Source: Candidatus Sulfotelmatobacter sp. (GTDB lineage Bacteria > Acidobacteriota > Terriglobia > Terriglobales > Acidobacteriaceae). From it: 64,000 bases of DNA. Below are positions 1-64,000 of this stretch, in pieces (the first letter of the stretch is position 1; every line of letters begins with the position of its first letter). The DNA lies in contig JASHOH010000036.1 of the NCBI GenBank assembly GCA_030041215.1, positions 1 through 64,000 on the forward strand, in the 5' to 3' direction. A program made the position numbers and the translations under genes. Below the pieces are notes generated by a model. It made no database searches, was not told where the DNA came from, and saw only the letters and a program-made list of their open reading frames with translations.

Positions 1-741
1 TTCCTCGCCGCGCTTGTATCCAAGCTTGAGAAACGCTTCGCCATCTAGATTGGTGACCAGATTGCCGAAGGGGCCATCGGTAGCGATCACCTCGGCTGTA
101 ACTCCGTGCTGGTCCCAAGTGGGCGCTTTCAGATCAAGCCGTACCAGCGATGCCACACGCATTTCCGGGCCGACCTTCGTCCAGTCCTCGCCGCGCGCCA
201 CGTGCGCGCCAACCGGCGAGAAAATATCGCGCCCATGAAAAGTCGACGACAGCTTTGTTCCGATCATCCAGTCGGCGTTCGTGATCTCATGCACACCCTC
301 GATGCCATCTCTCTGCTCGACCAGCGTGAGCAGGCCGTTATCTGGCAGCACGAAATATTGGCCGCGCTTCGACTTGGCGACAACGGCTTTTCTCGTGCTG
401 CCCACGGTCGGGTCGATGACCACCACAAAAACCGTTCCCGCGGGATAGTAAGGCGTTGCGCCGTAAAGAAAGCGTGCTCCGTCAAGAATGGAAAAAGGTG
501 TGACCTGGTGCGTGAGATCGACGATGCGAACATCCGGCATGATCGAGTACATCACGCCGCGGCAAATCGCGACGGAATCATCGACCACGCCGAAGTCGGT
601 CATGAAAACAATGGTTTGCGGATATTTAGCGGTCTGCGCATCCGAGGATGGAGCGAGCACGGCGCTGCATAGCAGCACAGAAAATAGCAATGCGAATACA
701 ACAGCCGCACGCTTCATGCGTTCTTCGAAGCCTACAGTCAT
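1..741 (-). CDS. SAM hydrolase / SAM hydroxide adenosyltransferase family protein, exported, C-terminus off the window
   Basis: The reading frame is open from ATG at 741 to the left edge. The mature part has the hallmarks of the DUF62 family, which hydrolyses S-adenosylmethionine to adenosine and methionine: TDFG at residues 48-51, a DNGLL-type segment and an FHGRDIFSPVGAH-type segment. A GAGGG Shine-Dalgarno sequence lies about 8 bases before the start; a second ATG at 717 begins MKRAAVV. Either start gives a charged n-region, a hydrophobic run and an A-rich cleavage region, so a signal peptide is predicted. That is odd, because family members are usually cytosolic and SAM is an internal metabolite. 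The family is clear; the export and the true substrate are inference. Confidence 0.85.
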   Translation of the reverse strand, partial: MTVGFEERMKRAAVVFALLFSVLLCSAVLAPSSDAQTAKYPQTIVFMTDFGVVDDSVAICRGVMYSIMPDVRIVDLTHQVTPFSILDGARFLYGATPYYPAGTVFVVVIDPTVGSTRKAVVAKSKRGQYFVLPDNGLLTLVEQRDGIEGVHEITNADWMIGTKLSSTFHGRDIFSPVGAHVARGEDWTKVGPEMRVASLVRLDLKAPTWDQHGVTAEVIATDGPFGNLVTNLDGEAFLKLGYKRGEE

Positions 742-852
742 GTAAGTTCCCTCAGTTTCTAATTAGCCGATTTCAAAATTACCAAATTATCAAATTTCCG
801 CGATCTATAATGCTTTTGTCCATTCACTCAATCGATTGCAAGGAGAGCTTTT

Positions 853-1251
853 ATGCCCGGCGTCATCCCCGATAAATATCGCGATCTTTTCCAGAAGCGG
901 GCCTTCGCCGCTCTCGGAACGTTAATGCCCGATGGCAGCCCGCAAGTCACGCCCGTGTGGTGCGACTTCAACGGCGAGTACGTCATCTTCAACTCAGCCA
1001 AAGGTCGGCAAAAAGACAAGAACGTGCGTCGCGACCCGCGTGTCGCCATGGCGCTCATGGATCCGGACAACCCCTACCGCTATCTGGAAATCCGCGGGCG
1101 CGTGGCCGAGATCACCGAAGAGGGAGCCAACGAGCACATCAACAAAATGGCCAAGAAATATCTGGGAGTCGATAAGTACCCCTACGCCCAGCCCGGTGAA
1201 GTGCGCGTGATGTACTACGTGAAGCCGGAACACACAACGGCGATGGGATAG
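853..1251 (+). CDS. PPOX-class (pyridoxamine 5'-phosphate oxidase-like) flavin/F420-binding protein
   Basis: This 132-residue protein has the split-barrel pattern of the PPOX superfamily: an N-terminal 'ALGTLMPDGSPQVTPVW' strand pair, then 'KDKNVRRDPRVAMALMDP' and 'LEIRGRVAEI'. The order and spacing match the small Rv1155-like group, which uses F420 or FMN in redox reactions; the exact substrate cannot be read from sequence. The start at 853 is well supported by AAGGAGAG seven bases upstream. It stands alone between the divergent SAM-hydrolase gene and a repeat cluster that precedes homoserine dehydrogenase. Length is normal for the group. Confidence 0.85.
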   Translation: MPGVIPDKYRDLFQKRAFAALGTLMPDGSPQVTPVWCDFNGEYVIFNSAKGRQKDKNVRRDPRVAMALMDPDNPYRYLEIRGRVAEITEEGANEHINKMAKKYLGVDKYPYAQPGEVRVMYYVKPEHTTAMG

Positions 1252-1262
1252 GAAAAGAACCA

Positions 1263-1436
1263 TGTAGCGACAGCCGCCCTCGGCTGTCCGGCTACAGCCA
1301 CCCCTTTGCGGTAGGGCGGCACTTTAGCGCCGCATGTCCTCGCCTGATTGTGGCGCCGGAATTTGGGGTGGCGCACCGCTTCAGCGCTACGATCAGCGAT
1401 AATTTCTTATTCACGGGGCTTCAGCCCCTTAGGAAC
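1263..1436 (+). repeat. Cluster of palindromic repeats before and inside the 5' end of hom
   Basis: A copy of the 28-bp 'gacagccgccctcggctgtc' family lies at about 1264-1290. It is followed by three short hairpin modules of the form N6-TTTAG/TTCAG-N6': 'ggcggcactttagcgccgc', a diverged copy near 1365-1385, and 'ggggcttcagcccc' near 1417-1430. The same modules recur at 27.2, 30.4, 34.5 and 42.3 kb. The cluster fills the whole gap up to the conserved part of homoserine dehydrogenase and supplies its only usable start codon. Confidence 0.8.
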
Positions 1437-2463
1437 CCGCATCCGCACCTACAATCTCGGTTTCCTCGGCTTCGGGAACGTCAACCGCACGCTTGTGCAA
1501 CTGCTTGGCGACCGCGAGCAGGAACTGCGCGAGCGCTACGGAATTTCGTTCCGCATTAGCGGGGTTGCATCGCGGCGCCTGGGCTGGATCGCCGACCCAA
1601 AGGGATTGGATTTGAAGGGGCGCGGCTTCAGCCGCGCCGAAAGAAATGCCGACTTTAACGCGGCTTCAGCCGCTGAGGCCCATAATGTCCGCTCCTGGCT
1701 CTCCGCCGCCCACGCCGACGTTCTCTTCGAAGCTACGTCACTCAATGCCGAAACCGGCCAGCCCGCGATCGATCACATCCGCGCGGCGCTCGAACACGGC
1801 GCTCACGCCATTACCGCTAATAAAGGGCCCGTCGTTCACGCTTGCAGAGAGCTCCGCGATCTTGCGGCCGCCCGCGGCAGGCGCTTTCTGTTCGAATCAA
1901 CCGTGATGGATGGCGTGCCGATCTTTTCTTTGTTCGAGCAGCTCCCGGCTATTCATTTGCAGGGATTTCACGGCATTCTCAATTCCACGACGAACGTAAT
2001 TCTCGGCGAAATGGAGCAGGGTCTCAGCCTCGACGAAGCTCTGAAAAAAGCGCAAGCCCTAGGCGTTGCCGAAACCGACGCTGCCCACGACATCGACGGC
2101 TGGGACACCGCCGTGAAAACAGCTGCGCTCATCAACGTGTTGATGGATTATCCGATTCGCCTCGACGAAATCGCCCGCGAAGGCATTCGCGAACTGACTA
2201 CCGGAGCCGTCCGCAACGGCCGGCGCGATGGCTGGCCCTTCAAGCTGGTTTGCCGTGCCAAACGCGTCGGCGATCGCGTCGAAGCCAGCGTCGCGCCCGA
2301 GAAAGTATTAAGCACCAGCCCGATGGGCAAAATTTCGGGAACATCGTCATACATTTATTTCGAAACCGACATTTTCCCTGGCCTAGCGATCACGGAAGAA
2401 AATCCGGGTTTGTACGCGACGGCGTATGGGATGCTCGCGGATTTGGTAAGGGCGGTTGCCTGA
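1348..2463 (+). CDS. hom: Homoserine dehydrogenase (no ACT domain), with repeat-derived N-terminus and internal insert
   Basis: The enzyme reduces aspartate semialdehyde to homoserine in threonine/methionine synthesis. The NAD(P) fold begins at 'GFLGFGNVNRTLV' (residues 38-50). It continues with 'FEATSLNAETGQP', 'TANKGPVV' and the catalytic-domain signatures 'GILNSTTNVIL', 'AETDAAHDIDGWDTAVK' and 'GISGTSSYIYF'-like. At 371 residues it lacks the C-terminal ACT domain. The start is a problem: related proteins begin near 'RTYNL', but the codon before RTY is ATC. The only in-frame start upstream is TTG at 1348, so residues 1-30 are translated repeat. A second repeat is embedded at residues 89-112. 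The rest looks intact, so the gene is probably functional, with an uncertain start. Confidence 0.85.
   Translation: MWRRNLGWRTASALRSAIISYSRGFSPLGTRIRTYNLGFLGFGNVNRTLVQLLGDREQELRERYGISFRISGVASRRLGWIADPKGLDLKGRGFSRAERNADFNAASAAEAHNVRSWLSAAHADVLFEATSLNAETGQPAIDHIRAALEHGAHAITANKGPVVHACRELRDLAAARGRRFLFESTVMDGVPIFSLFEQLPAIHLQGFHGILNSTTNVILGEMEQGLSLDEALKKAQALGVAETDAAHDIDGWDTAVKTAALINVLMDYPIRLDEIAREGIRELTTGAVRNGRRDGWPFKLVCRAKRVGDRVEASVAPEKVLSTSPMGKISGTSSYIYFETDIFPGLAITEENPGLYATAYGMLADLVRAVA
1611..1684 (+). repeat. In-frame palindromic repeat insert inside hom
   Basis: Two hairpin modules ('gcgcggcttcagccgcgc' and 'gcggcttcagccgc') lie inside the coding sequence and are translated as part of a roughly 24-residue stretch. 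The left part, with the flank 'gatttgaagggg' and tail 'ccgaaagaaat', closely matches an intergenic copy at about 30449-30487. This shows it is a dispersed unit and not native coding sequence. The reading frame is kept on both sides. Confidence 0.8.
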
Positions 2464-2484
2464 GGAACCTGCGCGTACACCGGA

Positions 2485-2868
2485 CTAAAGACAATGACCA
2501 ATTCGCTGTATGGAGATGCTCTCCAAATTGTCCAATGGCGATGGGTTCGTTTGTCCTCTAAGCTGATTGAACCGAAACTCGATATAAACGAACCAGCGAT
2601 CGCAGTACCACACGCTGCTGGGGTCTTCCCCAATCTTCACGGCTAAGTCCGAATTCATCTGGCCATACGAAACTTTCTCACTGTCGAGGTAGGCCTGAGC
2701 TTCGGATCTGTGCATTCCAAGCCGGACGCTGCGCTGGAAAAAATGCAACTTAGCCTGATACAGCTGATCGCGTTGCGCTTGGGCCTTGCGGGCCGCAATA
2801 CGTGAGTGGAGATACCAAAACGATGAAAGGATCGCAACAGCGAAAACGATAGCGATGACCTTCTTCAC
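2485..2868 (-). CDS. Hypothetical protein with N-terminal membrane anchor
   Basis: A 127-residue protein begins with MKKVIAIVFAVAILSSF, one hydrophobic segment with a positive n-region (signal anchor or signal peptide). A charged helix with KAQAQRDQL follows (residues about 27-45), then a small soluble domain with 'GMHRSEAQAYLDS', 'WYCDRW' and a C-terminal Cys. I do not recognise a family; the 'G-x-x-R-x-E-A-x-x-Y-L' pattern resembles small SmpA/BamE-like or lipoprotein-like folds only weakly. It is divergent from the gene at 2901, with 32 bases between starts, so the two share a short regulatory region. No function is proposed. Confidence 0.6.
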   Translation of the reverse strand: MKKVIAIVFAVAILSSFWYLHSRIAARKAQAQRDQLYQAKLHFFQRSVRLGMHRSEAQAYLDSEKVSYGQMNSDLAVKIGEDPSSVWYCDRWFVYIEFRFNQLRGQTNPSPLDNLESISIQRIGHCL

Positions 2869-2900
2869 TAGGCTCTCGGAATGCTGATCGCTTCCATAAT

Positions 2901-4259
2901 ATGATGAATATTCATATGCCGGTCACTGAAATCACCGCCCCCTCCCTCGACTTGGCCTCCATCCGCTCCCAATTTCCCTCGCTCGCCCAAACCGTCCACG
3001 GTTATCGCGCCGTCTTTTTCGATGGGCCGGGAGGCACGCAGGTTCCGCAGAGCGTGATCGATGCCATCTCGAACTATCTGCGTTGCGACAACGCCAACAC
3101 GGGCGGAGCCTACCAGACCAGCCGCCACACCGACGCCATGATCGCTGACGCCCGTGCCGCCATGGCCGACTTCCTCAACTGCGCCGCCGACGAAATCATT
3201 TTCGGCCCGAACATGACTTCGCTCACTTATATGATGTCGCGCACCGTCGGCCGCGAGCTTGAACCCGGCGACGAAATCCTGGTTACGCGCCTCGATCACG
3301 ACGCCAATGTTTCTCCCTGGCTGGCACTTGAAGAGAAAGGCGTCACCATCCGCTGGGCCGAGATTCATCCCGAAGATTGCACGCTCGATGTCGAAGACCT
3401 CGAGGCGAAGCTCAGTTCAAGAACGAAGCTCGTTGCTGTGGGCTATGCTTCGAATGCGGTGGGAACGATCAATCCTGTCAAAGAAATTGTTCGCATCGCC
3501 CACGCCGCCGGAGCGCTCGTCTACGTTGACGCAGTTCACTACGCTCCGCACGGGCTGATCGATGTGGCCGGTCTCGATTGCGATTTCCTCGTCTGCTCGA
3601 CCTACAAATTTTTCGGACCGCACATGGGCGTGCTCTATGGAAAGCGCGAGCATTTGCAGCGGCTGCGTCCATACAAAGTTCGCCCGCTTACTGAAGCCGT
3701 CCCCTTCCGCTGGGAGTGGGGCACGCTGAATCATGAGTGCATTGCGGGAATTACGGAATGTGTAAATTACTTCGCCGATCTGGGACGCCAGGAGAATCCC
3801 ACTTCTCGCAAAAGCGGCGAGTCCGGGATGCCCCACCCAACGCGCCTTTCGTTGGGTGGAACTGGAGACGTGGGAACCCGCCGCGCCGCCATCGTTTCCG
3901 CCTTCGAGCAAATCCACCGCTACGAGCACGGATTGATGGGCCGCCTCATGGCCGGACTGAAAGAAATTCCGAAGTTAAAGATATACGGCATCACCGATCC
4001 CGATTGCTTCAACTGGCGCTGCCCCACGCTCGCCCTCCGCATAGCAAATCCAACCGCCGAGCAGACACCGCTCGCCCTCGCCACAAAACTCGGCGAACGC
4101 GGCATCTTCACCTGGGATGGGAACTATTACGCGCTGAACCTAGCGGAGCGGCTTAATGTAGAAAAAACCGGAGGATTCCTGCGCATCGGACTCGTCCATT
4201 ACAACACGATGGAAGAAGTCGACCGCCTATTGGAGGCCTTGCCAGAAATCATCCGTTAG
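2901..4259 (+). CDS. Cysteine desulfurase-like PLP enzyme (aminotransferase class V) with repeat insert
   Basis: This is a fold-type I PLP enzyme of the class V / NifS-like group. Visible are the substrate loop 'DGPGGTQVP' (41-49), 'NTGGAYQTSRHTD' (66-78), 'DHDANVSPW' (132-140), the PLP aspartate in 'VYVDAVH' (D210) and the Schiff-base lysine in 'CSTYKFFGP' (K236). The sequence resembles the VC1184-type branch, whose physiological role is not settled; it lacks the usual SufS/IscS active-site cysteine loop. Start choice is open between the two adjacent ATGs at 2901 and 2904 and one at 2916. Residues 297-327 are a repeat insert that preserves the frame. It is convergent with the kinase gene, with four bases between the two stops. 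Confidence 0.8.
   Translation: MMNIHMPVTEITAPSLDLASIRSQFPSLAQTVHGYRAVFFDGPGGTQVPQSVIDAISNYLRCDNANTGGAYQTSRHTDAMIADARAAMADFLNCAADEIIFGPNMTSLTYMMSRTVGRELEPGDEILVTRLDHDANVSPWLALEEKGVTIRWAEIHPEDCTLDVEDLEAKLSSRTKLVAVGYASNAVGTINPVKEIVRIAHAAGALVYVDAVHYAPHGLIDVAGLDCDFLVCSTYKFFGPHMGVLYGKREHLQRLRPYKVRPLTEAVPFRWEWGTLNHECIAGITECVNYFADLGRQENPTSRKSGESGMPHPTRLSLGGTGDVGTRRAAIVSAFEQIHRYEHGLMGRLMAGLKEIPKLKIYGITDPDCFNWRCPTLALRIANPTAEQTPLALATKLGERGIFTWDGNYYALNLAERLNVEKTGGFLRIGLVHYNTMEEVDRLLEALPEIIR
3789..3882 (+). repeat. In-frame insert of the 'cccacttctcgc' hairpin family inside the cysteine-desulfurase-like gene
   Basis: A reverse-oriented copy of the hairpin family also seen at 32588-32628, 39974-40013 and 63509-63553 begins with 'cccacttctcgcaaaagcgg' and runs into 'ggatgccccaccc'. 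A second short palindrome, 'cccaacgcgcctttcgttggg', follows. Together they add about 30 residues between 'NYFADLGR' and 'RRAAIVSAFEQI', two stretches that look contiguous in this kind of enzyme. Confidence 0.75.
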
Positions 4260-4263
4260 CATC

Positions 4264-6930
4264 CTACTGTTTCAGAGTTCCAGTCCAGTTGAGGATGACT
4301 TCCTCGGGCAACGACTGGCCGCCGGTGAGCGGTTTCAGCGCCGGGAAGCGCTCGCCAGGGGCGACTGCGCCCACGGAGGAGAATTCGTTCAGATGGATGG
4401 GTAGCTCACTGGGCGCACCGAATTGAAATGTATCCACATTCTGGATGGGCACCTCCATGAGCTTATCGCCGTTGGTATAGTAGAGCTTTTTGCCGTCGGC
4501 GCTCCATGACGACGCGGTTCCGCCCCCGTTCGAAACCTGCCATTTGCCACCGGGTCCAGGAAAGGCGGTGACGTAAATTTCATATCTTCCGGATTCGTCG
4601 GACATATATGTCAGCCATTTTCCGTTAGGCGAGAGCGATGCCAACAATTCGTTGGCAGGCGATTGCAGGAAAGGAACCAGCTTCTTATCGCCATTGAGGT
4701 CAAGATAGTAGACATCTTCGCGAGTGGCATTGCTCTGCACTGCAACAAATAAATAGCGGCCATTGGGTGACCAGCTCTCCATCGTAGCCCACTGGCCGGG
4801 CGTCTCCAGGTTTTCCTGCGTACCTGAGCCGCTCGCCGGCTGAATCCACATTCTGCCCACGACCGAGCCGGCCATGGTGCTGACCGCGATGCGTTTCGCG
4901 TCCGGAGAAAAGGCGAAGTAGATGTTGGCGCTGTCGGCAAATGTGCTGCGCGAAACCGTATTGCGGCTGGCGTCGACCATCCAGATGTCTTCTTTGCCGG
5001 TGTCCGGGTCCTGCCGTATTACGCCTACAAGGCTTCCATCGGGTGAAGGGGTGGGCGACGAATAAAGACCGGGCTCGCCGAAGCGCCCCAGCTCTTTGCC
5101 CGTGCGGTCGACCCACATCGGCTGGGTTTTCTGCAACGCGGCGTGGCGGTAGACAAGTGTGCCATGAGCGGCAGTGAAGGCGACAAGATCGCGGGCGTTC
5201 CAATAATCGAGCTTTTCGGCGACAGGAATAGGATCGGCGGTGAACTTGAGCGCTTTGGGATCGAAGCGCTGGGCAACAAGTACGGTGTCGCGCAGGTAGA
5301 GCAGATATCCTTCGGAATATTGGACGTTGGAGGCGTGCTCGAGAATCTGGCGGGGTGCTTCGCCGGAGAGCGAGGCTCCGTACAACGCTCCCGCCGAGCT
5401 GCGCGTAACTCCTGACGCCTGGCGGTTCGTGAAGAGAAAGTGATCGCCATCGGGGAGAAAGTAGGGATTGCGATGGGTCCAACCGCTCTGAGCCTGCGTG
5501 ATCTTTTCGGGACCGCCGCCGCCTTCGGGCACTTTGTAAAGCGATTCGTAGATGTTGGGCGTGAAGATGATGACACCACGCGTACTCCAAGACCCGCCGC
5601 GGCCTTCGGGAGCATCGCAAAGGACTTGTACCGGACCTCCGGCAAGCGCCACTTTCTTCAGTTTGCCGGCGGAAAAGAAGCCGAGGTATTTGCCGTCAGG
5701 CGACCAGAAGGGGAACGTAGGGTTTTCGATTTCTCCCATCGGCTGGACGGCGCCGCTGGCTACGTCGCGCATCCACAATTTTGATTTGGAAGAATCTCGA
5801 GTGAGGAATGCGAGTTTCGAACCGTCCGGCGAAAGTGCCGGAGCTCCGACCGCGGCCGTGCCGTATTCGGTGCCGTTGGGCGCGAGCCACGAGGCGGTCA
5901 TGGGACGATGAGCATCTTCAAGTTTCGCGCGGGTTGTCAGGAAGAACGCGAGGGCGGCGAGGGCGAAAACCCAGCCGATTGCGGCGGCGATGATCAATGT
6001 GCGCTTCTGCACGGCGCGGCGGGCACGTACTTGCGCGGGCGCAGCAAGCTGGCTGGAGGAAGCCTGCGTGATCCATTTGAGCTGCAACTTCAGATCGTGG
6101 ACTGATTGAAATCGATCTTCCGGATCTTTGGCAAGGCTGGTTTTCACGACTTGTTCGAGCGCCGGCGGAGACATCGGCTGCACCTGCGAAATCGGCGGAG
6201 GATCTGAAGCGAGAATCGCGGCGACGATGCTGGCTTGGGTCTTGCCAGTGAAGGCGCGCTTGCCGGTGGCCATCTCGTACAACACTGCGCCTAAAGCGAA
6301 GATGTCGGAGCGCGCATCGGCTTCCTTGCCTTCAGTTTGCTCGGGAGACATGTACTGAAACGTGCCCACGATCGTGCCTTGGGTAGTCAGGGGCTGGTCG
6401 GCTGAGGTAGAGACGGTCATGGTCAGGCTAGAGGCGGGCGTCGGAGTGTTTGCGGAGATGGCCTTGGCGAGGCCGAAGTCCATGAGCTTTGCGCCGTTTT
6501 TGGTCAGCATAATGTTGCCGGGCTTCAGGTCGCGATGGATGACTCCGCTTTTGTGGGCGCGCTCGAGGCCTTCGCAAATCTCGATGCCATAGCGCAGAAT
6601 TTGCTCGGTGGGCAGTGGGCCTTTGATCAGGCGCTGGGCGAGGGTTTCGCCTTCCAGAAACTCCATGATCAGGAAATCGACGCCATCCTGATGGCCGACA
6701 TCGTAGAGCGTGCAAATGTTGGGATGGTTCAGCGAAGAAATGGCGCGGGCCTCGCGGTCAAAGCGCTGTTTGGCCTCGGGATTGTTTGACAGATGCGTGG
6801 GAAGAATTTTTACGGCGACAGTGCGGTCTAGCCGAGTGTCACGGGCGCGGTACACCTCACCCATGCCGCCAGAGCCGAGTGGAGACTGGATTTCATAAGG
6901 GCCAAGTTTGGTGCCGGAAGCAAGGGACAT
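4264..6930 (-). CDS. Transmembrane Ser/Thr protein kinase with C-terminal TolB/WD40-like propeller
   Basis: An N-terminal Hanks-type kinase domain spans residues 12-285. It has a glycine loop 'GSGGMGEVY' (19-27), ATP-binding K41 in VAVK, catalytic loop HRDLKPGN, a DFG motif in 'LMDFGLAKA' and 'MSPEQ' in the activation region. It is followed by one membrane segment near residue 310-335 ('LIIAAAIGWVFALAALAF'). The C-terminal half has repeated 'SPDGKYLGFF', 'LSPNGKWLTYMS' and 'SWSADGKKLYY' blades typical of TolB/WD40 propellers, which would lie outside the membrane as a sensor. At 888 residues it fits the large acidobacterial family of such kinases. The ligand is unknown. Confidence 0.92.
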   Translation of the reverse strand: MSLASGTKLGPYEIQSPLGSGGMGEVYRARDTRLDRTVAVKILPTHLSNNPEAKQRFDREARAISSLNHPNICTLYDVGHQDGVDFLIMEFLEGETLAQRLIKGPLPTEQILRYGIEICEGLERAHKSGVIHRDLKPGNIMLTKNGAKLMDFGLAKAISANTPTPASSLTMTVSTSADQPLTTQGTIVGTFQYMSPEQTEGKEADARSDIFALGAVLYEMATGKRAFTGKTQASIVAAILASDPPPISQVQPMSPPALEQVVKTSLAKDPEDRFQSVHDLKLQLKWITQASSSQLAAPAQVRARRAVQKRTLIIAAAIGWVFALAALAFFLTTRAKLEDAHRPMTASWLAPNGTEYGTAAVGAPALSPDGSKLAFLTRDSSKSKLWMRDVASGAVQPMGEIENPTFPFWSPDGKYLGFFSAGKLKKVALAGGPVQVLCDAPEGRGGSWSTRGVIIFTPNIYESLYKVPEGGGGPEKITQAQSGWTHRNPYFLPDGDHFLFTNRQASGVTRSSAGALYGASLSGEAPRQILEHASNVQYSEGYLLYLRDTVLVAQRFDPKALKFTADPIPVAEKLDYWNARDLVAFTAAHGTLVYRHAALQKTQPMWVDRTGKELGRFGEPGLYSSPTPSPDGSLVGVIRQDPDTGKEDIWMVDASRNTVSRSTFADSANIYFAFSPDAKRIAVSTMAGSVVGRMWIQPASGSGTQENLETPGQWATMESWSPNGRYLFVAVQSNATREDVYYLDLNGDKKLVPFLQSPANELLASLSPNGKWLTYMSDESGRYEIYVTAFPGPGGKWQVSNGGGTASSWSADGKKLYYTNGDKLMEVPIQNVDTFQFGAPSELPIHLNEFSSVGAVAPGERFPALKPLTGGQSLPEEVILNWTGTLKQ

Positions 6931-6984
6931 GGCGCGGAGGAATTATAACGGGTCGGCGGGCAGAGTGGGTTCCATTTACTGAAA

Positions 6985-7074
6985 ATGGCCACGGATCAAC
7001 ACGATTTTCATGGATCAAGATCGACCAAAGGCTGGTAACCAGGTCCGCGTTCATCCGTGTCAATCCGTGGCCAT
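6985..7074. repeat. 90-bp element with 12-bp perfect terminal inverted repeats
   Basis: The ends are 'atggccacggat' (6985-6996) and its exact complement 'atccgtggccat' (7063-7074). With a two-base interruption the match extends to about 19 bases at each end. It fills most of the 173-base gap between the kinase start and the peroxiredoxin stop. It looks like a miniature inverted-repeat or REP-type element; it encodes no convincing protein. Confidence 0.7.
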
Positions 7075-7103
7075 GGAGTTCTACTCCCGCCACGGAGCGG
7101 GGC

Positions 7104-7790
7104 CTACTTCGGCTGCGGCGTAGTGCGCAGATACGGCTTTATGGTCTTGAAGCCGGGGAACTTCTGCGCCGCTTCTTCGTTCGAGACGGCCGGGGTGATG
7201 ATGACATCCTCTCCCTGCTTCCAGTTCACTGGCGTAGCGACTTTATGTTTCGCGGTGAGCTGCATGGAGTCGATCACGCGCAAAATTTCATCAAAGTTAC
7301 GCCCTGTGGTCATGGGGTAGCTAAGCTGCAGCTTGATCTTCTTATCGGGGCCGATGACGAACACGGTGCGCACGGTGGCGTTGTCGGCGGCGGTGCGACC
7401 CTCGCACGTTTCTCCGGCTTCTGCAGGAAGCATGCCGTACAGCTTGGCGACTTTGAGCTGCGGGTCGCCAATCATGGGATAGTTCACCTTGGCACCCTGC
7501 GTCTCTTCTATATCCTGCGTCCACTTGCTGTGGCTTGACACCGGGTCGACGCTCAAGCCGATGATCTTCGTGTTGCGCCGGGCAAACTCGGGCGCCAGTT
7601 TCGCCATGTAGCCAAGCTCTGTCGTGCACACCGGAGTGAAATCCTTGGGGTGCGAAAACAGTACGGCCCAGCCGTCGCCGATCCATTCGTGAAAGTGGAT
7701 AGGCCCCTGCGTGGTTTCGGCGGTGAAATCCGGGGCGGTGTCGTTGATGCGGGGAACACGGTTGATTTCGGATACGCTGGCAGTGCTCAT
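7104..7790 (-). CDS. Peroxiredoxin, 1-Cys (Prx6) type
   Basis: A thioredoxin-fold peroxidase that reduces hydrogen and organic peroxides. The peroxidatic cysteine is C55 in 'DFTPVCTTELG'; the preceding 'VLFSHPKD' and later 'FVIGPDKKIKLQLSYPMTTGRNFDEILRVIDSMQLT' are characteristic of the Prx6 branch. The length of 228 residues is typical, including the extra C-terminal dimer domain. The start at 7790 follows a strong AAAGGAGAA Shine-Dalgarno sequence. A sigma-70-like promoter and a terminator-like hairpin lie 150-290 bases upstream on the same strand, so expression may be attenuated or the leader may be a separate RNA. Confidence 0.93.
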   Translation of the reverse strand: MSTASVSEINRVPRINDTAPDFTAETTQGPIHFHEWIGDGWAVLFSHPKDFTPVCTTELGYMAKLAPEFARRNTKIIGLSVDPVSSHSKWTQDIEETQGAKVNYPMIGDPQLKVAKLYGMLPAEAGETCEGRTAADNATVRTVFVIGPDKKIKLQLSYPMTTGRNFDEILRVIDSMQLTAKHKVATPVNWKQGEDVIITPAVSNEEAAQKFPGFKTIKPYLRTTPQPK

Positions 7791-7929
7791 AACAAGTTCT
7801 CCTTTAATCCTTAAAGTCTATTAGCTTACTAGGGTTTCGATTCCCTTGCAATGGCCTGCTGCAAAAGCAGTGTGCCCAGGTCGGATTTGCAAACGCATCT
7901 CTGTGATCCCCACTGCCCTCTGAGGCCCA

Positions 7930-7960
7930 AAATACGAAAACCCACCCGGTCCGGGTGGGT
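7930..7960 (-). terminator. Intrinsic terminator or attenuator upstream of the peroxiredoxin gene
   Basis: On the minus strand the arms acccacccgg and ccgggtgggt (7940-7960) are perfectly complementary and are followed by a T-rich run, ttttcgtatttt. No protein gene ends here on this strand. It therefore terminates either a small RNA or the peroxiredoxin leader. Confidence 0.75.
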
Positions 7961-8042
7961 GGAAGAAATCGGGTCGCTCCTACCCACACGGCGGCAAACA
8001 AATACAACAACATGGCGCGCTCATGCGAACGGAGCAAAACAT
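7930..8042 (-). ncRNA. Candidate ~110-nt small RNA or attenuated 5' leader
   Basis: A transcript predicted from the promoter at 8049-8077 to the terminator at 7930-7960 would be about 110 nt. It holds 'gtgtgggtagg' (near 7985), which could pair with the 5' arm of the terminator hairpin (ACCCAC with GTGGGT). It also holds 'gggtaggagcgaccc', a small hairpin. It also has an ATG reading frame that could encode a leader peptide rich in hydrophobic residues running through the hairpin. I do not recognise a known RNA family. The existence of the transcript is inference from promoter plus terminator. Confidence 0.45.
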
Positions 8043-8048
8043 AAAGCA

Positions 8049-8077
8049 AGAATAGAAGCCCGCGCTTGGACTGTCAA
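8049..8077 (-). promoter_or_regulatory. Sigma-70-like promoter, TTGACA-17-TATTCT
   Basis: On the minus strand a consensus -35 (TTGACA, 8072-8077) is separated by exactly 17 bases from TATTCT (8049-8054). The predicted start is near 8042. It drives the candidate leader RNA and, on read-through, the peroxiredoxin gene. It lies in the divergent gap with the PhzF-like gene. Confidence 0.7.
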
Positions 8078-8265
8078 CAGCCGGGCCCTCATGAGCCGAA
8101 CAGCTCTGAGTGGCGTGTCAGCTGAACAACTGCCTTGTTTCCGTTTCATGATCGATTGTGGATAGAGACAATATGTCCCCAGAAATTTACAAGTTTCCAG
8201 AATCGAAACCACGGACCGCAGCATCGGTAGAGGGTTCGGCATGCCATCTTTACAAGGGGCGCTCA

Positions 8266-9159
8266 ATGACGCTGGCAAAGCGACGGCTGCAAATGACGCA
8301 ATGGGATGTTTTCACTTCGACGCCGCTGGAGGGAAACTCGCTGGCCGTATTTTTTGATGGGCGCGGGCTGAGTGACGCCGAGATGCAGGCCATTGCCAAA
8401 GAAATGAACTTGTCAGAAACAACGTTCATCTTTCCACGTGACGCGGCAACGGAGCGAGAAAAGGGCGTACGCGTAAGGATCTTCACCGTCGCCGAGGAGT
8501 TGCCCTTCGCGGGACATCCGTCGCTTGGTACTGCTTTCGCGCTGCGGGCGCAGAATCAGGCGGACAAAATCGTGCTCGATCTCAATGTCGGCAAAGTTCC
8601 GGTAAGTTTCGAAAGTGCTAATGGCAAGCCCGCGTTCGGCGAGATGACGCAGGTCGATCCGGAGTTTGGCACGCGGCACGATCGCGAGGCCGTTGCGCGC
8701 GCCACTGGCGTGCCGCTGGAAGATTTGGATGAGTCACTCCCAATTCAGACGGTGTCGACCGGTGTTCCCTTCGCCATTGCTCCGTTGAAATCTTTGCAGG
8801 CGTTGCAAAGGCTGCAAATCAATTTGAACCGGACGGGAGAATATCTGGAGAAATCCGAAGGCAAGTTTTTTTATTTTGTGAGCCGCGAAACAGTGAACCC
8901 GGAGGCCCGCTTGCAATCACGCATGCTCTTCTACAACGGCGAAGACCCCGCTACCGGATCGGCGGCGGGCTGCACTGCTGCATGGATGGTGCAGCACGGC
9001 GTGGCAAAACCCGACGAGCGCGTCTTGATCGAGCAAGGAGTGGAGATGGGGCGGCCCAGCAAAATCTTTGTGCGCGCCTCGCGCAGCGATAACCGCGTAG
9101 TTAACGTCCGCGTTGGAGGCAATTCGGTGGAAGTGATGCGCGGCGAAGTTTTCCTCTAA
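8266..9159 (+). CDS. PhzF family isomerase / epimerase-like protein
   Basis: The PhzF family folds like diaminopimelate epimerase and includes the phenazine-pathway isomerase, but most members have unknown substrates. Signatures are 'VFTSTPLEGNSLAVFFDG' near the N-terminus, 'MNLSETTFI' (containing the conserved active-site glutamate), 'GHPSLGTAFAL' and 'GEDPATGSAAG' near the C-terminus. The frame is open from 8158, but ATG at 8266 has AAGGGG seven bases upstream and places the first strand where the family expects it, giving 297 residues. There is no phenazine operon nearby, so a phenazine role is not supported. Confidence 0.85.
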   Translation: MTLAKRRLQMTQWDVFTSTPLEGNSLAVFFDGRGLSDAEMQAIAKEMNLSETTFIFPRDAATEREKGVRVRIFTVAEELPFAGHPSLGTAFALRAQNQADKIVLDLNVGKVPVSFESANGKPAFGEMTQVDPEFGTRHDREAVARATGVPLEDLDESLPIQTVSTGVPFAIAPLKSLQALQRLQINLNRTGEYLEKSEGKFFYFVSRETVNPEARLQSRMLFYNGEDPATGSAAGCTAAWMVQHGVAKPDERVLIEQGVEMGRPSKIFVRASRSDNRVVNVRVGGNSVEVMRGEVFL

Positions 9160-9365
9160 GGTGCCATGCGCCAGCGCTGAAAAATCGTGTGTTTCTTGAA
9201 CACGAATAAAGTCAATAGCCAAATCCTGCCATTTGCTTCGACGCTACTTTACAGCCGCCGCCGCGGCCAGTAGCATCAGTCTCGCTTTTTAAATTCTTCG
9301 CGAACAGAGAAAACTCCGTTTACCTGACTCACCAGCCACAGCAGGCAGCGGATCCCAGGCGGTGA

Positions 9366-9788
9366 ATGAAACCCAAGCGTACAATCCTTTGCGTAGACGA
9401 CAACGAACAGTCGCTTTCTTACCGGAAAATCATGCTGGAAACCCGCGGCTACCGGGTGGCGAGCTACTCGCATGGGGAGGAAGCACTGGAACGCTTTAAA
9501 CAGGGCGGCATCGACCTGGTGGTCACCGATATATCCATGCCAGGGATAGATGGGCCACAATTGATCGCAGCGGTAAAACATATGTCGCCGCAAACTCCTG
9601 CGATTCTTATCTCGAGCAAGGCCCGCACCTACGATCACGACTCACAGGCGGATGTGTTTCTGGCACGCGGAATGTACGCTCCTGCAGATCTACTGGAGAG
9701 AATCCGGCTGTTGCTCGTGCGGAAGCGCGGACCAAAGCGCATGCATGAGCGGAATCCTCAGCCGCCGCGGCAAATCGGAGTCGCCTAG
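9366..9788 (+). CDS. Single-domain response regulator (CheY-like receiver)
   Basis: A 140-residue protein made of one receiver domain: acidic pair in 'ILCVDDNE' (D11, D12), phosphoacceptor aspartate in 'LVVTDISMPGIDGPQL', the T/S position in 'AILISSKA', followed by a basic Pro-rich tail. The usual K in the last loop is not obvious ('FLARGMYAP'), so phosphorylation-dependent switching may be altered. There is no output domain and no histidine kinase next to it, so it probably works with a distant partner. The Shine-Dalgarno sequence is weak (GGCGG). Confidence 0.85.
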   Translation: MKPKRTILCVDDNEQSLSYRKIMLETRGYRVASYSHGEEALERFKQGGIDLVVTDISMPGIDGPQLIAAVKHMSPQTPAILISSKARTYDHDSQADVFLARGMYAPADLLERIRLLLVRKRGPKRMHERNPQPPRQIGVA

Positions 9789-9813
9789 AAGCAAACCCTT
9801 TCACCGCCGAGCA

Positions 9814-9840
9814 CGCAGAGAACGCAGAGAACGCAGAGAA
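9814..9840 (+). repeat. Three tandem copies of a 9-bp unit (cgcagagaa)
   Basis: Three exact head-to-tail copies of cgcagagaa occupy 9814-9840. They sit in the gap between the receiver gene and the ABC ATPase gene. Related 'ctttgcgg/ctctgtg' sequences occur in other gaps (17150, 24620, 46410, 49740), so this belongs to a dispersed low-complexity family. Confidence 0.7.
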
Positions 9841-9970
9841 AACATTTTCAAGGTCATCCTGCCGGCTTCTCTTTTCCTTAAGTCCCGCTTCTTGAACCCA
9901 GCGAGAATCCCTCTAGATCTCTCTGCGATCTCGGCGGTGAGTCCTTTCTATCGTGTAAGATCGAATTCAG

Positions 9971-10681
9971 ATGACTGCATTTATTGAAGCCATTGATCTG
10001 CACAAAACCTATCGTGTTGGGAAAATGGATGTGCCGGCTCTGCGAGGAGTCTCTTTTTCGGTGGAAAAGGGCGAATTCGTCAGCGTAGTAGGACCGTCCG
10101 GCAGCGGCAAATCGACCTTGTTTTATCTCTTGGGAGGGCTGACGCGGGCGGATTCGGGAAAAGTGATACTGGATGGCGAGGATATCGCGGCCCTTTCCGA
10201 CGCGGAGCGCACGCGCATGCGCAAGCGCAAGATTGGATTTGTATTCCAGAGATTTAATCTGCTCCCTACGCTCGATGCACGTTCCAACATTGCCATTGCA
10301 CAGGAAATCTCAGGCAACGGCAGCGGCGATCCTGCATTCTTTCAGCGCATTACAGAGTTATTAGGGATCAGCCAGAGACTGAATCATCTTCCCTCGGAAT
10401 TGTCAGGGGGCGAGCAGCAGCGGGTCGCGCTGGCGCGGGCTTTGATCAACAAGCCGGCGGTCGTGCTGGCGGACGAGCCGACGGGAAATCTGGACACGGA
10501 AAATTCCAATATTGTTTTGAAGATGTTGCGCCAGTCGAATCAGGAGTTGAAGCAAACCGTGCTGATGATCACTCATAATCCTGAAGCGGCGAGATATGGA
10601 GATCGAATCATTCACATGCGCGATGGCCACCTCGTGAGTGCGGAAGAAGATCCGCAATGGGCGGCGCGCACGATCGGGTAG
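9971..10681 (+). CDS. ABC transporter ATP-binding protein, MacB/LolD type
   Basis: The 236-residue ATPase has Walker A 'GPSGSGKST' (near residue 37-45), Q-loop 'FVFQRFNLLPTLDA', signature 'LSGGEQQRVALARAL', Walker B 'VVLADEPTGNLDT' and H-loop 'MITHNPEAA'. The 'RFNLLPTL' Q-loop and 'DEPTGNLD' are typical of the MacB/LolD/FtsE group, which serves MacB-type mechanotransmission permeases. No permease gene is adjacent: a repeat-rich gap and two tRNA genes follow. The partner must be encoded elsewhere or has been lost. Confidence 0.9.
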   Translation: MTAFIEAIDLHKTYRVGKMDVPALRGVSFSVEKGEFVSVVGPSGSGKSTLFYLLGGLTRADSGKVILDGEDIAALSDAERTRMRKRKIGFVFQRFNLLPTLDARSNIAIAQEISGNGSGDPAFFQRITELLGISQRLNHLPSELSGGEQQRVALARALINKPAVVLADEPTGNLDTENSNIVLKMLRQSNQELKQTVLMITHNPEAARYGDRIIHMRDGHLVSAEEDPQWAARTIG

Positions 10682-10812
10682 CTCGGGAGCTTCGCTTGAC
10701 TGGACAGCCCCTTCGGCTTCGCCAGATCAGGAGGCGTCCCTGGATGGCCAGGGGGCGTTGTCGCATGATGGTGGTGGTTGGAAAGCTCCATCGTGTAAAA
10801 TGGGTGTGCTGA

Positions 10813-10887
<75 letters not shown>

Positions 10888-10973
10888 GATCTTTTTTCCT
10901 CTGCCTCATCAGTCATCCCGGACAGGCTGAGCAGTTGGACATTTCCACCGTGAAACGCTAAGTTAATGCATAG

Positions 10974-11048
10974 GGCGCGGTACCCAAGTGGTAAGGGAGA
11001 GGTCTGCAAAACCTTTATGCGTCGGTTCGATTCCGACCCGCGCCTCCA
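10974..11048 (+). tRNA. tRNA-Cys (GCA)
   Basis: A complete cloverleaf: acceptor GGCGCGG pairs with CCGCGCC, anticodon loop CTGCAAA (anticodon GCA), T-arm 'gtcggttcgattccgac' and encoded CCA at 11046-11048. It lies 86 bases after tRNA-Gly, probably in one transcript. Confidence 0.97.
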
Positions 11049-11141
11049 GATTTTCTTCGCTCGCCATTCCGTTTGGCGGCCCAGGTTTTCTCCTCTTAAG
11101 ACTCGGGCAATCATGCGCGCGCTTAGGGGATTGCCTTGTTC

Positions 11142-11477
11142 CTAGGTTGTGGTAGGTGCCGCTGGCGCCGCGGGCGCTGCCGGCGGCGCGCTATCCGGAA
11201 TCCCTTCATTCACCAGATCCTTCAACTCCTTGCTGGGCTTGAAGAATGGAATCTTCTTGGCGGGCACTTCGACTTTCTCGCCGGTCTTGGGATTGCGCCC
11301 GGTGCGCGGTTTGCGCTGGCGCGTGCGGAAGCTGCCGAAGCCGCGAATTTCGATTTTGTCACCTGCGCGCAGCGAGCGCACCACGCTGTCAAAGATGGTT
11401 TCCACGATCACTTCGCTGTCTTTGCGCGTAAGTTCTGCTAAACGCGAGACTTCATCGATTAGATCGGCTTTTGTCAT
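11142..11477 (-). CDS. HU/IHF family DNA-bending protein with Ala/Pro-rich tail
   Basis: The 90-residue HU core is complete: 'MTKADLIDEVSRLAELTRKDSEVIVETIFDS' forms the helical dimer body (split here by name only), then 'GDKIEIRGFGSF' and the DNA-binding arm 'GRNPKTGEKVEVPAKKIPFFKPSKEL'. The arm tip 'RNPKTG' carries the intercalating proline region. The frame extends upstream to 11549, but ATG at 11477 has GGAAGG seven bases before it and matches the family start. A 20-residue tail of Ala, Pro and Thr repeats (APPAAPAAPAAPTTT-like) is an uncommon addition, perhaps flexible. Confidence 0.93.
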   Translation of the reverse strand: MTKADLIDEVSRLAELTRKDSEVIVETIFDSVVRSLRAGDKIEIRGFGSFRTRQRKPRTGRNPKTGEKVEVPAKKIPFFKPSKELKDLVNEGIPDSAPPAAPAAPAAPTTT

Positions 11478-11625
11478 AGGCTGCCTTCCGCTTTCAACCG
11501 GGGGATAAAGTTCAACGCTGAAGGCGGATTGCCGCCTCAGCAACCTCATAACCTTCTCAAATTTCAGGGGTTAATGCAAGTTATGGATTTGGAACCCGCA
11601 ATCCCGCCACGGGAATGTGGGTAGA

Positions 11626-12291
11626 TTAAGTGGCAGATTCTGCGTGAACCCGCTTCCAGTCCAGGCCGTAAATAATCGCGCTCAAAATCACGGGAAAAGC
11701 AATCCAGTCAGCGATCATCGCCCGCGGAGGCGGGGGAATGACGAGGCCAAGCTGCGTCCAGGTAAGAGCCAGCACGATCAACGTCACCAGAATCACTCCG
11801 TACCGGCTGATAGCCGAGCCAGCGGCCGCTTTCCAGTACAACGCTGCTCCTACCAGAGTCATAACAGTTTCAAGTGTTAGCTCCAAAGGCAGGTTTCGGT
11901 AGAGTCCCAAACCAATTTTAGGAGAACTTTCACCCGCCAGCGGCAGCCCGGCCACATGCACTAGCGCATCAAGGACAAAGTGAGACAGCACGAGCGCCGC
12001 GATCACCAGGAAAACTCGCTGACGGGCTGAACCATACGGCCAGGAAATCAGCAATCCGAGAAGCACGCCCCAGAGAATCAAAGGCAACAAACCATGGGAG
12101 TAGGGAAACGTAAATAGAAAATAGTGTTTGGAAGCAAAATCTGGAGGCACAGTCGCATGCTCGAGTCCAAAGTAAGCAAAGATGCCAAGCAGGAAATCAG
12201 CCAGCAACGCAGCAAATACCAGCCACCCGGCATTCACTCGCGGCGCAGCTTTGGCTGCTCCGATTGCCACCGCCACGTGACCGACGCCCAT
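11626..12291 (-). CDS. Integral membrane protein, YdjM/DUF457-like (predicted membrane-bound metal-dependent hydrolase)
   Basis: The 221-residue protein has five to six hydrophobic segments. Motifs include 'MGVGHVAVAIGAA' at the start, 'LLADFLLGIFAY' and 'SHFVLDALVH', the His/Asp pattern that suggests the YdjM-like group of membrane proteins with a putative metal site. The biochemical role of that group is not established. It lies 33 bases downstream of sppA on the same strand and may be co-transcribed with it. Family assignment is moderate. Confidence 0.6.
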   Translation of the reverse strand: MGVGHVAVAIGAAKAAPRVNAGWLVFAALLADFLLGIFAYFGLEHATVPPDFASKHYFLFTFPYSHGLLPLILWGVLLGLLISWPYGSARQRVFLVIAALVLSHFVLDALVHVAGLPLAGESSPKIGLGLYRNLPLELTLETVMTLVGAALYWKAAAGSAISRYGVILVTLIVLALTWTQLGLVIPPPPRAMIADWIAFPVILSAIIYGLDWKRVHAESAT

Positions 12292-12324
12292 GAACGCCCC
12301 TGTCTGTTCGGAATGTAGAAGAAA

Positions 12325-13236
12325 TCACTTCCACAGATAGTAGAATCCCACCTGCTTTTCCAGCATCTTCTCGCGGTCGGGGAGATAGCGCGCCGCATCG
12401 CCCAGAATCCAATCGAGCAAGGTCATGCGGCGTTCCTTCTCCGGCCGCACCAGCGTGGGCTCTCCTGATATGCCAACTAACTTTGCTGTGTCCTTGACCG
12501 CAGCCTCGAAGTCGCCGATATTGTCAATCAGCTTCATCGGCAGCGCCTGCTCGCCGGTCCACACTTTGCCATCGGCGATGGCTTTGACATCCTCCACTTT
12601 CAAGTTCCGCCCAGTTGCCACGGCCTGCACAAACTGGCCGTACATGTTGTCGATCAGCGATTGCATGTAGGCTTTCTCGGCAGGCGTGAGGTCGCGGGCG
12701 GGATTGCCTGTATCTTTAAACTCCCCGGTCTTGAGGACAACATCTTTCAGCTTGGCCCACTTGAGCAGATCGCCATAGTTCACCCACTGCGCGATGACGC
12801 CGATCGATCCCACAATGCTGCCCTGGTCGGCATAAATTTTTGTCGCGGCGGAAGAAATGTAATACGCTCCGCTGGCGCCGACGGTCTCAATCGATACGAC
12901 AACCGGCTTCTTCTTCTCTTCGCGAATACGTTTGACTTCGCGAAAAATCTCCTCCGACGCGGCTACGCCGCCTCCGGGCGAGTTCACATGCAGGATGATC
13001 GCCTTCACGGAAGAATCGTCGGCAAAGCGCTTCAATTGCCCGGCTACTGGCTGCGGCGAGAGGATGATGCCCTCGAGATCAACGACAGCGATGCGGTCGC
13101 CAAAGCCGCCAAATCCGGCTTCAACGCCGCTGGCGCGCAAAGTCATATAAATCAGCGACAACACGACGAAAGCGTAAAGAAGGAAAGCGCCAGCGCCGAT
13201 CACAATCCACAGTGTGCGGGAACGTCGGTCAGACAT
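12325..13236 (-). CDS. sppA: Signal peptide peptidase SppA, 36K type
   Basis: This membrane-anchored serine protease degrades cleaved signal peptides. One N-terminal membrane segment ('TLWIVIGAGAFLLYAFVV') is followed by the crotonase-like S49 core. Features are 'HVNSPGGGVAASEEI', 'VGASGAYYISSAA' (catalytic serine region), 'GSIVGSIGV' and the stretch 'KDTGNPARDLTPAEKAYMQ', which lies near the expected lysine general base. At about 303 residues it is the short single-domain form. The start is uncertain: ATG at 13269 gives 11 more residues with AAGG close upstream; ATG at 13236 fits the usual short n-region. Confidence 0.9.
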   Translation of the reverse strand: MSDRRSRTLWIVIGAGAFLLYAFVVLSLIYMTLRASGVEAGFGGFGDRIAVVDLEGIILSPQPVAGQLKRFADDSSVKAIILHVNSPGGGVAASEEIFREVKRIREEKKKPVVVSIETVGASGAYYISSAATKIYADQGSIVGSIGVIAQWVNYGDLLKWAKLKDVVLKTGEFKDTGNPARDLTPAEKAYMQSLIDNMYGQFVQAVATGRNLKVEDVKAIADGKVWTGEQALPMKLIDNIGDFEAAVKDTAKLVGISGEPTLVRPEKERRMTLLDWILGDAARYLPDREKMLEKQVGFYYLWK

Positions 13237-13322
13237 GGGGAAAGTGTAGCACCAAGCGAGTTTTTCCATGAGCCTTCGACGGCGGGCCTTTCTTACGCCA
13301 GCAGCTTAATTGTGAGCAAAGA

Positions 13323-14249
13323 TTATGGGGTCACGATCTTCAGAGCGGCTCGATGCACGCTGATCTCCACCGGGGTGCGGCAGACGAATTCGCCGTCGGC
13401 ATAAATGTCGAGTGGGCTCTCGGTTTCCACTCGCAGGCGCTCAGCGCGGAAGTATTCGACGCCTGTGATCTTCAGATGGCGGCCGGAATAGACCGTAGGA
13501 AACATGCAGAACAGCTTGAGCGCATCAATGCCGGCGATCACGCAAACGTCAAGTTCACCATCGTCAACCTTTGCTTGCGGCGCGATCTTCATGCCGTCGC
13601 CGTAAGTGGAGGCGTTGGCGAAAGCGGCAAGAATTGTTGGTTTGTTGCTTCGGATCGTCCACGAGGACGCGGCATCAGGAATTGAAATCTTCGTCGGAAT
13701 GGGCGCAAAACGAAAAACTGTTGGAAGCACGGTGAGTGCATAGCCGCCGTGTCCGCGCAGCCAACGCGGCAGTTCGTTCGCGCGGCGCGCCACTTCGCTG
13801 CTCAGGCCGATCCCGGCCACGGTGCAGAAGTAGCGAGCGCTGAGTTGGGCGTGTTCAGTCGTGCCGTGCGCGGCCGAATGTGCAACTGCTTTTTCGATTA
13901 ATGGAGAGATGCTTCCGACATCGATGACCCGGACATTATTCTGATGTTCGCAAAATCTCCGCCATGCATTCAGCGAATTGCGGACACCTCGCATCCCGAG
14001 CGCGCGGGCGAAATCATTTCCGCTGCCGGCAGGAACGATGAGCACGGGGAGCGCAAGTTTAGCTAACTGACTGAGATGCCGATGAATCGTGCCGTCGCCG
14101 CCAAAGAGCAGAACGACGTCGGCCCGATCGCTTGCCGCAGGCAATCCGATGCGCCAATCGATTTGGAACGAGGATTTTCGTGCGATGCTCTGAAACGGTT
14201 CGAGAGACTTCGTAGAACACCCCAGCCCGAATATGACCGCCGCGCGCAT
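13323..14249 (-). CDS. Diacylglycerol kinase-like lipid kinase (YegS/LCB5 family)
   Basis: The protein has the ATP-binding signature 'LLFGGDGTIHRHLSQL', then 'VPAGSGNDFARALG', and a C-terminal domain with 'TVAGIGLSSEVARRANELP', 'NASTYGDGMKIAPQAKVDDGELDV' and 'YADGEFV'. These mark soluble lipid kinases that phosphorylate diacylglycerol or related lipids. The frame is open for another 118 codons upstream to 14603, but that part is translated repeat (for example DSRPRLSGRA and AGQPRAAVPTW). The start is therefore set at ATG 14249 (MRAAVIFGLG), giving 308 residues. The N-terminal strand is followed directly by the kinase core, as expected. Confidence 0.85.
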   Translation of the reverse strand: MRAAVIFGLGCSTKSLEPFQSIARKSSFQIDWRIGLPAASDRADVVLLFGGDGTIHRHLSQLAKLALPVLIVPAGSGNDFARALGMRGVRNSLNAWRRFCEHQNNVRVIDVGSISPLIEKAVAHSAAHGTTEHAQLSARYFCTVAGIGLSSEVARRANELPRWLRGHGGYALTVLPTVFRFAPIPTKISIPDAASSWTIRSNKPTILAAFANASTYGDGMKIAPQAKVDDGELDVCVIAGIDALKLFCMFPTVYSGRHLKITGVEYFRAERLRVETESPLDIYADGEFVCRTPVEISVHRAALKIVTP

Positions 14250-14328
14250 GTGCGCGGATGAGAGTAGCACATGCCACGCAGGGACATTGCGCTCTCGCGT
14301 AGGGGTAGCCGCTCGAACCACGAACCAT

Positions 14329-14518
14329 GTAGGGACAGCCGCCCTCGGCTGTCCGGCGGGGCGAAGCCGCGCGGCGGTTTTGATTGTAGCGAGAAGAGCC
14401 TCAATGCCCAGCTGTTCAGGGAAAGTTTTGTTGCTGTTCGTTCCAACTTGGGAATTAAGCAGGGCGCTGGCACCGGCGAGCTGCGCTCGCCCGGACAGCC
14501 GAGGGCGGCTGTCCCTAC
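14329..14518. repeat. 190-bp composite element with 28-bp perfect terminal inverted repeats
   Basis: Positions 14329-14356 and 14491-14518 are exact reverse complements, 28 of 28 bases; each end is itself the palindromic 'cagccgccctcggctg' family unit. The 134 bases between them carry no stop-free gene of their own that looks real. The element sits between the lipid-kinase gene and tyrS. Transcribed, it would form a very long hairpin. Confidence 0.85.
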
Positions 14519-14530
14519 GTGGCTTGCGGC

Positions 14531-15799
14531 TCACCAACTGACGATCGCGGTCTTCAGTTGTCGGCCGACTCGTAACACCAACCTCGCCGGAGGTGGGGCA
14601 CAATACTCGATGAGAAACTGTTTGAGCACGTCATCGCCGAGCCTGACTGAGCCTTGTTTAAGTTTTCTGCCGGCCTCAGTTACCGAAGCTGCGAGCCCAC
14701 AGCGCGTTAGTAGACGATCTGCCCTAATCGTCGCACAGTCCCCGCGGTCAGGTGTATTAGCAACGTACCCACCGATCTCGCTAAGAGTAATGAAGACCTC
14801 TTCGGCGTCCTCCGGCACCTCATTCTGCTGAAACTGCTTCGCCCAATCCTCTCCCGCCTTCGCCGCAGCTTCTGCTGAATGAAAATCCGACACAATCCGG
14901 CGCGCCAGGCCTTTCTTTGCCTGCATGGGGTGTGTCTCCCGCTTCATCTTCTCGATCTCAGCGAGCGACACATCCGTGACCAGTTCGTAGTAGCGCCACA
15001 TCATCTCGTCGGAGATGCTCATGATCTTGCCGTACATCTCGAGCGGCGGTTCGTCAATGCCGATCGCATTGCCCAACGACTTCGACATTTTCTGCACGCC
15101 GTCGAGGCCCTCCAGAATCGGCGTAGTCAGCACTACCTGCGATTCCTGCCCGTACGCGCGTTGCAGCTCGCGCCCCACGAGCAAATTAAATTTCTGATCC
15201 GTACCGCCGAGCTCGACATCAGCCTCCAGCGCGACCGAGTCGTATCCCTGCACCAACGGATACAGCAGTTCATGGAGCGAGATCGGTTTTTCCTCCTGAA
15301 AGCGCTTATGAAAATCTTCGCGCTCCAAAAGCTGCGAAACCGTATACTTTGCCAGCAGCCGCACGAACTCATCGGAGCTCATGGGGCCGAACCAGCGGCG
15401 ATTGAAATCGACAACTGTTTTTTTAGGATCGAGAATCTTGAACACCTGCGCCTTGTAAGTTTCAGCGTTCTCCTCGATCTGCTCGCGGGTCAACGGAGGA
15501 CGCGTGGCCGACCGCCCGGTGGGATCACCGATCATGCCGGTGAAGTCGCCAATCAGAAAAATGGCTGTATGACCCAGGTCCTGAAAATGTTTCAGCTTGC
15601 GAAGAACAACCGTGTGGCCTAGGTGCAAGTCGGGAGCGGTCGGATCCATCCCGAGCTTCACGCGTAAAGGTTTGCCCAAAGCCCGCGACTTTTCCAGCTT
15701 GGCGCGCAATTCGGGCTCGCGGATAATTTCCGCCGCACCTTTTTTCAGATATGTCAGTTGCTCTTCAACCGGGGCAAATGTGAGCATGGGAACAGACAT
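14531..15799 (-). CDS. tyrS: Tyrosyl-tRNA synthetase
   Basis: Class I synthetase that charges tRNA-Tyr. The HIGH motif is 'HLGHTV' (near residue 59), the tyrosine pocket includes '[16 protein letters not shown]', '[19 protein letters not shown]' binds substrate, and KMSKS is intact in '[13 protein letters not shown]'. A C-terminal S4 RNA-binding domain begins near residue 350 ('[20 protein letters not shown]'). The sequence pattern fits the TyrZ-like type. Start is ATG at 15799 (MSVPM). The 422 residues are normal. The stop lies 13 bases from the inverted-repeat element. Confidence 0.96.
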
Positions 15800-15868
15800 T
15801 ATAAGGAATGTAGACGGAAGAAGTCAGAAAGCAGAAGTTAGAATCTCTGAAGGCGATGGTCTTCAAGA

Positions 15869-16435
15869 ATGAAGCCACCGATTCATATTCGAAAGGCGAC
15901 CGCAAAGGACATTCCGCGCTTGCGCGAGGTGATCGAGGTGTCAGTGCGCGGCTTGCAGGCCGCAGACTATTCGCCCGCGCAAATTGAAGGAGCGCTGAAG
16001 TCAGTCTATGGCGTCGACAGTCAGCTCATTGCCGATGAAACGTACTTCGTTGCTGAAATCGAGTCGCAGGAAGGCAAACCCACGATCGTTGCCTGCGGCG
16101 GATGGAGCAAACGAAAAACTCTGTATGGAGGTGATCAGTTTGCAGCGCGTGAAGATTCGCTGCTCGATCCGTCCCGCGATGCCGCGAAGATTCGCGCGTT
16201 CTTTGTGCATCCCAACTGGGCGCGCCGCGGCATCGGCGGAATCATTCTGGAAGCCTGCGAGAAAGCGGCCCTGGACGCCGGATTCACTCGCCTTGAGATG
16301 GGGGCAACTTTGAGCGGCGTGCCTTTTTATCGAGCCAAGGGGTATGAGGAAATCGAAAATCAGGCAGCGCCGCTAGGGAATGGTGAAGTATTGCCGATCG
16401 TGCGAATGGGGAAGCAAGTGGGATTGCGGCGTTAG
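15869..16435 (+). CDS. GNAT family N-acetyltransferase
   Basis: A 188-residue acyl-CoA transferase. The core has 'IRKATAKDIPRLREVIEVSV' at the N-terminus, 'IRAFFVHPNWARRGIGGIILEACEKAA' (acetyl-CoA pyrophosphate loop R/Q-x-x-G-x-G/A as RRGIGG) and 'LEMGATLSGVPFYRAKGYEEIE' at the end, all in the expected order. The substrate cannot be predicted. It is divergent from tyrS with a 69-base gap. A diverged copy of the 28-bp repeat family follows the stop. Confidence 0.88.
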   Translation: MKPPIHIRKATAKDIPRLREVIEVSVRGLQAADYSPAQIEGALKSVYGVDSQLIADETYFVAEIESQEGKPTIVACGGWSKRKTLYGGDQFAAREDSLLDPSRDAAKIRAFFVHPNWARRGIGGIILEACEKAALDAGFTRLEMGATLSGVPFYRAKGYEEIENQAAPLGNGEVLPIVRMGKQVGLRR

Positions 16436-16526
16436 AGCTTATGTAGGGACATCCGCCCTCGAAAGCCTGCCCTGAGCAAGCGGAGCGCGCCGATGGGTCC
16501 GGGCGAGCGCAGCTCGCCTCCCGGTA

Positions 16527-17129
16527 TCATTTTTTCTTCAGCCGTCGACCGACAATTTCGAAATTTCCGGCCAACACAATATTGATCGCTTCCGTGTACG
16601 CGAGGTGTTCTTGCTCGAGAATGCGCGCAGCCAGCGTGTGTTCATCATCGGTGTCGAGTACCGGCACCGCCTTCTGCATGATGATCGGCCCATGGTCGAG
16701 CTCTTCATCCACGAAATGCACGGTGCATCCCGAGATTTTCACTCCGTAAGCAAAAGCCTGCTCCTGCGCTTCGAGTCCGGGGAATGCCGGCAGCAAAGAT
16801 GGATGAATGTTCAAAATTCGCTGCGGAAATTGCTTCACGAACCAGGGCGAGAGCAGGCGCATATAGCCGGCGAGGCAGATGAGATCGACATCGGACTGCT
16901 TGAGAGCTGCGGCTACTTCGCGCTCATGCTCCGCGCGTGGTCTACCTTTCGAGGGAATCACCAGCGCATTCAACCCGCGCTCCCGGGCAATAGCGATTCC
17001 GCGAGCGTCGGGCACATTCGAAATCACCGCAGCGATGCGCGCATCCGGGATGCGGCCGGCATCAACGCTGTCGGCAATAGCGATAAAGTTTGAGCCGCGC
17101 CCGGAGAGGAGAATGCCGAGGGATTTCAT
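16527..17129 (-). CDS. purN: Phosphoribosylglycinamide formyltransferase (GART)
   Basis: Transfers a formyl group from 10-formyl-THF to GAR in purine synthesis. The phosphate-binding loop is 'GRGSNFIAI' near the N-terminus; catalytic residues lie in 'ILNIHPSLLPAFPG' (Asn, His) and 'GCTVHFVDEELDHGPIIMQ' (Asp). The length of 200 residues is usual. It follows purM on the same strand, but a 134-base inverted-repeat element separates the two genes, so they may still form one transcript. Confidence 0.96.
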   Translation of the reverse strand: MKSLGILLSGRGSNFIAIADSVDAGRIPDARIAAVISNVPDARGIAIARERGLNALVIPSKGRPRAEHEREVAAALKQSDVDLICLAGYMRLLSPWFVKQFPQRILNIHPSLLPAFPGLEAQEQAFAYGVKISGCTVHFVDEELDHGPIIMQKAVPVLDTDDEHTLAARILEQEHLAYTEAINIVLAGNFEIVGRRLKKK

Positions 17130-17146
17130 GCGAACTGAAATGATAA

Positions 17147-17286
17147 TTCACCACAGAGACACAGAGTCACAGAGAAATCTTTCGTCGGTAACCGCTTTCG
17201 AGCGATGTGATGGTACCGAGAGAATGCTAGTGCAGTCGGCATTGCAAAACATGTTTTTCTGTGTGCCTCTGTGACTCTGTGGCGAA
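17147..17286. repeat. ~140-bp element with 'cacagagtcacagag' terminal inverted repeats between purM and purN
   Basis: The left end carries 'cacagagacacagagtcaca' (17152 on) and the right end 'ctctgtgactctgtgg' (17267-17282). The inner 13 bases match as inverted repeats. The interior shows no gene. It splits the pur pair without touching either reading frame. Confidence 0.65.
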
Positions 17287-17294
17287 ACAGCTTT

Positions 17295-18350
17295 TCAGTT
17301 GTAGATCACTTTGCGCTCGCCCTTCACGATTCGCCCGATTGTATATGCCTTTTCCCCTGCACGTTCGAGGATGGTCTGAGCCTTTTTGAATTTCGCCGCG
17401 GGAACTACGAGCACCATCCCAATCCCCATGTTGAAGGTTCGCAGCATTTCGTCTTGCGGAACGTTGCCTAAATTCCGCAGATGCTCAAACATAGGAAGAA
17501 CAGGCCAGGAGCTAAGATCGATCGCTGCCGCCGTGCCTCTGGGCAGCACGCGTGGCAGATTTTCCGTGATGCCGCCGCCCGTAATATGCGCCATCGCAGA
17601 AATGCAATTGCCCGCGATAAGTTTTTTCAGCACCGGCCAGTAACTCTTGTGCGTGCGCATCAATTCATTGCCCACTTTGCCCTTTATCTCGTTAACATAA
17701 TCTTCGGGCGAGTAACCGGCCACTTCGAACAGCAGCTTGCGAGCCAATGAATATCCGTTCGTGTGCAGGCCATTCGATGGAAGACCCAGAACAATGTCGC
17801 CGATTTGCACGTCTTTGCCAGTGATGATCGCATCTCGCTCGACCACGCCGACGATGAATCCCGCCAAATCATATTCGCCGTCAGGATAGAAGCCGGGCAT
17901 TTCGGCCGTCTCTCCGCCAATCAGTGCGCAGCCGTTATGCTTGCATGCGGCGGCAATGCCCTCGACCACCTGCTCGGCAACCGACGGATCAAGCTTTCCC
18001 GTCGCCAGATAATCCATGAAGAACAGCGGCGCGGCGCCCTGCACAGCTATGTCGTTGACACAATGATTCACCAGGTCAGCGCCGACAGTCGAGTGCAGAT
18101 TCATCGCGAACGCAACCTTTAGCTTCGTGCCCACTCCATCAACGCTTGAAACCAGCACTGGGTCCCGATACTTCGTCTTGTCGACCTCGAACAGCCCGCC
18201 AAAGCCTCCAATCTCGCTGAGCACGCCGCGCGTGAAGGTTTTGTGCGCGAGATATTTAATGCGCTGCTTGGTGCGGTTGGCGCGTTCGATATCCACACCG
18301 GCGTCGGCGTACGTGATACGTGCGGCGTCGGATGTGGAGTTCTTGGGCAT
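17295..18350 (-). CDS. purM: Phosphoribosylformylglycinamidine cyclo-ligase (AIR synthetase)
   Basis: Closes the imidazole ring to give AIR in purine synthesis. Visible are 'YADAGVDIERANR' at the N-terminus, 'SVDGVGTKLKVAFAM' (nucleotide and metal site), 'HCVNDIAVQGAAPLFFMDYLA', 'GGETAEMPGFYPDGEYDLAGF' and 'GITENLPRVLP'. At 351 residues it is complete. Start ATG is at 18350. It lies upstream of purN on the same strand. Confidence 0.96.
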   Translation of the reverse strand: MPKNSTSDAARITYADAGVDIERANRTKQRIKYLAHKTFTRGVLSEIGGFGGLFEVDKTKYRDPVLVSSVDGVGTKLKVAFAMNLHSTVGADLVNHCVNDIAVQGAAPLFFMDYLATGKLDPSVAEQVVEGIAAACKHNGCALIGGETAEMPGFYPDGEYDLAGFIVGVVERDAIITGKDVQIGDIVLGLPSNGLHTNGYSLARKLLFEVAGYSPEDYVNEIKGKVGNELMRTHKSYWPVLKKLIAGNCISAMAHITGGGITENLPRVLPRGTAAAIDLSSWPVLPMFEHLRNLGNVPQDEMLRTFNMGIGMVLVVPAAKFKKAQTILERAGEKAYTIGRIVKGERKVIYN

Positions 18351-18440
18351 TTCGATTATCTCTTTGGTCGATCTTCGATGCGGAGAAATGCTGGATTCGT
18401 TCGAAAGCAGCCACCACTAAGGCGCTGATTGTAACACGAT

Positions 18441-18523
18441 GTAGGGACAGCCGCCCTCGCTGCCAAACAGAAGGGAACATGTAGGGACAGCCGCCCTCGG
18501 CTGTCCGGTCGAGCGAAGCTCGA
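18441..18523 (+). repeat. Two direct copies of the 28-bp palindromic family
   Basis: A truncated copy (18441-18463) and a full copy (18481-18508) both begin 'gtagggacagccgccctcg'. The full copy is followed by the hairpin 'tcgagcgaagctcga' (18509-18523). The same pairing of unit plus hairpin occurs at 32534 and, with 'cggagcgaagctccg', at 42266. Confidence 0.8.
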
Positions 18524-18605
18524 CGGCACGCCTGCTAAGTCGGTCTGATACGACACTACAAGCTGTTCCACGGGTGCGCGCACCCGTTCGTCACCGCCGT
18601 CTTAA

Positions 18606-18782
18606 CTAATGCGCGACGTAATTCGAGAAGAAGTAGGCGAGTAGTCCGAAAAGAACCAGACCGGAAATGCCATAGGCGGTCAGCACCCAGGCGCCGCGGC
18701 CTTCGCGCCGTCTGATAAGCGCCGATTGACTCAGCGATGTCTGGGTTGTGGTAGAGGAAACTTCAGGGGCCCGATCTTCCAT
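18606..18782 (-). CDS. Small single-pass membrane protein, unknown
   Basis: A 58-residue frame begins MEDRAPEVSSTTTQTSL, has a basic stretch (IRRREGRG) and ends in one hydrophobic segment, 'AYGISGLVLFGLLAYFF'. This gives a cytoplasmic N-terminus and a C-terminal anchor. GGAGG lies 10 bases before the ATG at 18782. The frame is open to 18836, but the upstream Met has no better signal. It stands alone between repeats and the metallopeptidase gene. I recognise no family. Confidence 0.45.
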   Translation of the reverse strand: MEDRAPEVSSTTTQTSLSQSALIRRREGRGAWVLTAYGISGLVLFGLLAYFFSNYVAH

Positions 18783-18986
18783 ACGTAGAAAACCTCCGAA
18801 CGGAAGGATCGTGGCGCAAGTTACGGTTTGCGTCACGCTTGCCGGGCAAGGCGCCCGGCAAGGCTATCTGAGGCGCATTTTACCCCAGTTTGTGCGCTGG
18901 GTCACAGGAAAATGTGAGGGAGGGCAGGGCGTCGGCCGTGCTAAGCTCTTCGACTGACACTCACCTGTACCCAAGGGGGACTGCAC

Positions 18987-21085
18987 ATGCGACCACTGCG
19001 ACTGGCGTTCCGTCTGCTTGTCTGCCTTCTCTCCTGCATCGGCTTCGCTCAAACTGCGCCATCATCCGAATCTTCCGATGCGGCAACCAAGTTGGATCAC
19101 TTTGATCCCAAGAATGTCGACCCATCGGTTGATCCCTGCACTGACTTTTATAAGTACGCTTGCAACCGTTGGATCGCCGCCAATCCCGTTCCGCCGGACG
19201 AATTCTACTGGGGATCATTTGGCAAGCTGGCCAAGTGGAATAACGAAGCTGTCCATCAAACCGTGATCGACCTCGCGGCCAAGCCAGCGTCAGAGCGTAC
19301 ACCAGTCGAGCAAAAGGTCGGGGATTACTGGTCGGCATGCACAGATCAGAGGGAGAGGAACGCTACAGCTCTCGACACTCTTCGCCCGCAGTTGCAGCGT
19401 ATCGATGACATGAATTCAAAAAAACAGATTGCGGCAGTCGTGTCTGACCTTCACCGCTCCATTCCCGGCGCGGCCAACGCAGCCTCCCCTGCCACTTTCT
19501 CCGCTCTGTTTGGTTTTGGCGCAGAGCCAGACTTTCACAATACTCAGAGTGTGATTCCGCAGTTTGACCAGGGTGGAATGTCGCTTCCCGGTCGTGAATT
19601 CTACTTGAACACCGACGCCAAGTCGGTTGAGATCCGCGATAAATTCGTCAGCCACATTGCGCGCATGTTCGTGCTTGCGGGTGTGCCCCAGTCGCGGGCC
19701 AGCAAAGACGCACCGGTTGTACTTCAGATGGAGACCGCCATCGCGAAGTTCTCAATGGATATCGTCGAACGGCGCGATCCGAAAAACCTGGACCACGAGA
19801 TGGACCTGGCAGCCGTAAAAAAACTTGCCCCCTCGTTTGACTGGGGCCACTATCTCGAGTCTATGCATGCCCCGGCATCGGCCACCTACATTGTGACCTC
19901 GCCAGACTTTTTCCGCGGAATGGAGCAACTCATCAAGCAGGAGCCTCTCGATCACTGGAAGCTTTACCTAAAGTGGCAACTCCTGAAAGGGCAAGCCGCG
20001 GCTGCCAGTGAAGATTTGATAAATGAAGATTTTGCTTTCAACGGTCAGGTTCTTCTCGGCGCCAAGCAAATCCAGCCTCTGTGGCGCCGTTGCATTCAGT
20101 CCGAAGACCGCGACATCGGCGAGGCCCTGGGGCAGACCTATGCTGCCCGCTATTTTTCTCCCGAAAGCAAGGAGCGCATGCTGGAGATGGTCAGGAACAT
20201 TAAAGTCGCGCTGGGCAAGGACATCGACTCCATGGCTTGGATGAGCGCGGAGACGAAGAAGCAGGCGTACATCAAACTGGCCGCTCAGCTCGACAAGATC
20301 GGCTATCCCGATCATTGGCGCGATTATTCAGCTCTCGAAATCAGACCCGACAACCACCTCGCCAATGTTGAACGCGCCGCCGCTTTCGAGATGGATCGCA
20401 ATATGAAAAAGATCGGCAAGCCTCTGGATCGCACGGAATGGGGAATGACGCCTCCCACGGTGAACGCCTATGAAGACCCGCAAACCAACACGATAAATTT
20501 CCCCGCCGGCATTCTGCAGTCGCTGCTCTTTGACCCCACCCAGGATGACGTTGCGAACTACGCGGCCGCGGGCCGGTCATCGGCCATGAAACCATTCACG
20601 GTTATGACGACCAGGGTCGCAAGTTCGATGAGAAGGGCAACTTGCGTGATTGGTGGACTGCCGGTGATGCCAAGGCCTACGACGACCGTGGCAATTGCAT
20701 CGCCGACGAGTACACGCAAGACATTCCTGAACTCGGTGTCAAGCAGAACGGCCGCTTGACCCAAGGCGAAAACACAGCCGATAACGGAGGCATCCACCTC
20801 GCGCTGGCTGCCTTGCAAAACGACCTTATAGCAAAAGGTCTAAGCCTCGACAGCAAAGATGACACCGGCACAACCGGCTGGCAGCGCTTCTTTCTCGCCT
20901 ACGCCAACATCTGGTGTAGCAATTGGACTCCCGAGTTGATGCGGACGGCGATCATCAGCGACCCACACCCACTTGACCGCTACCGTGTGAACAACGTGCT
21001 CGGAAACATGTCGGAGTTCGCGGACGCCTTCGGCTGCAAGAAAGGACAGGCGATGGTTCATGAGAATGCTTGCCGGGTCTGGTAG
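18987..21085 (+). pseudogene. M13 (neprilysin/PepO) family metallopeptidase, broken by a one-base frameshift
   Basis: The 5' part (18987-20575) encodes a signal peptide ('LRLAFRLLVCLLSCIGFAQT'), 'DPCTDFYKYACNRW' and the long M13 N-terminal domain up to 'DDVANYAAAG'. The frame then slips. Read one base over from 20576, the sequence continues with 'VIGHETIHGYDDQGRKFD', the zinc motif HExxH as HETIH. It goes on with 'RLTQGENTADNGGIHLA' (third zinc ligand E) and ends at 21085 with the family's usual 'ENACRVW'. A missing base in 'gggccggtc' near 20573 explains the slip. As given, the protein would lose its whole active site. It may be a real pseudogene or a sequence error, because the rest is well preserved. 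Confidence 0.88.
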
Positions 21086-21223
21086 CCTTCAGGAGACAGG
21101 GGGGAAATTTGACTCCCTATGATCCAAAGCACGACCCCGGGCTGTTCCAGCGAAACCAAGTTGGGGCCTGGCCGGGTGCCCCACCGTGTGAATGGCTCAA
21201 GCTTTACTATTATCATTATCCTT

Positions 21224-24200
21224 ATGCGTCGCTTTTCTGTTTCCCTGCTTATTTTGCTCGGTCTGGTCCTCGTCGCGATTGGGCAAGACTCAGCCAATCA
21301 CACTCCCGGCAATTCCTCCGTTCCCGCGCAAGCGAAGAACGCAGCGAAATCCGATCAGGCGAAGCCCGCTGATACTTCTGGCAAGCCAGACACTTCCGCT
21401 AAACCAGAAGAAACAAAGCACGACTACTCCCAGGAAGCCTTCGTCATCGAGCAGTACCGCTCCATCTATCACTTCGAAAACGATGGCACCGGCAAGCGCG
21501 AGACCATCGCCCGCATTAAAGTTCAGAGCGAAGCCGGCGTGCAGCAGTGGGGACAGATTCAGTTTGGCTACAACTCGGCCAACGAGCGCGTCGAAATCGC
21601 CTACGTTCGCGTCATCAAGCAGGATGGCAGCATCGTGAAGGCCGGCGACGATGCCGTGCAGGACCTCAGCGCGCCTGTCGAGCGCGAAGCCCCCGTCTAC
21701 ACGGACTATCGAACCAAGCACATTACTGTCCCCGGCCTGCGCCCCGGAGAAACGCTCGAATACGACATTGCAACCATCATCCACACGCCGCTCGCGCCGG
21801 GGCAGTTCTGGGCCGACTATGATTTCGACAAAACAAATATCGACCTCGATCAAGAAGTCGACGTCGACATTCCCGCCGGCCGCGAGATCAAGCTCAAGAA
21901 CAAAGCTGGCTTCGATCCAAAAATTACCGAAGCCAACGGCCGACGCCTCTACCACTGGACCAACTCACATCTCGAGCGCGAAGACGACAAGAAAGATGAC
22001 AAGAAGAAAAAAAAGAGGCCCGACGAACACCCCGACATTCAACTGACCACATTCGTCAGCTGGGAGCAGATCGGCCTGTGGTACGCGAGCCTCGAAAAAG
22101 ACCGCCGCGCACCCTCGCCCGAAGTTCGCGCCAAGGCGGAAGAGCTCACAAAAGGACTGAACAGTGACCTCGACAAAGTCCAAGCCCTCTACGATTACGT
22201 GGCCAAAAATTTCCGCTACGTGAGCCTGTCGCTTGGAGTCGGCCGCTATCAGCCGCACGCCGCCTCAGATGTTCTCCATAACCAGTACGGCGACTGCAAA
22301 GACAAGCACACCCTGCTTGCCTCGCTGCTCGAAGCCGAAGGCATGCACGCGTCTTCCGTACTGATTAACTCCAGCCACAAGCTCGATCCCGACCTTCCCT
22401 CGCCCTCGCAGTTCGATCACGTCATCACCATGCTGCCCATGGGGACGGAAGAAGTCTGGATGGACACGACCAGCGAAGTCGCTCCTTTTCGCCTGCTGGC
22501 TTACACGCTTCGCCACAAGCAGGCGCTGGTGATTCCTGCAAATGGCACGCCGCATCTCGAGGAAACTCCCGCCGACACGCCCGTCCCTGACACGGAAATT
22601 TCCGAAGTCGATGGAAAAATAAACGACCTCGGCAAGCTTGAAGCGCACGTGCGTTACACATTTACCGGCGATGAAGAATTGATGCTGCGCGCCATCTTCC
22701 GCCGCGTTCCGGAATCGCAATGGCAGCGCGTAGTCGAAAGCGTGAATGCCGCCGTCGGAGGCGAGATCACGAAACTGAAAATCAGCGATCCCGCCGCCAC
22801 GCGCGAGCCGTTCACTATGTCTTACGATGTGGCCAAACCGAATTTCCTCGACTGGTCGAAAAAGAAGTCGAATCTTACGCTGCCGCTTTGCCAGTTCAAT
22901 TTGCCGGAGTTCGCCGCCGATGATGACGATAGCGATCTCGAGCCTCGCAAGCTCGGTCCCAAGGCCGAATACGTTTACAAGATCAAGCTGGAACTGCCCG
23001 CCAAATACACTGCACACGCACCCTTGCCGCTGACGGTAAAGCGCGATTACGCGGAGTACGTCGCTACCTACAAACTGGACGGTCCAATCTTCACTGCCGG
23101 ACGGACGCTCATCATGCGCCAGGACGAATTGCCCGTGCTGCGCATCAGCGACTATGAAGCCTTCCGCCGCGCGGTCGGCTCCGATCTCGGGCAGTTTCTG
23201 GCTGTTGAAAACACCGCGGCGAGCATGCTCACTCCACCCGCCGACATGAAGGCAGATGATCTTGTCGAAAGCGGGCGGGCTGCGATCGGCGCAAACAATC
23301 TTCCGCTGGCGATCACGCTGCTCAAGCGCGCCACAGAAGTTGACCCCAAGAATAAATACGCCTGGAACTTGCTGGGTGGGGCGTACCTGCAAATGCGTGA
23401 CAACGACGAGGCCATCGCAGCTTTTCAGAAGCAGATCGAAATCAATCCCTACGACGATTATGCTTATAACGCGCTCGGCCGAGCCTATTGGCAAGAACGC
23501 AAATATGAAGAAGCCGCTACCGCGTTCAACAAGCAGATTGAACTGAATCCGCTCGACAAGTTCGCCCACGCGGGTTTGGGCTCGATGTATTCCGAATGGC
23601 ACAAGTATGACCTGGCCGCGCCCGAACTTGAAAAAGCCGCATCGCTTATGCCGGATAATGCCGAGCTACAGGTAACTCTCGGCGATGCGTATCTGAATCT
23701 TGGGCAAGACGAAAAAGCCCTTTCCACGTTCGACCACGCCATTGAAATTTCGGCCACGCCGCTGGTGTGGAACAACATCGCCTACCAGCTTTCGCTAAAG
23801 AAGTCGCATCTCGACCGCGCTCAGCAGTATGCCGAGTCAGCAGTTTCGGCGACCACAGCGACGTTGCGCAATCTGTCGCTTGACCGCCTCACGCAGCAGG
23901 ACCTGGGTTTAGTGCCTTCGCTGATTGCCTACTGGGATACGCTCGGTTGGGTTTATTTCGGCGAAGGCAATATGGATCAGGCGGAAAAATATGTCGCCGC
24001 CGCTTGGGCACTCGGCCAGCATGGCGAAGTCGGCGATCATCTGGGACAGATCTACGAGAAGGAGGGAAAAAAAGATCGTGCGCTGAAGATGTATGAGCTT
24101 TCGTTGGCGGGTCTGCGGCCAGTTCCGGAGACAAAAGATCGAATCGAATCACTGGTCAAAGGCGACGCGAAACTTGGCAGCTCGAAAAACAATGAAACAG

Positions 24201-24505
24201 CCGACCTGCAATCCATGCGCACCGTCGATCTGGGCAAAGCCAAACTCACAGGCACCGCCGACTTTTTTGTGTTGCTCGGCGGCAAAGCAGGATCGCCGGC
24301 CGTGGCCGAATCCGTGCGCTTTGTTAGCGGAGAGGAAAAGCTGAAATCCTATACCGATGCGCTGCGCACGGCTGACTATCATCTTTCGTTCCCGGATGAT
24401 ACTCCGGTGAAGATTCTGCGGCGCGGCATTCTCTCCTGCTCAACCGCGACGGGCAACTGCATGTTTGTGCTGACGCTGCCGGATGATGTAAGGACGGTAG
24501 ACTAA
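21224..24505 (+). CDS. DUF3857 / transglutaminase-like protein with C-terminal TPR repeats
   Basis: An exported protein of about 1,093 residues. The start is set at ATG 21224, which begins a signal peptide (MRRFSVSLLILLGLVLV); the frame opens earlier at 21119 but without a leader. Then come a DUF3857 region ('YRSIYHFENDGTGKRETIARIKV', 'PVYTDYRTKHITVPGLRPGETLEY') and a transglutaminase-like core. The core has the Cys in 'YGDCKDKHTLLASLL', the His in 'FDHVITMLP' and the Asp in 'VWMDTTSE'. Four or five TPR units follow ('NKYAWNLLGGAYLQMRDNDE', 'DDYAYNALGRAYWQERKYEE'). It probably acts in the periplasm; the substrate is unknown. A lysine-rich patch (about residues 260-275) follows the first domain. 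Confidence 0.88.
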   Translation: MRRFSVSLLILLGLVLVAIGQDSANHTPGNSSVPAQAKNAAKSDQAKPADTSGKPDTSAKPEETKHDYSQEAFVIEQYRSIYHFENDGTGKRETIARIKVQSEAGVQQWGQIQFGYNSANERVEIAYVRVIKQDGSIVKAGDDAVQDLSAPVEREAPVYTDYRTKHITVPGLRPGETLEYDIATIIHTPLAPGQFWADYDFDKTNIDLDQEVDVDIPAGREIKLKNKAGFDPKITEANGRRLYHWTNSHLEREDDKKDDKKKKKRPDEHPDIQLTTFVSWEQIGLWYASLEKDRRAPSPEVRAKAEELTKGLNSDLDKVQALYDYVAKNFRYVSLSLGVGRYQPHAASDVLHNQYGDCKDKHTLLASLLEAEGMHASSVLINSSHKLDPDLPSPSQFDHVITMLPMGTEEVWMDTTSEVAPFRLLAYTLRHKQALVIPANGTPHLEETPADTPVPDTEISEVDGKINDLGKLEAHVRYTFTGDEELMLRAIFRRVPESQWQRVVESVNAAVGGEITKLKISDPAATREPFTMSYDVAKPNFLDWSKKKSNLTLPLCQFNLPEFAADDDDSDLEPRKLGPKAEYVYKIKLELPAKYTAHAPLPLTVKRDYAEYVATYKLDGPIFTAGRTLIMRQDELPVLRISDYEAFRRAVGSDLGQFLAVENTAASMLTPPADMKADDLVESGRAAIGANNLPLAITLLKRATEVDPKNKYAWNLLGGAYLQMRDNDEAIAAFQKQIEINPYDDYAYNALGRAYWQERKYEEAATAFNKQIELNPLDKFAHAGLGSMYSEWHKYDLAAPELEKAASLMPDNAELQVTLGDAYLNLGQDEKALSTFDHAIEISATPLVWNNIAYQLSLKKSHLDRAQQYAESAVSATTATLRNLSLDRLTQQDLGLVPSLIAYWDTLGWVYFGEGNMDQAEKYVAAAWALGQHGEVGDHLGQIYEKEGKKDRALKMYELSLAGLRPVPETKDRIESLVKGDAKLGSSKNNETADLQSMRTVDLGKAKLTGTADFFVLLGGKAGSPAVAESVRFVSGEEKLKSYTDALRTADYHLSFPDDTPVKILRRGILSCSTATGNCMFVLTLPDDVRTVD

Positions 24506-24700
24506 CAGTCGCCGGCCTCATCTCGACTGTGACACGGCACTGACAAGGTGTACTACTTAGCATCCGTGGACGCATGAGATCTAACTGCCTCAGGCACCGA
24601 GGCAGCGCTCCCCAGCCTTTCTTTGCGTGCTCCGCGGCCTTTCTTCGCGAACTTTGCGGTCTAAGATTTTCAGTCAGTCTTGCCGACACCCACCAACGGA

Positions 24701-26059
24701 TCAGTGACTGGCCTGCTCGTATGCCCACGCCAGTGTTAACACCAACCCCTCCCGCCACGGCGGCCCGGCAATCTGCAATCCAATCGGCAGCCCGCGCTCG
24801 GTAAGCCCACATGGCACTGAAACCGCCGGCAATCCCCAAACATTAAATGGCCGCGTATTCCGCAGCAGCTTCAACTCCGCAGGGCGCAGCGCCGCCGGAT
24901 CTTTCTTCAATGTGGCAATCGACGGAGCCGGAATCGGAGTCGTCGGCGTCACCAGCAAATCAACTTTCGCAAAAATCTCAGCCGCATGGCGGCGAGCCTC
25001 ATCCAGTTCGCGCCGCCGCTGAATGTATTCCGCCGCTGAAAACCTCTCTCCCGAACGAATACGCCGCAGCGTTTCCGGCTGATATAACTCAGGCGTCTTC
25101 GCAACATTTTCCGCGTGATACGCATACGCCTCCGCGCCCTGCACCGTGCGATCCTCAGAGACTTCCAGCCGCACCTCGCGGACGTCGGCCGCGAGCCCCT
25201 TGATCACGCCCAGAGCGCGCTCTACCGCTGCCTCAACTTCCTTATCCAAATCGTCATAAAAATATGACCGCGGCACGCCCACTCGCAGGTCCCTTGCTCC
25301 TTTTCGCAGTCCCGAAACATAGTCGGAGACAGGCACATTCGCGCTCTCCACATCGAGCGGATCGTAACCAGCAATGGCCTGGAGCACGATCGCCGCGTCT
25401 GCGACGCAATCGGTCAGCGGCCCCACATGATCAAGCGACCACGAAAGCGGAATCACGCCTCGCGTCGAAACGCGCCCATAGGTCGGCTTCAGCCCAACAC
25501 AGCCGCACAAAGCCGCCGGCTCGCGAATCGAGCCAGCCGTATCGGTTCCGATGGCGACGTTGCAAAGACCGGCAGCCACCGCGGCAGCCGACCCTCCTGA
25601 CGATCCCCCCGCAATGTGCGTCGTGTTCCTGGGGTTTCGCACGTCGCCGAAAAAACTCACCAGCGAACTGCCGCCATAAGCAAACTCGTGCAGATTGGTC
25701 TTGCCAACAATCATGGCGCCTGCCCGCCGCAGGCGGCGAACAACTTCGGCATCTTCGGTGGGAATTCGGTTTTCGAAAAGCTGGCTGGCTGCCGTCGTGC
25801 GCACGCCCGCGGTATCGATCAGATCTTTAATCGCAACTGGAATACCATGCAGCGGTCCGCGCCAGTTGCCGCGCGCAATCTCCGCCTCGGCAGCGCTTGC
25901 TTCCTGAATCGCAGATTCGCCGGTAACAGTAATGAACGCATTCAACTCCCGATTCACCTTCTCAATCCGCTCCAAGCAACTTCTCGTCAGCTCGACGGGA
26001 GAGATTTCCCTCCGCCGCAGGCGGGGCGCAAGCTCAAAAATCGTCCCCTCGCTCTTCAT
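24701..26059 (-). CDS. Amidase signature enzyme (GatA-like)
   Basis: The Ser-cisSer-Lys triad is intact: K78 in 'VAIKDLID', S153/S154 in 'IAGGSSGGSAAAV' and nucleophile S177 in 'GTDTAGSIREPAA'. The GSIREPA context is as in GatA of the Glu-tRNA(Gln)/Asp-tRNA(Asn) amidotransferase, but no gatB or gatC is next to it, so it may instead be a stand-alone amidase. The 452 residues fit either. It is convergent with the preceding gene across a 195-base gap that holds only 'ctttgcgtgctccgcgg'-type repeat sequence and no clear terminator. Confidence 0.85.
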   Translation of the reverse strand: MKSEGTIFELAPRLRRREISPVELTRSCLERIEKVNRELNAFITVTGESAIQEASAAEAEIARGNWRGPLHGIPVAIKDLIDTAGVRTTAASQLFENRIPTEDAEVVRRLRRAGAMIVGKTNLHEFAYGGSSLVSFFGDVRNPRNTTHIAGGSSGGSAAAVAAGLCNVAIGTDTAGSIREPAALCGCVGLKPTYGRVSTRGVIPLSWSLDHVGPLTDCVADAAIVLQAIAGYDPLDVESANVPVSDYVSGLRKGARDLRVGVPRSYFYDDLDKEVEAAVERALGVIKGLAADVREVRLEVSEDRTVQGAEAYAYHAENVAKTPELYQPETLRRIRSGERFSAAEYIQRRRELDEARRHAAEIFAKVDLLVTPTTPIPAPSIATLKKDPAALRPAELKLLRNTRPFNVWGLPAVSVPCGLTERGLPIGLQIAGPPWREGLVLTLAWAYEQASH

Positions 26060-26115
26060 TGCACCAGCATCATATTTTATAGGTGCATTCGCTCTGGGGC
26101 GTTGCCGTACGTGAT

Positions 26116-26128
26116 TACGACTTTCGTA
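26116..26128. promoter_or_regulatory. Candidate operator palindrome TACGA-CTT-TCGTA
   Basis: A perfect 5-bp inverted repeat around three bases lies in the 360-base divergent gap between the amidase gene and actA, about 57 bases before the amidase start. The TAC...GTA form resembles BlaI/CopY-type operators, but one site alone is weak evidence. The rest of the gap (26130-26270) shows nothing else I can name. Confidence 0.25.
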
Positions 26129-26270
26129 CTAGGAGAGCTACAAACGACCTCGAAAACGCAGGAACAGCTCAGCAGGCCTGACCCTACGTGCTGAAAAACA
26201 GTCCGGCAACTGGAAAGCCCAAATCGAATCTGACCACCTTGAGTATTTTCTAAATTTCCTGTGTCAAAGC

Positions 26271-26299
26271 GCGACAAGTTCGCCTGAAATATTTATAAT
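26271..26299 (+). promoter_or_regulatory. Candidate promoter of the respiratory cluster, GCGACA-17-TATAAT
   Basis: A perfect -10 TATAAT (26294-26299) is 17 bases after GCGACA (four of six consensus bases, 26271-26276). Start of transcription would be near 26306, leaving a leader of about 114 bases before actA. It is the best promoter in the gap and the only one I can find for actABCDEF. Confidence 0.5.
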
Positions 26300-26419
26300 C
26301 GTCCGTTTCACATCTGACGCGAGAAAATCAGTGGGTGTTTCCTTGGCGTCGTAAACCATCACGCTTCCACAAAAATGGAATCTGCTGAATCTGATTTGCA
26401 CTGAAGCTCGTACGTAAGC

Positions 26420-27118
26420 ATGCCGCAGATTTTTCATCGCAGCGCCAACACTTTGTCGCGCGCCACGATTTTTGGCGCGCTGTTCGTGCTGGCATTTCTC
26501 ATCTGGGTGGGCTACATGATTCAGGGCTCGCCCTACATCACTTATGCAGGAGTGCGCAAGCCGCAGCCGGTCCCCTTCAGCCATCAGCACCACGTCGCCG
26601 GACTCGGCATCGACTGCCGCTATTGTCACACCTCGGTTGAGAATTCCAGCTTTGCCGGCATTCCGCCCACGCGCACATGCATGAACTGCCATTCGCAGAT
26701 CTGGACGAACGGCGCGTTACTTGAGCCCGTGCGCGCCAGCTATCGCAGTGGCGAGTCCCTGCAGTGGACGCGGGTGAACCAGCTTCCCGACTTTGTCTAT
26801 TTCAACCACAGCATTCACGTAAATAAAGGAGTGGGTTGCAACACCTGCCACGGCCCGGTCGACCAGATGCCCTTGATGTATCAACAGGAATCGCTGCAGA
26901 TGGAGTGGTGCCTGGGCTGCCATCGCGAGCCGCAGAACAATCTGCGCCCCCGCGAACAGGTGTTCAACATGCGTTATCAGCCGCCGACGGAGGCAAATCC
27001 GGTAACCGTCGATGGCCGGAAATTCACCGAGCAGGCACCGCTGGGATCGTACCTGATCAAGAAATATCAGGTTCGCAGCGTCGGAGATATCACAAGTTGC
27101 AACACGTGTCACAGGTAA
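26420..27118 (+). CDS. actA: Alternative complex III subunit ActA, pentaheme cytochrome c
   Basis: Five CxxCH haem sites are present: C66-H70, C87-H91, C140-H144, C164-H168 and C227-H231. One N-terminal membrane segment ('ATIFGALFVLAFLIWVGYM') anchors it with the haems in the periplasm. Five haems, a single anchor and a place directly before a Mo-type/Fe-S protein match ActA of the quinol:electron acceptor oxidoreductase ACIII, which oxidises quinol and passes electrons to oxygen reductases. The protein ends one residue after the last haem site. It is the first gene of the cluster running to 39751. Confidence 0.93.
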   Translation: MPQIFHRSANTLSRATIFGALFVLAFLIWVGYMIQGSPYITYAGVRKPQPVPFSHQHHVAGLGIDCRYCHTSVENSSFAGIPPTRTCMNCHSQIWTNGALLEPVRASYRSGESLQWTRVNQLPDFVYFNHSIHVNKGVGCNTCHGPVDQMPLMYQQESLQMEWCLGCHREPQNNLRPREQVFNMRYQPPTEANPVTVDGRKFTEQAPLGSYLIKKYQVRSVGDITSCNTCHR

Positions 27119-27201
27119 AGATGTTTTGCAGGGGCGCGGCTTCAGCCGCGGCGTTAGGTGATTAGTTCGCGACCGCTTTCGCCGCTGAGAAATGCTGCAA
27201 C

Positions 27202-27354
27202 TTGCTTTTGGGTGGCGCAGGCCTTCAGGCCTGCGATGTGAGGTCTTAAATATTGGAACTGGGCTTTAGCCCCTGAGGTACCTCGGCGGCTAAAGCCGCT
27301 GAAATAAAAGGATGCTGGATCGCAGCGCTGAAGCGCTACGCCACCCAAAAGCAA
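27202..27354. repeat. 153-bp element with 16-bp perfect terminal inverted repeats between actA and actB
   Basis: The ends 'ttgcttttgggtggcg' (27202-27217) and 'cgccacccaaaagcaa' (27339-27354) are exact complements. Inside are four short hairpin modules: 'gcaggccttcaggcctgc', 'gggctttagccc', 'gcggctaaagccgc' and 'agcgctgaagcgct'. Another module, 'gcgcggcttcagccgcgg', precedes it near 27133. Together they fill the 247-base gap inside the operon. Confidence 0.85.
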
Positions 27355-27365
27355 TTTAAATAGAT

Positions 27366-30300
27366 ATGCATTCAAAGTCAGACAATTCGCGAGCACAGGG
27401 CCCAGACCTTTGCCCCTCCAAAAAGGGCACGCTTGATCTCGCCTCGCTCCGCGCCGAGATCGATAAAGCATCCGGCCCCGAGTACTGGCGCAGCCTGGAG
27501 GAACTTGCCGGAGATCCCGCATTCCAGGAAGCGTTGCATCGCGAGTTTCCCAAAGGCGCATCCGAGTGGGTCGATTCGGTTTCGCGCCGCGGTTTCCTTA
27601 AAGTCATGGGCGCATCCATGGCCCTTGCCGGGATGACCGGATGCGTCAAGCTGCCGAACGAGCCGATCGTTCCTTACGTCCGCCAGCCGGAAGAAGTTAT
27701 TCCCGGCCGGCCCATGTTCTACGCCACGGCGGTCACGCTCGGCGGATACGCCAGCCCCATTCTGGTCGAAAGCCATCTCGGCCGCCCGACCAACATTCAG
27801 GGCAATCTGCAGCATCCGGCGTCGATGGGCGGGGCCGACATTTTCACGCAGGCGTCGCTGCTCACCATGTACGATCCCGACCGCTCGCAGAGCGTGACCG
27901 AACTCGGCGATCAGCGGTCTTGGCAAAGCTTTGTGAGCGCCATTCGCGGCCCGCTGGCCGCGCAGAAAGCGCTGAAGGGCGCGGGCATTCGCATTCTCAC
28001 CACCACGGTTACTTCGCCCACGCTCGCCGACCAACTGCGCAATCTGCTGAAGATTTATCCCGAAGCCAAGTGGCACGTTTATGAGCCGGTGAATCGCGAC
28101 AACGTGCTCGAAGGCGCGAAGCTGGCTTTCGGGCAGCCGGTCGAGACGCGCTACGATTTTTCGAAGGCCGACGTCATCGTCTCGCTTGACGCCGATTTTC
28201 TCTACGCTGGATTCCCCGGCAACACGCGCTACATCCGCGACTTCGCCAAACGCCGCGATCCCGATGGCAAGATGAACCGGCTGTATGTGATCGAGAGCGG
28301 GATGTCGAGCACCGGGGCGAAGGCGGATTATCGACTGGGAGTGCGTGCGGATCAGATTGAGAATCTTGCCCTCGTGCTTGCTGGTGCGGTGCACAGGTTC
28401 TCCGGCAATCCGACCGTGCCAAATGCTGATGAAGAGCGGTTCTTGAGCGCGTTAAGCAACGAGCTGCCGTCATCACTTGTCATCGCGGGTGACAATCTCC
28501 GGCCGGCAGTTCACGCTACGGTGCACAGGATTAACGAAGCCATCGGCAACGTCGGGAAAACGGTTTTCTACACCGACCCAGTCGATGCGAACCCGGTCAG
28601 CCAGACCGAGTCGATCAAGGAACTGGTTTCCGACATTCACGCGGGCAAAGTCGATTTGCTTATTATTCTGGGCGGCAATCCGGCCTACGACGCTCCCGCC
28701 GATCTCGATTTCGCCAACGTTCTGAAGAACGGTAAGGTTCCGATGCGCGTTCATCTCGGCCTTTATCAGAATGAAACTGCCGAGCTGTGCCAGTGGCACG
28801 TGAATCAGACGCATGAGCTTGAATCCTGGGGCGACGCGCGAGCTTACGATGGAGCCGTCAGCATCATTCAGCCGCTGATAGCTCCGCTTTATAACGGTAA
28901 GAGCGCTCTAGAACTGCTTGCTTTGCTCACCGAACAGGCTGACGCATCCGGTCACGATCTAGTCCGCGTTTACTGGCAGACGCAGCACACAGGCGGGGAT
29001 TTCGAAGCCTTCTGGCGTAAGTCGCTCCACGATGGCTGGGTCGAGGGCACATCTTACGCCCCGAGGTCTTTTCCGGTGAAGTCCTCGAATTTTCCCCCGT
29101 CGAGTGTGATTGGAGATTCGAACTCCATCGAACTCAACTTCCGCCGCGACCCCACCATCTACGACGGGCAATTCTCCAACAACGGCTGGCTGCAAGAGCT
29201 GCCCAAGCCGATGAACAAACTCACCTGGGACAACGCCATCCTCATCGGCCCGAAGATGGCTGAGCGCCTCGAAATCGAGCCGAAGCATGTGGTCGAGCTT
29301 GAGTTGAACGGCAAAAAAGTCAAAGGCCCGGTCTGGATTCAGGCCGGCCATCCGGACAATTCCGTCACCGTCACGCTCGGCTACGGACGCACGCGCGCCG
29401 GACGCGTCGGCACCGGCTGGGGATTCAACGCCTACGCGCTGCGCACCACATCCGCACCGTGGATTGCTTCCGGGGTCAAAATTAATAAGACCGGCGAATA
29501 TTACGAGCTCGCATCCGTGCAAGGCATGCAGTCGATGGAAACGCCGAACGGCGACACGCGCCCGCTGGTGCGCGCGGGCACGCTCGAGGAATATCGCCAG
29601 AATCCCAACTTCGCGCCCGAGATGGATGAAAATCCCGCGCCCGGCCTCACGCTCTACAAACCTTACGACTATAAAGATGAAGCCTACGCGTGGGGCATGG
29701 CGATCGACCTGAACAAGTGCGTGGGCTGCAACGCGTGCATGATCGCGTGTCAGTCGGAAAACAACATCGCCGTCGTCGGCCAGGAGCAGACCAGGCTCGG
29801 CCGCCACATGCACTGGATTCGTGTCGACGCCTACTATCAGGGCGACCGCGAAAATCCCAAAGCGTTCTTCCAGCCCGTGCCCTGCATGCAGTGCGAGAAC
29901 GCGCCCTGCGAGGTCGTCTGCCCCGTCGCTGCGACCAACCATTCGAGCGAAGGCCTGAACGACATGATTTACAACCGCTGCGTGGGCACGCGCTATTGCT
30001 CGAACAACTGTCCGTACAAGGTGCGGCGCTTCAATTTCTTCCTCTTCCAGGATTGGACCACCGAGCAATACAAGATGATGCGCAATCCCGACGTGAGCGT
30101 GCGCAGCCGCGGCGTGATGGAGAAGTGCACCTACTGCATTCAGCGCATCAATGAGCACAAAATCGACGCCGAAGTTGCCAGCGTGCGCGAAGGCAAGACC
30201 ATCAAGATCAAAGATGGCGAGTTGCAGACGGCTTGCCAGCAGGCGTGCCCGGCGGATGCGATCACGTTCGGCGACATCAACGATCCGAACAGCGCAGTTG

Positions 30301-30413
30301 CGAAGTTGAAGCGGAAATCGTTGAACTATAGCCTGCTGTGCGAGCTGAACACCCGCCCACGGACGACATATCTGGCTGAAGTAAGAAATCCGAATCCGGA
30401 GTTAGAGATTTGA
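27366..30413 (+). CDS. actB: Alternative complex III subunit ActB, Tat-exported molybdopterin-fold / Fe-S protein
   Basis: A 1,015-residue fusion of a molybdopterin-oxidoreductase-like domain, without an evident cofactor-binding cysteine, and a C-terminal four-cluster ferredoxin domain. About 70 residues precede a twin-arginine signal, 'SVSRRGFLKVMGASMALAG' (72-90), as usual in ActB. The ferredoxin part has 'CVGCNACMIACQSENN' (near 784), 'CMQCENAPCEVVCP', 'CVGTRYCSNNCPYKVRRFN' and 'CTYCIQRINEH' ending in 'CQQACPADA'. It sits on the periplasmic face between the haem subunits and the NrfD-like membrane subunits. The gap to actC holds two repeat hairpins. Confidence 0.95.
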   Translation: MHSKSDNSRAQGPDLCPSKKGTLDLASLRAEIDKASGPEYWRSLEELAGDPAFQEALHREFPKGASEWVDSVSRRGFLKVMGASMALAGMTGCVKLPNEPIVPYVRQPEEVIPGRPMFYATAVTLGGYASPILVESHLGRPTNIQGNLQHPASMGGADIFTQASLLTMYDPDRSQSVTELGDQRSWQSFVSAIRGPLAAQKALKGAGIRILTTTVTSPTLADQLRNLLKIYPEAKWHVYEPVNRDNVLEGAKLAFGQPVETRYDFSKADVIVSLDADFLYAGFPGNTRYIRDFAKRRDPDGKMNRLYVIESGMSSTGAKADYRLGVRADQIENLALVLAGAVHRFSGNPTVPNADEERFLSALSNELPSSLVIAGDNLRPAVHATVHRINEAIGNVGKTVFYTDPVDANPVSQTESIKELVSDIHAGKVDLLIILGGNPAYDAPADLDFANVLKNGKVPMRVHLGLYQNETAELCQWHVNQTHELESWGDARAYDGAVSIIQPLIAPLYNGKSALELLALLTEQADASGHDLVRVYWQTQHTGGDFEAFWRKSLHDGWVEGTSYAPRSFPVKSSNFPPSSVIGDSNSIELNFRRDPTIYDGQFSNNGWLQELPKPMNKLTWDNAILIGPKMAERLEIEPKHVVELELNGKKVKGPVWIQAGHPDNSVTVTLGYGRTRAGRVGTGWGFNAYALRTTSAPWIASGVKINKTGEYYELASVQGMQSMETPNGDTRPLVRAGTLEEYRQNPNFAPEMDENPAPGLTLYKPYDYKDEAYAWGMAIDLNKCVGCNACMIACQSENNIAVVGQEQTRLGRHMHWIRVDAYYQGDRENPKAFFQPVPCMQCENAPCEVVCPVAATNHSSEGLNDMIYNRCVGTRYCSNNCPYKVRRFNFFLFQDWTTEQYKMMRNPDVSVRSRGVMEKCTYCIQRINEHKIDAEVASVREGKTIKIKDGELQTACQQACPADAITFGDINDPNSAVAKLKRKSLNYSLLCELNTRPRTTYLAEVRNPNPELEI

Positions 30414-30445
30414 TTTGAAGGGGGTGGCGGCAGCTTAGAGAGAGT

Positions 30446-30520
30446 ATTGATTTGAAGGGGCATGGCTTCAGCCGTGCCGAGAGAGATCAAATTTTGATGC
30501 GGGGCTTTAGCCCCCACACC
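30446..30520 (+). repeat. Two hairpin modules between actB and actC
   Basis: The modules are 'catggcttcagccgtg' (30461-30476) with flank 'gatttgaagggg', and 'ggggctttagccccc' (about 30501-30515). The first copy with its flanks matches the insert inside hom (1611-1650). Confidence 0.8.
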
Positions 30521-30524
30521 ACGC

Positions 30525-31898
30525 ATGGACGAAACCCGCAAAATGACGATCGACGCTGAGCACGCTCCGGTGATCGAACCCGGCCACACCTTCGCCACGG
30601 TCACGGACAAGATCAGCTCCATCGTCCTTACGCGTCCCACTTCCAATGGATGGTTCGCCGGTTTTGGCATCGCCTTTCTCGCGACCATGATGATGCTCTA
30701 CGCCATCGGCTATCTCTTTCTGAGAGGCATCGGCATCTGGGGCGTGACCATCCCCATCGGCTGGGGATTTGCCATCGTCAATTTTGTCTGGTGGATCGGT
30801 ATCGGCCACGCCGGCACACTGATCTCCGCCATTCTTCTTTTGTTGCGGCAATCGTGGCGCAACTCGATCAACCGTTTTGCGGAAGCCATGACACTCTTCG
30901 CCGTCGCCTGCGCTGGAATCTTTCCTGCCATCCACGTCGGGCGTCCCTGGCTCGCATATTGGCTGTTTCCTTATCCCAACACCATGCGGGTATGGCCACA
31001 ATTCCGCAGCCCGCTCATGTGGGACGTCTTCGCCGTTTCCACCTACGCCACGATCTCGGCAATTTTCTGGTTCATCGGCCTGATTCCCGACCTTGCGACG
31101 TTACGTGATCGCGCTATTCATCCCGCCGCCAGAATTATTTACGGAATTCTCGCCATGGGCTGGCGCGGCTCGGCTCGCCACTGGCACCGCTACGAGACCG
31201 CTTATCTTCTCCTCGCGGGACTTGCCACTCCGCTGGTTCTTTCAGTCCACACCGTCGTCAGCTTCGACTTCGCCATCGGCATCGTTCCGGGCTGGCACAC
31301 CACCATCTTCCCGCCGTATTTCGTCGCTGGCGCAATTTACTCCGGATTTGCGATGGTGCTCATGCTCGCCATTCCCATCCGCAAAATCTACGGCCTGGAA
31401 GATTTCATCACCGAGCGCCACTTGCAGAACTCGGCCAAAGTGATGCTGGCTACAGGCTTGATCGTCGCCTACGGCTACGGTATTGAAGCCTTCATGGGCT
31501 GGTACAGCGGCGACCGCTACGACGCCTTCACCATTTGGAATCGGCTGCACGGGCCATATGCCATCCCCTATTACGCGCTGCTGCTCTGCAACATCGGCAT
31601 TCCGCAACTACTGTGGATTCGCAAATTCCGCACCAGTCCCGTCGCACTGTTCTTCGTCTCATTCGTGGTTCTGATCGGCATGTGGCTGGAGCGCTTCATC
31701 ATTGTGGTCGTCAGCCTGCATCGCGATTTCCTGACATCATCCTGGGGCATGTACTATCCCACGCGTTGGGACTGGATGACCTACCTCGGTACCATCGGCA
31801 TGTTCCTGATGCTCATGTTCCTGTTCCTGCGCATCCTGCCCGCTATTTCGATTTTCGAAATGCGCACGCTGTTGCCGGAAGCGGAGGTCAAAGAGTGA
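30525..31898 (+). CDS. actC: Alternative complex III subunit ActC, NrfD-like quinol-binding membrane protein
   Basis: A 457-residue polytopic protein with about ten hydrophobic segments, of the NrfD/PsrC family. Motifs include 'GWGFAIVNFVWWIGIGHAGTLISA' (split over two helices), 'RSPLMWDVFAVSTYATIS', 'SVHTVVSFDFAIG' and 'GWHTTIFPPYFVAGAIYSGFA'. These helices form the quinol-interacting and proposed proton-path module of ACIII. The start at 30525 (MDETRKMTIDAEH) has no good Shine-Dalgarno sequence because a repeat abuts it; ATG at 30543 is an alternative. The stop lies 74 bases before the chosen actD start. Confidence 0.95.
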   Translation: MDETRKMTIDAEHAPVIEPGHTFATVTDKISSIVLTRPTSNGWFAGFGIAFLATMMMLYAIGYLFLRGIGIWGVTIPIGWGFAIVNFVWWIGIGHAGTLISAILLLLRQSWRNSINRFAEAMTLFAVACAGIFPAIHVGRPWLAYWLFPYPNTMRVWPQFRSPLMWDVFAVSTYATISAIFWFIGLIPDLATLRDRAIHPAARIIYGILAMGWRGSARHWHRYETAYLLLAGLATPLVLSVHTVVSFDFAIGIVPGWHTTIFPPYFVAGAIYSGFAMVLMLAIPIRKIYGLEDFITERHLQNSAKVMLATGLIVAYGYGIEAFMGWYSGDRYDAFTIWNRLHGPYAIPYYALLLCNIGIPQLLWIRKFRTSPVALFFVSFVVLIGMWLERFIIVVVSLHRDFLTSSWGMYYPTRWDWMTYLGTIGMFLMLMFLFLRILPAISIFEMRTLLPEAEVKE

Positions 31899-31971
31899 TG
31901 ACCAATGGCGCAAATTGCGTGAAGGTCTTCGGCATTGTGGGAGGAGATTGGCCTCGAGCGGTGTTCATAAT

Positions 31972-32508
31972 ATGAAGCGCGACCCCATTTACGGCATGAT
32001 GGCCGAGTTCGATACGGCCCAGGGACTGCTCGACGCCGCGCGCAAGACCTACCAGTCCGGTTATCGCAAGATCGACGCCTACAGCCCATTTCCCATCGAA
32101 GGCCTGGCGGAAGAAATTGGATTCCATCACAACCGAGTGCCGCTGGTCGTTCTGATCGGCGGAATCGTCGGTGGCTGCCTCGGCTATTGGATGCAGTGGT
32201 GGATGTCCGCCGTCGACTATCCGCTAAACATCGGCGGCAAGCCGCCGCACTCGTGGCCCGCATTCATCGTCATCACATTCGAAATGACGATTCTGTTCGC
32301 CGGACTCTCCGCCGTGCTCGGCATGTTGGCGCTGAACGGCCTACCCATGCCCTATCACCCGGTGTTCAATGTTTCCCGCTTTGCGATGGCCTCGAAAGAT
32401 CGTTTTTTCCTGATCGTTTTCTCGTCCGATCCAAAGTACAACGCACAGGAGACCCGCAGCTTCCTCGAAACCCTGCAAGCGCGCTCCATCTCGGAGGTGC
32501 CCAGCTAA
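31972..32508 (+). CDS. actD: Alternative complex III subunit ActD (DUF3341)
   Basis: The protein begins MKRDPIYGMMAEFDTAQGLL, the usual DUF3341 opening, followed by 'YRKIDAYSPFPIEGL'. Two membrane helices follow ('VPLVVLIGGIVGGCLGYWMQ' and 'FIVITFEMTILFAGLSAV'), then a soluble tail with 'RDFF'-like 'KDRFFLIVFSSDP'. The subunit is structural in ACIII. The frame opens at TTG 31915, but ATG 31972 matches the family start; the ribosome site is poor. The stop TAA is directly followed by the ATG of actE. Confidence 0.92.
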   Translation: MKRDPIYGMMAEFDTAQGLLDAARKTYQSGYRKIDAYSPFPIEGLAEEIGFHHNRVPLVVLIGGIVGGCLGYWMQWWMSAVDYPLNIGGKPPHSWPAFIVITFEMTILFAGLSAVLGMLALNGLPMPYHPVFNVSRFAMASKDRFFLIVFSSDPKYNAQETRSFLETLQARSISEVPS

Positions 32509-33273
32509 ATGATCAACCTCCGGCAGAATCCGTGTGGGGACAGCCGCCCCCGGCTGTCCGGTCGAGCGAAGCTCGACAGTACCGTTGTGGGGTGCCCCAC
32601 TTCTCGCCGCTTTTGCGAGAAGTGGGAATCTGTGAACAGAGGGACTGGGACGATTTTGGCTATCGTCTTCATCGCTTTTCTCACGTCCTGCCGCATCGAC
32701 ATGCACGTGCAGCCGCGCCAGAATCCACTTTCCCGCAGCGCGTTCTTCCCCGACCAACGCTCCGAACGCCCACTCGTCGAGGGCACAGTCGCCCGCGGCC
32801 AATTGCGCGTCGACACATATTTCTATAGCGGCCGAATCGGCAGCGCTCTCGGCGACTACATGCCCTTCCCCGTCACCAAAGAAGTTCTCGAGCGCGGCCG
32901 CCAACGCTACAACATTTACTGTTCACCTTGCCACTCGATTTTGGGCGATGGCAATGGCTTCGTCCCTTCACGCGGGTTTTCGGAGCGCCCGCCGTCGTAT
33001 CACATTCCCCGCCTGCAAAAAGCTCCTTTGGGATACTTCTTCGACGTCATGACCAACGGCTTCGGCATCATGCCCGACTACCGTTCACAGATTGAGCCGG
33101 AGGATCGCTGGAAAATTGTGGCCTACATCCGAGCGCTGCAACTCAGTCAAAACGCAACTCAGTCCGACGTGCCCTCTGGACACGCGATTCCGTCGCAGCC
33201 TCCAAAATTTCAGTTAGGATCAGGAGCAACTTTGCCTGTCATTGAAAGCGGGCCCACAGAGGAGCACAAATGA
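32509..33273 (+). CDS. actE: Alternative complex III subunit ActE, monohaem cytochrome c lipoprotein, with repeat-derived N-terminus
   Basis: A single haem site, 'YCSPCHSI', with 'GDGNGFVPSRGF' and a possible distal Met in 'TNGFGIMPDY' defines a class I cytochrome c. The signal peptide with lipobox, 'ILAIVFIAFLTSC', starts only at residue about 48. Before it, residues 9-41 are translated repeat (DSRPRLSGRA and then PTSRRFCEKW). The start ATG at 32509 touches the actD stop, which suggests it is the ancestral start and that repeats inserted after the first eight codons. GTG at 32632 (VNRGTG) would give a normal short lipoprotein leader and may be the start now used. Confidence 0.9.
   Translation: MINLRQNPCGDSRPRLSGRAKLDSTVVGCPTSRRFCEKWESVNRGTGTILAIVFIAFLTSCRIDMHVQPRQNPLSRSAFFPDQRSERPLVEGTVARGQLRVDTYFYSGRIGSALGDYMPFPVTKEVLERGRQRYNIYCSPCHSILGDGNGFVPSRGFSERPPSYHIPRLQKAPLGYFFDVMTNGFGIMPDYRSQIEPEDRWKIVAYIRALQLSQNATQSDVPSGHAIPSQPPKFQLGSGATLPVIESGPTEEHK
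32531..32630 (+). repeat. Two repeat families inserted in the 5' end of actE
   Basis: A 28-bp family copy (32534-32561) is followed by the 'tcgagcgaagctcga' hairpin. Next comes the 'cccacttctcgc' hairpin, with perfect 12-base arms at 32596-32607 and 32615-32626. No stop arises in the actE frame. Confidence 0.85.
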
Positions 33274-34490
33274 TCGCGCCCGCAATCCAAATCGATCTGT
33301 CTCCTCCGCCGATAGTGAAGACGCTGGCGCAGCGATTGATGATCGCTGGCATCGCGCTCGCCATCGTCGCGATCGCGTTCGCTTTCTGGCGTCCCGACGA
33401 GTTCTATCGCGGCTACCTGCTCGCTTTCATGGATTGGCTCGGCGTCGCCCTTGGCTCCATGGCCATCATCATGATTCGCCATCTCACCGGCGGAGGCTGG
33501 GGCGTGGTCATCCGCCGCATTCAGGGCGCGGCTATGCGCACGCTGCCCGTGCTCACAGTTTTATTTATTCCCATCATCATCGCGGTTGCACAAGGCCGCG
33601 TGTATCCCTGGGCGATGCCGCTCTCATCGATCACCGACGATCACATCCGCGAGCACCTGACCAAGCACAGCTTCGTGAAAGCCGATTACCTCAACCTGCA
33701 TGGCTTCATCATCCGCGCCATCATTTACTTCGCGATCTGGAATGTTCTTTCTTTCCTGCTCACGAAGTGGTCACATGAAGGCGACTCGCCCTCGGCCCCC
33801 GACAACACACAGCGCTTCAAAGCTGTCAGTGGTCCTGGCCTGACCTTGTACGCGCTGACCATTTCTTTTGCCGCCATCGATTGGGTCATGTCGCTCGATC
33901 CCACGTGGATTTCAACCATCTTCGGCCTGATCATCCTGATCGGCGAGCTTCTTTCGGCTATCTGCTTTGCCGTATTTGTCGAAAGCATCCTGTACAGATA
34001 CAAGCCGATGTCGGAACTGCTCAAGCCGGATTTCGTCCACGATCACGGCAAGTGGATGCTCACCTTCACCATGGTCTGGGCATACTTCTCGTTTTCGCAA
34101 TGGCTGATCATCTGGGCTGGTAACCTGCCTAGCGAAATTACTTTTTATCTGAAGCGCCTGAATGGCGGCTGGGGATGGATCGGCCTGATTCTCGCGCTGC
34201 TTGGCTTTGCCGTGCCGTTCGCCATCCTGCTCTCGCGCCCATTCAAGCGCAATATCAGAAAACTTGTATGGCTGGCGATTTGGATTTTGTGTATTCGCTG
34301 GCTCGATCTGCTGTGGATCATCGAGCCAAACTTCTCTGCGACTTTGCGCATTACGCTGGCTGACATCGTTGTAACGGCCGCCGTCGGCTGTCTGTGGCTA
34401 GGCTTTTATTTCCGCAACCTGGCCTCACTGCCGCTGCTGCCGGCCTACGACGCCAGCGCGAGCGAGGTGTTGGAGCCGACGCATGGATGA
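33270..34490 (+). CDS. actF: Alternative complex III subunit ActF, NrfD-like membrane protein
   Basis: A polytopic protein of 406 residues with about ten hydrophobic segments. It has 'RMLIAGIALAIVAIAFAFW'-type first helix, 'ITDDHIREHLTKHSFVKADYLN', 'FAAIDWVMSLDPTWISTIFG' and 'WMLTFTMVWAYFSFSQWLIIW', all typical of ActF. The start overlaps the actE stop by four bases (ATGA), showing translational coupling. It is the second NrfD-like subunit of ACIII, paralogous to ActC. Repeats follow its stop. Confidence 0.95.
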   Translation: MIAPAIQIDLSPPPIVKTLAQRLMIAGIALAIVAIAFAFWRPDEFYRGYLLAFMDWLGVALGSMAIIMIRHLTGGGWGVVIRRIQGAAMRTLPVLTVLFIPIIIAVAQGRVYPWAMPLSSITDDHIREHLTKHSFVKADYLNLHGFIIRAIIYFAIWNVLSFLLTKWSHEGDSPSAPDNTQRFKAVSGPGLTLYALTISFAAIDWVMSLDPTWISTIFGLIILIGELLSAICFAVFVESILYRYKPMSELLKPDFVHDHGKWMLTFTMVWAYFSFSQWLIIWAGNLPSEITFYLKRLNGGWGWIGLILALLGFAVPFAILLSRPFKRNIRKLVWLAIWILCIRWLDLLWIIEPNFSATLRITLADIVVTAAVGCLWLGFYFRNLASLPLLPAYDASASEVLEPTHG

Positions 34491-34495
34491 ACGAA

Positions 34496-34618
34496 GCTTT
34501 TGGGCGACGCAGCGCTTTTGGGCACAGCGCTTCCAGCGCTGCCGGAAAAGATTCGTATCAGGGCATGGCTTTAGCCATGCCACCGCAAAACAAAAACAAA
34601 CCGGGCTTTAGCCCCTGA
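34496..34618 (+). repeat. Hairpin-module cluster after actF
   Basis: Modules 'gcagcgctt...', 'cagcgcttccagcgctg', 'catggctttagccatg' and 'ggctttagcccc' (about 34508-34616) fill the whole 132-base gap before the next gene. They are the same type as those at 27.2 and 42.3 kb. Confidence 0.75.
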
Positions 34619-34622
34619 ACGC

Positions 34623-35120
34623 ATGACGAACGACATCAATCACGAACACGCTCACGGTAACTACGAGCACCAGGACATGATGCCGCGGAATGTCTTTTAC
34701 TTCCTGCTGATCCTCGGCCTTGCGACCGTGTTCTGCCTGTTCCTGATGCGCGGCGTTTTCTCGCTTCTTGACCGCCGCGAAAAGGCCTCGCAGCCGCCGG
34801 TAAATCCGCTGGTCGCCAAAGTTCCCGAAGACACGCGCCATGTAGCTAAGGGATACCCACAGACCGCATTTCCCGACCCGCGTCTGGAAGAAGACGAGCG
34901 CAATCAATTGGACCGTATTCTAACCGAGGAACAAGACCGTCTTTACTCCTACGGCTGGATCGACCAGAAAGCCGGCACGCTGCACATCCCGATCGATCGC
35001 GCCATGGATTTGCTGGTGCAGCGCGGCTTACCAGTGCGGCCGCAGAATGAAGCTGCGTTGAATGCCAGAAATGATGCGACGGGGAGCAGGGGAGAAAACT
35101 CAGCCGCAAAGCGGCGATAG
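34623..35120 (+). CDS. Single-pass membrane protein of the ACIII-oxidase cluster, unknown
   Basis: A 165-residue protein with a His-rich N-terminus (MTNDINHEHAHGNYEHQDM), one membrane helix ('VFYFLLILGLATVFCLFLM') and a soluble part with 'LEEDERNQLDRILTEEQDRLYSYGWIDQKAGTLHIPIDRAMDLL' read in two blocks. The 'YGWxDxxxGxxxIPIxRAMxLL' pattern recurs in small proteins encoded beside SCO and cox genes in related bacteria, as I recall it. Its role is not known; assembly or a small oxidase-linked subunit is possible. It lies between actF and the SCO gene. Confidence 0.7.
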   Translation: MTNDINHEHAHGNYEHQDMMPRNVFYFLLILGLATVFCLFLMRGVFSLLDRREKASQPPVNPLVAKVPEDTRHVAKGYPQTAFPDPRLEEDERNQLDRILTEEQDRLYSYGWIDQKAGTLHIPIDRAMDLLVQRGLPVRPQNEAALNARNDATGSRGENSAAKRR

Positions 35121-35208
35121 ATTACAGCCCACAGCGCAAGCTGTGGGTGAAACAGACAGAAGATCAACCGGCCCCGGAAGGGGCGAAAGAAAACTTGGGG
35201 TTTCGAAA

Positions 35209-36075
35209 TTGAGCTGTAATCATACAAGTCGACTTTATTTCGCGGCGCTCCTCATCACGCTCCTCTGCATCTCTGCCTCCGCACAAATGAACAACGGCAT
35301 TATGTCGCCGCCTGCGAACACGCGCCCGCCGAAACTCGAAAACGTCGGCATCGAACAGCACCTCGACGCGCAAATCCCGCCCAGTCTCACTTTCCGTGAC
35401 GATACCGGCAAGCCGGTGAAGCTCGGAGATTATTTCGGCCGCAAGCCGATGATCCTCAACCTTGTCTACTACAACTGCACCATGCTCTGCGGCGAGGCGC
35501 TTGCCGGACTCGCCAGCGCCATGCGCCTGATCAAATTCGACGTGGGCAAGGAATTCGACGTCATCACCGTCAGCTTCGACCCGCGCGAAACGCCCGAAAT
35601 GGCCGCAGCCAAAAAGAAAGATTATGTCGACCGTTATGGACGTCCCGGCGCGACCCAGGGCTGGCATTTCCTGACCGGCCCGCCCGAATCGATCAACGCA
35701 CTGACCAAGGCAGTGGGCTTTCAATATCAATACGACGAGAAGACGAATCAGTTCGCGCACGCCACCGCAATTATGGTGCTAACGCCGCAAGGCCATATCT
35801 CACGATATTTCTACGGCGTCGAATTTCCGCCCAAAGACCTGCGCATGGGCCTGGTCGAAGCCTCGCAGAATAAAATCGGCAACGCGGTCGATGCTGTACT
35901 GCTCTATTGCTATCACTACGATCCGCAGACTGGAAAATACGGCGCCATCGTCACGAACATTCTGCGCCTGGCTGCAGGAGCGACAATTCTTCTGATCGGC
36001 GGCTTGCTGCTGATTCTCTGGCGCTTGGATCGTTCGGCAGCCAGGAAGACGGAAACGAAAACTCGATATGCTTAA
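35209..36075 (+). CDS. SCO1/SenC family copper chaperone, membrane-anchored
   Basis: A thioredoxin-like protein that helps assemble the CuA site of cytochrome oxidase. The copper ligands are present: CxxxC in 'YNCTMLCGEAL' and the histidine in 'NQFAHATAIMVL'. A signal sequence ('RLYFAALLITLLCISASAQ') and a C-terminal helix ('AAGATILLIGGLLLILW') give two membrane contacts. The start is uncertain: TTG 35209 gives a normal leader, while the frame is open from ATG 35062. The extra part is repeat-derived ('ggccccggaaggggcgaaag') and overlaps the previous gene. The stop overlaps ctaC by eight bases. Confidence 0.9.
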   Translation: MSCNHTSRLYFAALLITLLCISASAQMNNGIMSPPANTRPPKLENVGIEQHLDAQIPPSLTFRDDTGKPVKLGDYFGRKPMILNLVYYNCTMLCGEALAGLASAMRLIKFDVGKEFDVITVSFDPRETPEMAAAKKKDYVDRYGRPGATQGWHFLTGPPESINALTKAVGFQYQYDEKTNQFAHATAIMVLTPQGHISRYFYGVEFPPKDLRMGLVEASQNKIGNAVDAVLLYCYHYDPQTGKYGAIVTNILRLAAGATILLIGGLLLILWRLDRSAARKTETKTRYA

Positions 36076-37065
36076 CGATTTTCCATTATGGCCGCAGCAG
36101 GCCTCGACTCTCGCGCACCGCGTGGATGCGCTCTACATCTTCCTGCTCATCGTCACCGGCATGATGGCCCTGCTGGTGTGCACGCTGGTTATCGTCTTTG
36201 CGGCGCGATTCCGCAACCGCCCCGGTGTGCGCGCCGAGCAGATTGAAGGCTCGAACGCCCTCGAAATTACTTGGAGCGTCATTCCCTTCTTCGTCTTCAT
36301 GGTCATCTTTGCCTGGGGCGCGGTTGTCTATTTCAGCCAGCGAACCCCTCCCGCCGACGCAACCGAAGTTTATGTCGTCGCCAAGCAATGGATGTGGAAG
36401 GTCGAACACGCCGAGGGCCAGCGCGAAATCAACGAGCTGCATGTTCCCGTTGGCCGCGACGTCAAACTCATCATGACCTCGCAGGACGTCATTCACAGCT
36501 TCTACATTCCCGCATTCCGCGTGAAGCAGGACGTGCTGCCCGGCCGCTATACGGTCGAATGGTTTCGCGCGACCAAGCCGGGCACGTATCACCTATTCTG
36601 CGCCGAATATTGTGGCACGCAGCACTCCGGCATGGTGGGCGACATCGTTGTGCTCGAGCCCGCGCAATACGAGGCCTGGATCAACGGCGGCTCCAACGGC
36701 CCGCTCTCGGCGACCGGCGAAAAGATTTTTGCCGAACTCGGCTGCTCCACCTGCCATCGTACGGATATGCAGGGCCGCGGCCCGAACCTGCAAGGTGTCT
36801 ACGGTAAGCCTGTTGAACTCGCAGACGGACGCACCGTCACCGCCGACGAAAACTACTTGCGCGAGTGCATTCTCGATCCCGGCGCGAAGCGCGTGAAAGG
36901 ATTCCAGCCGATCATGCCCACATTTCAGGGCTTGGTTTCGGAGGAACAAGTAAACGCGCTGGTCGCCTATATCAAATCGATTTCTGAAACTAAACCAGCC
37001 GGCGGCATGAAGACCGCCAATGCCGGCGCGGCCAATCAACCGCAATCGAATGGAAGTCAGGTGCA

Positions 37066-37069
<4 letters not shown>
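36068..37069 (+). CDS. ctaC: Cytochrome c oxidase subunit II with fused cytochrome c (caa3 type)
   Basis: Two N-terminal helices are followed by the CuA cupredoxin domain. Its ligands are H143, C178, E180, C182, H186 and M189 in '[14 protein letters not shown]'. A class I cytochrome c domain has haem site C226-S-T-C229-H230 and a likely Met ligand in '[11 protein letters not shown]'. The fused haem domain is the mark of caa3 oxidases, which take electrons directly from an upstream complex. That fits the preceding ACIII genes. The stop overlaps the ctaD start by four bases (ATGA). Confidence 0.96.
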
Positions 37070-38722
<1,653 letters not shown>

Positions 38723-38730
<8 letters not shown>

Positions 38731-39436
38731 AGCTGAAACTGTAATGGGGTTACATCAGGAAGAATTGCAGCATCCCGAGCTGCTACATCATTTCGCCGAC
38801 GCGGAACAGCAGCGCAACTCGGCCAGCCTGGGCATGTGGGTTTTTCTGGGCACCGAAATTATGTTCTTTGGCGGAATGTTCTGCGCCTACCTGATTTATC
38901 GTCACTGGTACTTCGGCGACTTCGGCGCAGCCAGCAAATCGATCGACGCTACTTTGGGCGCGACCAATACCGCCGTCCTTATCTGCAGCAGCTTGACGGT
39001 CGTTCTCGCCGTGTGGGCCGCGCAAACCGCTCGCAAGACGTTGCTCGTCACGATGCTCACCATTACCATGCTCCTCGGCCTGGTGTTTCTTGGAATCAAA
39101 GCCAAAGAATACTCCGACAAATTCGAAGAGCATCACGTTCCCGGCGCGTCATTCAGCTTCAACAATGCCCCGCTTCCCCACCATCCCGGCCAGTACGCCA
39201 ACCCGCGTCATGCGCAAATTTTCTTTTCTCTCTATTTCATGATGACCGGCATCCACGCCCTGCACATGATCGTCGGCCTGGGGATTTTTTCCTGGCTACT
39301 CTGCATGTCGTGGAAAGGACGTTTCACGCCGACGTATTACACTCCCGTCGAAGTCGGGGGCCTTTACTGGCACTTCGTCGACATTGTTTGGATTTATCTA
39401 TTCCCATTGCTCTATTTGATTGACCGTCGCCGCTGA
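38723..39436 (+). CDS. ctaE: Cytochrome c oxidase subunit III
   Basis: The 237-residue protein has a polar N-terminus and about five to six membrane helices. Helix motifs include '[21 protein letters not shown]', '[19 protein letters not shown]' (one block each) and '[19 protein letters not shown]', and it ends with '[20 protein letters not shown]', the family C-terminus. It belongs to the short form used in caa3 and bacterial aa3 oxidases. The start at 38723 (TTG) overlaps the ctaD stop. Confidence 0.95.
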
Positions 39437-39442
39437 GGGTTT

Positions 39443-39751
39443 ATGGCTGAACACACTGCATCGAATCATTCGAAATCGTCACCGCTGAAGTTGTATTTCG
39501 GAGTGTGGGCAACGCTGCTGGTGCTCACCTTCGTCACGTACGAAGTCTCGCTCGTTGACCTCGGCCCCTTCAACTCCGTTGTTGCGCTCGTAATCGCGTC
39601 GATCAAGGCCACCCTGGTCGCGCTTTTCTTCATGCACGTCTGGCACGCCAGCGAAAAGCTCACCAAGCTGGTGATCGTAGCTGCCGTCTTCTTTCTGCTA
39701 CTGCTGTTAGGCCTGACGATGACCGACTACGCGACCCGTCCCTGGAGCTGA
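39443..39751 (+). CDS. ctaF: Cytochrome c oxidase subunit IV (CyoD/CtaF-like)
   Basis: A 102-residue protein with three hydrophobic segments and 'LYFGVWATLLVLTFVTYEVS', 'VVALVIASIKATLVALFFMH' and 'LGLTMTDYATRPWS'. The K-A-x-L-V-A-L-F-F-M-H pattern is the hallmark of prokaryotic COX subunit IV. It starts six bases after ctaE and ends the respiratory cluster. No clear terminator follows. Confidence 0.9.
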   Translation: MAEHTASNHSKSSPLKLYFGVWATLLVLTFVTYEVSLVDLGPFNSVVALVIASIKATLVALFFMHVWHASEKLTKLVIVAAVFFLLLLLGLTMTDYATRPWS

Positions 39752-39853
39752 ATCTATCTGCAGCACAATATTTCGTACGAGATGGCGTTACCCGATGAAA
39801 CCCTGCGTGCTCTGTGTTGAATTCCTTTAATGTGTGGGCTGCTCAGCCCTCGC

Positions 39854-39895
39854 GTGACCCACATCACAGGCTCTCGTGCCGTTCTGCGATATACT
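39854..39895 (+). promoter_or_regulatory. Candidate Crp/Fnr-type site at -41.5 with TATACT -10 box
   Basis: GTGA-N6-TCAC (39854-39867) matches the core of the Crp/Fnr-family operator. Its centre lies 41.5 bases before a start predicted at about 39902 from the -10 box TATACT (39890-39895). No recognisable -35 box is present, which is what an activator-dependent (class II) promoter shows. It would drive the FAD/Fe-S dehydrogenase gene at 40073 through a 170-base leader that contains a repeat hairpin. Confidence 0.5.
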
Positions 39896-39973
39896 CGCGC
39901 CGTCTATCTGGATCAGGTCCGAAAAAGCTTGGTCGCGCAATTGGAAGCTGCGATGACCTCCCTTTGTGACCGG

Positions 39974-40013
39974 GGGGTGCCCCACTTCTCGCCTCTTTTG
40001 CGAGAAGTGGGAA
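39974..40013 (+). repeat. 'cccacttctcgc' family hairpin in the leader of the FAD/Fe-S dehydrogenase gene
   Basis: Perfect 12-base arms at 39981-39992 and 40000-40011 surround a 7-base loop and are preceded by 'ggggtg'. This is the same unit as in actE (32588-32628) and the cysteine-desulfurase-like gene. Confidence 0.85.
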
Positions 40014-40072
40014 CTCGGTGACACAAAAGAAGCCAGCGGTAGCAGTTTCCCGAATCATGAAGGAGTTGCGGC

Positions 40073-43000
40073 ATGTCCAGCACTTTTGTCGAGTCGCCTT
40101 CTACAAAATCAACCCTACCTGTGGACGCCTTCGCCCTTGCCGAATCCCTGCGCGCCACGATCCAGGGCGAAGTCCGCTTCGATTCGAGCGCCCGCGCACT
40201 CTACGCCACCGATGGCTCCAACTACCGCCAGGTCCCGATCGGCGTCGTCATTCCGCGCGACAACGACGATGTTGAATCCACTGTCGCCCTCTGCCGCGAA
40301 TTCGGCGCGCCGCTTCTCTGCCGTGGCGGAGGCACTTCGCTCGCCGGCCAATGCTGCAACGTCGCCGTCGTTCTCGATTTCTCGAAGTACATGAACTCGA
40401 TCCTCGAGATCGATCCGACCCGCCGCATCGCCCGCGTGCAGCCCGGAGTCATCCTCGATCATCTCCGCGCCGCCGCCGAAAAGCACCATCTCACCTTCGC
40501 TCCCGACCCAGCCACCCACGACCGCTGCACGCTCGGCGGCATGATCGGCAACAACTCCTGCGGCGTCCACTCCGTCATGGCCGGCAAAACTGACGACAAC
40601 ATCGAGGCGCTCGAAGTCCTCACCTACGACGGCGTGCGCATGAAAGTCGGCCCAACACCGAGTTCGGAACTCGAAAGCATCCTCCGCGAAGGCACCGTCC
40701 GTGGCCAGATTTATACCAATCTAAAAACCATTTCAGACAAATACGGCGATCGCGTTCGCAGCGGATTTCCCAACATTCCCCGCCGCGTCTCCGGCTACAA
40801 CTTGCAATATCTTCTTCCGGAAAACGGCTTCCACGTTGCCCGCGCGCTCGTCGGCTCGGAAGGAACCTGTGTCACGATTCTCGAAGCTACCTGCCGTCTC
40901 GTCCAAAGCCCTCCCGAGCGCGTGCTTCTGGTTCTCGCGTATCCCGATGTGTACCAGTGCGCCGACCATGTCCCCGAAATCATGCAGCACAAGCCCATCG
41001 GACTCGAAGGTTTTGACGATCTCCTCGTCCACTACACGCGCGTGAAAAAAATCAACTCCGAGGGCCTCGCGCTTCTTCCCGATGGCGGAGGATGGCTGCT
41101 GGTCGAATTCGGCGCGCAAACCGCCGCCGAAGCCGAATCGCAAGCCCGCGGATTGATGCAGTCGCTCGCTCGCACCGCCAACCCTCCCCAGATGCGCCTC
41201 TGCGACAAGAATCAGGCAAAGCTCGTCTGGGTAGTTCGTGAGTCCAGCCTCGGCGCAACTTCGCACGTCCCCGGCGAAGACCTCAACTGGGAAGGCTGGG
41301 AGGACGCCGCCGTCGCTCCCGAAAAACTCGGCGGCTATCTTCGCGATCTGCGAAAGATGTTCGCCGCCTACGGCTATAAAGGTTCCCTCTACGGGCACTT
41401 CGGCCACGGCTGCGTGCACACGCGCATCAACTTCGATCTGCAATCGAAAGAGGGCATCGCCAAGTTTCGCCGCTTCATGGAAGAAGCCGCCGATCTTGTC
41501 GTCAGCTATGGCGGATCGATCTCCGGCGAGCACGGCGACGGTCAGTCCCGCGGCGAACTATTGCCGAAAATGTTCGGGCCGGAATTAATGCAGGCGTTTC
41601 GTGAATTCAAATCGGCCTGGGATCCCGCATGGAAAATGAATCCAGGCAAGCTCATCGATCCCTACAAGCTCGATGAAAACTTACGCCTCGGTGCGAACTA
41701 TGCTCCATGGGAGCCGGAAACTCATTTCAAGTTCGAAGCCGACCACGGCAGCCTCGCCGAAGCCACGCTGCGCTGCGTGGGCGTAGGCAAGTGCCGCCAC
41801 TCCGAAGGTGGCGTGATGTGCCCGAGCTATCGCGCCACGATGGAAGAAGAACACTCCACTCGCGGCCGAGCTCATCTTCTCTGGGAAATGACACAACGCG
41901 AAGTCATCCGCGATGGTTGGCGCAGCGAGGAAGTGAAAAAGTCGCTCGACCTCTGCCTCGCCTGCAAAGGCTGCAAAAGCGACTGCCCCGTCGGCGTCGA
42001 CGTCGCGACGTACAAATCCGAATTTCTTTCTCACTACTACGAAGGCCGCGTGCGCCCCGTTAGCGCCTACGCCTTCGGCAATATCGATCTGTGGGCGCGT
42101 GCAGCATCGAAATTTCCAGGCCTTGTCAACCTGACCACGCAGCTTCCCATCCTGCGCGAAATTTCAAAACTCGCAGCCGGCATCCCGCTCGAGCGCTCCA
42201 TCCCCGCCTTCGCCCCAGAAACTTTCAAAGACTGGTTTTTCCGCACGCGGCCTAAAACCGATCGTGTAGGGACAGCCGCCCTCGGCTGTCCGGCGGAGCG
42301 AAGCTCCGCAGCGCCGGAGTGGAAGAGCGGCGCTTCAGCGCCGCGTCAGCGTTCTGGGTTGAATGCGGGCTTTAGCCCCAGCGATTTTGGGCGGCGCAGC
42401 GCTTCCAGCGCTGCGATTAATGCTTCCCTTTCAGAAGGGGCTTTAGCCCCTGAGGTCCTCCTCTGGCCCGACACCTTCGCCAACTACTTCCGCCCCAGCA
42501 TCGCCCAAGCCGCCACTGAAGTCCTCGAAGCCGCCGGCTTCCGCGTGCTCGTCCCCAAGCCTCACCTTTGCTGCGGACGCCCCCTCTACGACCACGGCAT
42601 GCTCGATCGCGCGAAATCGCTGCTGCTGCAAATCCTCGACACCCTCCAACCCGAAATCGAAGCCGGCATCCCTGTCGTCGGACTCGAACCAAGCTGCGTC
42701 GCCGTCTTCCGCGACGAGCTTGTCAATCTCTTCCCGCACGACGAGCGTGCCCAGACGCTCTCGCGTCAGACTTTCCTACTCAGCGAATTCCTCGAAACTT
42801 ACGCTAAAGATTCCCCGCTGCCGCGCCTGAACCGCAAAGCCCTGCTCCACGGCCACTGCCATCAGAAATCGATCATGAAGATGACCGCCGAAGAATCCAT
42901 CCTGCGGCGCATCGGTGTCGACTTCACCATTCCCGCGCCCGGATGCTGCGGCATGGCCGGCTCGTTCGGCTTCGAGCGCGACAAGTATGATGTGTCGGTC

Positions 43001-43312
43001 GCCATCGGCGAGCTCGAACTCATGCCCGCCGTGCGCCATGCCCCGGATGACTGGCTGATCATCGCCAACGGCTTCAGTTGCCGCGAACAGATCGCCCAAG
43101 GCTCAGATCGTCAAGCTCTGCACCTGGCCGAAGTTCTGCAAATGGCTTTGAACGGTGAACAATTGCTGGATGGCGACCGTTACCCCGAATCGGCGCTTAC
43201 CCGCCGCCATGAACGGGAGGTGAAGCGATCGATGCAGCGTGCTGGAGTGGGACTTGCGGCAGTCGCGGCGGGCGTGGCTGTTCTGTGGGCGTTCAGTAGA
43301 AAACAAACTTAA
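40073..43312 (+). CDS. FAD-linked oxidase fused to Fe-S (GlcD-GlcF-like) dehydrogenase
   Basis: A 1,079-residue fusion. The N-terminal half is a VAO-type FAD enzyme: 'LLCRGGGTSLAGQCCN', 'GMIGNNSCGVHSVMAGKT', 'GSEGTCVTILEA' and 'GHFGHGCVHTRIN' with 'GEHGDGQSRGELL'. Then come two [4Fe-4S] motifs ('CRHSEGGVMCPSYRAT' and 'CLACKGCKSDCPVG') and two CCG domains ('CCGRPLYDHGM' and 'CCGMAGSFGFE'). It resembles glycolate or D-lactate dehydrogenases that pass electrons to the quinone pool; the substrate is not certain. A C-terminal hydrophobic helix ('LAAVAAGVAVLWAF') may anchor it. The start at 40073 has AAGGAG eight bases upstream. About 65 residues near 729-793 are a repeat insert. Confidence 0.9.
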   Translation: MSSTFVESPSTKSTLPVDAFALAESLRATIQGEVRFDSSARALYATDGSNYRQVPIGVVIPRDNDDVESTVALCREFGAPLLCRGGGTSLAGQCCNVAVVLDFSKYMNSILEIDPTRRIARVQPGVILDHLRAAAEKHHLTFAPDPATHDRCTLGGMIGNNSCGVHSVMAGKTDDNIEALEVLTYDGVRMKVGPTPSSELESILREGTVRGQIYTNLKTISDKYGDRVRSGFPNIPRRVSGYNLQYLLPENGFHVARALVGSEGTCVTILEATCRLVQSPPERVLLVLAYPDVYQCADHVPEIMQHKPIGLEGFDDLLVHYTRVKKINSEGLALLPDGGGWLLVEFGAQTAAEAESQARGLMQSLARTANPPQMRLCDKNQAKLVWVVRESSLGATSHVPGEDLNWEGWEDAAVAPEKLGGYLRDLRKMFAAYGYKGSLYGHFGHGCVHTRINFDLQSKEGIAKFRRFMEEAADLVVSYGGSISGEHGDGQSRGELLPKMFGPELMQAFREFKSAWDPAWKMNPGKLIDPYKLDENLRLGANYAPWEPETHFKFEADHGSLAEATLRCVGVGKCRHSEGGVMCPSYRATMEEEHSTRGRAHLLWEMTQREVIRDGWRSEEVKKSLDLCLACKGCKSDCPVGVDVATYKSEFLSHYYEGRVRPVSAYAFGNIDLWARAASKFPGLVNLTTQLPILREISKLAAGIPLERSIPAFAPETFKDWFFRTRPKTDRVGTAALGCPAERSSAAPEWKSGASAPRQRSGLNAGFSPSDFGRRSASSAAINASLSEGALAPEVLLWPDTFANYFRPSIAQAATEVLEAAGFRVLVPKPHLCCGRPLYDHGMLDRAKSLLLQILDTLQPEIEAGIPVVGLEPSCVAVFRDELVNLFPHDERAQTLSRQTFLLSEFLETYAKDSPLPRLNRKALLHGHCHQKSIMKMTAEESILRRIGVDFTIPAPGCCGMAGSFGFERDKYDVSVAIGELELMPAVRHAPDDWLIIANGFSCREQIAQGSDRQALHLAEVLQMALNGEQLLDGDRYPESALTRRHEREVKRSMQRAGVGLAAVAAGVAVLWAFSRKQT
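42262..42455 (+). repeat. ~195-bp in-frame repeat cluster inside the FAD/Fe-S dehydrogenase gene
   Basis: It consists of a full 28-bp family copy (42266-42293), the hairpin 'cggagcgaagctccg', then modules 'gcggcgcttcagcgccgc'-like, 'gggctttagcccc', 'cagcgcttccagcgctg' and 'ggggctttagcccc' (42437-42450). It is translated as low-complexity Ala/Ser/Arg-rich sequence between 'WFFRTRP' and 'EVLLWPDTFANYF', without a stop. Confidence 0.88.
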
Positions 43313-43395
43313 ATGGGCGGCGAAAAATTCTTGGTTTGACTATTTACTCCTCTCCATCCCGTAAAATCGTCGACATCAAAGCACGATGACAAGCC

Positions 43396-43818
43396 ATGCG
43401 CCGATCACGTTTAATCTTCGATGTTTTTCAGATCGCGAGCGTCGCGCTCCTTTTTCTATATCTTTTCAGCCGACGCGGGCCTTGGGACGCCCAGCGCGAT
43501 CTCGGCATGGCGCTTATTTTGATAGGGCTTCTAGGAATTGCAATAGCCCGCTTCCAACTGGGAGGATCATTCTCAATTGTGCCGCAGGCCCGCCAATTAG
43601 TGACGCATGGGCTATATTCGAGAATTCGCAATCCTATTTACTTCTTCGGTACGATTCTTTTCGCGGGCTTGATCATCTTCCTGCACCGTCCCATCCTCTG
43701 GATTCTCTTCGTGGTAATGGTTATTCTGCAGATTATCCGCGCCCGCCGCGAGGCTCAAGTGCTCGAGGCAGCATTCGGAGACGCGTATCGCGAGTATCGA
43801 CGGAAGACGTGGTTTTAA
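43396..43818 (+). CDS. Isoprenylcysteine carboxyl methyltransferase-like membrane protein
   Basis: The 140-residue protein has four hydrophobic segments and the ICMT/PEMT-type C-terminal signature: 'LVTHGLYSRIRNPIYFFGTI' (SAM-binding RxP region), a long hydrophobic pair, then 'EAQVLEAAFGDAYREYRRKTWF' (E-x-x-L-x-x-x-F-G-x-x-Y-x-x-Y). Such bacterial proteins methylate small or lipid-like substrates, mostly unknown. It is 84 bases after the dehydrogenase gene. The start is ATG 43396. Confidence 0.85.
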   Translation: MRRSRLIFDVFQIASVALLFLYLFSRRGPWDAQRDLGMALILIGLLGIAIARFQLGGSFSIVPQARQLVTHGLYSRIRNPIYFFGTILFAGLIIFLHRPILWILFVVMVILQIIRARREAQVLEAAFGDAYREYRRKTWF

Positions 43819-43963
43819 GTGATTAAGCCTTGTGTAATCAGCAACTTACCTCTGCTCTGGCCCATTCCGCTCGTTTTCTGGGAAAATAGATGGATGGCAA
43901 CGGCCGCAGCAAACTGGCCGTTACCCACGACCGCATTTTGCGCCCTTCAGAAAGCTGACCGTT

Positions 43964-45148
43964 ATGGAAGCCGAAAACACAACTGTCTTGGCCCCTCCGC
44001 AGCCCGCCGCCGCGAAAGTTCCCCCGGAGGCCTTGCCCACCCTTGTCTCCACCAAGCCTCCCGACGCTCCGCTGTGCGGTTCTGTGCTCGTTCTCATCCA
44101 GTTCGACGTGTGCGAGGAGATCCGTCTCGACCAGCTCCGCGACATCCTCGGCGCACGCACTACCGCGACCACGTTCAAGCATTCCGCTCCCGGATACGTC
44201 CGCTATCAGCGTCCTCCGATCGAAGAACCACTCGAACCGCTCGTTCTCGAATCCGGCGAGGGACTGCAAGGCGAAATTAGATACTTCGACTACGGTATTG
44301 TCAGCGTGGTCTTTGAACTTCCCTTCTCTGGCGACTGGGATAAGCTCGTCCAGCTTTCCAGCCGTTGGGTTTGGGACACCAACTTCGAAAGCCTCGCCAC
44401 TCGCATCATTAAGCAAAAGCTCGAGCGCGCCGCGCCCGCGCTGGTCAAGCCTTACATCAGCGAGTGGCTGCGCGAAGACTACTTCATCTTCCATCTTCGC
44501 GAAATCGCCGGCTCGCCCTCGGCGAATGACCTGCTCGCAAAGCAAGGCCCTTACATCGCGCAGGTCGTCCGCGGAGAATCACAAACGCTCTCCGACGGCG
44601 AGCGCCAGGAAATTCTCCAGTCCCGCATCTCGTATTATGCCAACGACCTCGCCGTCATTGGATGGAACGCTGCCTTCATTTACGACACGCCCTCGGGCGC
44701 TGAAACCGCCATTCAGCTTCTTCAGTACGCCAACTCGCAGCTCCTCGAGTTCCGCCACTACGACGACCTGCTCAGCCGGGAACTCGAAAACGTCTACGCC
44801 TTCCTCGACCGCGGAGGTCACAGCATGTGGTCGCGCTGGCGCACCGCCCGCGCTGCCAGCAAGCTGCTCACTGTTCTGATTGACGTCGGCGAACTCACCG
44901 AGCGCGCCGACAACGCCATCAAGTTCCTCAGCGACATGTTCTCCGCGCGCCTCTACAAACTGGCCGCGCAGAAAGTCGGGGTTCCCGACTACAAAGACCT
45001 CGTCCAGCAAAAGTTGAGGACCGCCGAAGAGCTCTACCGCTTCATGGTCGACCAATTCAACCAAAGCCGCGCTTTTGTGCTGGAGTTGATGGTCGTTGTG
45101 ATTTTGATTATTGAGCTGATCTGGATCTTCCGAGGCAAACCGATCTAG
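43964..45148 (+). CDS. RMD1/DUF155 family protein with C-terminal membrane helix
   Basis: A 394-residue protein. The DUF155 core includes 'YFDYGIVSVVFELPFSG', 'FHLREIAGSPSANDLLAKQG', 'SYYANDLAVIGWNAAFIYDT' and 'LLQYANSQLLEFRHYDDLL'. It ends in one hydrophobic segment, 'FVLELMVVVILIIELIWIF', preceded by a helical, charged region. The family is named after yeast RMD1, and its bacterial members have no settled function. It starts at ATG 43964 and is followed by a 466-base gap without a gene. Confidence 0.8.
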   Translation: MEAENTTVLAPPQPAAAKVPPEALPTLVSTKPPDAPLCGSVLVLIQFDVCEEIRLDQLRDILGARTTATTFKHSAPGYVRYQRPPIEEPLEPLVLESGEGLQGEIRYFDYGIVSVVFELPFSGDWDKLVQLSSRWVWDTNFESLATRIIKQKLERAAPALVKPYISEWLREDYFIFHLREIAGSPSANDLLAKQGPYIAQVVRGESQTLSDGERQEILQSRISYYANDLAVIGWNAAFIYDTPSGAETAIQLLQYANSQLLEFRHYDDLLSRELENVYAFLDRGGHSMWSRWRTARAASKLLTVLIDVGELTERADNAIKFLSDMFSARLYKLAAQKVGVPDYKDLVQQKLRTAEELYRFMVDQFNQSRAFVLELMVVVILIIELIWIFRGKPI

Positions 45149-45614
45149 GAAACAAGCTGCATGACGATTGCATGCGATGTCATTCCGAACCGTTCCGCAG
45201 GACCGGTGAGGAACCTGCTGTTCGCCCGTGTCTCAGGTCGTGGCGCGGGGCGAAAGAAACGCTCTCACGCGCAGGTAGTGTCTTAAACTGTTAGGACACT
45301 ACCCACGCGCAAACGCTAATATTTTTCCACAACCATCCACGTTAATTATCCTTGCGCAAACCAATAATCCATGCAATTATAGTCTCGGAAAAGCAAGGCT
45401 TTACTCTGCCCAACCGCCGATAAGCCCTAGATTGGGCAGCAAGCTCTTTGTTATCTAATATTTGCCCATAACCCTTTTGGGCTCTAATATTTGTAAGGAT
45501 TTTCCGCGTAACCCTCTGATTCCACACGACCGGGGGTGGGGGGAGGGGTACCGGCCATTATAAAGTGGTTAATACTAAATTAGCTTTCAGTAAACCAGTA
45601 AAATTCCACCTGAC
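45149..45614. other. Gene-free gap: hairpin, AT-rich stretch and G-rich motif
   Basis: From left to right: a 'cattccgaaccgttccgcag' repeat type (45181 on); an inverted pair agtgtc...gacact around 45277-45300; an AT-rich stretch (about 45310-45500), unlike the GC-rich flanks; a G-rich run 'ggggtggggggagggg' near 45534-45549; then an AT-rich leader up to the TTG start at 45615. A minus-strand 61-residue frame at 45342-45527 (MWNQRVTRKI...) is possible but has no recognisable family. The G-rich run recurs in inverted form near 63375. Confidence 0.5.
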
Positions 45615-46382
45615 TTGCGCGGCCTGAAAGACAAACGCGTCCTCATCACCGGAGGCGCCAGCGGCATCGGCGCCGCCACCGCCGCGCGTTTTTTGGAAGA
45701 AGGCTCGCGTGTCTGCATCCTCGACCGCGACGCCAATGCCTGCGGCGCTATTCGCCATCAGTTGTCGGGAATTTCCGAGGCCATCATCGCCGATGTCACC
45801 GACTTGATGCAGGTCGAAGCTGCCTTCGCCGACGCTATCCGCGTCATGGATGGAGTCGACGTTCTGATCAACAACGCCGGCATCAGCATCCGCCACAATT
45901 TTCTCGACATCACCCCCGAAGAATGGGACAAAGTCATTTCCGTCAATCTCACCGGCGTTTTCTACGTCGCCCAAACCGCCGCCCGCCACATGTGGCGCCG
46001 TTTTTCCACCGAGCCCGGTACCGGAGTAATTCTGCAAACCGCCTCAACCAACGGCATCATGGGATATCCGTTTTATGCGGATTACAACGCCACCAAAGCC
46101 GGGGTGATCGAACTAACCCGCTCCATGGCGCTTGAACTCGCGCCCAGAATTCGCGTGTGCGCCGTCGCGCCGGGGTATGTTCTTACGCCCATGCAGCGCG
46201 CCGAATACACCGACGCCATGCTCGACGAAGTAAACCGCAAGATCCCCCTGCGCCGGCACGCACAGCCGGAAGAGGTCGCAGCTTTGTTCGCGTTTCTTGC
46301 TTCGGATGATGCCGCGTTCGCGACGGGACAGGTCTACACGCTCGATGGCGGCGAGACTGCCGGGGGATTGGCCAGCCGGTAA
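45615..46382 (+). CDS. Short-chain dehydrogenase/reductase (classical SDR)
   Basis: A Rossmann-fold NAD(P) oxidoreductase of 255 residues: cofactor motif 'LITGGASGIGAATAARFL', 'VLINNAGISI', catalytic Ser in 'VILQTASTNG' and Y-x-x-x-K in 'ADYNATKAGVIEL', with the C-terminal 'FATGQVYTLDGGETAGGL'. The acidic residue after the second strand (LDRD) points to NAD preference. The substrate is unknown. The start is TTG at 45615, since no ATG precedes the first strand. Confidence 0.93.
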   Translation: MRGLKDKRVLITGGASGIGAATAARFLEEGSRVCILDRDANACGAIRHQLSGISEAIIADVTDLMQVEAAFADAIRVMDGVDVLINNAGISIRHNFLDITPEEWDKVISVNLTGVFYVAQTAARHMWRRFSTEPGTGVILQTASTNGIMGYPFYADYNATKAGVIELTRSMALELAPRIRVCAVAPGYVLTPMQRAEYTDAMLDEVNRKIPLRRHAQPEEVAALFAFLASDDAAFATGQVYTLDGGETAGGLASR

Positions 46383-46535
46383 GCGGTGAGGTGCCGAGAC
46401 AACTTTCTTCTGCGATCTTTGCGGGTTTCTTGGCGGTCTTTGCTTTTTAAGATTTCCCGCTAAAGCAGCAAAACTTCTAAGACCGCAAAGTTGGCGAAGC
46501 AATCTACAAAGCGTACGAAGGAGGAACTCGCGCAG

Positions 46536-47798
46536 CTATCCCCCTGTGAGTCTCGCCGCCAGCCTCGCTAGTCGCACCACGCGATAAAGAGGAAATAGAG
46601 GTTTCGGCAATCGCATCGCATCCCACTCCCCCGGTCCCGGAGTGAACGCCAGCCGCGTCAAAAATTTCCAGCGATCGCTCGGCCGCTCCCGCAGCCGCAT
46701 CGTCAACCAGAAATAACCAACCCCCAATTCGCCATGCGAAGCTCCCGCAGCAAGCTGTGCAGCAAACTGTCGCGCGAACTCCTGGGCGGCGTGGTCAGCA
46801 TCAAGCTCCCGCTGAACCCGAACCGGAATCTCCGTCCCTAATAAATTTTTCACCAGTAGCAGCGTGATATGCACGATGCGTTCAACTCCCAGTTGGAGCG
46901 TCTGCTCCTGAATCCATTGCCAGTTCAAACTCTGCCGCTGCACGATCCGTGCAATGTCGCACAGCCACATCAGCCGTCCCCAGGCATGTTTTGCGGCGTG
47001 CACCGAGAGCACCAGAACCAGATCTTCCGGCGAAGGGGTCTTCACTTGGCGCCCGGCCACTGTAACCTTCACAGCTCGCGCAAATAGTTCGTCCATGTCG
47101 TAGTCAACCGAGTAAAATCGCGGCTCGAGCGCCCACTGCAGCTCGAGCAAATTCTTACCCGCCGGAGAATCGAACGCACACTCATATCCGTAAGAGAGAT
47201 AATCCTGTTCGGCCGCTGCGGGAATCGGCTCGCGCGGCTTGTATCCAAGAGTATGCATGGCATCCTTTGCCCGCATTATGTCGCGCCTTCGAATGAAGAC
47301 GTCATTGTCTCCCGCCTGCCGCATCGCGATATCGCCGTAGTACAGCTCCGATAACACCAGGCCCTTGTAAGGAATTGCCTCGATCCCATGCTCATCCAGG
47401 CAGTCGAGAATGCGGAATAGTTCGCGGGCAAGAAGAAGCGATCGTTGCACGTTGCTCTGATAAGTGACTCGCAACGACGAGAGAATGGCGGGAGGAACCT
47501 CTGCACTTAGGGACGAAAGTTTTTCATGCAACACATACGATGCGCCGTGGTGATCGGCAAGGCGAAGCAGAGCTTGCCAGTCAACCGGCGACTGCAATAT
47601 GTCGCGCATGCGCGCCAGTAAAGCCTCGCGAGGCACTGCGGAACTGGCGGCCAGAAGCAAGTCCCAGGAGTGCTCTACAGAGGTAGCGGCTGGCGTGCTG
47701 CGCGGTGATCTCGCGTACCCTGATGCCACAGATGCCATTGCAATGTCGAGCCATCTTAACAGGGCTGAGGAGAAGCTTGGACCGAACCGTTTAGCCAT
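46536..47798 (-). CDS. Uncharacterised nucleotidyltransferase family protein (PF14907-like)
   Basis: The core shows 'GIEAIPYKGLVLSELYYGD', 'RQAGDNDVFIRRRDIMRAKD' (the D-x-D of the nucleotidyltransferase fold), 'LLELQWALEPRFYSVDYDMD' and 'LVLSVHAAKHAWGRLMWLCDIAR'. These are the landmarks of a family often encoded near surface-polysaccharide genes, with no proven reaction. The frame is open up to TTG 47879; ATG 47798 (MAKRFGPSF) is chosen but has no clear ribosome site. It is divergent from the PilZ gene at 47904. The gap before the next gene contains 'ctttgcgg' repeats. Confidence 0.78.
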   Translation of the reverse strand: MAKRFGPSFSSALLRWLDIAMASVASGYARSPRSTPAATSVEHSWDLLLAASSAVPREALLARMRDILQSPVDWQALLRLADHHGASYVLHEKLSSLSAEVPPAILSSLRVTYQSNVQRSLLLARELFRILDCLDEHGIEAIPYKGLVLSELYYGDIAMRQAGDNDVFIRRRDIMRAKDAMHTLGYKPREPIPAAAEQDYLSYGYECAFDSPAGKNLLELQWALEPRFYSVDYDMDELFARAVKVTVAGRQVKTPSPEDLVLVLSVHAAKHAWGRLMWLCDIARIVQRQSLNWQWIQEQTLQLGVERIVHITLLLVKNLLGTEIPVRVQRELDADHAAQEFARQFAAQLAAGASHGELGVGYFWLTMRLRERPSDRWKFLTRLAFTPGPGEWDAMRLPKPLFPLYRVVRLARLAARLTGG

Positions 47799-47903
47799 CA
47801 CAAGCGGCACCGTGCCGATATTACTTTCGTCACTGCTGATTCTGTTTCCCCGCGCCGCAAGCAGGTCAAGTTCTGTCAAACTTAGACAAGACCCCTTGCA
47901 TAA

Positions 47904-48338
47904 ATGGAAGTAATCAGTCCGAAAACGACGCGGAGCAGCACGCGGTTAAGAGTGGAAATTCCCCTCACCATAACCAGCCTCGATCGCAAGCATCCATTGG
48001 CGGCCCAGTGTGTTGCTGTCGTGGTAAGCCCGCAGGGCTGCGGATTGCGGGCGTCGCAGGCTTTGCCGCTGGAAACTCCCGTGCTGCTGGCTGATTTGCC
48101 CGGCGGCGCCAGCGCTTCCGGCCGCGTGGCCAGCTGTCTGCCGCTAGGGAAGGATGGGAAAAATTTCCTGATCGGAGTTGCCCTCTACAATCCTGCGAAT
48201 ATCTGGGGGATCGCCAATCCGCCTGAGGACTGGAACTGCGGTGCCGCGGCTGCCGCCGGCAACACGAGTGCCGGCAGCAAAGACGAGTGGCCTTACAACC
48301 TGGCTTCTCGAAAAGATCAGTCCCATTCCTGCGGGTGA
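47904..48338 (+). CDS. PilZ-domain-like protein
   Basis: The 144-residue protein starts 'MEVISPKTTRSSTRLRVEIPLTI', in which R-x-x-x-R-like residues (RSSTRLR) stand where c-di-GMP-binding PilZ proteins carry RxxxR. The D/N-x-S-x-x-G motif appears as 'VVVSPQGCGLRAS'. The domain continues to 'FLIGVALYNPANIWGI' and ends in an Ala/Ser-rich tail. The binding motif is degenerate, so c-di-GMP binding is not assured. A second PilZ-like gene follows after 115 bases. Confidence 0.7.
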   Translation: MEVISPKTTRSSTRLRVEIPLTITSLDRKHPLAAQCVAVVVSPQGCGLRASQALPLETPVLLADLPGGASASGRVASCLPLGKDGKNFLIGVALYNPANIWGIANPPEDWNCGAAAAAGNTSAGSKDEWPYNLASRKDQSHSCG

Positions 48339-48453
48339 TAAGGATTTTCATGTTCGGTTAATGCCCGCCCGTTTTCAGTCGCCCGACCGTTCGTGTGCCG
48401 ACGTTCTTTCGTAACCTCGTGTCGGTTCAGGAGACCTGTCATACTCACCAACG

Positions 48454-48861
48454 ATGTCCGATATGCCAGAGGGAGCCGCGAATCCGGCCTCAAGCCCCGC
48501 ATTGCAGAATTCTGCGAAGTCCGGCCAGGAGCGGCCCTTTCGCGTCAAATTGCGCGGATCCGTCCTGACCCTGGTTCGTTTGCCCAATCGGCGCGAGGTC
48601 CGCGGCAAGCTCCATCAGATTTCGATCACGGGGGGGCTCATGAATCTGGACAGGGCGCTTGAGGAAAAGCTAGTCGTCGAATTGATCTTCCATCTTGGTA
48701 AGGCCACCATCCGCCAGAAGGCACAGATGATGTTTCCCATGTGGGCCACGCAGGGATGGCTGCAGCCGTTCCGCTTCATCGATCTGCCCGAAGCAACGCG
48801 CAACGAGCTGGAGAAAACTCTCCTGCAATTCGTGCAGGCACAGCACGCAACGATTTCCTAA
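48454..48861 (+). CDS. PilZ-domain-like protein
   Basis: A 135-residue protein with an N-terminal Ala/Ser-rich leader of about 25 residues, then 'RPFRVKLRGSVLTLVRLPN', 'VRGKLHQISITGGLMNLDRAL' (the S-x-x-G-G turn of PilZ proteins) and 'IRQKAQMMFPMWATQGWLQPFRFIDL'. The RxxxR site is not clearly kept, so it may be a non-binding PilZ-fold protein. The start ATG at 48454 has no strong Shine-Dalgarno sequence. It pairs with the gene at 47904. Confidence 0.68.
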   Translation: MSDMPEGAANPASSPALQNSAKSGQERPFRVKLRGSVLTLVRLPNRREVRGKLHQISITGGLMNLDRALEEKLVVELIFHLGKATIRQKAQMMFPMWATQGWLQPFRFIDLPEATRNELEKTLLQFVQAQHATIS

Positions 48862-49104
48862 GGCTTGGAAAAACCCTCCTTCCCTGGCGAGATTGCTATC
48901 TCCCGCGGCCCACAGTTTCCCACAGACCGGAGCACGGCGCTACCCCTGTGGATTTCAAACTGAACCACTACCTTTCAAAGGTTGTCGTTCCGGAAAACGA
49001 GCGAACATGGAAGAATCCGTTTTTTCTCGTACGGGTTGGGCTTAATGCTCCCCCTGGTTGACGCATCCTGCTTCCCTGCCGAAAATGTGATAAGGCTCAA
49101 CAAA

Positions 49105-49737
49105 ATGCCAGGCCCTCCTCTTATTTTTTGGGAAGTCGACTGCCAGCGCGATTTCATGCTGCCCAGCGGAAAACTCTACGTACCTGGCGCCGAAAAGCTG
49201 CTGCCCAACATTCGCAGGCTCACCGATATCGCGCGTGATGGCCGCGTTCTGCTGATCTCTCACGGCTGTTATCACACCCAAGACGATCCCGAGTTCAAGA
49301 GCTTCCCTCCGCACTGCATCAAAGGCACTCCTGGATCCCAACTTGTTCTCGAAGCCTTAACGGACAAAGTTTTCACAATTCCCAACGAGCCGTCGGCAAC
49401 TCTCCCCAAAGAGTTCGCTGACTATCATCAGATTCACCTTGAAAAACAGACTCTCGACATTTTCGAAACTCGCCACGCGCAAGAGCTCTTGGATCGGCTA
49501 CCCAAAGGCGCGCAGTTCATCGTCTTCGGGGTCGTCACCGAATACTGTGTCCGCCTGGCTGCTAGGGGATTGCTTGAGCGCGGCCGCCACGTTTCTGTTG
49601 TGAAAGATGCAATCGAAACGCTGAAGCGGGAGGACGGGGAGCGCACGCTGGCTGAACTGAAAGCTCTGGGAGCAAAGTTCATCTCCACCGATGAAGCCCT
49701 CAAACTTGCCGCCACCGACCACACGCAATTTTCTTAG
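49105..49737 (+). CDS. Isochorismatase family cysteine hydrolase
   Basis: The catalytic Asp lies in 'FWEVDCQRDFMLPSGKLYVP', and the nucleophilic Cys in 'VFGVVTEYCVRLAARGLLER' after the usual cis-peptide (GVVTEYC). The middle includes 'HGCYHTQDDPEFKSFPPHC'. The fold covers nicotinamidases, N-carbamoylsarcosine hydrolases and others; 'HCIKGTPGSQL' resembles the nicotinamidase-like branch but does not fix the substrate. The frame opens at 48982; ATG 49105 (MPGPPLIFW) has AAGG upstream and removes an unlikely extension, leaving 210 residues. Confidence 0.85.
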   Translation: MPGPPLIFWEVDCQRDFMLPSGKLYVPGAEKLLPNIRRLTDIARDGRVLLISHGCYHTQDDPEFKSFPPHCIKGTPGSQLVLEALTDKVFTIPNEPSATLPKEFADYHQIHLEKQTLDIFETRHAQELLDRLPKGAQFIVFGVVTEYCVRLAARGLLERGRHVSVVKDAIETLKREDGERTLAELKALGAKFISTDEALKLAATDHTQFS

Positions 49738-49948
49738 CGTTCTTTGCGGATGCTCTTTGCGTCCCTTGCGGTCTAAGATTTTTCTCCTTAAGAGTTCCGC
49801 ACAATTTCAAAGCGAAAAATTCGACAACTTGGGGGGAATTTTGCTGACTTGGAACGCAAACGCCAAGGGCCTTACACCACCTTTACTCCGTGTTCCTCTG
49901 TTTCGCCCTTGTGTTTGCTCTTACGGTAATCATCACGAACTCAGCTTT

Positions 49949-50791
49949 CTATCCTAACAACCGTTCAATCTTTTCTATCTGCACCGTCGATAACTCCAAC
50001 CCCGCACTCTCCAGATCCTGCCTCATATGCTCGAAACTCGAAGTCCCGGTCAGCGGCAAAATCCCAATCGCCCGCGCGAACGCAAACACCACCTGCGCCG
50101 TGGTCGCCGCCATCCGCGCGGCAATTTCGCGCACCACTGGATGCTGTAACACTTCCACATTAGCCGTCAGCAACGAAAATCCCTGATACAGAATCCCGCG
50201 CCTTTGGCAGAACGCGCGCACCTCACGGTCCCATCCAAAGCGCGCGTAGCAGCGGTTCTGCACCACCGCCGGAGCCTCTCCCTGTGCCACCATCTGTTCG
50301 AGATGATGCAGCCCCACATTGCTCACGCCCAGCAGCGGGGTGCGCCCGTCATCGCGCTCCTTCTGCATCGCCTCCCAGACCTCGGCATCAATTTTGGTCC
50401 ATCCATAATCCGAGGCCGGCCCGTGCAGCACGTAGCTGTCAACGTAGCCCGTTCCCAGATGCTCCAGTGAACTGGCCATCGATTGCGCCACCTGCACCGC
50501 AAATTTGGCGGACGGATCATAGGGCAGTCGGTGATCTTGCCCTGGACGGTATGTAAACTTCGTTTGCAGAAAAAGCTCACCGCGCGTAACGACACCCGAA
50601 CGATAAGCTGCTGCCAGCGCCTCTCCCACGCCGGCCTCGAAATAATGCCGCCGCTGGTTCGCCGTATCGAAGCGGCGAAACCCCGCGCGCAGCGCCATTT
50701 CGACCAGCGCAGCCGTGCGCTCCTCCTTCCAGGCTGTGCCGTAAAGAAAATCGGGGATGGATTTCACTGCCGTTGAAGATTGCGCCGCCAT
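49949..50791 (-). CDS. Aldo/keto reductase
   Basis: A TIM-barrel NADPH reductase of 280 residues. The tetrad is visible: Asp in 'GFRRFDTANQRRHYFEAGVG' with the Tyr in HYFEAG, Lys in 'LFLQTKFTYRPG' and His in 'VDSYVLHGPASD'. The C-terminal cofactor part reads 'GILPLTGTSSFEHMRQDLE', a variant of the usual IPGxxxxxHxxEN. The substrate is unknown. The start ATG is 50791. It lies downstream of the AhpD-like gene on the same strand, 40 bases away, probably in one transcript. Confidence 0.9.
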   Translation of the reverse strand: MAAQSSTAVKSIPDFLYGTAWKEERTAALVEMALRAGFRRFDTANQRRHYFEAGVGEALAAAYRSGVVTRGELFLQTKFTYRPGQDHRLPYDPSAKFAVQVAQSMASSLEHLGTGYVDSYVLHGPASDYGWTKIDAEVWEAMQKERDDGRTPLLGVSNVGLHHLEQMVAQGEAPAVVQNRCYARFGWDREVRAFCQRRGILYQGFSLLTANVEVLQHPVVREIAARMAATTAQVVFAFARAIGILPLTGTSSFEHMRQDLESAGLELSTVQIEKIERLLG

Positions 50792-50831
50792 CGCGCTATT
50801 CGCCCGAATCGCCGACTGTTTCGAATTACCA

Positions 50832-51164
50832 TCACGCCTGATCGTAAAACTTCAAAGCCATTGCGCCATGCGTAGCGGCTCCGCCTGCGCGCAACGCTGC
50901 CGCGATCAGTGAGCTCTCGCTGATCTCTTCGCGAGAAGCTCCTGCCGTTTTTGCGGCCTTAGTGTGAACTTCAATGCAGTAGGGGCACTGTGTGGTAAAA
51001 GCCACAGCCAAGGCAATCAATTCGCGGTATTTTCGCGGAATCGTGCCACCCTCGCGGCCGACGATATCTTGCAGCGCGAGCCATGCTTTGAACTCAGTCG
51101 GGGCAAGCTTGCTCATGTCTTTCAAAAGACGCAGGTCGGCCGGGTCATGATAATGTTCGCTCAT
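50832..51164 (-). CDS. Carboxymuconolactone decarboxylase / AhpD-like protein
   Basis: The 110-residue protein is all-helical with the CxxC redox site in 'TTQCPYCIEVHTKAAKTAGA' and a following His, the AhpD-type peroxidase arrangement (E-x-x-x-x-x-x-x-C-x-x-C-x-x-x-H). The N-terminal 'TEFKAWLALQDIVGREGGTI' fits the short stand-alone form. It may act as a thiol-based antioxidant protein. GAGAAC lies about five bases before ATG 51164. It is followed by the aldo/keto reductase gene. Confidence 0.9.
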   Translation of the reverse strand: MSEHYHDPADLRLLKDMSKLAPTEFKAWLALQDIVGREGGTIPRKYRELIALAVAFTTQCPYCIEVHTKAAKTAGASREEISESSLIAAALRAGGAATHGAMALKFYDQA

Positions 51165-51352
51165 TTGTTCTCCTTGAACGCTGATTTTGCTGCGCTAATG
51201 CTTGATCGCTTCCGAGGACGTCAGATTAAAGTCCGGGCTTCTCCGCCAGTAAATGCGCAGAGGCAAACCGATCTGGACACTATACACTGCGAATGAGAGT
51301 GGGAAACAGCCGGTTAAGTGCTTAGAATGTTAGAGGCGCTCTGTTTTCCCGG

Positions 51353-51428
51353 GGGCCCGTAGCTCAGCGGTTAGAGCAGTGGACTCATAATCCATTGGTC
51401 CCAGGTTCAAATCCTGGCGGGCCCACCA
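51353..51428 (+). tRNA. tRNA with CAT anticodon (elongator Met, or Ile2)
   Basis: The cloverleaf has acceptor GGGCCCG/CGGGCCC, D-arm 'gctcagcggttagagc', anticodon loop CTCATAA (CAT), T-arm 'ccaggttcaaatcctgg' and encoded CCA at 51426-51428. Elongator Met and lysidine-modified Ile2 cannot be told apart with certainty by eye. The absence of initiator features (C1 mismatch, three G-C pairs) rules out initiator tRNA. Confidence 0.95.
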
Positions 51429-51495
51429 AGTCACGCTAATGAACTTGCTCCTCTCCCGTTTGCGCTGATTCCACTCCCGATGTGACAATGGCTAC

Positions 51496-52374
51496 ATGCA
51501 CAAATTCACAACCGCAGTCATCGCATTGACGACGGCGATGCTGTTTTCAGGCAACGCCACGGCGCAACAGACCTCCGCAGCGCTGAATCAATCCACAACT
51601 CAAGCCCCGGCGCAGGGAAGCCAAACTCAATCTGGCGCGGCAAAAAATCCTGCCGCTAAAAGCACCGCGAAAGCTGCGACCACATCCAAAACTGCGGCTC
51701 CTCTGACTCTCAAAACTTCAAAAGAAAAGTTCAGCTACGCCATAGGCATGAAGATGGGGGAGAACTTTAAGAAACAATCGGTCGATGTGGATCCGGCAAT
51801 TCTCGAGCGCGGCGTCAAAGACGCGCTCGCCGGCAACAAGACCCTGCTCACCGATGAAGAAGCCCAATCCGCCATCATGGACGTGCAGAAAGAAGTGCGC
51901 GCCAAACAGGAAGAAAAGAATAAGGAAGCCGCCGCCGAAAACAAGAAACAAGGCGATGCTTTTCTTGCGGCCAACAAAGATAAAGAAGGAGTCAAGGTTC
52001 TGCCCAGTGGCCTGCAATACAAGATTCTGAAAGAGGGCACAGGCCCGAAGCCGACCGCCGAGGACAAAGTATCGGTGAACTATCGCGGCACGCTGATCGA
52101 TGGAAAGGAATTCGACAGCTCGTACAAGCGTGGTCAGCCGGCAACCTTTCCCGTCAGCGGAGTGATTCGCGGCTGGACCGAGGCGCTGCAGCTCATGCCC
52201 GTGGGCGCGAAGTGGGAACTGTTCATCCCGCCTGATCTGGCCTATGGCGAGCGCGGTGCCGGGGGTGACATCGGCCCCAATGAAACTTTAATTTTTGAAG
52301 TCGAGCTGCTTTCGATCGAAAGCAAAGGTAAAGATAAAGAGAAGAACGCAGCCCAGGAGCCGGAGAAGAAATAG
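51496..52374 (+). CDS. FKBP-type peptidyl-prolyl isomerase, exported (Mip/FkpA-like)
   Basis: A signal peptide ('TTAVIALTTAMLFSGNATAQ') is followed by a Gln/Ala/Thr-rich linker. Next is an N-terminal helical dimer domain, 'KFSYAIGMKMGENFKKQSVD' with charged helices to about residue 155. The C-terminal FKBP domain is 'LPSGLQYKILKEGTGPKPT', 'VSVNYRGTLIDGKEFDSSY' and 'PPDLAYGERGAGGDIGPNET'. It probably folds proteins in the periplasm. The length of 292 residues is standard, with a Lys/Glu-rich tail. The start is ATG 51496, 67 bases after the tRNA. Confidence 0.94.
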   Translation: MHKFTTAVIALTTAMLFSGNATAQQTSAALNQSTTQAPAQGSQTQSGAAKNPAAKSTAKAATTSKTAAPLTLKTSKEKFSYAIGMKMGENFKKQSVDVDPAILERGVKDALAGNKTLLTDEEAQSAIMDVQKEVRAKQEEKNKEAAAENKKQGDAFLAANKDKEGVKVLPSGLQYKILKEGTGPKPTAEDKVSVNYRGTLIDGKEFDSSYKRGQPATFPVSGVIRGWTEALQLMPVGAKWELFIPPDLAYGERGAGGDIGPNETLIFEVELLSIESKGKDKEKNAAQEPEKK

Positions 52375-52583
52375 CTCGCATTGGTTCATTGCCTCAGCTT
52401 GAATTGTCCCAAACCAAACATCTTTCGCGCGAGAGTCCGTGCGAGCCACACCACATGGAGCATTCTTTACATTGCAGTAGTACTGAACACAGAGAACCGG
52501 TAAACCAGGCCTAACGTTTCACCGTACAGCCGGGGGTTTGGCTCGCCCTCTTCCCAAACTGGGCCGCCACCGCTGAAAATTGC

Positions 52584-52612
52584 TTGACTTCGGAACAAGG
52601 CGCGATTTATAA
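52584..52612 (+). promoter_or_regulatory. Sigma-70-like promoter of the TonB-dependent receptor gene
   Basis: TTGACT (52584-52589) is followed after 17 bases by TTATAA (52607-52612). The predicted start is near 52620, about 80 bases before the ATG. A short palindrome, cagta-g-tactg (52475-52485), lies about 100 bases further upstream and could be an operator, but support is slight. Confidence 0.6.
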
Positions 52613-52697
52613 GGCCCTTCTACGGTCCAGAACCTCCCGGTACAATTCGCAACGAAAATCGGTCGTAATTCAGTGTGGACCGCCGAAAGGGGTTGGA

Positions 52698-55600
52698 ATG
52701 CTGAATAAGAGGGCGTACCCTGTCGCATTTCTCGGTTTGTTTATTCTTTCATTCTGCTCGCTGCTTTATAGCCAGGCCACCGGCAGTTTTTCCGGCTCGG
52801 TCAGCGACAAAGCTGGAGCCGTCATCACAGGGGCCATGGTGAAAGTCACGGCGCCAGCTACAGGCCTGTCGCGTGAAGCCAAGACCGACGATTCCGGGCG
52901 CTATCTGATTCCGCTGTTGCCTGTTGCTTTCTACAACATTCACGTCGAGGCCGCGGGCTTTCAGCCGAGCGACCAGAAAGGTATAAGGCTGCAAGTTGAT
53001 GAGCATCGCGAACTGGATTTCACGCTTGTGCCCGCGACAGTCGCCGCGAGCGTCGAGGTCAGTGCCACGGAAGTTGCAGTCGAGACAGCGAACCCGACGT
53101 TGGGACAGGTAATTACATCGGAGGAAGTTGCCGACCTGCCACTGAATGGCCGCAACTTTGTGCAACTGGCAACGCTCACGCCGGGTACCACCGCCTCGAC
53201 CAACCCGCAGAGCTTCTTCAACGGCGCGCCCAGCAGCGAGGCTTCCACGCGAGGGTCGTTTTCGCTCTCTGTTGGCGGTTCCCGAGAGCAGGAAACCGAC
53301 TGGCTGCTCGACGGCAACGACAACAATCAGTTGGATGAAGGCGGTATCGGCATCTTTTCATCGATCGACGACATTCAGGAATTCAAAGTCCTCACCTACA
53401 ACTATTCCGCCGAATACGGCGAGCGCGCCGGGCCGACCGTACTGGTCACCACCAAATCAGGATCCAATCAGTGGCATGGCTCGCTCTTCGAGTTCTTCCG
53501 CAATACCGTGCTCGACACTGATAACTATTTCACTCAAACGCAGCAGAAGTTTAACCTGAACCAGTTTGGAGGCTCGCTCGGTGGACCGATCAGGAAGGAC
53601 AAGACCTTCTTCTTTCTTGATTACCAAGCCAAAATGCAGCGAGAGGGCGTCGCTTACCCGGGGTATGTTCCAACCCACAACATGGTGACGCCAGACGCCA
53701 ATGGCAATTACGACTACAGCGATAACCCATTCGGGACTCAGATCAACGACCCCTTCACCTTCTCCCCTCTTCAGTGCAATAACGTGGGCGGGACGCTAGT
53801 TCCCGTAGCGGTGAATTCTGACGGAAGTCAAACCTCGACACCTACCACTGTCAACTGCGACATCATCCCCGCTGCACTGGTCAACCCGATCGGTGCAAAA
53901 GTGGTTGCGCTCTACCCGACGCCCAACGCCACCGGCTCCGTCGGCTTCAACTACGTGGACCAGCTTACCAGAAAGCTCAACGAAGGGACCTGGGACATCC
54001 GCCTCGACCACAATTTTACGAGCAAGGACTCGGCCTTCGCGCGCTTCAGCTACGATCAGGCAACCAACTTCATTCCAGGTGGTTCGCCGACGTGGTCGGA
54101 GGCTACGGCTTTTGGTAGCAATCAGTTCATCAATAATCATGGGCGCAATCTGGCGCTCTCGGAAACCCACGTTTTTTCGCCAAATACGATCAATCAGTTG
54201 AATGCCGGTTTCAACCGGATCTTCAATCACATTCTTTCCTACGGCACGGGAACCTGCGAAGCGTCGATCATCGGAATACCCGGCGCGAATTTAGGCAGCA
54301 AGTGCGACACCTATACTGGCTACCCAGCCAGCCTGAATCAGGCCAGCAACGACTGCGTAGGCTGCGGCATGACATCATTCTCCATGTCGGCCTACTATTC
54401 TGTCGGCGATCGAGGGTATGCACCCTATCAAGGCGGCACGAACGTTTATTCGGTTTCCGACACGCTCGACCTGATTCGCGGAAAACACGAAATCCGCTTC
54501 GGCGCCGTCTACCGCGCCAACGAGATGAACGTGCGCAATAATGCTTCGCAAGATGGCTTCATCACCGAAACCGGAGCCTTCACGGGCGACGACATCGCAG
54601 ACGTACTGGTGGGCGAGATCGGCACCTTTGCCGCTCATGATCAGACTTTTTTGGGTGCGACGGTTGGCCGGCGCTGGAAGTTGGTGCGCCCGTTCGTGCA
54701 GGACAATTGGCGCGTCACCAACAATCTGACCTTAAATCTCGGGCTGGCTTGGGCGCTGGTTACTCCGGAAACTGAAGTCGAGAATCGGCAATCGAACTTC
54801 GACGTGGCTTCGCTGACCTGGTTCGTTCCCAAGGGCAGCCCAGGAGGCTGCGCCCCCGCAATTTTACCTTTCGCGTGCACTGCTTCGGACGGGCGCCTAG
54901 GCATTCAGTTTGACAAAACGGCACTTGAACCGCGCATCGGCTTAGCGTGGAAACCGTTGGGAAGCCAGAGTACTGCCGTTCGTTTAGGGTACGCGATCTA
55001 TCACGACTCGGCCTGGAACCAGGGCGGGCAGGGCCTGTGGCAAAATCCGCCGTACTACGCCGAAGTAGATCCCCCGACCTTTTCTTACGTGTACGGTAAT
55101 CCTTACGGTTCGCTGTCGGATGGTTTCCTGCTAAACGCGGCTCAACCGCCTTCCACATTAGCGGTGCCGGGCGGATTTATCTACAATGCGCCGGTAAACC
55201 CGGATAACTACACCGGTACGCTGCAATCGATGAACCGCAATTTCAAGCAGGGCATCATTCAGCAATTCAACTTGAATGTTGAGCACCAATTACCGGGCAA
55301 TGTGGTTTTGACCGTAGGTTATGCCGGTTCCCGCAGCGCACACATTCTGGTCAGTCAAGTAAACGAAAACATCGGGTCTCCGCTCGCCTGTCCGGGTACC
55401 GGCTTTACGGTGCCCGGCTACACGCTTGGCTGCGGCGGCAATCTCATCATTCCTTCCAATCCTTTTCAGCTGGTCAACAGTAACAACAGCGTAGGTGCGG
55501 CACGCTACGACTCGCTGCAGGTGAAGGCGGAAACCAAGAGCGTTCGCCACGGCATCTACGCCCTGCTCGGTTACACTTATGCCCGCAACTTCGACTCCGG

Positions 55601-56342
55601 CATGACCGACGGCCTAGGTACAAACGTAGGCGCGATCTTCTGGCCTTTGCCTGGAACGCAGAAACTGGATTGGGGTTTGTCGCAGCTAAATCTCAACAAC
55701 ACCTTTACCGCCAGCGCTCTTTACGAGCTGCCTTTCGGGAAAGGCAAACGCTTCGGCAGCGACTGGAACAACGCGACCAACACAATTCTGGGGCACTGGC
55801 AGATCAATGTGATCGAGCGAGCTGAGTCTGGGTTCCCGCTGTTCGTGGTTGACAGCGCGAACACTGGTCCAACCTTTGGAGCCCCTCCAGGACTAGGAAA
55901 CACGGGACAGTACTTGAACTACAACTTCTACAGCTTTAACCGTCCGATTCTCGTTGGAGATCCCAATGCGCCAGGCCCGGAGGGCGGACAAACGGACTGT
56001 CCCACCCAGATTCACACCCACGCGAACTGGTTGAATCCATGCGCATTCGCTCACGCCCCCGCGGGAGAAATCGGCACCGCACCGCGCGCCCCAGCGTATG
56101 GGCCGCGTTTCGTGAACACGGATTTCTCCATCTTCAAAGACTTCCCGCTCTCATTCCGCGAGGCCATGAATCTGCAATTCCGTGCGGAGTTTTTCAATCT
56201 GTTCAACCATCCCCAGTTCTTCATGGGCGGCCTTGGCGGTATCGGGCTGCAGGACATCAACACGCCGGGAACTTTCGGGGTGCTCAACCAGCAGGTGAAC
56301 AACCCGCGGCTGGTTCAGTTCGCCTTGCGGCTGAACTTTTAG
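52698..56342 (+). CDS. TonB-dependent receptor with N-terminal carboxypeptidase-regulatory-like domain
   Basis: An outer-membrane receptor of 1,214 residues. A signal peptide (MLNKRAYPVAFLGLFILSF) leads into a CarboxypepD_reg-like domain, 'ATGSFSGSVSDKAGAVITGA' to about residue 110. The plug follows, with 'LPLNGRNFVQLATLTPG', 'DGNDNNQLDEGGIGIF' and 'EFKVLTYNYSAEYGERAG'. A long beta-barrel ends in phenylalanine ('FALRLNF'). The 'LPLNGRNF' motif is typical of the acidobacterial Oar-like family; the ligand is unknown. The frame opens at 52584, but ATG 52698 has AAAGGGG six bases before it. Promoter and terminator are visible, so it is monocistronic. Confidence 0.95.
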   Translation: MLNKRAYPVAFLGLFILSFCSLLYSQATGSFSGSVSDKAGAVITGAMVKVTAPATGLSREAKTDDSGRYLIPLLPVAFYNIHVEAAGFQPSDQKGIRLQVDEHRELDFTLVPATVAASVEVSATEVAVETANPTLGQVITSEEVADLPLNGRNFVQLATLTPGTTASTNPQSFFNGAPSSEASTRGSFSLSVGGSREQETDWLLDGNDNNQLDEGGIGIFSSIDDIQEFKVLTYNYSAEYGERAGPTVLVTTKSGSNQWHGSLFEFFRNTVLDTDNYFTQTQQKFNLNQFGGSLGGPIRKDKTFFFLDYQAKMQREGVAYPGYVPTHNMVTPDANGNYDYSDNPFGTQINDPFTFSPLQCNNVGGTLVPVAVNSDGSQTSTPTTVNCDIIPAALVNPIGAKVVALYPTPNATGSVGFNYVDQLTRKLNEGTWDIRLDHNFTSKDSAFARFSYDQATNFIPGGSPTWSEATAFGSNQFINNHGRNLALSETHVFSPNTINQLNAGFNRIFNHILSYGTGTCEASIIGIPGANLGSKCDTYTGYPASLNQASNDCVGCGMTSFSMSAYYSVGDRGYAPYQGGTNVYSVSDTLDLIRGKHEIRFGAVYRANEMNVRNNASQDGFITETGAFTGDDIADVLVGEIGTFAAHDQTFLGATVGRRWKLVRPFVQDNWRVTNNLTLNLGLAWALVTPETEVENRQSNFDVASLTWFVPKGSPGGCAPAILPFACTASDGRLGIQFDKTALEPRIGLAWKPLGSQSTAVRLGYAIYHDSAWNQGGQGLWQNPPYYAEVDPPTFSYVYGNPYGSLSDGFLLNAAQPPSTLAVPGGFIYNAPVNPDNYTGTLQSMNRNFKQGIIQQFNLNVEHQLPGNVVLTVGYAGSRSAHILVSQVNENIGSPLACPGTGFTVPGYTLGCGGNLIIPSNPFQLVNSNNSVGAARYDSLQVKAETKSVRHGIYALLGYTYARNFDSGMTDGLGTNVGAIFWPLPGTQKLDWGLSQLNLNNTFTASALYELPFGKGKRFGSDWNNATNTILGHWQINVIERAESGFPLFVVDSANTGPTFGAPPGLGNTGQYLNYNFYSFNRPILVGDPNAPGPEGGQTDCPTQIHTHANWLNPCAFAHAPAGEIGTAPRAPAYGPRFVNTDFSIFKDFPLSFREAMNLQFRAEFFNLFNHPQFFMGGLGGIGLQDINTPGTFGVLNQQVNNPRLVQFALRLNF

Positions 56343-56364
56343 GGAGAAGATTCTCTCTGTATCG

Positions 56365-56397
56365 GGCAGACTGACAATCAGTCTGCCTTTCATTTTT
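56365..56397 (+). terminator. Intrinsic terminator after the TonB-dependent receptor gene
   Basis: A perfect 10-bp stem (ggcagactga / tcagtctgcc, loop caa) is followed by tttcattttt. It begins 23 bases after the stop codon. Confidence 0.9.
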
Positions 56398-56460
56398 GTA
56401 ACCAGAATGACGAATCGGAAGAAACATCACTCATATGATGACAGCACTGGAAAATTAGCA

Positions 56461-57546
56461 ATGAAGACGCGCATCCTAACCTGCTTCGCACTTGCCATTC
56501 TTTTATCGACCTCGCTCGTGTCCTTCGCTCAGCAGAAGCGCAAGATCATCATTGACCAGGACGCCGCCGGCCCCGCCGGTACTGATCAGCAATCGATGTT
56601 GTTGCTGATCCAGTCGCCGCAGACTGAAGTTCTCGGAATTACGGTGGTGACGGGTGATCAATGGCTGCGCGAGGAAGTTGCCCACACGCTGCGCATGCTT
56701 GAACTGATTGGACGAACCGACATTCCGGTCGTGCCGGGAGCAGAATATCCGCTTGTGAGAACCAAAGAAGATACCGAGCGATGGGAGCAGCAGTTTGGTT
56801 TGGTGGCGTGGAAGGGAGCGTGGACGGCGAAGTATTACCATCCGCCGGAAGAACTGGGCGATATGCCCGAGGGGGAGCCAACAACAAAACCTGCCGCCGA
56901 AGACGCCGCGCACTTTCTTGTGCGCATGGTGCATCAGTTCCCGCATGAGGTAACGATCTACGAAGGCGGCCCAATGACGAACCTGGCGTTGGCCATCTCG
57001 ATTGATCCTGAGTTCGCTTCGCTGGCTAAAGAACTAGTGTTCATGGGTGGCAGCTTCAATCCGCGCACCGACGATCCTGAATTCACCCACACTCCGACGC
57101 GCGAATTCAATCTCTGGTTCGATCCCGAAGCAGCCCACATCGTGCTGCGCGCTCCGTGGACAAAGATCACCTGCACTCCCGTGGACATCTCGGTCAAGAC
57201 TCGTCTCACCTCCGCGCTTATTGATCGCATCAAAGCGGCGGATTCGCCCACGGCGCGTTACATCGGTCAATACGCGCGCCTGCACGGCAACTACCACTAT
57301 TTGTGGGACGAGCTTGCGGCGGCCGCTTGGCTCGATCCAGGCCTGATCACAAAGAAAGAAACTATGTTCATGGATGTCGATCTTGAGCACGGCGCCGGCT
57401 ACGGCAATACGGTGGCATGGACGGAAAACGATCGCCCGAAGACGAACCTTCATCCTGTGGAAGTGCAGGATGATCTGGATCTCGACCGATTTTATAAGCT
57501 GTTTGTGGACTTGCTGACCGCGTCAACGCCGTCCATGAAGAAATAA
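56461..57546 (+). CDS. Exported nucleoside hydrolase (IunH/URH1-like) with variant active-site loop
   Basis: A signal peptide ('MKTRILTCFALAILLSTSL') precedes an inosine-uridine hydrolase fold. The calcium/ribose loop, usually DTDPGxDDA, reads 'IIIDQDAAGPAGTDQQSMLL': the first two Asp (D32, D34) are kept but the third lies further on, in a longer loop. Later motifs 'ITVVTGDQWLREEVAHTL', 'EGGPMTNLALAI', 'LVFMGGSFNP' and 'EFNLWFDPEAAHIVL' are as in the family. It may release bases from nucleosides in the periplasm; the loop change may alter activity. The start is ATG 56461 (361 residues). Confidence 0.85.
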   Translation: MKTRILTCFALAILLSTSLVSFAQQKRKIIIDQDAAGPAGTDQQSMLLLIQSPQTEVLGITVVTGDQWLREEVAHTLRMLELIGRTDIPVVPGAEYPLVRTKEDTERWEQQFGLVAWKGAWTAKYYHPPEELGDMPEGEPTTKPAAEDAAHFLVRMVHQFPHEVTIYEGGPMTNLALAISIDPEFASLAKELVFMGGSFNPRTDDPEFTHTPTREFNLWFDPEAAHIVLRAPWTKITCTPVDISVKTRLTSALIDRIKAADSPTARYIGQYARLHGNYHYLWDELAAAAWLDPGLITKKETMFMDVDLEHGAGYGNTVAWTENDRPKTNLHPVEVQDDLDLDRFYKLFVDLLTASTPSMKK

Positions 57547-57824
57547 CAATTGTGGATCTTTGCATCAGCAATCTATTCGTCTAGTTCATAAGTAGCTAAT
57601 TTCTGCCCCGGCCCGTCACATTTAGAGACGAAGCCCCCTCTTCCGCAGATCATTTTCGGGAAATCCGAAACCGCCTCCCGACGCGGGAACCCCTTTATCG
57701 CCAAGACAAGCTTCCAGCTTGACCCAGCCTTTGCAGGGCAGCTAGCGTTTGAAAAATAGGTTGGGAATCGAGAGCCGCAGGAGCCTAGCGGCAGGAAAGA
57801 AAAAACGGCGGGGTTAGTTAGGAG

Positions 57825-58502
57825 ATGGCAACTTCAAGTTCGGGATTGTCGGGGCCGATAGCGTCGGTTTTTCTGCTGGCTGAGAACCGGCTGCTCCGCG
57901 AGGCCTTGTTTCGGATTCTTTCGAAAAAAGACGATGTGCGCGTGGTTGGGGCCGGCCCTTACAGTTTTGCGATCTATGAGCAGATCGCGGCAAGCGGAGC
58001 GAACGTGGTGGTGTTCGATTCCGTGGCCCGTGTTAGCCAGGGTGCCGTGCGCGAGCTGCGGGAATTGAATCCTTTGATCAAAGTGGTGATGGTGGGAATG
58101 GAGGCGGAAGAGGCGGTTTTCGTCCGCGTCGTCCAGACGGGCGTTTTGGGTTACGTGCTGAAGGATGCTTCGGCGACGGAAGTGGCTCGGACAATTCGGG
58201 CAGTAGCGGCCGGCGAAGCGGTTTGCCCGGCAGCCCTCTCGGCTGCGCTATTTCAATGGGTGGCGCGGCACAGATCTGTAATCCCGAGTGTGCACGTCAG
58301 ATCCGCCCTCGGACTCAGCCGCCGAGAACAACAATTAGTCGGCCTGATTCAGCAAGGTCTGACTAATAAAGAAATGGCCAGCCGGCTGCATCTCTCCGAA
58401 CAGACCATCAAGAACCACGTGCACGGCATGTTGCGCAAGGCGAAAGCACCGGATCGGCTTTCGATTGTGGAAGCGTGCCGCAATGAAGGGCTGGCCATCT
58501 AA
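57825..58502 (+). CDS. NarL/LuxR-type response regulator
   Basis: A 225-residue regulator. The receiver-like domain has 'VFLLAENRLLREALFRIL' (only one acidic residue in the usual acidic pair), a candidate phosphoacceptor D in 'ANVVVFDSVARVS' and the conserved K in 'GYVLKDASATEV'. The C-terminal LuxR HTH reads 'LGLSRREQQLVGLIQQGLTN' and 'KEMASRLHLSEQTIKNHVHG'. No sensor kinase is near. The 278 bases before it show no clear promoter and no gene. Its stop overlaps the stop of the opposing nucleotidyltransferase gene by four bases. It may control the adjoining polysaccharide genes. Confidence 0.88.
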   Translation: MATSSSGLSGPIASVFLLAENRLLREALFRILSKKDDVRVVGAGPYSFAIYEQIAASGANVVVFDSVARVSQGAVRELRELNPLIKVVMVGMEAEEAVFVRVVQTGVLGYVLKDASATEVARTIRAVAAGEAVCPAALSAALFQWVARHRSVIPSVHVRSALGLSRREQQLVGLIQQGLTNKEMASRLHLSEQTIKNHVHGMLRKAKAPDRLSIVEACRNEGLAI

Positions 58503-59206
58503 CTGCGGCAGTCGCTAACCCCCGGCCAAGTTTTTTGCGCTCGTTCGTAATTGGCCTTAGTGCCGATGTCGAGGAGGTAATCGCGGACGGGGAAAGCCTG
58601 CATTTTGCCCACCAGTCGAGGCAAGACATGGAAACCGATATCTGCCGGGCCCTCTGAAGGAATAAAATTCAGTAGCCCCGTCTTCGCAATCATTAATCCA
58701 GAGAAGACCCAATTGCTGCGGGGATTCGGCGGCTTTTCCTGAAAGTCGACGATGACTCCGTTTTCATCCGTAACAACGACTCCACATCGCGACGGATCCG
58801 GCACCTGATACAAGCCCAGCGTGGCAATTGCCCCGTGGCGAAAGTGGAACTCCGCCATACGATTGAGATCAGTATTGGTTAAGACGTCAGAATAGATAAC
58901 CCAGAAATCCGACTCGGAGTTGACCCAGTCTCGATTTGCAGCGAGGGTTCCGGCCGAACCGAGCAGCCGCTCTTCGCGTGTGATTTGAATTTTTACCGGT
59001 GGATGGCAATGCTCGAGATGCCGCTCAATTACATCGCCATGAGCGTGCAAATTCAGAAGAACGTCAGTGATCCCTGAACGAGTACACACGTTCAGCCAAA
59101 TATCAAGCAGGGGCACGCCCCTAATCGGCAGCAGGCACTTGGGAACAGAATCGGTGAGAGGCCGGAGCCGCGTGCCATGGCCGGCAAGTAGCAGAAAAGC
59201 TTTCAA
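58499..59206 (-). CDS. Sugar-nucleotide pyrophosphorylase (HddC/RmlA-like nucleotidyltransferase)
   Basis: Rossmann-type nucleotidyltransferase with 'LLLAGHGTRLRPLTDSVPKC', the G-x-G-T-R-x-x-P-x-x-x-x-x-x-P-K signature, then 'SDFWVIYSDVLTNTDLNRMA' (metal Asp), 'VDFQEKPPNPRSNWVFSGLM' and 'FPVRDYLLDIGTKANYERAQ'. It would activate a sugar phosphate to an NDP-sugar. The next upstream gene is a heptose-7-phosphate-kinase-like GHMP kinase, so a GDP-heptose-type pathway is likely. The frame extends into that gene to 59314, but TTG 59206 (MKAFLLLAG) fits the family start and gives 235 residues. Confidence 0.83.
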   Translation of the reverse strand: MKAFLLLAGHGTRLRPLTDSVPKCLLPIRGVPLLDIWLNVCTRSGITDVLLNLHAHGDVIERHLEHCHPPVKIQITREERLLGSAGTLAANRDWVNSESDFWVIYSDVLTNTDLNRMAEFHFRHGAIATLGLYQVPDPSRCGVVVTDENGVIVDFQEKPPNPRSNWVFSGLMIAKTGLLNFIPSEGPADIGFHVLPRLVGKMQAFPVRDYLLDIGTKANYERAQKTWPGVSDCRS

Positions 59207-59261
59207 TCTGAACTCGCAATAAAAAAATTCTTTAGCCGTGTATGAATAACCGCAATCGTCG

Positions 59262-60341
59262 CTATACCGCGGCGGCGCGCCCGATCGGTAAGAAGGTCCA
59301 GCGGGTGCCCGCATGCTGATCGCGATCGATGAAAGGATCGTTTACGATCACATGCGCACCCTGGGCGTCGAAGGCGAAAGCCATCTCCTGCACACCTTCG
59401 GCGTGCAAAGCCTCACGGACAGCTTGCTGGCGGGCGGGTTCGGCATAAAGAAGGAGAAAGCCGCCGCCACCAGCGCCGGTGAGCTTGCCTCCGAGTGCAC
59501 CGTTTTCGCGGGCCGCTTCGTAAAGACGGTCAATGCGCGGAGTAGAAATGTGCAGCGACACGCGTTTCTTGGCCTGCCAGGCATCGTCGAGCAAATGGCC
59601 GAAATGCTCGAGATTGCCGCAAAGCAACGCCTCTTTCATCATCACCGCGGCCTCTTTCACCTCATGTAGCGCCTCGACAGCCGGGCCGGCCTGCCGCGTC
59701 GATTGTTCCTGGTCGGCGAGCAAGTCCCAGGAATGGTGGGCCGCTCCGGTAAAGAAAAGCATTAGGTTCGATTGCAATGCGCTGAGCACGGCCGGATCGA
59801 GCTGCAAAGGCTCTACCTGCGTGCTCCCATCGGTATTGAAGCGGATGAAATTCAGGCCGCCGAAGGCGGCGGCATATTCATCCTGCTTGCCGACATGGCG
59901 GCCCAGGCCGAAGCGGGTGATGCGATACGCGCGCTCGGCCAGATCGTACTTCGACAATGGGGCATGCAGATAGGTAGTAAGCACCTTGAGCAAATTCACG
60001 CAAACACTGGCCGAGGATCCAAGTCCGGTGCCGGGAGGGATTTCGGAAGCCAGAAAAAGATCGGCGGAAAACTCGGCGCCAAGGTCTTTCAGCACGGCCA
60101 GCGGGATTTCCAGCCCGCTGCCCTGGGCCGGCAGCGTCCGCAAATCGCTCCAGTTGCCGAACAGGCGAAGGTCCGACGAGATCACCTGGACCCGGCCGTC
60201 AGTACGGTTGCCGAGGATCGTGTAGAAATACTTGTTGATAGCCGTGCTAAGCACGCAACCGCCGAACTGTTCGTAGTACGAAGGCAGGTCGGTGCCGCCG
60301 CCGGCAAAGCTAATCCGAACCGGGCTGCGTCCGATGAGCAT
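59262..60341 (-). CDS. GHMP kinase, D-glycero-D-manno-heptose 7-phosphate kinase-like
   Basis: The 359-residue protein begins 'MLIGRSPVRISFAGGGTDLP', the start usual for HddA-type kinases. It has the GHMP ATP loop 'EIPPGTGLGSSASVCVNLLK', 'GKQDEYAAAFGGLNFIRF' and the C-terminal motif 'GALGGKLTGAGGGGFLLLYA'. It would phosphorylate a sedoheptulose-derived heptose or a related sugar at C-1. It is upstream of, and 55 bases from, the nucleotidyltransferase gene. The remnant of a sugar transferase overlaps its start. Other genes of the heptose pathway are not in this window. Confidence 0.88.
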   Translation of the reverse strand: MLIGRSPVRISFAGGGTDLPSYYEQFGGCVLSTAINKYFYTILGNRTDGRVQVISSDLRLFGNWSDLRTLPAQGSGLEIPLAVLKDLGAEFSADLFLASEIPPGTGLGSSASVCVNLLKVLTTYLHAPLSKYDLAERAYRITRFGLGRHVGKQDEYAAAFGGLNFIRFNTDGSTQVEPLQLDPAVLSALQSNLMLFFTGAAHHSWDLLADQEQSTRQAGPAVEALHEVKEAAVMMKEALLCGNLEHFGHLLDDAWQAKKRVSLHISTPRIDRLYEAARENGALGGKLTGAGGGGFLLLYAEPARQQAVREALHAEGVQEMAFAFDAQGAHVIVNDPFIDRDQHAGTRWTFLPIGRAAAV

Positions 60342-60636
60342 GTTGCAGAATCTCCGGGTAAGGGTGGCTGGATGAAAACGACCAGGGCACTTGCCGTGCG
60401 GCGACAGTCGTGGTCCTGGTCCTGCGAAGGAATGTGTGCGGCAGCAGCTGGGCCATACGAACTGTGAGCGTCCACGCCGTCTCGATGATTAATGCGAGGT
60501 CTTTCAGAAGAGACGGCTCCAACATGTATCGCAGGTCGTAACCGGTCTTGTCTTCCGACGAGTGCTGTTCGCGCAGGCCGTGCACCTGCGCGAGGCCTGT
60601 CATGCCAGGCTTCATTGCCAGACGCTGTTGCTGCAA
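60310..60636 (-). pseudogene. C-terminal remnant of an undecaprenyl-phosphate sugar phosphotransferase (WcaJ-like)
   Basis: The frame begins at 'RLAMKPGMTGLAQVHGLREQ' and continues to 'YDLRYMLEPSLLKDLALIIE', the last quarter of a polyprenyl-phosphate hexose-1-phosphate transferase (exopolysaccharide initiating enzyme). The N-terminal membrane region and catalytic DE/RKTSL motifs are absent. The last 40 residues are unusual and run into the GHMP kinase start. Upstream it abuts, out of frame, a receiver-domain fragment, so a deletion seems to have removed the middle. Confidence 0.7.
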
Positions 60637-60639
60637 CGA

Positions 60640-60823
60640 TCAGCACGTCGGGTTGTGCCTCGTCCACAATATCGGCAAGTTCGCGTTCATCCTGCACTTC
60701 CCCGATGAGCTCTATGTCGGGCTGGTCAGCGATAGTCGCCATAACCAGCTCCCGCATCAGGCGCGGATGATTTGCCACCAACACACGCACTCGTTTCACA
60801 ACGGCGACTCCAGCAGCGAGCAT
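60640..60823 (-). pseudogene. N-terminal remnant of a response regulator receiver domain
   Basis: Residues 'KRVRVLVANHPRLMRELVMA' and 'ELADIVDEAQPDVLIVA' are the first half of a receiver domain. The phosphoacceptor position is reached in QPDVLIVA, after which the frame leaves homology at about 60640. It continues, in the wrong frame, through the sugar transferase remnant. It was once probably a NarL-type regulator of the locus. Confidence 0.65.
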
Positions 60824-61160
60824 AGGTCGGGTGGGACAGCAGCCACAAGGTTCAAAAAAGAACTAACGCGGAGGGTATTTGCTTACGAGGCGAGTGGTAC
60901 GAGCAGTGGACAGACTAGGTAGTACCAAATCGGGCATTGACAGGTACCGCTGCGTCCCTTTTCGAAAGCCATGTAGAGAGAGCCGCGGTCGCCTGCCCTG
61001 AGCAAAGTCGAAGAGGCTGCCAGCGGGGCGAAGCTCCGCAGATGCCTGCTCAGCGCGCGGGTGGACGGAGGGAACCCTGGCGCGAGCGCCCAAAACCCTG
61101 AGAGGCTTGGTAAATTGAGAGGCGGTCAGCCTGGCATTGTGGCGCTTATAAGGAAGAGAT
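60824..61160. other. Gene-free gap with degenerate repeats
   Basis: A diverged copy of the 28-bp family starts near 60971 ('catgtagagagagccgcggt'). It is followed by 'ccctgagcaaagtcgaag' and 'ggggcgaagctccgcag', the same pair seen at 14357 and 42294. Nothing else is recognised: no promoter, RNA or protein frame with family likeness. The region joins the decayed polysaccharide locus to the ABC ATPase gene. Confidence 0.5.
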
Positions 61161-62204
61161 TCAACTTTTATTCTCTCGAATTACCACGGGACAGCGGCAC
61201 CAATGACCGGAAGCAACTTCGATTAGCTCAGGCAGAGCACGTGTGCACTCGGGTATCCGCAAGTCGCACCGCGGCGCGAATGTGCATCCCGGCGGCAGAC
61301 TGTGCAGCGGCGGCACTGATCCCTCGATAGTTTGTAGCGGCTGGCCACGTTCTGTGTTCAGCCGAGGCACGGCCTCAAGCAAACCCCGCGTGTAAGGATG
61401 CGTGGGCGTCTTAAAAATTTGCGCTTTCGTCCCGATTTCAACGACGACGCCTGCGTACATCACGGCCACTCGATCGGCGATCTGCGACACAACTGCAAGA
61501 TCGTGCGCGATGAAAAGCATGGCCAATCCAAATTTGTGCCGTAACTCGCCCAGCAGATCGAGAATTTGCGCCTGGATGGTTACATCCAGAGCTGTGGTTG
61601 GCTCGTCAGCAATGAGCAGCCGCGGGCGGTTGGCAATGGCCATCGCAATCATCACCCGCTGCCGCATGCCGCCGGAAAGCTGATGGGGATGGTCGCGGGC
61701 ACGGCGGTCAGGCTCAGAAATCGCAACCTCTGCCATGGCCTGAACCGCCAGTTGAGCCGCCTCGCGCCGGGAGTGCGTTCCGTGCGCCAGCAATGCCTCC
61801 GCGATCTGGTCGCCTACCCGCATCACGGGATTCAGCGCAGTCATCGGCTCCTGAAAAATCATGGCGATCTTCGCTCCGCGCAGCTGGCGCATGGACTCAT
61901 CAGACAGCGTCAACAAATTCTTCGCAGCACTGTCTTCAGAAAACACCAGATCGCCCGAAACCTTTGCCTGCTGCGGCAGCAGACGCATGATGGCCAGAGA
62001 GGTAATGGACTTACCCGAGCCCGATTCGCCAACCAGACCGAGGACTTCACCTTCGCGAATCGAGAAGCTCACGTCCCGAGCAGCAGGAAAAAGTAGTTGA
62101 GGAACTTTGCTGTGCGTATCTTTATTTTTGCTCTCAGAGCTGGTTCGCACAGCAGCCGCGGGAAATTCGATCGTTAGATTGCGAACCTCGAGCAACGGAC
62201 TCAC
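61161..62204 (-). CDS. Oligopeptide/dipeptide ABC transporter ATP-binding protein (DppD/OppD type)
   Basis: A 347-residue ATPase: Walker A 'GLVGESGSGKSITSLAIM', Q-loop 'MIFQEPMTALNPVMRVGDQI', signature 'HQLSGGMRQRVMIAMAIA', Walker B 'LLIADEPTTALDVTIQAQIL' and H-loop 'LFIAHDLAVVSQ'. The C-terminal Opp/Dpp extension contains 'HPYTRGLLEAVPRL' and a Cys cluster ('CTFAPRCDLRIPECTRALP', later 'HWCRCP') of the type that binds an Fe-S cluster in this family. The insert near residues 20-40 is low-complexity. Permease and substrate-binding genes are not in this window; the neighbours on both sides are unrelated. Confidence 0.93.
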   Translation of the reverse strand: MSPLLEVRNLTIEFPAAAVRTSSESKNKDTHSKVPQLLFPAARDVSFSIREGEVLGLVGESGSGKSITSLAIMRLLPQQAKVSGDLVFSEDSAAKNLLTLSDESMRQLRGAKIAMIFQEPMTALNPVMRVGDQIAEALLAHGTHSRREAAQLAVQAMAEVAISEPDRRARDHPHQLSGGMRQRVMIAMAIANRPRLLIADEPTTALDVTIQAQILDLLGELRHKFGLAMLFIAHDLAVVSQIADRVAVMYAGVVVEIGTKAQIFKTPTHPYTRGLLEAVPRLNTERGQPLQTIEGSVPPLHSLPPGCTFAPRCDLRIPECTRALPELIEVASGHWCRCPVVIRENKS

Positions 62205-62471
62205 AGTTTTATGGTATCAAGGGTCATTATCAACTGCAGGTCCTGGCCGTGCTTGGTGAGGCAGTAGTGGTGCAGTTTGATAAGGAGGCGAGCCAAACGC
62301 ACGATTGTGGCGGCGCAAAAAACGCGCCGCATCGCGCGGCTCGCCCAGATCCTTCGCTTCGCAAAAGAGGCTTGCTCAGGATGACAAGCAAACTGTGCCA
62401 CTACTGGAGAAGCAATAAAGTTCCCTCAGGCGCAATTTTCCCTTTATAATCGCCATCCGTCTGGGTGCTCA

Positions 62472-63227
62472 GTGCGCGTCCTGCTGCTTAGCGACATTCA
62501 CGCCAATATTGAGGCATTGGAGGCTTGCATGGCGAGCGCTCCAGCCTATGACGTCGTGGCCAACCTGGGTGATCTCGTAGGCTACGGCGCCAGTCCCAAC
62601 GAGGTGGTCGACCGCTCGCGCAGCCTGGGACACATCTTCGTCCGCGGCAATCACGACAAAGCCGCGACTGGGCTACTCAGCCTTGAAGATTTCAATCCGC
62701 TGGCGGCCGCGGCTGCGGTTTGGACTCGCGATCAGTTGACCCCTGAGCATCACCAGTGGTTGCACGAGCTGCCGCACGGCCCGGTTGTCCTCGAAGGAGT
62801 TCCAGAGGCCCAACTGGTTCATGGGTCGCCCGCCGACGAAGATGCTTATGTTGTATCGATCGGCGATGCCTTAGTTCCGCTGCTCGCGGTCACGACACCG
62901 CTTACCTTCTTCGGCCACACTCATTTGCAAGGCGGATTTTTCGTAAATGGATCCAGCGCCGACGGATTTCGTCCCGAATACCGGACCGTTGGACAGGCTG
63001 AATCGGTCGCCCTGCAACTCAAGGCTTCCACTCGCTACATGATCAATCCCGGGTCAGTAGGCCAGCCGCGCGATGGCGATTGGCGCGCGGCTTATGCTTT
63101 GTTCGATACGGAAAAACAAGTGGTCCACTTCCACCGAACTCCCTACAACCTGAAATCGGCACAGGAACGCATTTTCTCGGCAAATCTGCCGCCGCGTCTG
63201 GCGACGCGGCTCGCCGCTGGACGGTAA
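62472..63227 (+). CDS. Calcineurin-like metallophosphoesterase (YfcE/MJ0936-like)
   Basis: A 251-residue two-metal phosphoesterase. The metal sites are in 'VLLLSDIHANIEAL' (D8, H10), 'VANLGDLVGYGASPNEVVDR', 'FVRGNHDKAA', 'QLVHGSP' and 'TFFGHTHLQGGFF'; 'INPGSVGQPRDGDWRAAYAL' closes the domain. The GDxVGYGxxPNE pattern is shared with stand-alone phosphodiesterases of unknown natural substrate. The start is GTG 62472; a TATAAT box at 62445-62450 suggests a very short leader. It is divergent from the ABC ATPase gene. Confidence 0.92.
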   Translation: MRVLLLSDIHANIEALEACMASAPAYDVVANLGDLVGYGASPNEVVDRSRSLGHIFVRGNHDKAATGLLSLEDFNPLAAAAAVWTRDQLTPEHHQWLHELPHGPVVLEGVPEAQLVHGSPADEDAYVVSIGDALVPLLAVTTPLTFFGHTHLQGGFFVNGSSADGFRPEYRTVGQAESVALQLKASTRYMINPGSVGQPRDGDWRAAYALFDTEKQVVHFHRTPYNLKSAQERIFSANLPPRLATRLAAGR

Positions 63228-63505
63228 TCTCGCGAGATGCCGATTTTAGTCGGATTGGCTTGTTTTGGCGCGAAACCGCGGATTTTCGCCGCGATTTGAA
63301 CAGCGAAACATGTATTTGCAGGCTGGGAAAATCGCGTAACTTATTTGTTTTCAGTGCGAAGTTTATTATTTTGATACCCCCTCCCCCACCCCCCTGTCGT
63401 TTAGAATCAATGATTTACGCATATGAGTGTGTCGTAAAATCGTCATCCTAAAGGAGTTACATACTAAGCTCGGCAAAACAAAGGGGTTAAGTGGGTCATG
63501 TTGCA
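63228..63505. other. Intergenic G-quadruplex-type motif and AT-rich repeat tail
   Basis: A C-rich run with tracts 'ccccctcccccacccccc' (about 63377-63394) would be G-rich on the minus strand. It is followed by an AT-rich tail with 'cgtaaaatcgtcatcctaaa' and 'ggagttac' to about 63465. The G-rich order and the AT-rich flank repeat the arrangement at 45534-45600. The first 130 bases of the gap hold nothing I recognise. Confidence 0.5.
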
Positions 63506-63650
63506 AACCCGCACTTCTCGCGCAAAGGGCGCGCGAGAAATGGGGCACCCTGATCAGTGGCGCGGCGGAGGCGGGCCACCCGCCCTGATTTTCCTCAATC
63601 AGTGAAACATATTCCCCGAAGGATTTCGGATGCTTCTCCCTGACATTCAT
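63366..63650 (-). pseudogene. Small frame truncated by a repeat (MNVREKHPKSFGEY...)
   Basis: ATG 63650 with GTGAGG five to seven bases upstream opens a frame whose first 26 residues (MNVREKHPKSFGEYVSLIEE) look like a soluble protein start. At about 63572 it runs into 'gtgccccatttctcgcg', the hairpin repeat family (63509-63553), then into the G-rich motif before a stop. I do not recognise the fragment. It may be a gene start cut by the repeat, or chance. Confidence 0.3.
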
Positions 63651-63684
63651 CGCCTCACCATTCGAGCTTGGTGCTAGGTTACGG

Positions 63685-63724
63685 AAAAAGGGGGTCCTTC
63701 GGCGTTATGCCGCTAGGCCCCCCC
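63685..63724 (-). terminator. Strong hairpin with T-run, minus strand
   Basis: On the minus strand 'ggggggg-c-cct' pairs with 'agg-a-ccccc' through an inner 'gcggcataacgccg' loop-stem, and is followed by ttttt. It lies directly after a promoter-like pair (63739-63767) and before the small frame at 63650, so it could end a short RNA or attenuate that frame. Confidence 0.5.
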
Positions 63725-63738
63725 TCGCGTACGTGTCT

Positions 63739-63767
63739 TTTGTACACCGCGTAACTATGAAATGCAA
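63739..63767 (-). promoter_or_regulatory. Promoter-like pair TTGCAT-17-TACAAA
   Basis: On the minus strand TTGCAT (63762-63767) is separated by 17 bases from TACAAA (63739-63744). It points away from the DUF3800 gene and toward the hairpin at 63685-63724. Confidence 0.35.
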
Positions 63768-63869
63768 CCGTGTTTCTTCCGTTCCCCCGCCAGGACTTAT
63801 TCGGGTTTACAAGCCGGTTATGCGGGCGGGGTAGAATGGCGGGGTTTGTGGGAGGAAGGTGTTTTTGCC

Positions 63870-64000
63870 ATGATGTACGGCTCCTACATGGACGAGAGCT
63901 TTGACCCCCAGGTTAAGGGAAAGCCTACGGGCGTGTTCGCCGTTGGCGGAGTAATCGGTAGCGGTGTTCCTGTGTTTGAACTGGAAAGAGCGTGGGAACG
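63870..64000 (+). CDS. DUF3800 domain protein, N-terminal fragment cut by the right edge
   Basis: ATG 63870 (or 63873) opens a frame to the window end. The start reads MMYGSYMDESFDP, with the Y-x-D-E-S that begins DUF3800 proteins, and then 'GVFAVGGVIGSGVPVFELER', the F-A-V-G-G strand and following helix. GGAGGAAGG lies about 11 bases upstream. DUF3800 is thought to be a nuclease-like (RNase H-type) fold, often found with mobile DNA or defence genes; the function is not proven. The gap before it is rich in repeats and hairpins. Only 43 residues are visible. Confidence 0.7.
   Translation, partial: MMYGSYMDESFDPQVKGKPTGVFAVGGVIGSGVPVFELERAWE

Follow-up and report, generated by a model that had tools for sequence, protein, structure and literature searches.

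A REPIN of GTRG-tagged REPs in Candidatus Sulfotelmatobacter, with copies in frame inside conserved genes

GTAG-tagged REPs are palindromic repeats for which both copies inside genes and an association with RAYT genes have already been described, and some of their dimers carry small stem-loops at the ends of the spacer, as far as the available part of that work covers them (Di Nocera et al., 2013, PMC3733652). The numbers of REPINs, together with the presence of RAYT, are treated in the accessible portion of a later study (PMC8049555, 2021). Among titles and abstracts retrieved from the open-licence PMC literature, which included the available parts of PMC3733652 and PMC6006769, none concerned this REP family of Sulfotelmatobacter or the synonymous freezing of REPs. 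Here we describe an element at positions 14329-14518 of a 64,000-nucleotide stretch of a Candidatus Sulfotelmatobacter genome (hereafter, the window). Our reading, to which we assign a probability of roughly 0.9, is that it is a REPIN made of RAYT-mobilised GTRG REPs, that the genome around it holds an orphan population of these repeats, and that some copies sit in frame within genes as near-constant DNA.

An earlier note on this DNA, made from the sequence alone, had described an element of 190 bp with perfect ends of 28 bp, and the ends bear this out, with 14329-14356 and 14491-14518 being exact reverse complements. The element consists of two copies of one palindromic unit in an exact head-out arrangement, and the two REPs with a structured spacer (14375-14472, without strand) make up the 190 bp. 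The REP on the plus strand (14329-14374) has its GTAG head at 14329-14332, its first hairpin at 14333-14354 and an imperfect tail hairpin that ends at about 14372; the facing copy on the minus strand (14473-14518) has its GTAG head at 14515-14518, its first hairpin at 14493-14514 and a tail hairpin with GGCGAGC arms at 14475-14491. When the 190 nt were folded as single-stranded DNA, a stability of -62.9 kcal/mol was obtained (z = -7.3), which none of 200 shuffles equalled. The order within each unit is GTRG, GGACAGCCG-loop-CGGCTGTCC, about two bases, and a second (tail) hairpin. The 28-bp unit recognised earlier is therefore a real repeat, but the true unit is longer, as the tail hairpin comes after it.

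Head and first hairpin are almost invariant across 179 copies, both having been included in the search pattern, and the foot, also part of that pattern, has a composition of 0.99, 0.99, A 0.30 or G 0.70, and 0.99 at its four positions. Among loci of the window's own genome retrieved by the core alone, 12 of 14 start with GTAG or GTGG, the unpaired foot of the GTAG super-family. Tail stems of at least 5 bp are present in 130 of the 179 copies, compared to 15 of 179 shuffled tails, and 48 distinct tail arm strings were counted among the 179, some of them different in length only. In 37 copies chosen by hand for a tail in the standard register, paired changes yielded 35 double-changed cells, a count that none of 500 shuffles reached (8.5 in these), and in these same copies the first hairpin is without any variation. 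The sequence of the tail hairpin varies while its pairing is retained. Most loops of the 130 tailed copies are GAA (64), GCA (15) or AAA (12), and triplet loops of this kind are highly stable in DNA. Taken together, the unit is a GTRG-tagged REP and the element is a REPIN, that is, a pair of REPs arranged head-out.

The copies of the unit that had been reported from the window were all recovered, at 1264 (one mismatch), 14329, 14491 (inverted), 18481, 32534 (two mismatches) and 42266, as were the partial copy at 18441 and the decayed copies at 16441 and 60971. A single REP (1264-1291, plus strand) lies 12 bases past a PNPOx-family gene (853-1251), and a decayed REP (16441-16518, plus strand), with a tail-type hairpin at 16502-16518, directly follows a GNAT gene (15869-16435). 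Tandem REPs, also on the plus strand, occupy 18441-18526, with the full copy at 18481-18526, and another decayed REP with a tail-type hairpin is found at 60971-61041 (plus strand). The REP at 32534-32579 (plus strand) is followed by a palindrome of another family at 32589-32628; a longer ORF (32509-33273) would take in both, and we read them as intergenic if the next gene starts at the GTG at 32632, a lipoprotein-like start.

Beyond the window, the expectation of a dispersed family with a shared consensus held. The host genome (5.03 Mb in 251 contigs, the window being part of contig C161) contains 65 core matches with at most two mismatches, compared to none for a reversed-pattern control, as befits a REP of the GTAG super-family, a short palindrome in many dispersed copies. 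With the foot included in the pattern and one mismatch allowed, matches were present in 36 of 37 genomes of this genus of soil bacteria and in none of 24 genomes that represent other genera within the order and class. In a GTDB scan, the matches listed (80 of 119 stretches) come from Terriglobia/Acidobacteria assemblies, several of them titled Candidatus Sulfotelmatobacter, the exceptions among those listed being L082 (Oscillospiraceae) and L127 (Ca. Acidiferrum). The Oscillospiraceae record, outside Acidobacteria, contains four direct copies of GTAGGGACAGCCGTCCCCGGCTGTCC about 410 bases apart (L082:4087-5341).

Neighbouring copies have a strongly biased arrangement. Among 195 copies, 29 pairs lie within 1 kb of each other, of which 20 are head-out, none is head-in and 9 are tandem (head-out versus head-in, p = 2e-6), giving the over-represented inverted head-out doublet that is expected of a REPIN; L082 with its four tandem matches and L015, a duplicate of the window, were left out of this count and of the unit composition, and one head-in pair was met outside the count, in LpxB of G002 (L405). 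With up to five mismatches allowed, the copies in the window's genome include head-out pairs of 190, 438 and 112 bp and a single tandem pair. Three head-out pairs of 167-186 bp from the soil assemblies AA130 and SRVP_4 (L075, L081 and L092) have inner sequences that are alike by eye, which suggests that the pair may move as a unit.

The earlier note had proposed a search of the genome for a RAYT gene. A cognate RAYT exists in relatives, and none was found in the window's genome. This genome has six Y1/RAYT genes, among which the best match to the cognate protein is 46% identical and has another palindrome beside it. In an initial set of 76 Y1/RAYT loci, these six included, no gene is directly flanked by the REP; at three of the 76 a REP copy lies about 0.4-1.2 kb off, and many RAYTs of the genus have other palindromes at their sides. 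The cognate gene was found by searching RAYT proteins against repeat-bearing loci, with the first match in G001, where a RAYT of 164 aa has the REP directly on both sides. Orthologues of at least 72% identity are present in seven of 45 genus genomes, one of them (G015) with an in-frame TGA, and REPs stand on both sides of the gene at all seven loci (L219-L225, two at contig ends). The G001-type protein narrowly passes NF047646 (REP_Tyr_transpos; 80.8 bits, cut-off 80), scores 31.2 bits with PF01797, and has the motifs DHVH (HUH), WQ and a tyrosine. Its closest solved structure, by sequence (E 0.0011) and by fold (E 5.6e-7), is 4er8, which shows a RAYT, taken here to be TnpA_REP of E. coli, in complex with a REP hairpin; the fold match is moderate (TM 0.55, rmsd 9.7, 20% identity in the structural alignment). 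These features mark the cognate RAYT as a Y1/HUH transposase with the REP-RAYT signature.

More distant RAYTs have palindromes of their own. L226, L227 and L240 are accompanied by a variant that is one loop base shorter, and others by palindromes of the GACCGGGTC, GGGCGGACG or GACGGACAC type, several with GTRG or GTAG heads; with RAYT relatives paired in this way to differing palindromes, repeat and RAYT seem to diverge together. REP copies per genome have a median of 70 with a RAYT orthologue (n = 6) versus 21 without (n = 31; one-sided p = 0.01), in raw counts that are uncorrected for genome completeness and kinship and that leave G063 aside. For the window's genome, the pairing of RAYT and REP is proposed from its relatives.

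Other palindrome families occur alongside. A second (CCCCACTTCTCGC...GCGAGAAGTGGGG) is present in the window at 32589-32628, 39974-40013 and 3793-3821 and at C202:9669 (L018), and its own RAYT lies just past the window's end, flanked by inverted copies (G000:C161:65149-65448, L017). A third (GGTGGCGCAGCGCTTCAGCGCTGCGAT) is found at 1362-1394, 27199-27357, where it forms an inverted pair, and 42395-42415; in relatives it flanks another RAYT (L180, L211). Several IS200-like TnpA genes of the genus (L034-L048) are flanked by hairpins of the CCCGGCGTTGAAACGCCGGG and GCGTCCCTACGGGACGC types.

The REPIN of the window lies 12 bases from the stop of a class I tRNA synthetase gene of the Trp/Tyr type (PF00579; 14531-15799, minus strand). 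The next gene downstream (MRAAVIFGLGCS..., 13323-14249, minus strand), which forms the other border of the RAYT/REPIN site, begins 281 bases after that stop, and the site in the window contains the REPIN and no RAYT match. In G001, G004, G015, G020 and G026 (G020 by coordinates only), the RAYT is directly downstream of the Trp/Tyr-type synthetase gene. The order in four relatives looked at in detail is the synthetase stop, a REP with a GGCGAG-type tail, one or two further REPs with a GCGGAGC-type tail (GCGAAGC in G004), the RAYT and a REP; the outer tail of the window's REPIN is GGCGAGC, like that of the relatives. Across 30 synthetase loci, four have REPIN and RAYT, two the REPIN alone (G000, which is the window's genome, and G002, with a gap of 234 bases), two a single REP (G018, G023), and seven are empty, with 41-106 nt (G013, G021, G066, G022, G035, G067, G014). 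The other 15 have an unrecognised next gene or a contig end, with a REP copy near the stop in six. In G019, the 322 bases past the stop are without this repeat.

Site occupancy thus differs between relatives, from REPIN with RAYT through REPIN alone and one REP to empty, so the copies are polymorphic, as the earlier note had supposed. The empty site in a close relative that it had envisaged is seen in G013, the genome nearest to the window's, which groups with it in the LpxB tree (100/100) and has neither REPIN nor RAYT. G013 may have lost the element or never gained it, and the REPIN-only state could come before the arrival of a RAYT, rather than after its loss. No insertion event was seen, and for this REP no pair of filled and empty sites with similar flanks gave base-level resolution. 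Given an assembly of 251 contigs, RAYT absence elsewhere in the window's genome could be an assembly gap; the synthetase site itself is contiguous.

Copies had been claimed to sit within genes without ending them, and the copy at 42266 is indeed inside a real gene. It belongs to an in-frame nest (42262-42456, plus strand), in which the REP at 42266-42311 and four palindromes of other families add about 60 residues to a FAD-linked oxidase/Fe-S/cysteine-rich-domain protein of 1079 aa (40073-43312, plus strand) with domains on both sides of the insert; the nest sits between the Fe-S and cysteine-rich domains in one open frame. The FAD-oxidase match is split at the nest linker in 29 of the 39 genus genomes with a match, and among 30 such linkers all are 3n in length and 10 match motifs of such repeat families.

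Genus-wide, 61 of 169 copies with enough flank sit in an ORF with at least 60 codons on each side, copies too near a locus end being left out here and in the codon-usage counts. Using Pfam, the copy was placed inside or between domains of one protein in 18 of 30 scanned ORFs (MutS, MutS2, ValRS, GluRS, UbiD, MetH, an ABC transporter, five Mo-oxidoreductases, LpxB and others), while 2 are likely, 5 are unclear or outside a gene and 5 have no Pfam match; because the 30 were picked by hand, mostly as the longest of 67 distinct ORFs, 18/30 is not a random-sample rate. A codon-usage test was set aside, since it called only 31% of random positions coding and missed Pfam-confirmed genes, and in-gene calls were then based on open frames and Pfam in its place. 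With the threshold at its loosest, 6 of 144 copies were called coding versus 1095 of 3570 random positions, which suggests that genes contain fewer copies than random placement would put there. In the window's genome, 51 copies were examined (50 of the 65 core places and one more), of which 11 are in frame in nine genes, encoding FAD-oxidase, MnmG, UbiD, MutS2, TGT (an ORF covered in part), MutS, PAD, Mo-oxidoreductase (three copies) and LpxB; the other 40 are not each proven intergenic. LpxB and MutS queries had a single match each in this genome, so no spare copy of either was found.

The occupied positions recur among relatives. REP peptides are found at two shared sites in five Mo-oxidoreductases, decayed in some. 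Of 30 LpxB loci, 17 contain the core (in both orientations, with both in one locus), 2 a sister REP and 4 a decayed or unrecognised insert, and 7 are empty; the core is present in 10 of 30 MutS and 4 of 30 MnmG loci. All 90 linkers examined are open and 3n in length, the stops flagged in ten LpxB and MutS loci lying before the gene start or at the gene end, and a peptide spanning an in-gene insert is, for example, AELRSAGQPGAAVPT (predicted translation). A filled/empty pair, G036 and G029, is 91% identical over 900 nt and has a 78-nt in-frame difference, which represents a sister REP (GGACGGGC) different from that of the window. In L384 and L397 (LpxB) and L427 and L429 (MutS), a sister palindrome GGACGGGCG...CGCCCGTCC occupies loops that elsewhere hold the REP (in L397 it was seen by its peptide), a pattern as if one REP had replaced another. 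The four LpxB states (reverse type 10, empty 7, other 4, forward type 3) require 13 changes on the LpxB tree, in which 4 of 27 branches are starred and most are weak; clustering is confined to the forward type, with an equally low value in 2 of 500 shuffles. The left flanks of reverse-type LpxB loci are alike by eye, from which we lean towards a single ancient insertion that was later lost or replaced in places.

The reading of the REP DNA differs by gene: VGTAALGCP in FAD-oxidase, MnmG and LpxB, MWGQPPSAV in UbiD, CGDSRPPLS in MutS2, DSRGRLS in MutS and PAD, and GQPRAAVP in Mo-oxidoreductase, with a similar one in TGT, so that five readings occur in the window's genome. At fourfold sites, 20 of 419 pairwise comparisons differ within the REP of 12 reverse-type LpxB loci (4.8%), versus 2529 of 4898 (51.6%) over five segments elsewhere in the gene. 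The corresponding values for REP versus other segments are 11.9 v 59.2% in forward-type LpxB (5 loci), 12.5 v 63.0% in MutS (7 loci) and 33.3 v 67.8% in MnmG (4 loci). These loci were picked by peptide, with decayed copies absent, and synonymous sites are free of that selection; recent separate insertions would look frozen too, and the shared flanks that speak to the contrary were judged by eye. In an AlphaFold2 model of LpxB (mean pLDDT 77), the insert falls below a pLDDT of 50 at residues 30-42, where a helix precedes and a strand follows or the reverse, as do a few other short stretches of the model, and it is predicted to be an unstructured loop. Considering the differing frames, both orientations and the low synonymous difference, it looks as though the DNA, and not the peptide, is kept. 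We would give even odds to the fuller proposal that in-frame REPs in core genes such as those for LpxB, MutS, MnmG and a Mo-oxidoreductase have persisted while the genus diversified, as DNA that follows rules of its own and is nearly frozen at synonymous sites, those of the host gene being close to saturation. Under this proposal, RAYT re-copying, REP-REP conversion or selection on mRNA structure, acting on the DNA or its hairpin, would maintain the REPs, sometimes swapping them at the same codons.

Three other explanations share some of this evidence. Two inverted copies enclosing a short non-coding core, many times per genome, might be a conventional MITE with terminal inverted repeats, a DDE transposase and target-site duplication on insertion, and the earlier note had called the structure MITE-like. 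The likeness stands, in that the element is a REP pair, but most copies are single units (29 neighbour pairs among the 195), each unit is itself a GTRG-footed hairpin, and the gene that the repeats flank is a Y1 RAYT, all of which makes a DDE-type MITE highly improbable. That the repeat is instead a functional RNA or DNA hairpin (a 3'-end stabiliser, attenuator, or gyrase or nucleoid site) spread for host benefit and not mobile is unlikely, though it deserves some weight: copies at 1264, 14518 and 16441 lie a few bases past stop codons, tail pairing is kept by paired changes and in-gene copies are near-frozen synonymously. Against this, orthologous sites show presence and absence, copy number follows RAYT presence, and copies stand in both orientations and several frames in unrelated genes. 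Mobile origin and later host use are nevertheless compatible.

The in-gene copies could also be useful peptide modules, with the palindrome selected for open frames, as had been surmised earlier; the uninterrupted 3n linkers agree with this, and in several species REP peptides occupy the same loops of LpxB, MutS and Mo-oxidoreductase. The GTAG form does leave five of six frames open, as was claimed, and the GTGG form leaves all six open, but this is unremarkable and gives no support to selection for stop-free frames. Every palindrome obtained by shuffling these arms keeps at least five of six frames open, because the 5' arm contains no T, and so do 49% of random palindromes of genome GC. As stop-free frames are expected for such arms, peptides of the same DNA differ between genes, synonymous sites are near-frozen, the LpxB insert is modelled as unstructured and 7 of 30 LpxB loci are without one, we regard selection for peptide modules as quite doubtful.

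Under the reading that we prefer, RAYT-mobilised REPs, the repeats would be mobile but non-autonomous, and a dedicated RAYT would copy them in single-stranded form; by analogy with the RAYT of E. coli, it would recognise the GTRG foot and the first hairpin. The home of the RAYT would be, as in the relatives, one fixed site past the Trp/Tyr-type synthetase gene, with a REPIN upstream and one REP downstream, and the site states suggest that the window's REPIN is most likely the remnant of a RAYT cassette, with an orphan REP population left. A sizeable minority of copies lie in frame in loops of conserved proteins and vary little as DNA; given open 3n frames in genes for which no second copy was found, they are probably translated through.

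REPs, RAYTs and in-frame REPs all belong to known kinds; what surprises is that in-gene copies are orthologous and synonymously frozen. REPs are named extragenic; here a RAYT-paired family occupies orthologous positions inside core genes, in a genus with several coexisting RAYT/palindrome pairs. Filled, empty and re-filled sites provide a natural comparison for asking whether such copies are scars that the host tolerates, parts of the protein or DNA elements that are actively maintained, and the window's genome bears on the fate of a REP population after the disappearance of its RAYT. Of known transposases, TnpA_REP of E. coli (4er8) would be the nearest to the cognate RAYT, as its best match in sequence and fold with shared HUH, WQ and tyrosine motifs, at 20% identity.

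Like the REPINs described in the available parts of two studies (PMC3116915, 2011; PMC8049555, 2021), the present ones have an inverted REP doublet as their unit and a vertically inherited RAYT, and are commoner where the RAYT gene is present, as those parts report for E. coli. They differ from those in that the REPIN is also found alone where relatives keep the RAYT, and while only 14 counted 16-mers overlap genes in P. fluorescens SBW25, 11 of 51 copies do so here. Rickettsia palindromic elements, as covered by the accessible portion of PMC3733652, likewise lie in frame within genes that likely encode functional proteins, but they end in CGTC and form a super-family without a known dedicated transposase, whereas GTRG and a cognate RAYT characterise this family. 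Closest are the GTAG-tagged REPs of the same portion, which share the GTAG or GTGG foot on a short-stem palindrome, the mostly GTAG-out dimers, the RAYT association, some copies inside known genes and, probably, a location mainly between genes. In Acidobacteria, that portion names no such family, just RAYT-like genes with unrelated inverted repeats, and it reports one recB site common to two Xanthomonas species, while in other genes of a functional category the REPs stand at differing sites. In the genus described here, by contrast, many species have REPs in the same loops of several core genes, and the tail varies by paired changes.
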